From a virus, in IMG/VR virus record IMGVR_UViG_3300006990_000106, positions 1 to 31,200 of that record: a stretch of DNA of 31,200 nt; one strand, given 5' to 3'. The notes under the pieces are model-generated. The model did no database searches and had not been told where the DNA came from. It saw only the letters and a list, made by a program, of their open reading frames with translations. Both the position numbers and the translations under genes were made by a program. How positions within the stretch are numbered: the first letter of the stretch is position 1; every line of letters starts with the position of its first letter. Positions 1 to 31,200 of the stretch are shown here, in pieces.

Positions 1-98
1 GTATCCTTGTTGACCATCCACACAATCAGGATTATCGTGACTGCCCACGTGCATTCGATTGGGAAGACATTTATGAACTCGTCTACTATGGTGTGTAA
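1..98 (+). CDS. 3' end of an upstream gene, product unknown
   Basis: The frame with codons starting at base 3 is open from the left edge and ends at TAA 96-98, leaving about 31 residues that end in DIYELVYYGV. The tail is acidic and aromatic and I do not recognise it. The stop overlaps the next start (TAATG), which is the tight coupling seen throughout this window and supports a real gene. Its start lies outside the window, so no function can be given. Confidence 0.55.
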   Translation, partial: ILVDHPHNQDYRDCPRAFDWEDIYELVYYGV

Positions 99-187
99 TG
101 GAAAATCTACTTTATGGACCAGCGATACTTGCGTTCCTAGGGTTCGTATATTTTGCTGTTATGGTGGTGGTATATTCAGATGATTGA
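98..187 (+). CDS. 29-residue single-pass membrane peptide
   Basis: ATG at 98 overlaps the preceding TAA, and the frame closes at TGA 185-187, eight bases into the next gene (start 180). The peptide begins MENLLYGPAI and carries one hydrophobic stretch from about residue 9 to 26 before a short acidic end (YSDD). The composition and the coupled position between two genes suggest a real small membrane protein. It has no recognisable family. A spurious short frame cannot be excluded, because hydrophobic stretches arise easily from T-rich codons. Confidence 0.4.
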   Translation: MENLLYGPAILAFLGFVYFAVMVVVYSDD

Positions 188-1115
188 GTTGACTGTATTC
201 CACAGCATTTATGATAATAAGACTAATAAGCGTATGCGGTTTGGTGAATGGGATGAGCTCGAGGGTCTTCTCTACAAACTAGCAGAGGTCGAAACGTTTA
301 AGCCATCAAAGGACAAGTTCCAAAAAGGTGGTGCCAAACTAATCAGTCCGGCCGCATACGAACCTGGTACGACACGTGCTAATAAGAACGTGTTACGGTG
401 GGACTGGGCTTGTATCGATGTTGATGAATACGATGGCTCATTTGATGATATCATTAAAAACTTCGGTGACTACTATTATATCTGTTACTCGACCGGATCA
501 TCGACTGTTATTCATCCAAAGTTCCGACTTGTGTTTCCGCTGACCCAGTCTGTTAAGGCCGATAAGATCCCACACTTCTGGCATGCAATGAACAAAGAGT
601 TCCTTGATATCGGTGATGCTCAGACCAAAGACATGGCTCGTATGTTTTATACACCTGGTCAATATCCCGATGCCAACAACTTTATATTTACGCACAAAGG
701 ACCAATCATCGATCCTAACGATCTTATGGCAAAGCATAAGTTCCACGAACGTTCGAGGTCTGCTAACTTCTTTGATCGACTTCCTAAAGAGTTACAAGAA
801 CAGCTTCTTGAGAAGAAGAAATCACAGTTGACCGCAAACATCTCGTGGTCTTCGTATCGCGATTGTCCCTTTGTGAATCGTAAGTTAGTTGAGGAATATA
901 AATCTATTACGGGGTCTGGTTGGTATCATACTATGTATCGCCTTCTGTGTTCGATCGCGTCGAATGCGTTGAAGTCCAACTATCCTATCACATCAAATGA
1001 GATCGCGACACTGGCCAGGGAGTTAGATCGTGAAACCGGTAACTGGTATGCAAGCCGTCCGATAGAAGTCGAAGCAGACCGCGCATTAGAATGGGCATAT
1101 AAGAATTCTCTATGA
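180..1115 (+). CDS. Primase-like protein of the archaeo-eukaryotic primase (AEP) superfamily
   Basis: This is a 311-residue protein. I chose ATG 180 over an upstream in-frame start at 153 because it overlaps the preceding small gene tightly and removes a tryptophan-rich leader. Residues 78-86 read CIDVDEYDG, which fits the AEP metal-binding DxD. Residues 102-121 (YSTGSST...FRLVFPL) and 146-160 (DAQTKDMARMFYTPG) follow the order and look of the later motifs in RepB/PriCT-type plasmid and phage primases. The C-terminal third (about 200-311) is helical and resembles a PriCT-type accessory domain. It would make RNA or DNA primers for the gp41-type helicase encoded downstream. T4 uses a DnaG-type primase (gp61), and none is visible here. 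The call rests on motif pattern only. Confidence 0.55.
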   Translation: MIELTVFHSIYDNKTNKRMRFGEWDELEGLLYKLAEVETFKPSKDKFQKGGAKLISPAAYEPGTTRANKNVLRWDWACIDVDEYDGSFDDIIKNFGDYYYICYSTGSSTVIHPKFRLVFPLTQSVKADKIPHFWHAMNKEFLDIGDAQTKDMARMFYTPGQYPDANNFIFTHKGPIIDPNDLMAKHKFHERSRSANFFDRLPKELQEQLLEKKKSQLTANISWSSYRDCPFVNRKLVEEYKSITGSGWYHTMYRLLCSIASNALKSNYPITSNEIATLARELDRETGNWYASRPIEVEADRALEWAYKNSL

Positions 1116-1405
1116 CACGAGCAAGCAAAGAGTACCGTAAGCAAATGAAGAACGCCATACTCAACGAGTACATGGAATTGACCATGTGTTGGGAAGAGCG
1201 TCAGATGCTAATATCAAAGATCAAAGATTTCAAACGTGAACACTATAACCCCAACAAAGGATACGAGTGTTACACTCCAGAGTCTTGCCTACGTCTTGCG
1301 AAAATGCAAGAGTCTCTTGAGAAGAGTGGTGAGATTATCAAGACTATGCAAAAACGTGTTTGGCAAATGGAAGCTAAATATAATGAGCTACTTGATGCAA
1401 AATAA
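1112..1405 (+). CDS. Hypothetical 97-residue coiled-coil protein
   Basis: The start overlaps the primase-like stop as ATGA, so the two are probably translated together. The protein is highly charged and helical. The segment from about residue 55 to the end (LAKMQESLEKSGEII...) has the heptad look of a coiled coil, and two tryptophans flank it. No catalytic motif or known family was recognised. Its last codons (Asp-Ala-Lys-stop) overlap the upstream extension of the promoter at 1409. Confidence 0.75.
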   Translation: MTRASKEYRKQMKNAILNEYMELTMCWEERQMLISKIKDFKREHYNPNKGYECYTPESCLRLAKMQESLEKSGEIIKTMQKRVWQMEAKYNELLDAK

Positions 1406-1408
1406 CTG

Positions 1409-1437
1409 TGTACAAACCCTTCAATATGTGATATACT
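1409..1437 (+). promoter_or_regulatory. Early sigma70-type promoter (TGTACA-17-TATACT)
   Basis: The -35 is TGTACA 1409-1414, the spacer is 17 nt and the -10 is TATACT 1432-1437. It is preceded by GCAAAATAACTG, an extension shared with the promoters at 9587, 11292 and 12723. It drives the operon that starts with the Nmad1-like gene (ATG 1471) and probably continues through gene 42, cd, the modification cassette and uvsX, since no terminator is visible before 7490. Confidence 0.75.
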
Positions 1438-1470
1438 AAATATATAACAAATTAACTTAATAGGATTATT

Positions 1471-1821
1471 ATGCGTGAATCTCTCAAAGTTCTTAAAGAA
1501 TGCGCCGAGCTCCAGTCCAAAAAAGCTCAGGACTATCAGAACCCAAAATCAACCATTGTCCAAAGTGATTACTACCCTCGTGGTGTTCTTTCTATCATGG
1601 ACGTTATTCATACCAAATATGTTCGTGCTGTATCACTTGTTGAAGCTTCGGAGTATGGCGAAGAGCCAAATTTCGAATCTCTTGAGGATACTTTTAAAGA
1701 TATGATTAACTATGCGTCTTTCGCAGCAGCATGGTGTCGTGGTGGTATCCCAGGTCAAACTGATGATATGGCTCTGACGTGTAACCGTCCACGAAAGGTA
1801 GATACCAATGAAAACGATTAG
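1471..1821 (+). CDS. Nmad1/DUF1599-like nucleotide-modification-associated protein
   Basis: A 116-residue, mostly helical protein and the first gene after the promoter at 1409; AGGA lies a few bases upstream of the ATG. It has the layout I associate with Nmad1 (DUF1599): an N-terminal helix with KKAQDYQNP, then RGVLSIMDVIHTKYVRAV, then ESLEDTFKDMINYASFAAAW near residues 69-88. Families called Nmad occur beside enzymes of modified-base metabolism in phages, and the molecular role of this one is not established. Direct overlap with the dCMP hydroxymethylase gene fits a role in modified-nucleotide metabolism. The match is from memory of the family pattern and needs a profile search. Confidence 0.55.
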   Translation: MRESLKVLKECAELQSKKAQDYQNPKSTIVQSDYYPRGVLSIMDVIHTKYVRAVSLVEASEYGEEPNFESLEDTFKDMINYASFAAAWCRGGIPGQTDDMALTCNRPRKVDTNEND

Positions 1822-2521
1822 TCAGCTACGACTCGAATTCGCGTATGACCTTGCGTGTGGTCATGCGATCGAAAACCCAACGGGTGGTCGTATGCTCGAG
1901 ATGATCAATGTGTCTTTTATTGCTGATGAGGGCTTTATCTTTGGTAAACCAAACCAAGACTATATTGACCGTGAGATCGAATGGTATTTGTCTCAATCGT
2001 TGTGTGTCGACGACATTCCTGGTAATACACCACCCATTTGGCAACGTGTGTCTGATGATAACAATATGATCAACTCGAACTATGGTTGGTGTGTATACTC
2101 AGAAGAGAACGGTAACCAATACGATAACGTTGTACGTACACTACGTGAGACGCCTAACTCACGTCAAGCGGTCATGATCTATACACGTCCGACTATGCAT
2201 ACTGACTCAACCACAAACGGCCGTTATGACTTTATGTGTACCAACTCAGTTCAGTATATCTATCGTGCGGGTCAACTTCATGCAATGGTCAATATGAGAT
2301 CGAATGATGCCTGGGCTGGTTATCGTAATGACATCGCATGGCAAGACTATGTCCTTGACCAACTATGCAAAGACCTCAATATGAACCGTGGCCACATCTA
2401 CTGGAACGTAGGTTCGTTACACATCTATGAGGCACAGTTCTACCTTGTTGACAATTTCTACAAGACTGGCGCAACTCACATCTTAAAGAAGGATTACAAT
2501 GGCGAGTACAAAGTGGGATAA
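1808..2521 (+). CDS. 42: dCMP hydroxymethylase (T4 gp42 homologue)
   Basis: A 237-residue protein that can be aligned along its whole length with T4 gp42 (246 residues), which transfers a one-carbon unit from methylene-tetrahydrofolate to dCMP to give 5-hydroxymethyl-dCMP. Shared blocks include the segments around INSNYGW (88-94), MIYTRP (123-128), FMCTN (142-146) with catalytic Cys144, NMRSND (162-167) and WNVGSLHIY (199-207). Asp175 in GYRND aligns with T4 Asp179, the residue that favours cytosine. Thymidylate synthases and dUMP hydroxymethylases have Asn there. The gene overlaps the Nmad1-like gene by 14 nt and cd by 23 nt. It implies that the phage DNA contains hydroxymethylcytosine or a derivative of it. 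Confidence 0.95.
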   Translation: MKTISQLRLEFAYDLACGHAIENPTGGRMLEMINVSFIADEGFIFGKPNQDYIDREIEWYLSQSLCVDDIPGNTPPIWQRVSDDNNMINSNYGWCVYSEENGNQYDNVVRTLRETPNSRQAVMIYTRPTMHTDSTTNGRYDFMCTNSVQYIYRAGQLHAMVNMRSNDAWAGYRNDIAWQDYVLDQLCKDLNMNRGHIYWNVGSLHIYEAQFYLVDNFYKTGATHILKKDYNGEYKVG

Positions 2522-2963
2522 GAGGTTTCTTCGTATTGCTCGCGAAGTTTCCTCATGGTCAAAAGATCCAAGTAAAGGCATCGGCGCGGTTGCTGTGCTA
2601 GACAACCGTGTCGTGGCCACTGGATACAATGGCTTTCCCGAATGTGTACCCGACGAGGTTGAGTGGTTAACCGACGCTGAAACTAAACGGTCTCTCATTA
2701 TTCACGCAGAGATGAACCTTTTGATGGATGCCTCACGGACCAACCGCTCCCTTGTCGGGTCCACACTTTACGTATATGGCCTTATCATTTGTCCTAACTG
2801 TATGAAGCATATGGTTGCTGCAGGTGTTAATCGTATTGTATACTCGAACTTATATGATGATCCATTCTGGAATGAGGAATGGAAGAAGAGCCTCATGATA
2901 CTTTCTAAGGCCAGTAAACTAATTGGAGTGACAGAATATGACGCAACTCAAATTGATAACTAA
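2499..2963 (+). CDS. cd: dCMP deaminase
   Basis: A 154-residue zinc deaminase that converts dCMP to dUMP for thymidylate synthesis. The zinc and catalytic motifs are visible: HAE at 69-71 and CPNC at 98-101 followed by CMKHMVAAGV. The N-terminal half has the typical KDPSKGIGAV and TGYNGFP segments. It is shorter than T4 Cd (193 residues), lacking part of that protein's extra segment. AAGAAGGA precedes ATG 2499 by about six bases. Its substrate is also that of the neighbouring hydroxymethylase, so the two enzymes divide dCMP between hydroxymethyl-dCMP and dUMP/dTMP. ThyX at 8921 uses the dUMP. Confidence 0.93.
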   Translation: MASTKWDKRFLRIAREVSSWSKDPSKGIGAVAVLDNRVVATGYNGFPECVPDEVEWLTDAETKRSLIIHAEMNLLMDASRTNRSLVGSTLYVYGLIICPNCMKHMVAAGVNRIVYSNLYDDPFWNEEWKKSLMILSKASKLIGVTEYDATQIDN

Positions 2964-3924
2964 TCCGATATCAAATATACCAGTGAACAAAAAGTCACAC
3001 GTCCACGGCTGGACACAAGTATGGCGTGACCAACTAAATGCCGCCATCGATCATAAGTGCTCACCGGCTGTACAAGAAGCAGACCGGCTTTATATTGACC
3101 ACGGTGCTAATTATAGTGGTACCCTTAACTTATTTGGTGGTGCCAACGACGACCTATATTATAAAGTCGATCGAGTCATCAAAGCGCGTGATGTTTGGTC
3201 ACTCGATCATGATATGCCAGACTGGGGTGAACAGCTGAGAGGACGCATCGGTAACAAGACGACCTCAAAGCATATCACAAACGAGTGGTGTGACAAGGTC
3301 AGTGAGTTTTGTCTGTCTGTACCGAGTCTCAAACAAGAATACCAGACACACCTACCAAACATTACGCTCGGTGACAGTCACACTATTGCCTTTGCTGATA
3401 CTAACAGTATGGTCCTACGTAACGATGGTAAGACATTATTCGGTGCCCTTCGCGAGGGTATTCACAATATGTTTAGAGGACTGACGCCAAAAGGTGAGAT
3501 TACACTCTCGTTTGGTTCGATCGACATCCGACATCATATCCTACGTAAGGGTGATGACTATGACCTCGGGGCTTTGATACAACGATATGTAGATCAAGGT
3601 AAGGCCATTGAAGACCAGTATGGATGTTCGGTGAGTTATGCCGCACCGGTTCCTGTTGAGTTCGAAGGTCGTAAGATACCAAAGACTGGCTTCTATAAAA
3701 AGACACCATTCTTCGGATCTATGGAACAGCGCCAGAAGCTCACCTCGGACTTTATAAATAAACTAGAGACAATGAGTGGTGGTAAAGTAGTGGTACCACC
3801 TCAAGAATGGTATACGATGGACCCACGACAGTATGCAGAAGCCTATATGGAACTCGGTTCCAGCTTTCACATAGCTCCTCCTTTCTATCGTAAAAACAAT
3901 TGGGGTCAAATCCTTGGCGCATAA
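2938..3924 (+). CDS. SGNH-hydrolase-like protein, first gene of the putative modification cassette
   Basis: A 328-residue protein whose start overlaps cd by 26 nt, with GGAG about ten bases upstream. The central region has GDSHT at 145-149, the SGNH block-I form with Ser147 as candidate nucleophile, then LSFGSIDIRHH at 190-200, which resembles the FGxIDxR block of one SGNH subgroup. His311 near the end (SSFHIAPPF) is the candidate catalytic His, but the usual Asp of DxxH is not visible three residues before it. The first 140 residues form an extra domain I do not recognise, containing NLFGGANDD. SGNH enzymes are esterases or acyltransferases. Here one may add or remove an acyl group on a modified base or its precursor, which is inference from context. 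Confidence 0.5.
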   Translation: MTQLKLITNPISNIPVNKKSHVHGWTQVWRDQLNAAIDHKCSPAVQEADRLYIDHGANYSGTLNLFGGANDDLYYKVDRVIKARDVWSLDHDMPDWGEQLRGRIGNKTTSKHITNEWCDKVSEFCLSVPSLKQEYQTHLPNITLGDSHTIAFADTNSMVLRNDGKTLFGALREGIHNMFRGLTPKGEITLSFGSIDIRHHILRKGDDYDLGALIQRYVDQGKAIEDQYGCSVSYAAPVPVEFEGRKIPKTGFYKKTPFFGSMEQRQKLTSDFINKLETMSGGKVVVPPQEWYTMDPRQYAEAYMELGSSFHIAPPFYRKNNWGQILGA

Positions 3925-4807
3925 TAATCATATCCTCGATGGCATTAACCAAGACTTTCCATTTCAATGGTCAACTGCTCATGAGGCAAAAGAGTACTAT
4001 CTTGAAATGGCAAAGGACTGGGAAGACCCATATGGGGTTCCTATTGTAAAGACCCACGAAGGTGTACGTGTTGTACGTGATGACTTAACATCAGGCTCGA
4101 AGGTACGTGGAGGTGACTGTCTCATCTCGTCACTACCTGAGGAAATAGACACTATTGTGTACGTTCAGCCACGTACGGGTCTGGCAGGGATCTCTATCCT
4201 CGATGTTGCAAAGCGGCACAATAAAAAGACCAAACTGTTCATGCCATCGTCAAAACAGGTGTCGTTACACCAAGCTTGTTGTATCGAAGGTGGTGCAGAG
4301 GTATCATTCCACCGTATTGCGGCAATGCCAAACTTAAACAAGATTGCGTATGACTGGGCAATGGAAAATCCAAATGCATTCTTTGTACCTCTTGGCCTAA
4401 AGCACCCAATGGTTACCGCAGGCCTTGTTAAGGCTGCATCGTCGATACCGGCACCAGAAGAGGTCTACGTTGCCACTTCAACCGGTGTATTGTCACGATC
4501 ATTACAAATAGCATGGCCCGACACAAAGTTCACGTCTGTGTGTGTTGCACGTAATATGAAACATGGCGAGCTCGGTAGAGCACTTCCTGTTTCTGAACCA
4601 AAGGCTTTTCAACAAGCAGAGGCTGCAGAGAATCTTCCGCCATTTCCATCTATCGCTACGTATGACGGTAAGGTATGGAAGTACATTCCGAAGAATACAG
4701 GCCGTGACATTCTAATGTGGAATGTCGGAAAGCCTCCTGTACTGACCGACCAGACTATATATGAAACCACTGACTCATATCGCGAGTGGCCCAAAAAAGA
4801 TGCCTAA
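3914..4807 (+). CDS. PLP-dependent, fold-type-II-like enzyme (ACC deaminase/cysteine desulfhydrase group)
   Basis: A 297-residue frame overlapping the previous gene by 11 nt. No ATG lies near the N terminus; TTG 3914 is the best start, with GGGG eight bases before it. Residues 54-65 read VRDDLTSGSKVR, like the DDL..GNK.RKL motif of ACC deaminase relatives, where the Lys holds PLP, so Lys63 is the candidate. TGLAGISILDVAKRHNKK (88-105) and the GGAEV turn fit the following substrate-binding region. VYVATSTGVLSRSL fits the phosphate-binding loop but is not the usual glycine-rich form. PLP enzymes process amino-acid adducts on hypermodified thymines in phages such as ViI and M6, so a similar step on hydroxymethylcytosine is plausible. 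Confidence 0.6.
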   Translation: MAHNNHILDGINQDFPFQWSTAHEAKEYYLEMAKDWEDPYGVPIVKTHEGVRVVRDDLTSGSKVRGGDCLISSLPEEIDTIVYVQPRTGLAGISILDVAKRHNKKTKLFMPSSKQVSLHQACCIEGGAEVSFHRIAAMPNLNKIAYDWAMENPNAFFVPLGLKHPMVTAGLVKAASSIPAPEEVYVATSTGVLSRSLQIAWPDTKFTSVCVARNMKHGELGRALPVSEPKAFQQAEAAENLPPFPSIATYDGKVWKYIPKNTGRDILMWNVGKPPVLTDQTIYETTDSYREWPKKDA

Positions 4808-5417
4808 GCCTTTACCAGATGTCTATACTAACGTGGGTGACCACGTTGATCTTCTCCGTGAACACTTTGACAACATCAATGAGTTCTTACGGTCGGATGA
4901 GGCCTTTGCACTATTTCCTCCACCAAAGGTAGTTCGTCATAATGACTGGGGTGATATTGAGCAAAAGATCATTGAGAAGTATGGCCCAACGCATCGGATG
5001 TATGGTAAGTGCTTTCATAGTGCCAAGTTCGTGTACTTTTTCGGTGGCGGTAAAAAGTACTTCGATTTAAAGCTAATACGCCCGTTTGAGTTCTGTTCAC
5101 TTGGGTTTAAGACTACACACTGGTTTGTACGACACAAAACTACCCGAGAAGCCTTTGATCCGACCGGTGATCAATTTATATATCCTGGCTACGAGTATGG
5201 TAAGGACCGGCATATGATCGATCGATGGGAGACTGCTAAGAACGGCGAGTTCGGTAATCCATACTTTAAACGTGGCGGTACTCGTTTCGATGAGGTCGTA
5301 CCCAATAAAGTCGTTATGGCACTCGGTGAACTATACAAATCTAAGTATGGTACCAACGGTGGTATCGATTGGTGGGTAAATGCCGAAGATATGGTGGTTG
5401 AGAAACGTGATGCCTAA
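4800..5417 (+). CDS. Transglutaminase/papain-like Cys-His-Asp protein
   Basis: A 205-residue protein. ATG 4800 overlaps the previous stop within GATGCCTAAG. It has an ordered potential triad: Cys71 in YGKCFHSA, His107 in TTHWFVRH and Asp120 in FDPTGDQF. The C...HWF...DPTxxQF pattern is common in small phage proteins with a papain or transglutaminase-like fold, and their substrates are mostly unknown. Such enzymes hydrolyse or transfer amide bonds. In this operon an amide-forming or amide-clearing step on an aminated base is conceivable, but nothing in the sequence proves it. The C-terminal third (FDEVVPNKVV...GIDWW) has no recognised motif. Confidence 0.55.
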   Translation: MPKPLPDVYTNVGDHVDLLREHFDNINEFLRSDEAFALFPPPKVVRHNDWGDIEQKIIEKYGPTHRMYGKCFHSAKFVYFFGGGKKYFDLKLIRPFEFCSLGFKTTHWFVRHKTTREAFDPTGDQFIYPGYEYGKDRHMIDRWETAKNGEFGNPYFKRGGTRFDEVVPNKVVMALGELYKSKYGTNGGIDWWVNAEDMVVEKRDA

Positions 5418-6429
5418 GTACATTAATGATGAAGCAATCGACATCTTTGTCGACTACTATTACCCGCGGGCTAAATGGCTCCAGCTGAACTGCAGTTGGG
5501 GACCTTTAGACTATGAAGGTCCTGAAGCTAATGCTGAGGTCAACGATGAGTTGATGCAAAAGATCGACATCTATGACTCGTATACACGTAATGCCGCTGG
5601 ATTCCAAAACGTATTACAAGACCTATGGTTCGGTAAAAATACGCCAAAATGGAGATGGCAAGACGACGAACGACGTAAGCTGACCTCGTCGAACGAGAGT
5701 ATATCATGGAACATGGATACATGGTTATTTGTGTTTATGTGTCACCGTATCATGGGTTCTGGTGCGTCATTCGAGACTGATCATGGGTACCGCAATAATA
5801 TCGTCCAATATTGGGGTGCTCACCGCGACATCAAAGATATGTGTGAAGACATGGTTGAGACCAAAGCAAAGGGTCAAGCCATGTTTACGTCTATTGGTAA
5901 CCAACCACCAGCACCGAAGAAAGGTGTATCAAACGTCGACTTCATGACTAACGAGTTACCGTCACTCGTTGAAGCATTTAGCTCATGGCTAGTCAAAGAA
6001 CGTCGTGGACATAAAGAAATCGTCGACCATCTCAATGAGTACAACGCATCTGCAGGCCATCGTAAGTTCAACTTCCAGTATGCTGCCTTTGCGATGGATT
6101 GTTCAGACTATTATCCCCAACTAGTCGATGGAAACTCACATACATACTTAGGCAATAACGCAGTTCGTTGTATGAAGAGACTATCATCTGGCTGGAAGGC
6201 CGATGACTTTATGGATGTCCTTGTAGAACGTACTGGCGGTAAAGCTAAAGACCTTGAGGATGTGATGTGTGACTTTATTCGATTTGGCCAGAACTACGTA
6301 CCACGTGGTTCAGGTACCTTCGACCATATCCCATCTACAATTAAGAACAACTCTGGTTGGGAGTCCGGATTCGAACAAAGAACCGGTAACCCACCAGTCA
6401 AAAGTCCACTTGAACAATTTATGAAATAG
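5410..6429 (+). CDS. aGPT-PPlase / HMUDK-helical-like protein, putative base-modification transferase or kinase
   Basis: A 339-residue protein. ATG 5410 overlaps the previous stop in a second GATGCCTAAG junction. The N-terminal INDEAIDIFVDYYY, the block WLFVFMCHRIMGSGASFE (105-122) and the block FNFQYAAFAMDCSDYYPQLV (220-239) followed by YLGNNAVRCMKRL fit my memory of the helical alpha-glutamyl/putrescinyl-thymine pyrophosphorylase and 5-hmdU kinase-helical families. Those proteins have a DNA-glycosylase-like fold and act on hydroxymethyluracil in DNA, activating it or attaching amino compounds. Here the upstream synthase makes hydroxymethylcytosine, so the substrate would differ. It sits directly before uvsX, where T4 has its beta-glucosyltransferase region. 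A structure prediction would settle the family. Confidence 0.45.
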   Translation: MPKYINDEAIDIFVDYYYPRAKWLQLNCSWGPLDYEGPEANAEVNDELMQKIDIYDSYTRNAAGFQNVLQDLWFGKNTPKWRWQDDERRKLTSSNESISWNMDTWLFVFMCHRIMGSGASFETDHGYRNNIVQYWGAHRDIKDMCEDMVETKAKGQAMFTSIGNQPPAPKKGVSNVDFMTNELPSLVEAFSSWLVKERRGHKEIVDHLNEYNASAGHRKFNFQYAAFAMDCSDYYPQLVDGNSHTYLGNNAVRCMKRLSSGWKADDFMDVLVERTGGKAKDLEDVMCDFIRFGQNYVPRGSGTFDHIPSTIKNNSGWESGFEQRTGNPPVKSPLEQFMK

Positions 6430-6440
6430 GAAAGAAATAT

Positions 6441-7484
6441 ATGTCTTTACTCGACCGACTCAAGAAAAATTCAAAGGTAAAGTTTACTGATACCTTATCA
6501 CAATCCAAGTTCTTTACTCAAAAAGACATGGTTCCAACGCACGTACCTATGGTTAATATTGCCCTATCGGGTAAACTAGATGGTGGTGTGACTCCAGGCC
6601 TGACTGTCCTTGCAGGACCAAGTAAACACTTTAAGACATCGTTTGCTCTTCTGATGGCTGCGGCATATCTAAAAGCAAAACCTGAAGCTGTTATGTTGTT
6701 CTACGATTCAGAGTTTGGTTCACCACAAGAATACTTCCAACAGTTTGGTATCGATACTGACCGTGTTCTTCACGTACCTATTATGAACGTAGAAGAGCTC
6801 AAGTTTGACATCATTGCACAACTTGAAGAGATGGATCGTAGTGACGACGTTATTGTGGTCATCGACTCAGTTGGTAACCTTGCCTCGAAGAAAGAACTTG
6901 AGGATGCGAAGAACGAGAAGTCAGTTGCTGATATGTCTCGTGCCAAAGCACTCAAGGGCCTGTTCCGTATGGTCACACCATATCTGACTATGAAGAACAT
7001 TCCTCTTCTTGCTATCAACCACACATACCAAGAGATCGGCCTGTTCCCTAAGGCTGTTGTATCAGGCGGTACTGGTATCTATTACTCGGCCGACAACATC
7101 TGGATCCTTGGTCGTCAACAAGACAAAGTCGGTACCGAGATCAAAGGTTACCACTTTGTTATCAACGTCGAGAAGTCTCGGTACGTCAAAGAGAAGTCAA
7201 AGGTACCTATCTCAGTCTCATGGGAAGGTGGGGTCAAACAATATTCAGGTCTACTTGACGTCGCGATGGAGTCTGGTCATATTGTCAAACCGAAAAATGG
7301 TTGGTATTGCAAGGTTGACCGTGAGACGGGTGAGGTCATTGGTTCTAACTTCCGTGAGAAGGATGCCGATGGTGCTGAGTTCTGGGATCCAATTCTACAA
7401 GACCCAGAGTTCCGTACATTCATCGAGGATAAGTACAGTATTACACGGTCGTCACTTGTTGAGGATGAAGCCGACGAAGTGTAA
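6441..7484 (+). CDS. uvsX: UvsX, RecA-like recombinase
   Basis: A 347-residue protein matching T4 UvsX throughout. UvsX forms filaments on single-stranded DNA and promotes strand exchange in recombination-dependent replication and repair. Walker A is GPSKHFKT at 59-66, as in the T4 form GPSKSFKS, and Walker B is VIVVIDSVGN at 137-146. The blocks FYDSEFG, NLASKKELEDA, NIPLLAINHTY and KSRYVKEKSK are also conserved. It is somewhat shorter than T4 UvsX, lacking part of the acidic C-terminal tail. TAGGAAAG precedes ATG 6441. It is the last gene before a new promoter at 7492. Confidence 0.96.
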   Translation: MSLLDRLKKNSKVKFTDTLSQSKFFTQKDMVPTHVPMVNIALSGKLDGGVTPGLTVLAGPSKHFKTSFALLMAAAYLKAKPEAVMLFYDSEFGSPQEYFQQFGIDTDRVLHVPIMNVEELKFDIIAQLEEMDRSDDVIVVIDSVGNLASKKELEDAKNEKSVADMSRAKALKGLFRMVTPYLTMKNIPLLAINHTYQEIGLFPKAVVSGGTGIYYSADNIWILGRQQDKVGTEIKGYHFVINVEKSRYVKEKSKVPISVSWEGGVKQYSGLLDVAMESGHIVKPKNGWYCKVDRETGEVIGSNFREKDADGAEFWDPILQDPEFRTFIEDKYSITRSSLVEDEADEV

Positions 7485-7491
7485 TTAAGGG

Positions 7492-7520
7492 TGTACAAAC
7501 TAGCAGAAATGTTGTACTAT
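7492..7520 (+). promoter_or_regulatory. Early promoter of the same family before the helicase gene
   Basis: The -35 is TGTACA 7492-7497, the spacer is 17 nt and the -10 is TACTAT 7515-7520. The -10 is weaker than in the other members, and the AAATAACTG extension is absent (TTAAGGG instead). It starts eight bases after the uvsX stop and about 30 nt before the helicase ATG at 7550. Confidence 0.6.
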
Positions 7521-7549
7521 AAGAATATAACGCAATCTGAAAGCCATTG

Positions 7550-8914
7550 ATGTCAAAACTAGAAACCCTTATCCTTTCACACGTACTTCAAGATAATGAC
7601 TATTGCCGTAAGGTGATTCCTCATATCAAGAAGAAGTACTTTGGCGGATCTCACCGGAGCGTATTCGGTGAGGTCGTCAACTTTGTTAGTACCTACAACA
7701 AGATTCCAGACAAAGAGAGTCTACTCATCGAGCTCGAATCTAAGAGCTTTAGTGATGATCAGTACTCACACATGTCTCGAGTTATTGATGAGGTCTTTGA
7801 GCCAGTCAATACAGAGTCAACCGAATGGTTACTTGACAAGACTGAACGGTGGTGTCAAGACTCTGCGTGTGAGATCGCAGTGCTTGACGCTGTCAAGATC
7901 CTTAACGGTGAAGATCAAAAGCACGATCGTGGTATGATCCCTAAGCTATTCAAAGATGCCCTTGGTGTTACCTTTGATAATTCAGTCGGTCATGACTATA
8001 TCGAAGATGCTGCTGACCGTTGGGAACGGTATCACACTAAGGCCGATAAGATTCCATTCTCACTTGAGACCTTCAATGAGGTTACTGACGGTGGCTACGA
8101 GACCAAGACTCTTAACATCTTCATTGCTGGTATCCACGTTGGTAAGTCTTTGATGATGGCTTCGATGGCAGCAGATGCTATCATGGCCAACAAGAAGGTC
8201 TTGTATATCTCTATGGAAATGGCTGAAGAAAAGGTTGCCGAACGTATCGATGCTAACTTGATGAATCGTGACATCTCTGACCTTGAGAAGCTGTCTAAAG
8301 AAGAGTTCATCAACAAGGTCAAGCGCATTCAGGCCAAGACGGATGGTAACCTTATTGTCAAACAGTATCCAACTGCGGGTGCTCATGTCGGTCACTTCCG
8401 AGCTCTACTCGAAGATCTTAAAGTCAAACGTGAGTTCACTCCTGACGTTATCTTTGTCGATTATCTTAACATCTGTGCGTCAGAGCGTGTTCGTGGTGCC
8501 GCTGCTGGTCAGGGTACTTATATCCTCGTCAAGTCTATCGCCGAAGAGCTTCGCGGTTTGGCAGTCGAGTACGAGGTGCCAGTGTGGTCAGCAACGCAGT
8601 TTACCCGTGAGGGCATGGACTCATCCGATCCTTCTATGACTCAGACTTCAGAGTCTATCGGCTTGCCTGCTACTGTTGATCTTATGTGGGCGCTATCGCA
8701 GCCGGATCAGTTCAAAGAGAATGGCCAGTATCTGGTCAAGCAACTTAAGAACCGTTACAAGAACATGGACTATAAAGAGAAGTTCGTTATTGGTGTTGAT
8801 AAACCTAAGATGCAAGTCTTCGATCTTGACGTAGAAGCACAGCTCGGTATAATGGACTCATCTGGTAGTGTACAAAAAGAATCCCAAGACTTCAAATTCG
8901 ATTTCAATCAGTAG
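7550..8914 (+). CDS. 41: Replicative DNA helicase, DnaB/T4 gp41 type
   Basis: A 454-residue hexameric helicase that should unwind DNA at the phage fork together with the primase. ATG 7550 follows an in-frame TTG at 7547; the ATG is preferred. The N-terminal helical domain (about 1-150) is followed by the RecA-like motor domain. Walker A is AGIHVGKS at 193-200, with SMEMAEEKVAERI just after it. Walker B is VIFVDYLNI near residue 300, followed by ATQFTREG and the C-terminal KQLKNRYKN. The order uvsX then 41 matches T4 without gene 40. ThyX follows six bases after the stop. Confidence 0.93.
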   Translation: MSKLETLILSHVLQDNDYCRKVIPHIKKKYFGGSHRSVFGEVVNFVSTYNKIPDKESLLIELESKSFSDDQYSHMSRVIDEVFEPVNTESTEWLLDKTERWCQDSACEIAVLDAVKILNGEDQKHDRGMIPKLFKDALGVTFDNSVGHDYIEDAADRWERYHTKADKIPFSLETFNEVTDGGYETKTLNIFIAGIHVGKSLMMASMAADAIMANKKVLYISMEMAEEKVAERIDANLMNRDISDLEKLSKEEFINKVKRIQAKTDGNLIVKQYPTAGAHVGHFRALLEDLKVKREFTPDVIFVDYLNICASERVRGAAAGQGTYILVKSIAEELRGLAVEYEVPVWSATQFTREGMDSSDPSMTQTSESIGLPATVDLMWALSQPDQFKENGQYLVKQLKNRYKNMDYKEKFVIGVDKPKMQVFDLDVEAQLGIMDSSGSVQKESQDFKFDFNQ

Positions 8915-8920
8915 GTAATT

Positions 8921-9583
8921 ATGGAACAAAAAGTTTATCTTATAGCGGCATCAAAGCCATCAGCAATCACTGACTGTCATACAGCTCAAGACCTGGTAGC
9001 TTATACCGCACGGGTATCAAACCCAGCCAACCAAAACAATACAGCCACCGCAGGTAAGCTGGTCAAGTATCTTATTCGCGAGGCTCATTGGTCACCATTT
9101 GAAATGGTCCATATGACCATGGGTATCGATACGACTCGTGATATCTCTCGTCAGATCCTTCGTCACCGTTCGTTCTCATTTCAAGAGTTTAGCCAACGGT
9201 ACGCAGAGTCAGAGAACTTTACGACCGGCCGGGAGATGAGAACTCAAGATCTCAAAAACCGTCAGAACTCAGTTGAGACCGATGACCCAATGGCACAAAT
9301 CGAGTTTGAAAGAGCTCAGTCACGTATCTTGTTTCATGCCCAGAAAGAGTATAAAGCAGCGTTGAAAAAAGGTATTGCTAAGGAACAGGCACGGGCGTTA
9401 TTACCAGAAGGTCTGACTGGTACGACACTGTATATGGCTGGATCCCTTCGTTCTTGGATTCACTATATCGATTTGCGTTCCGCTAATGGTACTCAGAAAG
9501 AACATATGGATATTGCCCTTCAGTGTAAGGACATCGTCGAAACACATTTCCCAATGCTAAAAGAGTACTGGGACGCAAAATAA
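8921..9583 (+). CDS. thyX: Flavin-dependent thymidylate synthase ThyX
   Basis: A 220-residue protein that makes dTMP from dUMP using FAD and methylene-tetrahydrofolate. The ThyX signature is intact as RHRSFSFQEFSQRY at 81-94. Further conserved blocks are HWSPFEMVHMT (56-66), ARALLPEGL and the C-terminal NGTQKEH segment. T4 instead uses a ThyA-type enzyme (td). Dependence on ThyX fits the upstream dCMP deaminase that supplies dUMP. The last codons (Asp-Ala-Lys-stop) contain the upstream extension of the promoter at 9587, exactly as at the end of the gene at 1112-1405. Confidence 0.95.
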   Translation: MEQKVYLIAASKPSAITDCHTAQDLVAYTARVSNPANQNNTATAGKLVKYLIREAHWSPFEMVHMTMGIDTTRDISRQILRHRSFSFQEFSQRYAESENFTTGREMRTQDLKNRQNSVETDDPMAQIEFERAQSRILFHAQKEYKAALKKGIAKEQARALLPEGLTGTTLYMAGSLRSWIHYIDLRSANGTQKEHMDIALQCKDIVETHFPMLKEYWDAK

Positions 9584-9586
9584 CTG

Positions 9587-9615
9587 TGTACAAACCCTTC
9601 AAAATATGGTATGAT
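9587..9615 (+). promoter_or_regulatory. Early promoter (TGTACA-17-TATGAT)
   Basis: The -35 is TGTACA 9587-9592, the spacer is 17 nt and the -10 is TATGAT 9610-9615. The stretch from GCAAAATAACTG through AAACCCTTCAA is identical to the promoter at 1409. The predicted transcript start (about 9622) falls on the ATG of the small frame at 9623, so the first gene could be leaderless. Confidence 0.7.
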
Positions 9616-9622
9616 GGATATT

Positions 9623-9775
9623 ATGATTAAATTTATTAAGACACTTATTGCAGACTTTAATGACCCAATAGGAGACCTTCGATTTGGCTATGCGATTCAA
9701 CCAGAAGACCAAGAAGCAAATGGTGGACGAGGAACTTCAGAAGTACAACCAACTGATGAAGAAACTAGGTCGTAA
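9623..9775 (+). CDS. Possible 50-residue protein overlapping the next gene
   Basis: ATG 9623 is the first start codon after the promoter at 9587, and the frame runs to TAA 9773-9775. The peptide starts MIKFIKTLIADFND and has an acidic C-terminal half. It overlaps the next gene (start 9690) by 86 nt in a different frame. No ribosome-binding site is possible if transcription starts near 9622. Translation through it could deliver ribosomes to the next start. It may equally be a chance frame. Confidence 0.3.
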   Translation: MIKFIKTLIADFNDPIGDLRFGYAIQPEDQEANGGRGTSEVQPTDEETRS

Positions 9776-10076
9776 GCCAGTCACGTCTAAATCTACAAGA
9801 CGGAAGTCGATACGGGTATCTTCTCGTAACCCAGTAACGACTACTAGGACTGATGATCAATATCGTAATCCAGACTTGCCGTCGACAAGCGATAAAGTTA
9901 TTCATAGTACCGGTAAGGCCGACTTTGTCCTTGCCTTTGATCGTGGCCAAGAGTCGCAATCTACCATTGACGCTATAAAAGAGAAGGCGAATAGTACTGC
10001 GCCTCTCTACTCAAAAGGTGCATATCAGTACGTAACACCTAAAACTAATACAACCGAAATCGGACGTAAAATATGA
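9690..10076 (+). CDS. Hypothetical basic protein
   Basis: About 128 residues from ATG 9690. A TTG at 9684 is an alternative that sits better with the GGAG at 9671-9674. The N-terminal 50 residues are rich in Lys and Arg (RFNQKTKKQ, KSTRRKSIR), while the rest is polar, with KADFVLAFDRGQES near the middle. The stop overlaps the start of the P-loop gene (ATGA at 10073), which supports a real coupled gene. No family was recognised. The basic N terminus could bind nucleic acid. Confidence 0.65.
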   Translation: MRFNQKTKKQMVDEELQKYNQLMKKLGRKPVTSKSTRRKSIRVSSRNPVTTTRTDDQYRNPDLPSTSDKVIHSTGKADFVLAFDRGQESQSTIDAIKEKANSTAPLYSKGAYQYVTPKTNTTEIGRKI

Positions 10077-10672
10077 AAACCAAGTTCATCAACCTTTTTG
10101 GGGCACCAGGTGCCGGCAAGTCCACCGTGGCTGCTGGCGTCTATTCCCAATTAAGTCAGCGTGGTTATGACGTCGAGCTAGTTCCCGAGTTTGCCAAAGA
10201 ACTTGTGTGGGAAGATAACGCATCGGCACTGACCAACCAAGCATATGTGACTGCTCGTCAGTTCTATATGATTCACCGTCTCGACGGCCAATGTCGTTGG
10301 GTAATCACCGATAGTCCTGCACTTCTTGGTGCGGCGTATTGCACTCAAGATTATCCACAGTGTTATATTGACACGCTGAAATGGTATCATAGCCAGACTG
10401 ATAGTAATATGAACTATCTTATTGAACGTGCCGATTCGGTTGTGTTTCAACAGAAAGGTCGTGTCCATAGTGAGCACGAGTCAGCTATGGTCCATGACCG
10501 TATCATTAGTCTTTTAGGTGAAGCTAACGTCGAGTTTAGTACGTACGACAACTTAAATGCTATTCATCACATTGTACGTGATGTGATGGCGGCTGAAGAA
10601 TACGATAATACTCTCGAACTAACTCAAACCAAACCAGAAGATGTGGCAATCTTAGGAGGCCAATGTGATTAA
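10073..10672 (+). CDS. P-loop NTPase, small kinase-like (AAA_28-type)
   Basis: A 199-residue protein with Walker A GAPGAGKS at 10-17, then VELVPEFAKELVW (35-47), which resembles the segment after the P-loop in NadR-like and AAA_28 kinases. A Walker B-like segment WVITDSPALLG (79-89) follows. It is probably a nucleoside, nucleotide or related small-molecule kinase acting in the cytoplasm. T4 phosphorylates hydroxymethyl-dCMP with gp1, and no gp1 homologue is visible here, so this could fill a kinase step in modified-nucleotide or base metabolism; that is inference. It is coupled to its neighbours on both sides by overlaps. Confidence 0.7.
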   Translation: MKTKFINLFGAPGAGKSTVAAGVYSQLSQRGYDVELVPEFAKELVWEDNASALTNQAYVTARQFYMIHRLDGQCRWVITDSPALLGAAYCTQDYPQCYIDTLKWYHSQTDSNMNYLIERADSVVFQQKGRVHSEHESAMVHDRIISLLGEANVEFSTYDNLNAIHHIVRDVMAAEEYDNTLELTQTKPEDVAILGGQCD

Positions 10673-11051
10673 AAGTAGTATTGATCCGAACGTCGTTGCG
10701 ATTGATTGTGCAGCACCGTTCTTCTTTTTTGACGTGGAACTGCCGTCGGGCCGTAAGTATACTAAGTGTGCTGCCGAACGGATTGTAGAAGCGATCGAAG
10801 CCGATGATATTGAGATTCGTCATGCCGATACCGAAGAGGTCGTCGGAGCCTGTGTTGGTGCCAACATTGTCGAGTCTGGTGTGGTAGGCCGAATGATACT
10901 TCTTCCGGAACACAGAGACCTTGAGCCAAAATGGAATATGACCTCTTCGTCATTCAGTGTGGCTCTTAAGTTAAAGGATGGTGTAGAAGTATCTGATAAT
11001 GTAGAAGGAGATAACATAGAAAATATACCGTATTTGGTTGTATTCTTATAG
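10665..11051 (+). CDS. Hypothetical acidic protein with GTG start
   Basis: A 128-residue protein starting at GTG 10665. The choice is fixed by AGGAGG at 10655-10660, a near-perfect ribosome-binding site five to six bases away; an overlapping ATG is followed at once by a stop. The protein is acidic, with a short hydrophobic-aromatic patch (APFFFFDVELP, about residues 17-27) and a C-terminal hydrophobic end (PYLVVFL). No signature was recognised. It ends 30 nt before a late promoter. Confidence 0.7.
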   Translation: MIKSSIDPNVVAIDCAAPFFFFDVELPSGRKYTKCAAERIVEAIEADDIEIRHADTEEVVGACVGANIVESGVVGRMILLPEHRDLEPKWNMTSSSFSVALKLKDGVEVSDNVEGDNIENIPYLVVFL

Positions 11052-11080
11052 TTATAAGAAGTTTCAGAAAAGTAATAAGA

Positions 11081-11088
11081 TATAAATA
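11081..11088 (+). promoter_or_regulatory. T4-type late promoter TATAAATA
   Basis: An exact TATAAATA, the -10-like element recognised in T4 by the late sigma factor gp55. It is intergenic, 41 nt before ATG 11129. Transcription would start near 11094, on the first arm of the stem-loop at 11093-11110. Confidence 0.7.
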
Positions 11089-11092
11089 GTAG

Positions 11093-11110
11093 TAGTTACG
11101 TATGTAACTA
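11093..11110 (+). other. Stem-loop at the late transcript start
   Basis: A perfect 7-bp inverted repeat, TAGTTAC then loop GTAT then GTAACTA, without a U tract. It coincides with the predicted 5' end of the late transcript. A role as a 5'-protective hairpin or operator is inferred. Confidence 0.5.
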
Positions 11111-11128
11111 ATTTAGGACGAAAGTAAA

Positions 11129-11242
11129 ATGCAACAGGTTTCAAAGCCGACCTCGAAAAGACCTGAACGGTTGTCCCACCGTCAGCGTCGGATCGCTCGA
11201 CTTAGACGTGGTGGCGCAGATCGATATATCTCTCGATTGTAA
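11129..11242 (+). CDS. 37-residue arginine-rich peptide
   Basis: ATG 11129 follows AGGACGAAAG, and the frame ends at TAA 11240-11242. About ten of the 37 residues are arginine (for example RQRRIARLRRGG), with almost no acidic residues. A late promoter lies directly upstream, so it would be a late product. A very basic small peptide could bind DNA or RNA, or be packaged in the head. I do not recognise it. Confidence 0.5.
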   Translation: MQQVSKPTSKRPERLSHRQRRIARLRRGGADRYISRL

Positions 11243-11270
11243 CCTCACTAAAAAGTGATCATAAAAAAGT

Positions 11271-11310
11271 GGCCTTGTACGCAAATAACTGTGTACAGGG
11301 CCTTCTTTTT
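11271..11310 (+). terminator. Intrinsic terminator overlapping an early promoter
   Basis: GGCCTTGTAC (11271-11280) pairs with GTACAGGGCC (11293-11302), with one G-U pair and a 12-nt loop, followed by TTCTTTTT to 11310. The 3' arm contains the last five bases of the -35 TGTACA (11292-11297) of the next promoter. It probably ends late transcripts of the gene at 11129. Confidence 0.6.
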
Positions 11311-11320
11311 ATGGTATACT
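11292..11320 (+). promoter_or_regulatory. Early promoter embedded in a terminator
   Basis: The -35 is TGTACA 11292-11297, the spacer is 17 nt and the -10 is TATACT 11315-11320. The upstream GCAAATAACTG matches the family. It drives the small-gene operon from ATG 11350. Its transcript starts after the hairpin, so the terminator does not affect it. Confidence 0.72.
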
Positions 11321-11349
11321 GTATATACAATATGATTATGGAGATTGAT

Positions 11350-11856
11350 ATGGCTACATTAGTATTAAGAACCGAACTTATGACGTTACGCGAAGGCGTC
11401 TCCAAACATAAAACAATTGAGTCAATTGACCTTATGGGTAACCATTGGCGCCGGGCAGGCGGTGATTTGTTTATGGTTAATAATATGCCAAACGATGACA
11501 GTGATTATCTGGGTGAAGTTATCGAGAGTCTATATGAGTTCCTTGAGATGAATGACGACAAAGTTTCTGATTCGGTCTCACGGTTTGAAATACACTCCGA
11601 TCAGGCAAAGCTGCACGACTTCGCTGACGATTGGGAATATCCCACAATGCTAAATGGATTCCGCCATGGTAGAGACTTTGCCTGGCATGCAAAAAGAATT
11701 AGGGAGAATCGAGGTGAACTTCCTGACGAAGTAGATGTCGTATACGAATCATGGGTCCTGAAAAAAGGAGCCAGCCGCGACAGATACCGAGCCTATTATC
11801 ACTTCACTGATGGAAATATAATTGACGAAACGCAATTTAAGGAGCTATATAAATAA
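11350..11856 (+). CDS. Hypothetical 168-residue protein
   Basis: ATG 11350 was chosen for the GGAG seven to eight bases upstream; in-frame ATGs at 11332 and 11338 lack one. The protein is acidic and mixed, with a central acidic helix (EVIESLYEFLEMNDD) and a C-terminal region rich in Tyr and Arg (KGASRDRYRAYYHF). It is the first gene after the promoter at 11292 and overlaps the next by one base (TAATG). No family was recognised. Confidence 0.75.
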   Translation: MATLVLRTELMTLREGVSKHKTIESIDLMGNHWRRAGGDLFMVNNMPNDDSDYLGEVIESLYEFLEMNDDKVSDSVSRFEIHSDQAKLHDFADDWEYPTMLNGFRHGRDFAWHAKRIRENRGELPDEVDVVYESWVLKKGASRDRYRAYYHFTDGNIIDETQFKELYK

Positions 11857-12149
11857 TGTCGATTAATTCGTTATACACCGAGCGTACCCCAGCCGAGGGT
11901 AAACATATTCAATACAGAGACCAAGTACGTCAGTCAATGACTTGGAGATCGATGAGTCAGGTCTATGTTGAGTACGCTGAACAGGGACCTATGGAATTTA
12001 AAGGACCATTTATGGAATACCTCTCTGATCAGATTCCTTCATTCGGTACTTATATGAGTGAGTCATTTCCAACTACTGACCTGACAGGCGGGTCAATCGC
12101 AGACGTATTCTCGTTCTTTCACCAATTCATCCTTGACACAGAGACATAA
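11856..12149 (+). CDS. Hypothetical 97-residue protein
   Basis: Its ATG shares a base with the previous stop. The protein is soluble and acidic, with many aromatic and Met residues and a C-terminal helix (SIADVFSFFHQFILD). It has no signal peptide or metal motif. It belongs to the early operon of small proteins at 11350-12697; such operons in T4-like phages often carry host-takeover factors, but nothing here shows that directly. Confidence 0.7.
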   Translation: MSINSLYTERTPAEGKHIQYRDQVRQSMTWRSMSQVYVEYAEQGPMEFKGPFMEYLSDQIPSFGTYMSESFPTTDLTGGSIADVFSFFHQFILDTET

Positions 12150-12151
12150 CA

Positions 12152-12355
12152 ATGGCAGGTTCTAAAAATAATCCAGCGTCACGTGGCGCCAATGCTGAAA
12201 CCAAACGATACTATAACGGGCAGGTGTGCACGCCAGTTCTGTACGACGGTACTAAAGTCGGCAAAGGTAAGTGCATAGCCGCAGAGTGCAATAAAGAAAT
12301 CGTTTTTGATAAGGACGGTATGCCGATTCCTTATCGTTCTCTTCCCACATCATAG
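12152..12355 (+). CDS. Hypothetical 67-residue Cys-containing protein
   Basis: It starts three bases after the previous stop. Residues 20-55 contain three Cys (QVCTPVL, KGKCIAAECNKEIVF) in a spacing that could form part of a zinc-binding knuckle, although a fourth ligand is not obvious. The N terminus is basic and polar (SKNNPASRGANAETK). Function unknown. Confidence 0.65.
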   Translation: MAGSKNNPASRGANAETKRYYNGQVCTPVLYDGTKVGKGKCIAAECNKEIVFDKDGMPIPYRSLPTS

Positions 12356-12362
12356 GTGAAAC

Positions 12363-12533
12363 ATGGAACGTTCTGCTGAAATACGACTGACCCCTGAAGG
12401 TTATGTAATCGATCTGTATGAGCACATACTCGATGGTAAAATCTTGCGTGAGTCGCGCGCAATTCCAGGTAAAAATATGTTGTACGCCGAAGAGGTCGTA
12501 GAAAACTGGCGAAACGGAATCATTCAATTATGA
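12363..12533 (+). CDS. Hypothetical 56-residue protein
   Basis: It runs from ATG 12363 to TGA 12531-12533, overlapping the next gene by four bases (ATGA). The peptide begins MERSAEIRLTPEGYVIDLYE and ends ENWRNGIIQL, with no hydrophobic segment. Coupling on both sides (seven bases after the previous stop) is the main support. Function unknown. Confidence 0.6.
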   Translation: MERSAEIRLTPEGYVIDLYEHILDGKILRESRAIPGKNMLYAEEVVENWRNGIIQL

Positions 12534-12697
12534 AAGAGCTGTGGAGACTTTGGGCTAAAGCCATAGGTGAAAAGGCCGACGAGAACGATAGAGAGGCCGA
12601 CAAGGTCGCTTTTATTCGGTCGGTCATATTCCTCCACGTATTACTCACGAACGCCGCAATCTTTTGGAACATTGTCCTCACCCGTTTGGGTGTATAA
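12530..12697 (+). CDS. 55-residue single-pass membrane protein
   Basis: It starts within the previous stop codon (ATGA) and ends at TAA 12695-12697. The N-terminal half is charged (KAIGEKADENDREADK). Residues 28-50 form one transmembrane segment (RSVIFLHVLLTNAAIFWNIV), and a short LTRLGV tail follows. The probable topology is a cytoplasmic amphipathic N terminus and an inner-membrane anchor. It is the last gene before a late promoter and could be an early membrane effector such as a superinfection or lysis-timing factor, which is a guess. Confidence 0.6.
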   Translation: MKELWRLWAKAIGEKADENDREADKVAFIRSVIFLHVLLTNAAIFWNIVLTRLGV

Positions 12698-12700
12698 ACA

Positions 12701-12708
12701 TATAAATA
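12701..12708 (+). promoter_or_regulatory. T4-type late promoter TATAAATA
   Basis: An exact TATAAATA in the gap after TAA 12697, 15 nt ahead of the early promoter at 12723. Late transcription would start near 12714 and read the same genes as the early promoter (12777 onward), which would be a tandem early/late control. Confidence 0.6.
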
Positions 12709-12722
12709 GTGCAAAATAACTA

Positions 12723-12751
12723 TGTACAATACCACAATAATGTGATATACT
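12723..12751 (+). promoter_or_regulatory. Early promoter (TGTACA-17-TATACT)
   Basis: The -35 is TGTACA 12723-12728, the spacer is 17 nt and the -10 is TATACT 12746-12751. From CTATGTACAAT to ATACTG it differs by one base from the promoter at 21191 upstream of nrdA, spacer included, which indicates a recent duplication or strong constraint. Confidence 0.75.
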
Positions 12752-12776
12752 GGTTATATCAAATGGAGAAATATAA

Positions 12777-13013
12777 ATGAAACATTTTGTAACATCTTAT
12801 GCAGTCCGGCCGTCAACCACTCAAGTCGGGCACCAGACCAATGCGGCAATGTTCGATGTCGTTGCGCTCTTTAGTAGCGGTAAACGGTATCCAGTCTCGA
12901 CCCACGCTACTGAAGAAGAGGCCGCGGCCGAGGCTCGTGCTAGGAACAATGATGCTGATGTTGAGTACTCAAGTTCAGCTTCACCCTACGGGGTTGACCA
13001 TAGTGTCGGCTAG
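12777..13013 (+). CDS. Hypothetical 78-residue protein
   Basis: ATG 12777 has GGAG nine bases upstream. The protein has a probable beta-rich first half (HQTNAAMFDVVALFSSGKRY) and an Ala/Glu-rich helix (ATEEEAAAEARARN). It is the first gene of the operon leading to the two glycosyltransferase-like genes and overlaps the first of them. Function unknown. Confidence 0.65.
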   Translation: MKHFVTSYAVRPSTTQVGHQTNAAMFDVVALFSSGKRYPVSTHATEEEAAAEARARNNDADVEYSSSASPYGVDHSVG

Positions 13014-13635
13014 GGTCTTTCTTCTAGGCAGCGACCTGAGCCAACGAAAGTATACCACGTGGATGCTTCAACAGCTCCAAAAGGTAGACTCTCGGATTGA
13101 GGTTCTGGTCGCTGACTTTGAGGATGGTAAGTTGTCAAACCTACCAGCAAAGACCTTTGTTGTACAGAATGCAGACTCAGTACACGGATGGTTCAAGAAA
13201 CCATTTGCTATTGACCAGGCCCACGCACTTGGTTATACTAAAGTCTGTTGGCTGGACAACGACCTTGAAATAATAGAAAATATCGATAGTATATTCGAGT
13301 ATTCAGTTTTTGATAAGCTTGGTCTAGCACCCGATGGTTATGCCATCAAACGATGCCCACAGACTGTATGGAATAGTGGTGTCGTTCTTTCGCACAGTCG
13401 ACCTGCGGTCTTAACCGACTGGATGCAGCGTTGTCTACGACAGAAAGATCGTGGTGACCAAGAAGCCCTCGCAGCCATTGCTGACGGTAACCAAAAGATC
13501 CGTAACCAGATATTTGACCTTCCGGTCGTTTTTAACTGGCTACGTCTTATGGGTGAACCAAAGCAGTCGGTGAAGATCCGTCACTGGACCGGACCCGCTG
13601 GTAAGAGGCATATTAGAGAAAATCTATGGAAGTAG
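13003..13635 (+). CDS. GT-A-type glycosyltransferase-like protein (GT8-like)
   Basis: About 210 residues from GTG 13003. The frame is open further upstream, and ATG 12949/12952 behind AGGA are alternatives. I favour 13003 because VFLLGSD then forms the first strand. Residues 69-85 read ALGYTKVCWLDNDLEII, with DND as the DxD-like metal and nucleotide-sugar motif. NSGVVLSHSRP, the DQEAL helix and a final RHWTGPAGKRH complete the pattern seen in GT8 enzymes. It should transfer a sugar from a nucleotide-sugar donor. The acceptor could be modified DNA, a virion protein or host surface glycan. T4 DNA glucosyltransferases are GT-B and unrelated in fold. Confidence 0.65.
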   Translation: MSARVFLLGSDLSQRKYTTWMLQQLQKVDSRIEVLVADFEDGKLSNLPAKTFVVQNADSVHGWFKKPFAIDQAHALGYTKVCWLDNDLEIIENIDSIFEYSVFDKLGLAPDGYAIKRCPQTVWNSGVVLSHSRPAVLTDWMQRCLRQKDRGDQEALAAIADGNQKIRNQIFDLPVVFNWLRLMGEPKQSVKIRHWTGPAGKRHIRENLWK

Positions 13636-14291
13636 CAATCCTTGGCAACGGACCTTCTTATGAGGAATATATAGATATCCTTAATAAGAACGGGTTCGAT
13701 ATCATTATAGGCTGTAACTTTCCCGATGAACGTCTTATCGACTTAGTAGACTATTCTGCGTTTGCAGATGCTAAGGCATTACGTATGATGCGTATTCAAG
13801 GTAAGCATCATGACATGCTGGGTAAGTTTAAGATTATTGCTGGCCCTCGAGCGGCTACAGGTCTTGAAGATGTTAAGTGTCAGCCCGGTGGATCACAGAC
13901 GTGTCGAGAGTACTTTGAACAAAACGGTCACCTTGACTACGTCCTGCAAATACCAGCTGGGATCATAGATCCTACAGAGCCGGACGACCAGCGGTTCTTT
14001 ACTTCCGGGCACCTGGCATACGTATTTGCGTGTGAACTTCTTAAAGAAGCCGAGATTACTATATTCGGCTGCGACTCGATGTTTAACGGTAACCATCGTG
14101 ACTCCTTAAGTAACATAACGGTTAACGAAGGTACCGATGTTAAAAGCAATAAGGAAGTACATCAGGGCGTTGTCAATAAATGGAAGTATAACTGGAATGT
14201 ACTTCACGAACTATACGACAACAAAACCATATTCCGCGGCCCTGCCGGTCAAGTGATAAACCTAAGGATAGAAGATGAAGTATACAGATGA
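13626..14291 (+). CDS. GT42/DUF115-like putative glycosyltransferase
   Basis: A 221-residue protein overlapping the previous gene by 10 nt. The N terminus reads VAILGNGPSYEEY and then GCNF (about 35-38), like the CMP-binding GNGPS...RCN start of GT42 sialyltransferases and of MptE/DUF115 proteins. The later block FFTSGHLAYVFACELLKEAEITIFGCDSMF resembles the TSG...GIDF region of GT42. It may pair with the adjacent GT-A protein in making one glycan. Catalytic residues cannot be confirmed by eye, and a nucleotide-binding protein of other function is possible. Confidence 0.5.
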   Translation: MEVAILGNGPSYEEYIDILNKNGFDIIIGCNFPDERLIDLVDYSAFADAKALRMMRIQGKHHDMLGKFKIIAGPRAATGLEDVKCQPGGSQTCREYFEQNGHLDYVLQIPAGIIDPTEPDDQRFFTSGHLAYVFACELLKEAEITIFGCDSMFNGNHRDSLSNITVNEGTDVKSNKEVHQGVVNKWKYNWNVLHELYDNKTIFRGPAGQVINLRIEDEVYR

Positions 14292-14787
14292 AGAACTTGA
14301 AGCTGCCGAATACCTTGTTAATACCGTCGACGAGACTAACCGTTTAGCAGCACGTCACCTGACATCTACTGAGAATCATGCAGCAATTGCTGTTCGTGCT
14401 GCATATTTGACCATCTTAGCATCAGGTAGAGTCAAGGGCCCTATCGATATTGCAACACTCCGTCTTATGATATATACGTTTAACGATATCATAGCTGAGA
14501 CCGCTGTGCTCGATCGTGATCCAGGTGAGGCTGTTAGTGTAATGGACGAAGGCCTTCGTGCCCTACTTGTTGTCAAAGATGACCTCCTTCAGACCATGAG
14601 AGAAATGGCTGGAGCTATGGATGAGGACTATTATCCGGAGTGGGAGTTCGACGCTGATGCCAATGAGGTACTCACTCGTCTGGCCAATGCTAGAGCTACT
14701 TTTGATAAGATCACGCTTTCTTCGTTCGAGATTAATAACCTTTTACAGTACGTTGAGCAACTTGCAGCACGCCAGAAGGCCTCCTGA
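14275..14787 (+). CDS. Hypothetical helical protein
   Basis: A 170-residue protein overlapping the previous gene by 17 nt; ATG 14275 lies shortly after AGGATAGAAG. It is predicted almost wholly helical (EELEAAEYLVNTVDETNRLAA) with an acidic, aromatic loop around MDEDYYPEWEFDAD. No motif was recognised. It ends the early operon seven bases before a late promoter. Confidence 0.7.
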   Translation: MKYTDEELEAAEYLVNTVDETNRLAARHLTSTENHAAIAVRAAYLTILASGRVKGPIDIATLRLMIYTFNDIIAETAVLDRDPGEAVSVMDEGLRALLVVKDDLLQTMREMAGAMDEDYYPEWEFDADANEVLTRLANARATFDKITLSSFEINNLLQYVEQLAARQKAS

Positions 14788-14793
14788 TAAGCA

Positions 14794-14801
14794 TATAAAT
14801 A
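14794..14801 (+). promoter_or_regulatory. T4-type late promoter TATAAATA
   Basis: An exact TATAAATA, 31 nt before ATG 14832, in a short intergenic gap. It marks the switch to late genes in this part of the window. Confidence 0.7.
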
Positions 14802-14831
14802 ATTTTACATTATAGATAGATGACGTGAGAC

Positions 14832-15575
14832 ATGAGCAAATTTTCAAAATTTCTTAAGAACAATCCAATTAAACGACCCGGCATCGTCGCGGTCGTAGGT
14901 AACTTTGACCCGCCAGCAGCAGGTCATGAGACCGTGTTTAACGAAGCGGCAAGACTTGCAAACGCTTCAAACCTTCCACTTCGAATCTTCGTTGAGGACC
15001 GTAAGGACAATATTCTTACGTGTACCCAACGTAAGAAGTTTATTGAAGCTATCTTCCCACGATATAAGAAGTATATCGCCGAGAAGCGCGTCAGTGATAA
15101 AGCCTTCTCAGACTTCCTTGATACACACTTCGCGAAGGTGGTATACATTGGTTCTCCACACCGGATGGATCCTACCCAACTAAAAGAAACATTTGACGTA
15201 TACTCATCAGGTGTACGAGATCCAGAGAACCCATCGACTCAGGTCACGTCGTCATCTGAGATGATACGAATCGCTCGTGAGTCTACCCTTGACGAGTTTA
15301 TCAAACATCTCCCATCTAACACGTCAATCGACCCAGCTCGTGAGCTGTTTGAAGCTATTCGAGTAGCTCACAACCTACCAAAACGACCACCTGTCATTCT
15401 TGAGAAAACCCATACACGTGAAGAGTTCTACTCAGGTATGTTTGAAGTTGGTGAGCGAGTGGCTACAAAAGAATTACACGAAGGTGTCATCGCCAGTGTC
15501 GGTGCAAACTTCGTAGTTGTTAACATTGACGGTCAAGAAAAAAGGTACTGGCCACGCGATATTATAAAACTCTAA
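14832..15575 (+). CDS. Nucleotidyltransferase-like protein (HxGH-type)
   Basis: A 247-residue protein. Residues 22-33 read VGNFDPPAAGHE, a variant of the GxFxPxHxGH motif of the cytidylyltransferase/NadM/PPAT superfamily. VTSSSEMIRIA (about 137-147) matches the ISSTxIR motif that binds the nucleotide phosphates. The superfamily joins a nucleotide to a phosphorylated partner such as NMN, pantetheine phosphate or glycerol phosphate. The first His of HxGH is replaced here (Ala), so activity may differ. The C-terminal 70 residues carry an SH3-like small beta domain (VGERVATKELHEGVIASVG). Similar proteins occur in marine T4-like phages near structural genes. The substrate is unknown. Confidence 0.65.
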   Translation: MSKFSKFLKNNPIKRPGIVAVVGNFDPPAAGHETVFNEAARLANASNLPLRIFVEDRKDNILTCTQRKKFIEAIFPRYKKYIAEKRVSDKAFSDFLDTHFAKVVYIGSPHRMDPTQLKETFDVYSSGVRDPENPSTQVTSSSEMIRIARESTLDEFIKHLPSNTSIDPARELFEAIRVAHNLPKRPPVILEKTHTREEFYSGMFEVGERVATKELHEGVIASVGANFVVVNIDGQEKRYWPRDIIKL

Positions 15576-15578
15576 ATG

Positions 15579-15586
15579 TATAAATA
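15579..15586 (+). promoter_or_regulatory. T4-type late promoter TATAAATA
   Basis: An exact TATAAATA, four bases after the TAA of the preceding gene and 35 nt before ATG 15622. The predicted start (about 15592) lies inside the palindrome at 15588-15603. Confidence 0.72.
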
Positions 15587-15587
15587 G

Positions 15588-15603
15588 TACAGAACGTTCT
15601 GTA
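15588..15603 (+). other. Perfect 16-bp palindrome at a late transcript start
   Basis: TACAGAACGTTCTGTA is a perfect inverted repeat with no spacer. In RNA it would fold as a 6-bp stem with loop ACGU. In DNA it could be an operator for a dimeric protein. It begins two bases after the TATAAATA box. Confidence 0.6.
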
Positions 15604-15621
15604 ACACACACGGGAATTCCT

Positions 15622-16263
15622 ATGAAAATTATCACTAATCGAACACAGTTTACCCCCGGCCTCGCACACTACTGTGAAGCGGTACAGGCTGGTAACGTAA
15701 TGACTGTCGACTATTACACGTCTGCAAAGACCCCAATAGTCCCACAACTAGTTAACTTGCAGGCACGTCTTATGGAAGCTGCCGCATACGAAAAAATGAT
15801 CAAAGCTCCTGCAGCACCAAAAGCTGATGCAGAACCTGCTGAGAATCCTAATTGTAAGACCATCGACGGTGGTAAGCAGACCGATAAAAAATACGGTAAG
15901 GACCTCTCTAAAGGTGAAGAAGAAGCTATCGATATGGCACAAGATGCTATTAAAGATGCTGATGACGATCTGGAACAAGAAGCACCAGAGTTGACCAAAG
16001 GGATCTCACGTGCGTCTGAGCCAAGGCCAAATCAAAGACTTACTGAAAACTTACGTCAGGCTGAACTTGATGATCTGTATACAGTTAAACAGATTCAAGA
16101 AGCCATGCTCGCAGTCGAAGCTTTTGATGACGAAGGTGCCCGCGACGAATTCATTGGTGCACTTGGTGAGCCAGTCGGTAACGACCGCGATCTTCAAAAA
16201 CCTAGAGAAGAAGGTAAGCTAGACGAGTCGGTACGTATTATGGACCGCTTCTTGAAAGCATAA
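15622..16263 (+). CDS. Hypothetical acidic late protein
   Basis: A 213-residue protein, first gene after the late promoter at 15579. The N-terminal 60 residues are ordered (FTPGLAHYCEAVQAGNVMTV). The middle is low-complexity and charged (KAPAAPKADAEPAENP, then DDDLEQEAPE), and a final helical region ends in ESVRIMDRFLKA. The layout fits a disordered virion-associated or scaffold-like protein. No family was recognised. Confidence 0.7.
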   Translation: MKIITNRTQFTPGLAHYCEAVQAGNVMTVDYYTSAKTPIVPQLVNLQARLMEAAAYEKMIKAPAAPKADAEPAENPNCKTIDGGKQTDKKYGKDLSKGEEEAIDMAQDAIKDADDDLEQEAPELTKGISRASEPRPNQRLTENLRQAELDDLYTVKQIQEAMLAVEAFDDEGARDEFIGALGEPVGNDRDLQKPREEGKLDESVRIMDRFLKA

Positions 16264-16269
16264 TAAATA
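16262..16269 (+). promoter_or_regulatory. Probable late promoter, one mismatch (AATAAATA)
   Basis: AATAAATA differs from TATAAATA at the first base and overlaps the preceding stop codon. Transcription would begin about 16275, only three bases before ATG 16278, so a message from here would be nearly leaderless. Confidence 0.35.
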
Positions 16270-16277
16270 ACTGTATT

Positions 16278-16634
16278 ATGTTTATTGATTCATCCAACTT
16301 CACGCACTATGCCTACGAAAATTACAATAACCCACAATGCGTGGACTTGGATGAATTCCATAGTGACCTCAAACGGTTTAAATACCTAAAGAAGTTGCTC
16401 AATCGTTATAAAGAGTCTGGTGTATTTAGTGAGCGCCTGATCTTGAATCATATTATTGTGTTACAAAACTTATTCGGAATTAGTGCGCTAAAGCATTTAC
16501 TGGAATATAAGGTAGAAAGGGAACATTGGCCCGCAGTTAAAGCATGTTTGTTATTTCTGGAATATAGTACACCAGATGAGTACATAGATATACAGGCGGA
16601 CCGTATTGTTACAAGGATCTTGGAAAGAATATGA
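16278..16634 (+). CDS. Conserved T4-like-phage hypothetical protein
   Basis: A 118-residue helical protein starting MFIDSSNFTHYAYENYNNPQ. The opening and the block DEFHSDLKRFKYLKKLLNRY resemble a conserved small protein of marine T4-like phages that I remember as hypothetical. The rest is helical (LILNHIIVLQNLFGISALKH). It overlaps the next gene by four bases (ATGA). Function unknown, possibly structural because of its late setting. Confidence 0.7.
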   Translation: MFIDSSNFTHYAYENYNNPQCVDLDEFHSDLKRFKYLKKLLNRYKESGVFSERLILNHIIVLQNLFGISALKHLLEYKVEREHWPAVKACLLFLEYSTPDEYIDIQADRIVTRILERI

Positions 16635-18613
16635 AGACTCACGATTTAAAACCACTCGAAGCAGTTAAAGATTTTTATGGTCTCAACGAACAGTTGACCG
16701 GCGATAAACTTTCTGCTAACCTCTCAAACATAGTCATGAGCTTTTGGCATGACTTAACATCCCCATTTGTTGCAGACCCGGACTCATTTGATATTCATAG
16801 CCATGGTATCGATGGACCTTATCGCTGTATCAAAATGACCCCTGGTGCCGATGTCATCGAACGCGTATACGACCGAGTCGACTCTAGGGCATCAGATCTT
16901 GTCAAGGCGCTTAACAAAGCGTTCAACTCATCTGCGTTTGACCTGAAGATTCGCCGCGAGAATGGTGAACTTGATCTTATGGTCGCATTCACCGGCGCTG
17001 AAGGTGGTATATTCACGTGTAACTCATTGGTCCAAGGTGGATCATTTGCGGTTGCTCTTCGTATTCCAAACGACGAAGAAATGAAAGTTACCTTTGACTC
17101 TATGGCACAGGTTCCAACACCTTCTAATGTTGACCAGGGCCCTGCAGGTCCAGAGCTTGAACCCGCTCCGGCTGATGACTTTGACGACATTCCAGAGACC
17201 GATCCTCAAATGGATGACGGTATTCCTATGGAAGGTGCCTTTAAGAAACTGGCAACAGACGAAGAAGAGATGGAGCGCCTGGGTGTACAGCTATATAAAA
17301 CTGCTCCAGCCGATGTTAAGAATCAACTCCCTAAGGCAGTTGCAGCCTTTATCCGTGACAACGTGCCACAATACGCAAAAGATAAAGGTTTTGATCCTAA
17401 GGACTTTCAAGCTGTTATGCGTGATATTATCCAAGACAAAGGAGAGATCACCGAAGAGATGGAAGACAATAAACCAAAGGGTGCAAAGATCGACCGTCCT
17501 GACTTTCAAGACGAGCCGTTCGAACCTGCGCAAGGTGACCTAGATACTCAGGACCTCGATCAAGAAAAAGAATTCCCTATCGATGAACAAGATGGTAAAG
17601 ATCTTGCCACCCGTCTTGGTACAATTGAAGGTGCCTTACAGGCACTGATAACTCAAGTCGACGATGGTCCACTTAAGGATGAGATCCAACGACTTATCGG
17701 TATCGCGCAGTTACCACGACCCGACCTTCTTAGAATGGGCGAATCTCTTCGATTAATCATGAGAGCCATCCCATTGCTGAAGACCGAAGAGATGCCTGAT
17801 ATGGAACCAGGTGATGCTCCGATCGTAGACTATGAAGACTACGAAGACGCCCAACAGTACAACGAAGGTATGGCCTCGAATACTCAAGATTACGTTAATC
17901 CCCGTTTAGTTAAAGCTTTAAATAAAGCTGGGATTACTGACTGGAAAGCTGTTAAAAAGGCTGGATATACTTCCTACGAGATCTGGCCCGGTTATGAAAT
18001 TGCCGTTGATGGCAAAGGCATTACCGTTATGAAAGATGGCAAAAAAGAAGGTTATTTTGATCGGCCAAAACGTGATTACAAAAAGGCTGTAGAACAGGTC
18101 AAAGATGGCAGAAGACTTCATGTACAGCTTAGCCTTTACACCGCGAGGGCTTTGGGCGGCCCCGATATTGACCTTGTAGAAGAGATGGACGACTTGGGTA
18201 TGGCTGTAGAATCTACCTCAAATACTCAAGTCGTCATTAATCACCTTTTACCTAAAGCTTTAAGGCAAGCTGGGATTGACTGCAAAGTTGTTAAAAAGAT
18301 TGGATATACTTCCTATAATTGTGGGAACGGCTATGAAATTGTCAATAATGGCGTAGGCATTACCGTTAAGAAAGATGGCAAAGAAGTAAGTTATATTGAT
18401 CAGCCAAGACTCAATTACAGACAGGCTGTAGAACTAGTCCAACCAGTCACGAAAGAAGATGTCGCTGGTATGTCTGTGTCTAACATGGGTGGTAATGTCC
18501 CAGGCCACGATGCAGGTCCTGGTCCGGTCGTAAAGCGTGAAAAGAAGCCACAGCAAGAGTCTACTTCTTACCGTTACGTTTCACTTGAAAAGCTTAATCC
18601 ATTTCAGAGGTAA
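16631..18613 (+). CDS. Large hypothetical late protein with a duplicated 70-residue domain
   Basis: A 660-residue acidic protein translated from an ATGA overlap. An N-terminal domain (about 1-160) precedes a long Pro/Asp/Glu-rich linker (PAGPELEPAPADDFDDIPE). A helical middle follows (APADVKNQLPKAVAAFIRDN; then LATRLGTIEGALQALITQVD), and then two copies of a domain at about 423-493 and 537-605. Each copy has the pattern KAL..AGI...AVKK.GYTSY, ..GYEI...G.GITV.KDGK, and ends with AVE. The C-terminal tail is polar and ends LEKLNPFQR. It is probably a virion or head-associated protein, judged from late promoters and architecture only. Confidence 0.7.
   Translation: MKTHDLKPLEAVKDFYGLNEQLTGDKLSANLSNIVMSFWHDLTSPFVADPDSFDIHSHGIDGPYRCIKMTPGADVIERVYDRVDSRASDLVKALNKAFNSSAFDLKIRRENGELDLMVAFTGAEGGIFTCNSLVQGGSFAVALRIPNDEEMKVTFDSMAQVPTPSNVDQGPAGPELEPAPADDFDDIPETDPQMDDGIPMEGAFKKLATDEEEMERLGVQLYKTAPADVKNQLPKAVAAFIRDNVPQYAKDKGFDPKDFQAVMRDIIQDKGEITEEMEDNKPKGAKIDRPDFQDEPFEPAQGDLDTQDLDQEKEFPIDEQDGKDLATRLGTIEGALQALITQVDDGPLKDEIQRLIGIAQLPRPDLLRMGESLRLIMRAIPLLKTEEMPDMEPGDAPIVDYEDYEDAQQYNEGMASNTQDYVNPRLVKALNKAGITDWKAVKKAGYTSYEIWPGYEIAVDGKGITVMKDGKKEGYFDRPKRDYKKAVEQVKDGRRLHVQLSLYTARALGGPDIDLVEEMDDLGMAVESTSNTQVVINHLLPKALRQAGIDCKVVKKIGYTSYNCGNGYEIVNNGVGITVKKDGKEVSYIDQPRLNYRQAVELVQPVTKEDVAGMSVSNMGGNVPGHDAGPGPVVKREKKPQQESTSYRYVSLEKLNPFQR
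17897..18112 (+). repeat. Duplicated domain, copy 1
   Basis: About 70 codons that match 18239-18445 at both protein and DNA level; for example GCTGGGATT, GTTAAAAAG and GGATATACTTCCTA occur in both. It prefers GGC and AAA codons where neighbouring sequence prefers GGT and AAG. Confidence 0.7.
18239..18445 (+). repeat. Duplicated domain, copy 2
   Basis: Second copy of the domain at 17897-18112, separated from it by about 42 codons of ordinary sequence. Both start with a Lys-Ala-Leu helix and end with a basic stretch and AVE. Confidence 0.7.
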
Positions 18614-18616
18614 CAG

Positions 18617-18886
18617 ATGACGTTTCTTCTTATCGTATTACCGAGCTTATTGACACTGGCATCTTTCATTGTCATAGCTCGGGCAGTATTCACCGCTGAT
18701 TTTGCAGTAGAAGAATATATCGAAGAACTTTCAACGTGTATGGTATTGGCTGTAGCCTCTAATATTGCACACTTAATTATGTCAGTAACTGGCTTTAACC
18801 TTTTGGCGATGTTAATAGACCCACTTATGTTGGCTGTGGCATCTACTATTGCTTATCGTATATGGGAAGATTCTAATGGACATTAG
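18617..18886 (+). CDS. Three-pass membrane protein, holin candidate
   Basis: An 89-residue protein with three hydrophobic segments (about 3-25, 40-60 and 62-84) separated by an acidic loop (VEEYIEEL) and ending in a short charged tail (RIWEDSNGH). AGAGG precedes ATG 18617. Its position just before a membrane coiled-coil protein and the spanin pair makes a holin or antiholin plausible. T4's own holin (gpT) is different: one membrane segment and a large periplasmic domain. No endolysin gene is visible in the window. Confidence 0.5.
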   Translation: MTFLLIVLPSLLTLASFIVIARAVFTADFAVEEYIEELSTCMVLAVASNIAHLIMSVTGFNLLAMLIDPLMLAVASTIAYRIWEDSNGH

Positions 18887-19166
18887 TGTATTTCAGGTGT
18901 TGGCCACTGTTGCAGTTTCACTTATCACCGCGGTTAGTGGCGGTTGGATGGCTATGAAGCGGTTTAACCGAGAAGAAAAGAATCAACAAAGGGAGCAGCG
19001 TAGAGAGTTGCGTGACGACCTATACAAAGAGATCGATCGTCTTGGGGCTGACAACGCTCACCTCAGGGAAGAAAACATCCGTCTCCAAGAAAAAATATTA
19101 GAGCTTCAGGGACAGATCCTTGAGCTCAAGACCGAAGTGGCATTACTTAAAGTGGAGAACAAATAG
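18876..19166 (+). CDS. Membrane-anchored coiled-coil protein in the lysis block
   Basis: 96 residues from ATG 18876 (GGAAG seven bases upstream), overlapping the previous gene by 11 nt. One N-terminal transmembrane segment (about 4-26, VFQVLATVAVSLITAVSGGW) is followed by a very long charged helix with leucine heptads (LREENIRLQEKILELQGQIL). This is the layout of an i-spanin, yet a second protein of the same layout follows directly. It could be a holin partner, a lysis regulator or a duplicated spanin. Confidence 0.6.
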   Translation: MDISVFQVLATVAVSLITAVSGGWMAMKRFNREEKNQQREQRRELRDDLYKEIDRLGADNAHLREENIRLQEKILELQGQILELKTEVALLKVENK

Positions 19167-19558
19167 TGTTCAGCTTTATGAATCCTCGGGTGTGGGCCTT
19201 GGTTGGGGTCGGTGCTGTTGTGGCTATCGGCTCCATTTGGGCAATTCACGCGTGGAACGGTATGGTACAATCTATCAAGGCTGAAGTCGCTCTTGAGTGT
19301 AATACCACACAGCTTGAAGAAGAACTCGCATTTGAAAAAGCCAAAAACGAAGACCTAGAGAGTCGTAATCAAGTCCTGAAACAGATCATTGACGGTTTTG
19401 AACCTGAGGTGATCGAACGCGTTGAGTTCCGTGATCGTGTGGTTACCGAGATCCGTGAAGTACAGGCTGAGGTCGAGTCGACTCAAGAAGGTAAAATACG
19501 AGAAGAGTTAAGTCCTACCACTCGCCTCTTCCTTGATAGCTTAAAGGAAGAAGACTAA
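19166..19558 (+). CDS. i-spanin (Rz-like)
   Basis: 130 residues from GTG 19166, which overlaps the preceding TAG by one base and has GGAG nine bases upstream. One N-terminal membrane segment (about 8-30, VWALVGVGAVVAIGSIWAIH) leads into a periplasmic coiled coil (ELAFEKAKNEDLESRNQVLK), and the C-terminal region is charged. With the lipoprotein encoded next it would span the periplasm and fuse inner and outer membranes at lysis. The call rests on topology and pairing, because spanins diverge quickly. Confidence 0.65.
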   Translation: MFSFMNPRVWALVGVGAVVAIGSIWAIHAWNGMVQSIKAEVALECNTTQLEEELAFEKAKNEDLESRNQVLKQIIDGFEPEVIERVEFRDRVVTEIREVQAEVESTQEGKIREELSPTTRLFLDSLKEED

Positions 19559-19857
19559 TGCGTTATTTGACAGTAGCTTTACTCCTTGCATTGGGTGCGT
19601 GTGCTACGACCCCACCAAAGATTGACCGCGTTCAGAAAGTTCCTATGTACGTGGTTATTCCTGACGAAATACTGGAACGTTGCCCTAGTGCTCCAAAGGT
19701 AAACCAGTCAGAACTTAAAACCGAAACCGACTATAATGAGCGGTTTGTACTTCCTTTGTGGGAGTCATATCTACAATGTCGTAAGACTATAAATAACATT
19801 ATCATCCTAAACGAAGACGCCAAGCGTCGTAATGCTGAAAGAAATAAAAATGACTAG
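19558..19857 (+). CDS. o-spanin (Rz1-like) outer-membrane lipoprotein
   Basis: A 99-residue protein whose ATG shares a base with the i-spanin stop (TAATG). The N terminus is a lipoprotein signal, MRYLTVALLLALGAC, with Cys15 as the lipidated residue and ATTPPK after it. The mature part is polar, with two further Cys (ERCPSAP, LQCRKT) that could form disulfides between subunits. The adjacent, non-nested arrangement is that of separated spanins. Presence of an o-spanin indicates a host with an outer membrane. Confidence 0.7.
   Translation: MRYLTVALLLALGACATTPPKIDRVQKVPMYVVIPDEILERCPSAPKVNQSELKTETDYNERFVLPLWESYLQCRKTINNIIILNEDAKRRNAERNKND
19788..19795 (+). promoter_or_regulatory. Late promoter TATAAATA inside the o-spanin gene
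   Basis: An exact TATAAATA within the 3' part of the o-spanin gene, about 55 nt before ATG 19850. The spacing to the next gene matches the intergenic late promoters, but because it is coding sequence it could be chance. Confidence 0.4.
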
Positions 19858-21139
19858 TAAAACAAAGCAGATGATTGCTCTGATGGAAGCATTGAACGCT
19901 GTCAATGGCGCTAACAAAGCTTCGCAATCACTAAGCACACAGCCAACGCTTAGCGAGGCTACTGAGCTTGAAGAAGCGTTCGATCTTGACAAGGCGCTTG
20001 ACAAAACAGATATGATTAGGGTTAGTCTTCCTAATGGCAGATCTGATCACATTCACCCAGACAAAGCCGCTGAACTCGAAAAAGACGGTAAGCTGGAGAT
20101 GACTGGACCAAAAGCTGCAGTATACATTGGTGAAGCTCAGCAGGACGAAGCGTTCGGCATGTCAAAGCCCGATGCCAAAACCGCAAAGACCGAAACCATG
20201 GCCTTGCTGGCAGCGGACTATGTCGAAAAGTTTGGCGCTGCTTTACCGATAACCAACGTCAGTGCCAAGGAGTGGTTCGAACGTAGTAAAGGTGAGATGA
20301 AAACTCACGGCATTGGTCCTGTGGAAATGATGGCCGCAATCATGTTTGCCAACCTCGTATACAAAAGAACACAATCCGAATCCGCTATTGACACTCCAGA
20401 ACTCTCAGAAAGCACTATTGAGAAGGTCTTTAAAAAGATGGCCGCTGACGGCCTTTTGGATATGGATGATGAAGGTACATACACTTCCACGCTTGATTCA
20501 GTATTAGGCCCTGAAGCTAAAAAAGCTATCGCAACTAGTATTGCTAAGAGTGCAAAGCCGGGCCCAAAACGTGACCGAGCAGTTGCTAACTTGTCCGATG
20601 AAGCTGATCCAGTGAATGAATTCTTGACCTTTGGTAAAAAGCCAACGACTCCTGAAGAAACCAAAGCGTATATTCTTAAAAAATATGCCGGTAAAATCAA
20701 AAAAGTCAAAGAACTGTATAAGCAGTACCAAGCCGTTGCAGGTAAAAACATGTCGAGAGACGGCAAAACGGTTGGCTTTAAAGATGCTACAAAATCCCGT
20801 CCACAGTGGGATGCGTATAGGACCGCTGGCACGGAGCTTCAACAGATGATAAAGCAAAAGACTCGCGGCATGCCGGGTGCGGGTGACCTGGTTGGTTCCT
20901 GGCCGGACCTACAAAAAATCCTTCAAACCGAAGCCCTTGAAGAAGGGGACTTTATTTTCGACGATGAGCTTAATGCCCAGATCACTAACTTCGAAAAAGC
21001 GGTATATTCACTGTCAAATAATAAAAGCCTACGGGATCAATTTAAGAAGGGCGGTATCGACCTCGATAATATTGCGAGGAAGTTGCAGGATTTTGAGCCA
21101 TTTAAACTCGATGATCCGTACGAAGGCCTTGAAGACTAG
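19850..21139 (+). CDS. Hypothetical late protein, possibly virion-associated
   Basis: About 429 residues from ATG 19850, overlapping the o-spanin stop by eight bases; an in-frame ATG at 19832 is an alternative. The protein is soluble, acidic to mixed and largely helical. It opens with a Met/Ala/Ser-rich segment (MIALMEALNAVNGANKASQS). The middle has LPITNVSAKEWFERSKGEMK, and a Lys-rich region (YAGKIKKVKELYKQYQAV) follows. The C terminus is acidic (DDPYEGLED). No family or membrane segment was recognised. It is followed by the nested control region of nrdA. Confidence 0.7.
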   Translation: MTSKTKQMIALMEALNAVNGANKASQSLSTQPTLSEATELEEAFDLDKALDKTDMIRVSLPNGRSDHIHPDKAAELEKDGKLEMTGPKAAVYIGEAQQDEAFGMSKPDAKTAKTETMALLAADYVEKFGAALPITNVSAKEWFERSKGEMKTHGIGPVEMMAAIMFANLVYKRTQSESAIDTPELSESTIEKVFKKMAADGLLDMDDEGTYTSTLDSVLGPEAKKAIATSIAKSAKPGPKRDRAVANLSDEADPVNEFLTFGKKPTTPEETKAYILKKYAGKIKKVKELYKQYQAVAGKNMSRDGKTVGFKDATKSRPQWDAYRTAGTELQQMIKQKTRGMPGAGDLVGSWPDLQKILQTEALEEGDFIFDDELNAQITNFEKAVYSLSNNKSLRDQFKKGGIDLDNIARKLQDFEPFKLDDPYEGLED

Positions 21140-21190
21140 TATACAATCCTGAAGAAGACCGAACATAGCACTTAAAATGCTAAAAGGCTA

Positions 21191-21219
21191 TGTACAATGC
21201 CACAATAATGTGATATACT
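21191..21219 (+). promoter_or_regulatory. Early promoter upstream of nrdA
   Basis: The -35 is TGTACA 21191-21196, the spacer is 17 nt and the -10 is TATACT 21214-21219. Predicted start is about 21226, only 14 nt before a strong terminator hairpin. The sequence is nearly identical to the promoter at 12723. Confidence 0.72.
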
Positions 21220-21229
21220 GTACATACAA

Positions 21230-21237
21230 TATAAATA
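21230..21237 (+). promoter_or_regulatory. Late promoter TATAAATA upstream of nrdA
   Basis: An exact TATAAATA between the early promoter and the hairpin. Predicted start is about 21243, inside the 5' arm of the hairpin, so late messages would lack the first bases of that arm. Confidence 0.6.
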
Positions 21238-21239
21238 AT

Positions 21240-21267
21240 AGAGCGCTTCTACGGAAGCGCTCTTTTT
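21240..21267 (+). terminator. Strong intrinsic terminator or attenuator before nrdA
   Basis: AGAGCGCTTC (21240-21249), loop TACG, GAAGCGCTCT (21254-21263), a perfect 10-bp GC-rich stem with a UNCG-type tetraloop, then TTTT to 21267. It sits after two promoters and 17 nt before the nrdA ATG, so it can end upstream late transcripts and may attenuate nrdAB. Confidence 0.85.
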
Positions 21268-21284
21268 ATCTGATGAGGTTGAGA

Positions 21285-23555
21285 ATGAATGACTTGCACG
21301 TAACAAAAAGATCTGGTGAGACTGAGTCCCTCTCACTTGAAAAGATCCATAAAGTACTCGAGTGGGCTTGCGAAAACATTACAGGAGTATCAATATCAGA
21401 GATCGAATTACGTGCAAATATACAACTCTATGACGGCATTCCTGCTGATGACATTCATGAGTTACTTATCAAGTCCGCTGCAGAGCTGATCTCCGAAGAT
21501 ACCCCAAATTACCAATATGTAGCAGCACGGTTGATAAACTATAAGCTACGTAAATTGGTCTACGGCAAATACGATCCTCCACATATCCGTACTATCGTTG
21601 AAGACAACGTGTCCGCCGGTGTATATGACCCGGATGTACTTAACATATACAGTGACGAAGAGTGGGAAACCGCCGAACGGGCTATTCGTCACACTCGTGA
21701 TAATACATTTGCATATGCTGGCATGGAACAGTTCCGAGGTAAGTACCTTGTACAGGACCGTTCGACTGGCAGGTACTATGAGACACCTCAGGTACTCTAT
21801 ATGCTCGTGGCTATGACTCTCTTCTCTGAGTATCCGGTTGATACACGTATGAGTTGGGTCAAGCGTTACTATGACGCCATCTCAACGTTTAAGATCTCAT
21901 TACCGACGCCAATTATGGCAGGTGCCCGTACAAGTACTCGTCAGTTCTCGTCGTGTGTTCTTATCGAGTCCGGTGATTCACTCGATTCTATCTTTGCGAC
22001 CGGTACTGCGGTAGGGCAATATGCTGCCAAGCGTGCCGGTATCGGGATCAACGGTGGCGCAATCAGAGCTCAGGGTTCAAAGGTTGGTAACGGTGAAATC
22101 GTTCATACCGGAGTCATTCCATATTGGCGTTTCTTCAGAGGCGCACTGAAGTCCTGTTCCCAGGGCGGTATCCGTGGCGCCTCAGCCACTATCAACTATC
22201 CGTTCTGGCACCTTGAAGCCGAAGACCTTTTGGTTCTTAAGAATGCAAAGGGTACTTTCGAAAACCGTATCCGTGATATGGATTACTGCATTCACCTTAA
22301 TAAGTTCTTTTTACAACGAGTCCTTGAGAAAAAACATATTACGTTGTTCTCACCCCACGAGGTTCCGGACCTATACGAAGCATTCTACTCTGACTCAGAC
22401 CAGTTCGCTGAGCTATACGAAAAATATGAACGGTCTCGGTCACTCAAGAAGAAACGTATCAACGCCGAGGATTTCTATAAGACAATCTTGACCGAGCGTC
22501 AACAAACCGGTCGTATCTACATCTTCTTTGCTGATAACGTCAACGATCACTCTTCGTTCAAGGTTCCGGTCAAGATGACAAACCTATGTACCGAGATCAC
22601 GTTGCCTACTCAGCCATTTAGTAATGCGAGTGTCGACGAGGGTGAGATTGCCCTATGTACGTTGAGTGCTATTAACTGGGGTGTTATCAATCGTATTGAG
22701 GATTTCGAAGAGGTATGTGAGCTGGCCGTCCGCGGACTTGATGCCCTTCTTGATTATCAGAACTATCCACTTCCGATGGCAAAGACCTCGACCATGAACC
22801 GTCGTCCATTGGGTATTGGTGTTATCAACTTTGCGTACTTCCTTGCGAAGCGTGGACTTAAGTACGATAATGATGCCCTTGATACTGTTCATGAGTACGC
22901 CGAAGCCTGGTCATACTACCTTATCAAAGCCTCGATGGAACTGGCCAAAGAGAAAGGGCGTTGCCCACTGTTTGACGAGACCAAGTATGCTGATGGTGTT
23001 ATGCCTATCGATACGTATAAGAGAGAAGTTGATGAGTTGGTCGAGCCAGTGTACAATATGGACTGGGATCAACTTCGCGCTGACGTCCAGGAATACGGTG
23101 TACGTAACTCAACACTTATGGCCCTGATGCCAGCTGAGACCTCAGCTCAGATTGCCAATGCGACAAATGGCTTTGAGCCGCCGCCAGAGCTTGTGACAAA
23201 AAAGAAGTCAAAGCATGGTACTCTCGCTCAGGTTGTTCCTGAGATCCAACGGTTAAAAAATACATATGACCTACGTTGGAACCAAAGTGTTACTGCATAC
23301 CTTTCGGTTGCTGCGGTGATGCAAAAGTTCATGGACCAAGCCGGTTCGTTTAACACTAGCCACAATCCAGAAATATGGGGTGGGAAAATACCTCTGTCCG
23401 TATTGGCACACGATGTTATGTTTGCCTATAAGTATGGACTCAAGACATTGTATTACGCCAACCCAGCGCCAACTAAAGTAGACAAAGACACAACAGACAA
23501 CCAGGACGATGGTCCTGAATCAGACGAGGAAGAGTGCGAGAGCTGCGTTATATGA
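21285..23555 (+). CDS. nrdA: Ribonucleoside-diphosphate reductase, large subunit (class Ia)
   Basis: 756 residues from ATG 21285, preferred because GAGG lies six bases upstream; in-frame starts further up cross the terminator. An N-terminal ATP-cone (VTKRSGETESLSLEKIHKVL through about residue 90) is the allosteric activity site. The catalytic domain has QFSSCVLIE with the redox Cys, GIGINGGAIRAQGSKV, and TNLCTEITL with the thiyl-radical Cys and its Asn and Glu neighbours. The C terminus ends ECESCVI, a Cys pair that passes electrons from glutaredoxin. Length matches E. coli NrdA (761). It reduces NDPs to dNDPs for phage DNA synthesis and is coupled to nrdB by ATGA. Confidence 0.97.
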   Translation: MNDLHVTKRSGETESLSLEKIHKVLEWACENITGVSISEIELRANIQLYDGIPADDIHELLIKSAAELISEDTPNYQYVAARLINYKLRKLVYGKYDPPHIRTIVEDNVSAGVYDPDVLNIYSDEEWETAERAIRHTRDNTFAYAGMEQFRGKYLVQDRSTGRYYETPQVLYMLVAMTLFSEYPVDTRMSWVKRYYDAISTFKISLPTPIMAGARTSTRQFSSCVLIESGDSLDSIFATGTAVGQYAAKRAGIGINGGAIRAQGSKVGNGEIVHTGVIPYWRFFRGALKSCSQGGIRGASATINYPFWHLEAEDLLVLKNAKGTFENRIRDMDYCIHLNKFFLQRVLEKKHITLFSPHEVPDLYEAFYSDSDQFAELYEKYERSRSLKKKRINAEDFYKTILTERQQTGRIYIFFADNVNDHSSFKVPVKMTNLCTEITLPTQPFSNASVDEGEIALCTLSAINWGVINRIEDFEEVCELAVRGLDALLDYQNYPLPMAKTSTMNRRPLGIGVINFAYFLAKRGLKYDNDALDTVHEYAEAWSYYLIKASMELAKEKGRCPLFDETKYADGVMPIDTYKREVDELVEPVYNMDWDQLRADVQEYGVRNSTLMALMPAETSAQIANATNGFEPPPELVTKKKSKHGTLAQVVPEIQRLKNTYDLRWNQSVTAYLSVAAVMQKFMDQAGSFNTSHNPEIWGGKIPLSVLAHDVMFAYKYGLKTLYYANPAPTKVDKDTTDNQDDGPESDEEECESCVI

Positions 23556-24607
23556 CATATTCCGTATTTAGAAAAGCCGAAGTATCACACCTGAAACGTA
23601 AGATGTTCTTCGACGAACCAGTCGATGTGGCTCGTTACGATAAGGTAAAATATCCACAATTTGAAAAACAGAATGACAAGATGTTGAGTCTGTTCTGGAG
23701 ACCTGAAGAGGTCAATCTAGAAAAGGACCGTATCGACTTTGAAGGACTAACTGATCATGAAAGACACATATTCACATCTAACCTCAAACGACAGATCCTA
23801 CTCGACTCTGTCCAGGGACGAGGACCTGTGGCCGCGTTCGGCCCACTCACGTCGTTACCCGAGCTTGAGACTTGCTTCGTCACTTGGGAGTTCTTCGAGA
23901 CGATACATTCCAGATCGTACACTCACATCATAAGAAACGTCTATGCCGATCCATCTGTGGTATTCGATACCATGCTGGATATCCCTGAGATTATTGAGTG
24001 TGCTGAAGACATCTCAAAGTACTATGACGACTTGATGACCTATGAGGATAAGAAGTCTTTGTGGTTGTGTATGAACTCGGTCAATGCTCTTGAGGGTATC
24101 CGGTTCTACGTATCGTTTGCATGCTCATGGGCATTTGCTGAGCTCAAGAAGATGGAAGGCAACGCTAAGATCATCAAGCTCATTGCGCGTGACGAGAACA
24201 TCCACCTTGCTATATCGACTGCTATCCTCAAGCAACTCCCGAAGGATGATCCTGAGTTTATCCAGATCAAGGAAGAGTGTAAGGACGAGGTTCAACAAAT
24301 CTTTATTGATGCTATCGAACAAGAAAAGAAGTGGGCACAGTACCTTTTTAGGGATGGTTCGATGATTGGTCTTAACGCCGCAATGCTCGAGTCATATGCC
24401 GAATGGATCGGTACCAAGAGAATGAGAGCTGTCGGTGTTGAGTCACCATATTCTCCGGGTGGCTCCAACCCATTGCCATGGACCGAGGACTGGATTTCAG
24501 GTGGAGCAGTTCAGGTTGCACCACAAGAAACCGAGATCGAAGAGTATATCGATGGTGGCGGTATCGAAGCAGATAACCTTGATATTCTTTCAGACTTTAA
24601 GCTATAA
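23552..24607 (+). CDS. nrdB: Ribonucleoside-diphosphate reductase, small subunit (class Ia)
   Basis: 351 residues from ATG 23552 (ATGA overlap with nrdA). It forms the di-iron tyrosyl-radical subunit. The block SNLKRQILLDSVQGRGP carries the first Asp ligand. ETIHSRSYTHIIRN carries Glu and His ligands and the radical Tyr, aligned with E. coli Glu115, His118 and Tyr122. ARDENIHLAIS supplies later ligands. The C-terminal tail (DNLDILSDFKL) is the acidic, aromatic peptide that docks on NrdA. All key residues appear canonical, so it is a standard class Ia enzyme with no intron or split. Confidence 0.97.
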   Translation: MTYSVFRKAEVSHLKRKMFFDEPVDVARYDKVKYPQFEKQNDKMLSLFWRPEEVNLEKDRIDFEGLTDHERHIFTSNLKRQILLDSVQGRGPVAAFGPLTSLPELETCFVTWEFFETIHSRSYTHIIRNVYADPSVVFDTMLDIPEIIECAEDISKYYDDLMTYEDKKSLWLCMNSVNALEGIRFYVSFACSWAFAELKKMEGNAKIIKLIARDENIHLAISTAILKQLPKDDPEFIQIKEECKDEVQQIFIDAIEQEKKWAQYLFRDGSMIGLNAAMLESYAEWIGTKRMRAVGVESPYSPGGSNPLPWTEDWISGGAVQVAPQETEIEEYIDGGGIEADNLDILSDFKL

Positions 24608-24611
24608 ACTG

Positions 24612-24640
24612 TGTACATCAGTACCGATATGGTGTATAAT
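24612..24640 (+). promoter_or_regulatory. Early promoter before the glutaredoxin gene
   Basis: The -35 is TGTACA 24612-24617, the spacer is 17 nt and the -10 is TATAAT 24635-24640, the best -10 in the family. AAACTG precedes the -35. It starts four bases after the nrdB stop and 28 nt before ATG 24668. Confidence 0.8.
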
Positions 24641-24667
24641 AAAATTATAATATAGCAAGGAGAGAAA

Positions 24668-24889
24668 ATGTATCGAATCTATTCAAAGGACAATTGTAAG
24701 TTTTGTACGATGTCTAAACAGTTACTCGAACAGAAGGGTATCTTATACGAGGAACTGAAGTACGAGACTGACTTTACCCGTGACGAACTGTTTGAACGGT
24801 TCCCACAAGCCAAAACATTTCCACAGATTGAAACCACTGATGGGGTATACGTAGGAGGATTTGACCAACTAAAGGAACTTATCGGGTAA
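24668..24889 (+). CDS. nrdC: Glutaredoxin (NrdC-like)
   Basis: A 73-residue redox protein with active-site CKFC at 10-13, the TFPQIE cis-Pro loop (51-56) and the GGFDQL glutathione-binding turn (64-69). It is shorter than T4 NrdC (87 residues) but complete for a glutaredoxin fold. Its job is to re-reduce the ribonucleotide reductase encoded immediately upstream. It has its own early promoter and AAGGAGAG five to six bases before the ATG. Confidence 0.93.
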   Translation: MYRIYSKDNCKFCTMSKQLLEQKGILYEELKYETDFTRDELFERFPQAKTFPQIETTDGVYVGGFDQLKELIG

Positions 24890-24891
24890 CA

Positions 24892-24899
24892 TATAAATA
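24892..24899 (+). promoter_or_regulatory. T4-type late promoter TATAAATA next to a start codon
   Basis: An exact TATAAATA three bases after the glutaredoxin stop and five bases before ATG 24905. The predicted start would fall on that ATG. An imperfect 6-bp stem-loop (24899-24915, one G-U pair) covers it. Confidence 0.6.
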
Positions 24900-24904
24900 G
24901 TCAC

Positions 24905-25315
24905 ATGACGTGGCTATACCAAGATAACGAATTCAATGAGACACCTGACAAGAAAGACTATGTTGGGTTTGTCTATCTAATTACCGAGCTTGCTACTAAC
25001 AAGAAGTATGTGGGGAAAAAACTGTTCCATAAGCCAGCGTACCGTATGGTCAAGCTGAAGAATGGTACGAAGAAACGAAAGAGGGTATATGTAGACTCTG
25101 ACTGGCGTGACTATCATGGATCGTCAGTCTCGCTAAAGGAAGCTGTTGAAAGCAATGGCTCTGAAAAGTACAAGCGTGAGATACTTCGCTTATGTGCTAA
25201 GAAAGGTGAGATGAGTTACTACGAACTCAAAGAACAAGTAGACCGTGAGGTCTTATTCTCTGACGAATACTATAACGAATTTATTTCGGCTAAGATCCAT
25301 TCCAAACATCTTTAA
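24905..25315 (+). CDS. GIY-YIG-like putative endonuclease
   Basis: A 136-residue basic protein. Residues 21-37 (GFVYLITE...KKYVG) fit the GIY...YIG core, with GKK after it. VDSDWRDYHGSS (about 63-74) and KREILRLCAKKGEMSYYELK complete a pattern that I recall in T4-like and cyanophage hypothetical proteins. The strict catalytic Arg and Glu of GIY-YIG nucleases are not certain by eye. It may be a DNA endonuclease (repair, host DNA degradation or homing). No intron or split gene is adjacent. It lacks a clear ribosome-binding site, since the late promoter occupies that place. Confidence 0.6.
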   Translation: MTWLYQDNEFNETPDKKDYVGFVYLITELATNKKYVGKKLFHKPAYRMVKLKNGTKKRKRVYVDSDWRDYHGSSVSLKEAVESNGSEKYKREILRLCAKKGEMSYYELKEQVDREVLFSDEYYNEFISAKIHSKHL

Positions 25316-25339
25316 GTGATATGTCAGAATACGTAAGCG

Positions 25340-25347
25340 TATAAATA
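25340..25347 (+). promoter_or_regulatory. T4-type late promoter TATAAATA for the tail-fibre region
   Basis: An exact TATAAATA in the 91-nt gap after 25315. It would drive the genes from 25407, probably on into the fibre genes, since no terminator is seen before the window ends. Confidence 0.72.
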
Positions 25348-25372
25348 TAACTAAATGAACTAAAAGAGCAAT

Positions 25373-25386
25373 AGACCGTATGGTCT
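25373..25386 (+). other. Stem-loop in the late leader
   Basis: AGACC, loop GTAT, GGTCT: a perfect 5-bp stem with the same loop as the hairpin at 11093-11110, and no U tract. It lies about 20 nt after the predicted transcript start and 21 nt before ATG 25407. Confidence 0.45.
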
Positions 25387-25406
25387 GATTCTCAGACGAG
25401 GCCATT

Positions 25407-25925
25407 ATGATTATCGAATTAATTGAACACAACACCAGGACTCCGCTCCATCTTATCATGGAGGTAAACAAGTCACTTGATGACTTTCATCGTGACCTCC
25501 GTGGAGTTGTTATTATAAACTTTATTAAAAAGACCAATGGCCGACAGCGCCACATGGTCTGTACTCGTAACCCTGAAATAATTGAGAAGGTCGCCGGTGC
25601 TGCAGCTCTCGCCGCTGGTAACGAGTATAAAGGTCCACCAACAGTTATACCGGTCTTCGATCTAGTCAAGAAAGCTTGGCGTTCTTTTGACGTTAAGACC
25701 GTGCGTGACGTATCATCCCGCGAACTTGCTTCCCTTGCTTCACTGTCACGTAAAGACCGATACCGCGACGATAAAAAATTTGGTGTACTTCAACGGCTGA
25801 ATCCGTTTAACCGTGATAAAGTTCAATTCAAAGATCACTATGTTCCGAGGTCTCAGACGCTTGTTGAGCATACCGCGATGGAAATACAATCTACCGAGAT
25901 TTCCAGATTTAAGGATATATTGTAA
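25407..25925 (+). CDS. Hypothetical late protein
   Basis: A 172-residue basic protein; GAGG at 25398-25401 precedes the ATG. The N-terminal domain (IIELIEHNTRTPLHL...HRDLRGVVIINFIKK) is followed by an Ala-rich helix (VAGAAALAAGN). The C-terminal part contains LQRLNPFNRDKVQF, which shares an LNPF motif with the very end of the 660-residue protein at 16631. It is the first gene after a late promoter and next to fibre genes, so a virion role is likely but unproven. Confidence 0.7.
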   Translation: MIIELIEHNTRTPLHLIMEVNKSLDDFHRDLRGVVIINFIKKTNGRQRHMVCTRNPEIIEKVAGAAALAAGNEYKGPPTVIPVFDLVKKAWRSFDVKTVRDVSSRELASLASLSRKDRYRDDKKFGVLQRLNPFNRDKVQFKDHYVPRSQTLVEHTAMEIQSTEISRFKDIL

Positions 25926-26437
25926 TGGCAACCATATTTAGAAAAGACTCACCACTTTCGGTATACCGACCAGTGAGTAAGAATTGTTCAAACACACTTC
26001 GTGAGTACGCACGCAAATGTGGTATCACGGATTGTTATGAGCAATTCTATCTTCCGATTAAGTCAACCGAAGGCCCGTGTGACTGGCACCAGTATCGTCC
26101 AAATAAAGAAACCTTAAGTGTCTCTACAACCGGACTGGTACAAACTGAATACGGTATTGGTCTTCAACTAAAAGAATATAAATTTCTCAACGAATGTACC
26201 GATGCCTATAGTATGGATGGTACCGAATTCGATTCTATTATATACCTCACCTCGTCGATTAATGTAGAAGACATTAATATGTCAAAGGTATTTGAGGAAA
26301 AGATTATTGTCAGAGGAGAGGTTCATAGCGAGTCGTTTCCGATACACGAAGAAACCAAAATTGAGGAAGTAATACCTGAAGGAATTGATCCTGAGCTTTG
26401 GCAGTTCTTAACGCCAGCTCAAAAGAGACTCTGGTAA
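25925..26437 (+). CDS. Hypothetical protein upstream of fibre genes
   Basis: A 170-residue protein coupled to its neighbours (it starts within the preceding TAA and its own TAA contains the next ATG). It has many beta-prone stretches (TTGLVQTEYGIGLQLKEYKF, FDSIIYLTSSINV) and a Pro/Glu-rich end before a short terminal helix (LWQFLTPAQKRLW). The operon position suggests a baseplate or fibre-attachment protein. No sequence signature was recognised. Confidence 0.7.
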   Translation: MATIFRKDSPLSVYRPVSKNCSNTLREYARKCGITDCYEQFYLPIKSTEGPCDWHQYRPNKETLSVSTTGLVQTEYGIGLQLKEYKFLNECTDAYSMDGTEFDSIIYLTSSINVEDINMSKVFEEKIIVRGEVHSESFPIHEETKIEEVIPEGIDPELWQFLTPAQKRLW

Positions 26438-27726
26438 TGAAAAAGATTGATCTATCCGAGGCAAGACGCATTGCGCTTGAGGATGCCAGGGAACGCCAGA
26501 AACAGGCAGCACTCCTTGAGGCTTCTGAAGCACGCAATGAGTTTATTCGTGAACAGGTTCAAGTCCTAAACAAAACGAGCAATACGTACCTCCGTGGCAT
26601 TGATCCGGTTCAAGGTGAGATGCTACCTGAAGGTACTATGTTTTTTGGTAACGACCTCAAGTGGTATCTCGTTGAGTCAGATGGTATAACCGATATTACT
26701 CGCGAGGGGCTTCAAGGACCGCAAGGTGAACAGGGTCCTCCCGGTCTTATCGGTGAGCAGGGTATCCAAGGCCTACCGGGTGAACCAGGTCTTATAGGTG
26801 AACAAGGACCACAGGGCAATCCCGGTCCAGAAGGACCTCGTGGCCAACGCGGGCAACGCGGTAAAGCGGGTCTTATTGGTGAGCAGGGTATCCAGGGTGA
26901 GACAGGTCCAATTGGTCCGATGGGACCTCAAGGACCTGCAGGTCAGGATGGTAAAGACGGTAAGGATGGTGAAACACCGAACGTTGATCCACTCATCGAA
27001 AAAATACGCGAAGAGCTCGAAGCCAAATTACTTAAGGACTATGAGACTCAGCGAGCTAATATAGAAGCGGCACTAAGAAACGTAAGAGCTCCAGGAAGCG
27101 GCATGTCTTCGTCCGGTGGCTCGGTACGTATTATGGACAATGATGATGTTCAGCGTAAACGACTCAGTGACATTGATGACGACTCGCTTCTGGTATTTGA
27201 TACTGATGCTAAAAAGTACCAGACCGAAACGTTTCAAAGTCTACTTGACCGTCATGATATTACCGGCGGTGGTAGTACCGGCGGTGGTAGTACCAGTGTT
27301 ACTGGTGGTCTTATTCAGACATCTGAGTTCTCACTGTCCGGAACAGCGTATGCCGCAAATCCTGTTACAGATCAATTTTCGTACGTATCACACTATGTGG
27401 TCAACGATACTACTAATGAAGTAGTTTCAATACCTCTTACTATTACGAGTACAGGTGTTGACCTTACTTCAAATATTGACCTAACTGGTCACACACTACG
27501 TTTGTTATATTCAACCGCGGCTCCTACTAATACGTTTGCTCTTTCAGGTACAGTGTTGACGGTTAACTTCTCGGTTGAGGGTATTGGTAATTACGTAAAT
27601 CATTACATAAGCGACGATACCACTGGTGATATTGTTGAGATTGGTGCACAGATAAATAGTACTGATCTTGTAATAACTTCAAATATTGACATGACAGGAA
27701 AGACCCTGCATGTCATCCACTATTAA
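26437..27726 (+). CDS. Collagen-like tail fibre protein
   Basis: 429 residues from ATG 26437 (shared with the previous stop). An N-terminal helix (1-45, SEARRIALEDARERQKQAAL) is followed by a small domain. About 30 Gly-X-Y triplets at 91-180 (for example GPQGEQGPPGLIGEQG) will form a collagen-type triple helix. A coiled coil (190-220) leads to a Gly/Ser hinge (GGGSTGGGSTS). The C-terminal 130 residues are two copies of a beta domain, with SNIDLTGHTLRLLYS in the first and SNIDMTGKTLHVIHY in the second. It is a trimeric rod with a possible receptor-binding tip. The function follows from architecture; the receptor is unknown. Confidence 0.85.
   Translation: MKKIDLSEARRIALEDARERQKQAALLEASEARNEFIREQVQVLNKTSNTYLRGIDPVQGEMLPEGTMFFGNDLKWYLVESDGITDITREGLQGPQGEQGPPGLIGEQGIQGLPGEPGLIGEQGPQGNPGPEGPRGQRGQRGKAGLIGEQGIQGETGPIGPMGPQGPAGQDGKDGKDGETPNVDPLIEKIREELEAKLLKDYETQRANIEAALRNVRAPGSGMSSSGGSVRIMDNDDVQRKRLSDIDDDSLLVFDTDAKKYQTETFQSLLDRHDITGGGSTGGGSTSVTGGLIQTSEFSLSGTAYAANPVTDQFSYVSHYVVNDTTNEVVSIPLTITSTGVDLTSNIDLTGHTLRLLYSTAAPTNTFALSGTVLTVNFSVEGIGNYVNHYISDDTTGDIVEIGAQINSTDLVITSNIDMTGKTLHVIHY
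26742..26895 (+). repeat. Direct repeats in the collagen-like segment
   Basis: Near-identical DNA units beginning GGTCTTAT(C/T/A)GGTGA occur at 26742, 26789 and 26869. The first and third extend through GAGCAGGGTATCCA. They encode GLIGEQG and offer substrates for length change by recombination. Confidence 0.75.
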
Positions 27727-27763
27727 TCTATGTACAGCTTAACAACACCAAGAGGAAAACTAA

Positions 27764-29281
27764 ATGGCTGAAAAACAATTCTATCATGACATAGATCTTG
27801 TTAAAGTTGGTCAGCTCGTCGATGCACGCTTTAAGAACGTCACTAACGCAGAGAGATCTACGCTAGCTGGCAGCCTTGGGACTGGCAACAAGGGCTTGGT
27901 CATCTATGACACTGACGATTCGGAGATGTATCTCTGGGACGGAAGTTCTTTTAATAGGGTCTCTGCGGACGTAACTGGAGATCTTATCTTCAAAGGCGTC
28001 ATTAACCCCACTAACGACAATACCGCCGCAGTTGAAGCTGTACAAGGTTATCAATATGTGGTGGATACTGCTGGTACGCTGAGTAAAACCGGTGTTACTT
28101 TCACACCTAGTGCAGTTGTTGAAGTCGGAGACATGGTTCTCTTTACTTCAACCACAGAAGCTACGGTTATTCAACGTAACATTGAAGATGCTACGACCTC
28201 TAAGAAAGGTCAAGTAGAACTGGCGACCACTGCTGAAACCAACGCCGGTTCAGCCACAGCTCTCGCAGTAACACCAGCATCTTTGACCGATGTTCTTACT
28301 GACATTTCAACTAACACGTCAAACATCTCTACCAATGCCGGTAACATCTCAACTAATGCAAGTGATATTACTTCACTTGAGACATTTACAGGTACCGGGA
28401 CATCACTTGATACAACCGCAACTGATCTTGCTGCTGGTATCAATGAACTGCATGGTGAGATTGGAACAAACGCGTCGAATATCTCTACCAATGCAGGTAA
28501 TATCAGTACTAACACGTCAAATATCTCGACGAATGCTGGTAACATCAGTACTAACACATCAAACATCTCTACCAATGCAAGTGACATTACCGCGCTCGAG
28601 ACGTTTACGGACGTTGGTACAGGTCTTGATACCACAGCTACTTCACTGGCTGATGCGGTTAACGAACTACACGGTGAGATTAACACTAACGCATCAAACA
28701 TCTCGACAAACACGGGTAACATTTCAACTAACGCAAGTGATATCTCGACTGCTCAGTCAAACATCTCGACGAACGCGAGTGACATTACATCACTGGAAAC
28801 CTTTACCGGTTCTGGTACTTCACTTAATACGACAGCAACTGATCTTGCGGCTGGTGTTAATGAACTTCACGGTGAGATAAATACCAATACGTCGAATATC
28901 TCGACAAACACTGGTAACATTTCGACGAACACCGGTAACATTTCAACTAACACATCTGACATTACTTCACTTGAAACGTTTACAGGTACCGGCACTTCAC
29001 TTGACACGACTGCGACAACTCTCGCGGGTGCTGTCAACGAATTGCATAGTCGTACAGAAGCGAAGATCTATACTAACTCCTCATTTAGCGTAACTGCTAA
29101 TGTTGCTGCTACGATCACGCACAACCTTGCTCTTACTGACAAGGACTTCTTTACGATCCGCGTATGTGACTCAAGTGGTTCTTCGGTCAGTGTTGATGTT
29201 GACTCGGTCAATACCAACTCACTCACAATCACCTCACTCGTTTCCCTTACGGGTCTCAAGTGCATAATCATGGGTACGTAA
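27764..29281 (+). CDS. Tail fibre protein with Asn/Ser/Thr heptad repeats
   Basis: A 505-residue protein; AGAGGAAAA precedes ATG 27764. The N-terminal domain (1-140) is followed by a phage-fibre motif, KKGQVELATTAET and AVTPASL (147-173). Four long repeats fill about 180-430, each built of SNISTNA-type heptads, SDITSLETFTGTGTSL and INELHGEI. The heptads with buried Asn and Ile predict a parallel trimeric coiled coil that alternates with short globular inserts. The last 70 residues (from TNSSFSVTANVAATITHN) form a beta domain like the duplicated one at the end of the preceding fibre gene. Confidence 0.85.
   Translation: MAEKQFYHDIDLVKVGQLVDARFKNVTNAERSTLAGSLGTGNKGLVIYDTDDSEMYLWDGSSFNRVSADVTGDLIFKGVINPTNDNTAAVEAVQGYQYVVDTAGTLSKTGVTFTPSAVVEVGDMVLFTSTTEATVIQRNIEDATTSKKGQVELATTAETNAGSATALAVTPASLTDVLTDISTNTSNISTNAGNISTNASDITSLETFTGTGTSLDTTATDLAAGINELHGEIGTNASNISTNAGNISTNTSNISTNAGNISTNTSNISTNASDITALETFTDVGTGLDTTATSLADAVNELHGEINTNASNISTNTGNISTNASDISTAQSNISTNASDITSLETFTGSGTSLNTTATDLAAGVNELHGEINTNTSNISTNTGNISTNTGNISTNTSDITSLETFTGTGTSLDTTATTLAGAVNELHSRTEAKIYTNSSFSVTANVAATITHNLALTDKDFFTIRVCDSSGSSVSVDVDSVNTNSLTITSLVSLTGLKCIIMGT
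28300..29052 (+). repeat. Coding repeats of the fibre shaft
   Basis: Four repeat units of 51 to 73 codons, differing mainly in the number of 7-codon pieces (two to five). The DNA for the heptads (variants of AACATCTCNACNAA) and for the LETFTG/NELHGEI segments is very similar between units. Confidence 0.8.
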
Positions 29282-29287
29282 TAACAC

Positions 29288-31200
29288 ATGTCATTTGATA
29301 GGTTTGCCTCTGGACTCCAGCTCCCTAATGTGGGATCTGGGGTCAATCCACGAGCTTCTGATAGTTCAGACTTTCTTCGCCTTTACTTTAAGACCGACCA
29401 GCTTTATCATACTGATGAGGCCGGTACTGAAGTACAGCTAACAGGCAATAACCTATTATTGGCAGGTGGTACTCTGTCAGGTGACGTGACTTTCGTTGAT
29501 AGCGCGAACTTGTACCTCGGCACTGGCAATGACTTCTCGATGCGATATATCGGCGGAACGATATTTAACGCTATAGCGGGTGATGTATACTTTCAAGATA
29601 ATGGTACAACCGTTATGCGTCAGGCGGGTTCCAACATGCGGATGTACGACAGTCGGAACCTTCAGTTCGGAACTGGTGGTGACTGGGCGTTCCAATACAA
29701 CGGCACCGACGCTTATATGGATTTGGATTCTGGTGCTTGGCGCTGGCGAGACGGTGCAAATGGCAACGCTGATAGAATCCGATGGACACCAAGTGATGGT
29801 CTTGAGTTTCAGGATGGACACCAACTTCAACTTGGAACCAGTAACGACCTGCGAATGTACCATTCAAGCGATACCAACTACTTTGATCTGGTTAACGGGG
29901 ACCTGAAGGTCCGCGACGTCAGCGGAACAGCTGAAGACCGGTTTGTGTTCACCCAAGCCGGAAGACTGGGTATCGGTACAGACTCTCCGGATGTTGATCT
30001 CCACGTTGCATCCGGCAATCCTGTCATTCGACTTGAAGACACGAACGCGGCCAGTGATGCGAAGCAGTGGAACATCTCAGCCGGTGGCACAAACCTACTA
30101 AGGTTTCAGGCTCTTACTGACTCAGGTACCGGCGGTGGCCACTTGTTTGAGTTTGAGAGAGTAGGAAGCAATATACATCAATTCGCTGGAATGAAGGGCG
30201 GCGTCCGTTGGTTTACGATCCACAACGACGATCAAAAAGTCGGTATCGGGTCCTCATCACCAGAGACATTGCTTCACGTTCAGGGCCCGGGTCTTGGTGG
30301 CACGGCCGGCGATGCTGAAGACTTGGTGATTATACGGGATCAATCAAATACAACATCGGGTAACGCTGATCGTATCGTCTTTAGCCACGAGCGTCTATCG
30401 ACTGGTACTAACTGGGAAACCGCAGGAATGCGTATCGGTCGGCGTGTCGATTCGAGCGAGATGGGATATATTCAATTTGGCCATAGCAGCGATACGGATG
30501 GTGACCTTATTACCTTTGGTGATGACGCGGCCGAACTAATGCGATTGACCCCACAGGGTAAACTCGGGGTTGGCACAACGACACCGGATGTTGATCTTCA
30601 TGTCGCAGGTGGATTGCGTGTCGAAACTAGTTCTGACTTTGATAGCGGCATTGACGCAAACAAAACTGCGTCGATTATGTTACCAGATACTGGCGAAATC
30701 GCCTTTGATACTGGCGACTATATTCGCACACTTATTTCTAAGGACTCAAGTGGTTATATTAACGTTGGTCAAAACGGAACAGGTATTATTAGCCGGGTTA
30801 ACCTTCTTCCTGGTACGTCAGGTGTAGTAATTGTCCAATCAGATAATAACAATGCGCTGGTGATCAATAATAACGGTAGCGGTAATGCGCGGATGCAATA
30901 TCAGATTGCCGGTTCAAACAAGTACAATGTCGGTGTTAATGCGGGCGATAGTAGCTATACAATATACGATGTGGTAAATGCTACTACGCCATTTAAGATT
31001 GAGCCAGGTTCCGGAAACAACGCTGCGGTCGTGATTAAGGGTGATGGCGATGTTGGCATCGGCACAGACTCTCCGGGATCACCGTTAACCGTCGCTGGGG
31101 TGATTGAATCCACCTCGGGCGGTGTCAAGTTTCCCGACGGCACTACGCAAACAACAGCCGGTAGTGGCGGTACCGTCGCATTTGACGACCTTACCGATAA
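29288..31200 (+). CDS. Large tail fibre/adhesin protein, 3' end outside the window
   Basis: ATG 29288 lies seven bases after the previous stop, and the frame stays open to base 31200, giving at least 637 residues. The protein is rich in Gly, Asp and Asn, with repeating beta segments such as LYLGTGNDFSMRY, LQFGTGGDWAFQYNGTDAY and LQLGTSNDLRMYHSS. Four or more copies of GIGT.SP...LHVA (near 29970, 30240, 30570 and 31055) are followed by a final FPDGTTQTTAG. This is typical of long phage side-tail fibres and often precedes a self-cleaving S74 chaperone domain, which would lie beyond the window. Codons use more GGC/GCC than the replication genes, as often seen in exchanged host-range genes. Confidence 0.85.
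   Translation, partial: MSFDRFASGLQLPNVGSGVNPRASDSSDFLRLYFKTDQLYHTDEAGTEVQLTGNNLLLAGGTLSGDVTFVDSANLYLGTGNDFSMRYIGGTIFNAIAGDVYFQDNGTTVMRQAGSNMRMYDSRNLQFGTGGDWAFQYNGTDAYMDLDSGAWRWRDGANGNADRIRWTPSDGLEFQDGHQLQLGTSNDLRMYHSSDTNYFDLVNGDLKVRDVSGTAEDRFVFTQAGRLGIGTDSPDVDLHVASGNPVIRLEDTNAASDAKQWNISAGGTNLLRFQALTDSGTGGGHLFEFERVGSNIHQFAGMKGGVRWFTIHNDDQKVGIGSSSPETLLHVQGPGLGGTAGDAEDLVIIRDQSNTTSGNADRIVFSHERLSTGTNWETAGMRIGRRVDSSEMGYIQFGHSSDTDGDLITFGDDAAELMRLTPQGKLGVGTTTPDVDLHVAGGLRVETSSDFDSGIDANKTASIMLPDTGEIAFDTGDYIRTLISKDSSGYINVGQNGTGIISRVNLLPGTSGVVIVQSDNNNALVINNNGSGNARMQYQIAGSNKYNVGVNAGDSSYTIYDVVNATTPFKIEPGSGNNAAVVIKGDGDVGIGTDSPGSPLTVAGVIESTSGGVKFPDGTTQTTAGSGGTVAFDDLTD

Follow-up and report, generated by a model that had tools for sequence, protein, structure and literature searches.

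To our knowledge, the caps found on 5-hydroxymethylcytosine (5hmC) are sugars and a carbamoyl group, and amino-acid tailoring has been described for hydroxymethyluracil (hmU). In Pseudomonas phage M6, the base is 5hmU and the operon encodes an ADDT protein (gp51), a PLP enzyme (gp52, to which decarboxylation of the base-linked amino acid is attributed), an annotated photolyase (gp53, presumably a radical-SAM enzyme), an HMUDK kinase (gp54) and an HMUDK_hel protein (gp55). In T4, as the preliminary description of the present locus had stated, the interval between gene 42 and uvsX holds the beta-glucosyltransferase (beta-GT) gene b-gt, together with segA. Two further systems modify cytosine without a sugar: a single carbamoyltransferase, neighbouring a thymidylate-synthase homolog, caps 5hmC to give 5cmC (MetaGPA, PMC8670742), and the CmoA/CmoX/CmoY product, 5-carboxymethylcytosine-glycine, does not start from 5hmC but is made by a cytosine carboxymethyltransferase together with an amide ligase that uses ATP (PMC12783734).

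We analysed a stretch of 31,200 nucleotides (the window) from a T4-like virus (IMG/VR record IMGVR_UViG_3300006990_000106), in which positions 1471-6429 carry a block of overlapping genes with uvsX next to it (Table 1). The order previously reported, from the Nmad1-like gene to aGPT and then uvsX, was recovered with every ORF in place, and the genes of the block overlap. The original ORFs of TGL (4761-5417) and aGPT (5380-6429) were given new, likely true starts, with which each gene overlaps the preceding one by 8 bases. Like the T4 gene 42/b-gt/uvsX system for glucosyl-5hmC, the locus has a gp42 homolog and lies upstream of uvsX; unlike T4, it showed no beta-GT, and the slot holds a multi-enzyme block of other families. 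We propose, with a probability of roughly 0.6, that this block is a cassette for post-replicative, amino-acid-derived hypermodification of 5hmC, occupying the genomic place of the beta-glucosyltransferase, and the analysis supports the interpretation first given to it.

Table 1. Genes of the block and its downstream boundary in the window
Feature	Coordinates	Strand	Basis
Nmad1/DUF1599-like small protein	1471..1821	+	Pfam PF07659 E 6.2e-5; phrog_18404/1485
dCMP 5-hydroxymethylase, T4 gp42 family (predicted)	1808..2521	+	Thymidylat_synt E 3.5e-14; gp42 profile match
dCMP deaminase	2499..2963	+	PF00383 2.2e-16; phrog_174 2e-43
SGNH-fold enzyme (SGNH; predicted)	2938..3924	+	AF2 + Foldseek; phrog_13881/17781 (unknown function)
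PLP enzyme of the M6 gp52 family, fold-type II-like (PLP)	3914..4807	+	phrog_7093; PALP E 5e-4, below cut-off
Cysteine-enzyme-like protein (TGL)	4800..5417	+	candidate C-H-D triad; accessory
Putative ADDT/HMUDK_hel-superfamily helical protein (aGPT)	5410..6429	+	AF2/Foldseek + E-x3-C signature
uvsX recombinase, downstream boundary	6441..7484	+	phrog_97 4.4e-89; PF21134 2.3e-17

The hydroxymethylase profile matched T4 gp42 (1b49; E 1.9e-100), with the Asp179 column conserved. The catalytic Cys144 and Asp175 (equivalent to T4 Asp179) were invariant in 45 sequences and conserved in at least 97% of 110; the Asp position was set by the gp42 alignment, where one entry with Asn in that column marks the site. 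The protein thereby shows the features of a T4-type hydroxymethylase, namely a thymidylate-synthase fold with the Cys and with Asp replacing the Asn of thymidylate synthases. On the basis of Asp175, its substrate is predicted to be dCMP, and the base differs from the hmU of thymidine hypermodification. The gp42 match and the conserved Asp175 lend strong support to the earlier prediction of hydroxymethylcytosine as the upstream base and to this enzyme as its probable source.

Many contigs of uncultured viruses have SGNH, PLP and aGPT beside the hydroxymethylase; the order of the genes varies, and the set is present or absent almost as a unit. Around SGNH, the hydroxymethylase and aGPT lay nearby in 25/25 groups, PLP in 24/25 and the Nmad1/DUF1599-like gene (in the window a call of 23.7 bits, under Pfam's 25-bit cut-off) in 16/25, which is more often than expected by chance. 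The groups were formed from SGNH genes flanked on each side by 4.5 kb or more, merged until no exact 120-mer was shared between groups. At 34 well-flanked hydroxymethylase loci the three genes were together or absent, the exception being one locus with a 44RR-type pair. Partners were also replaced: one contig (L142) has an HMUDK_hel protein above the Pfam cut-off in aGPT's place. The prim-42-uvsX-41 order is generally conserved and harbours other auxiliary genes, so the block might be unrelated auxiliary metabolic genes held together by T4-like replication gene order; however, the joint presence or absence, the several permutations and the replacement of partners by members of DNA-hypermodification families argue against this already disfavoured explanation, which we consider highly improbable.

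The preliminary description had placed four co-translated enzymes in the slot. All four are present and overlapping, but the block that recurs elsewhere is SGNH, PLP and aGPT. Besides sister contigs of the window, TGL had a relative in only one other virus (55% identity), and it is therefore not regarded as a core member; a search of 50,697 phage records did not find it. GKCF, TTHWF and DPT were conserved in the alignment of two TGL sequences. TGL matched no Pfam or NCBIfam family that would identify it as transglutaminase-like, and we treat it as an accessory Cys-His-Asp enzyme-like protein with a candidate triad. SGNH and aGPT likewise had no Pfam match. Three aGPT queries against the same 50,697 records revealed no block-bearing cultured phage. 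Judged by uvsX, the closest relative with annotation is phage C48C1; it lacks the hydroxymethylase, and neither PLP nor aGPT found a match in it. No host is claimed, because the genome matches fell in a single bin, Water_Bin34, which holds several T4-like hydroxymethylase contigs.

Kinship of two proteins with the thymidine-hypermodification machinery had also been suggested, and it was borne out for both PLP and aGPT. PLP matched phrog_7093 ('threonine dehydratase'; 8.9e-34), the PHROG that contains M6 gp52, and hhalign paired it with gp52 (96.2%, E 2.7e-9), aligning the C-terminal PFP..YD.KaWK..FWN.G stretch. The Schiff-base Lys (Lys63) was conserved at 97% or more, and a PDB sequence search with the PLP profile gave nothing meaningful. 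By analogy with gp52, PLP is a candidate tailoring enzyme, possibly decarboxylase-like. The AF2 model of aGPT (pLDDT 88.8; residues 1-9 below 50) was all-helical and resembled ADDT proteins: the best named BFVD match was the ADDT protein A0A6J5L8T5 (E 1.3e-12, TM 0.79/0.72), and most of the better-ranked matches below it were ADDT, Pplase1 or HMUDK_hel proteins. We defined a C-terminal signature, E-x3-C-x-[FWY] (E293-x3-C297 in aGPT), which occurred in 49/50 aGPT, 28/28 ADDT and 13/18 HMUDK_hel sequences, compared with 7/401 background ORFs. A Pfam search of 38 aGPT members was negative, without any ADDT (PF18724) hit, no protein in the block genomes exceeded that cut-off (the M6 control was positive), and hmmsearch and hhalign of aGPT against M6 gp51, gp55 and profiles from their IMG/VR relatives returned nothing significant. 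Proof of membership from sequence alone was therefore abandoned, fold and signature being the two approaches that succeeded; hhalign likewise failed to connect ADDT with HMUDK_hel. The aGPT profile in a PDB sequence search and the aGPT model in Foldseek PDB gave nothing meaningful. We propose from the model that aGPT is a putative amino acid:DNA transferase of the ADDT/HMUDK_hel superfamily.

For SGNH, the AF2 model (pLDDT 92) retrieved mostly SGNH/GDSL hydrolases with Foldseek PDB (probability 1.00, best E 9.8e-5), and an SGNH hydrolase/acyltransferase fold is predicted. Conserved residues included the nucleophile Ser147 in a GDSH motif, the block-V His311 and Glu305; the Asp usually found three positions upstream of that His is absent, residue 308 being Ser in this family. 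A PDB sequence search with the SGNH profile gave nothing meaningful. Placement of the proteins in unrelated, non-base-modifying families had been named as a finding that would refute the earlier interpretation, and the AlphaFold/Foldseek models did not refute it. The 5-hmdU DNA kinase (PF18748) was not found in the block genomes searched, with a positive M6 control. A P-loop kinase in the window (10073-10672), considered as a missing 5hmC kinase, was rejected as a core part because the other block genomes searched yielded no relative; it shares little beyond the P-loop with M6 gp54. SGNH may stand in the kinase's place, although its role is a guess.

Like M6, the region combines a thymidylate-synthase homolog with a helical protein probably of the ADDT/HMUDK_hel superfamily and a PLP enzyme that shares its PHROG with gp52, and the proposed route would likewise run from a hydroxymethyl base through amino-acid installation to tailoring. 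Unlike M6, the predicted base is 5hmC, SGNH is a constant partner, neither a P-loop HMUDK kinase nor a radical-SAM gene was found in the block, and the helical protein lies below Pfam thresholds. The gp42 homolog would convert dCMP into hmdCMP for incorporation into DNA, a step strongly supported by homology. In DNA, the hydroxymethyl group would become a leaving group, and the ADDT-like protein would swap in an amino acid or similar nucleophile; SGNH would act where M6-type phages use the P-loop kinase, at a guess by acylating the 5hmC hydroxyl. Interchangeable tailoring enzymes would then trim the attached group, with PLP, possibly a class II aldolase seen in one contig without PLP, and here also the Cys-His-Asp enzyme as candidates. 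This route would leave a cytosine bearing an amino-acid-derived group, possibly an aminoalkyl one, and so protect the DNA from restriction. The specific kinase-free version, with SGNH activating 5hmC in DNA, the ADDT-like protein substituting an amino acid, and a PLP, aldolase or cysteine enzyme, each exchangeable for another, reshaping it, is tentative; it would yield a class of DNA bases for which the papers searched contain no description. The genes overlap those of nucleotide-level enzymes (hydroxymethylase, deaminase), and the known hmC carbamoyltransferase accepts 5hmdCTP (PMC8670742), so the four enzymes might instead work on mononucleotides (hmdCMP/hmdCTP) before polymerisation; this seems improbable, given that the 5hmdU DNA kinase of thymidine hypermodification acts on DNA (PMC6449724), as does ADDT, judged by its Pfam name.

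The preliminary description had favoured amino-acid or amide decoration over glucose. On the second part, beta-GT (PF09198) matched T4 alone among 20 records and none of the block genomes searched, and the hydroxymethylase loci that did have it were all without the block. The first part is suggested by analogy with the protein families. In Aeromonas phage 25, SGNH adjoins a UDP-galactopyranose mutase, and L142 has a gene resembling inositol-phosphate synthase between those for SGNH and HMUDK_hel; the attached group may therefore not always be an amino acid. Together with the UDP-glucose-dehydrogenase- and epimerase-like genes next to the block in many contigs, and a Na/solute symporter annotated glucose-cotransporter-like beside 44RR ORF233c, these neighbours would favour a helical transferase that joins to 5hmC a nucleophile other than an amino acid, such as a sugar or a cyclitol, while SGNH attaches acyl groups or takes them off. 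We consider this unlikely, because an M6-family PLP accompanies SGNH in nearly all groups of the window's lineage, aGPT resembles ADDT and not a glycosyltransferase, and no beta-GT was found in the block genomes searched.

An amino-acid-derived 5hmC cap would resemble 5cmC in being a non-sugar cap made beside a thymidylate-synthase homolog, yet the carbamoyltransferase described there belongs to no family present in the window. It would resemble the CmoA/CmoX/CmoY product as an amino-acid-decorated cytosine in phage DNA. The literature searched held no published description of the SGNH/PLP/aGPT block, a mention in Iyer 2013 or Lee 2021 (NAR) being possible. If correct, our proposal would add a new group of cytosine modifications serving as chemical camouflage for viral DNA, explain how uncultured T4-like viruses without glucosyltransferases could resist restriction, and offer enzymes for 5hmC labelling. 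Part of the idea is directly testable in cultured Aeromonas phage 44RR (44RR2.8t), which carries gp42 and, like the window, an SGNH domain; there, unlike in the window, it is fused to an HMUDK_hel-like domain in the single ORF233c, away from gene 42 and with no PLP found, and the window's SGNH aligned with the N-terminal part of this protein (E 2e-45).

At the level of homology, the analysis shows hydroxymethylcytosine (hmC) synthesis, the PLP and SGNH families, the aGPT fold and the co-occurrence of their genes, and we rate the block (the SGNH, PLP and aGPT genes beside the dCMP hydroxymethylase gene, with TGL as an accessory) as amino-acid:DNA hypermodification logic probably transferred to 5hmC, where its partner enzyme differs. 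A profile of the window hydroxymethylase and its relatives matched the T4 dCMP hydroxymethylase (E 1.9e-100). Asp175, which corresponds to the Asp column reading Asn in one T4 entry (6l18), and Cys144 were invariant in a set of 45 sequences; in a set of 110, both were conserved at 97% or more. Given this match and conservation, 5hmC is predicted as the base. Among cytosine modifications, 5cmC (PMC8670742), 5cxmC-glycine (PMC12783734) and sugar caps (PMC13390438) are known, and no description of this block was found in the open-access literature searched.

The window covers part of the genome of a T4-like virus, and a 69-kb IMG/VR contig carried an identical block (100% identity). Seven ORFs with head-to-tail overlaps were followed by uvsX and the gene 41 helicase. 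Homologs suggest starts at 4800 for TGL and 5410 for aGPT, with which each gene would overlap the preceding one by 8 bases; residues 1-9 of the aGPT AlphaFold model had pLDDT <50, in agreement with the later aGPT start. A P-loop kinase (AAA_28; phrog_2107, thymidylate-kinase-like), seen elsewhere only in a sister contig, is possibly an hmdCMP kinase.

Coordinates of features in the window and in compared loci
Source	Feature	Position
Window	Seven overlapping ORFs	1471-6429
Window	dCMP hydroxymethylase	1808-2521
Window	SGNH	2938-3924
Window	PLP	3914-4807
Window	TGL	4800-5417
Window	aGPT	5410-6429
Window	P-loop kinase	10073-10672
L002, Aeromonas phage 44RR2.8t	ORF233c and symporter	6402-10382
L003, Erythrobacter phage R6L	gp1, PLP homolog and DNA methyltransferase	6783-9214
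L004, Microcystis phage Mae-JY30	PLP homolog and DNA methyltransferase	7105-8696
L142	Inositol-1-phosphate-synthase-like ORF	4631-5911
L217, Aeromonas phage 25	SGNH neighbourhood	2770-6041
L128	Second ~325-aa protein	6033-7007
L162	Second ~325-aa protein	6024-7007
L043	Second ~325-aa protein	4196-5185

SGNH genes with at least 4.5 kb on either side formed 25 groups, in which hydroxymethylase (25/25), aGPT (25/25) and PLP (24/25) genes lay nearby in three gene orders. We also tallied a locus listing anchored on the hydroxymethylase, comprising 34 loci with ~4.4 kb on either side, not all independent and most picked for closeness to the window's gene: aGPT, PLP and SGNH occurred together in 7, none of the three in 26, SGNH with a 44RR-type helical protein in 1, and any other subset in 0. 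Five hydroxymethylase loci carried a T4-type beta-glucosyltransferase, and the block was absent from all five; the corresponding family (PF09198) matched in T4 only, with none in the block genomes searched, whose contigs may be incomplete. Phage C48C1, the closest annotated relative by uvsX (74%), was without a hydroxymethylase; the PLP search there was empty, as was the aGPT search, run without a positive control. By eye, many contigs (e.g. L008, L010, L014) had UDP-glucose dehydrogenase-, NAD epimerase-, KDO-8-P synthase- and cytidylyltransferase-like genes flanking the block. At least six contigs binned as Rhodobacteraceae Water_Bin34 (L213, L214, L342-L347) carried T4-like hydroxymethylases, some with the block, and are probably contaminating phage contigs.

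The aGPT product had no significant match in Pfam, PHROG or NCBIfam. Its AlphaFold model (pLDDT 88.8) retrieved three BFVD proteins at E <1e-10, one of which bears the name amino acid:DNA transferase (ADDT; E 1.3e-12, TM 0.79/0.72). Ranked after these three were more ADDT, Pplase1 and HMUDK_hel proteins, including those of SP10 and PhiW-14, interspersed with unnamed or weak matches; in all, only the best four matches attained E ~1e-3. An E-x3-C-x-[FWY] signature, spotted by eye before counting and therefore counted descriptively, was present in 49/50 aGPT homologs versus 7/401 background ORFs, in 28/28 ADDT relatives of M6 gp51 and in 13/18 HMUDK_hel relatives of M6 gp55. It also occurred in 8/11 sequences of a second helical protein and in 2/2 44RR-type sequences. 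Sequence profile searches linking aGPT to ADDT/HMUDK_hel stayed below significance, and likewise gave no link between ADDT and HMUDK_hel themselves. The second protein (~325 aa; motifs GGTG(H/F)FDG and EDKxC) lay alongside aGPT in some block variants (L128, L162, L043 and others), recalling M6, which carries both ADDT and HMUDK_hel. We propose that aGPT would act on DNA, attaching an amino acid to its 5hmC.

PLP and M6 gp52 share phrog_7093 and a C-terminal PFP..YD.KaWK..FWN.G stretch, and Lys63 of PLP is conserved. M6 gp52 is said to be a decarboxylase, and thymidine hypermodifications reportedly derive from amino acids; PLP may trim the product. In contig L006, where PLP is missing, a class II aldolase is located between SGNH and aGPT. 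One other virus carried a TGL homolog, and C, H and D residues are kept in both proteins. PLP homologs also lay within or adjoining a DNA methyltransferase that has a ParB-like domain in phages R6L and Mae-JY30 (the latter homolog in phrog_7093), which suggests another PLP-linked DNA modification.

Thymidine hypermodification includes a DNA-kinase step (PMC6449724). The hmU-DNA kinase PF18748 was not found in any block genome searched, among them 135-199 kb contigs, although contigs may be incomplete; both M6 records matched as positive control. The predicted SGNH structure (pLDDT 92) has an SGNH-enzyme fold and matched many GDSL/SGNH hydrolases in the PDB (Foldseek, probability 1.00) and, more weakly, the acyltransferases SsfX3 and PatB. 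Ser147 (of GDSH), His311 and Glu305 are conserved, and Ser308 occupies a position that is Asp in SGNH enzymes. SGNH might replace the kinase and activate the hydroxymethyl group, the most tentative step of the scheme. Alternatively, it could add a final cap by acylation.

Aeromonas phage 44RR2.8t, a good test object, is cultured and has gp42; its ORF233c, an SGNH-HMUDK_hel-like fusion, adjoins a predicted Na/solute symporter. The N-terminus of ORF233c is a window-type SGNH domain (E 2e-45) and the C-terminus is HMUDK_hel-like (Pfam E 0.0036); a profile of this C-terminus and the L142 protein gave E 1.4e-4 and probability 53% against HMUDK_hel. Contig L142 had an HMUDK_hel protein above cut-off (41.2 bits vs 25) between SGNH and uvsX, and no aGPT match was found in it. 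Another nucleophile at the SGNH step is hinted at by the inositol-1-phosphate-synthase-like ORF, judged by eye, between SGNH and the HMUDK_hel protein of L142, and by the UDP-galactopyranose mutase that adjoins SGNH in Aeromonas phage 25. There, the mutase and a 358-aa protein, glycosyltransferase-like by eye, lie ahead of a stand-alone SGNH, suggesting a sugar variant.
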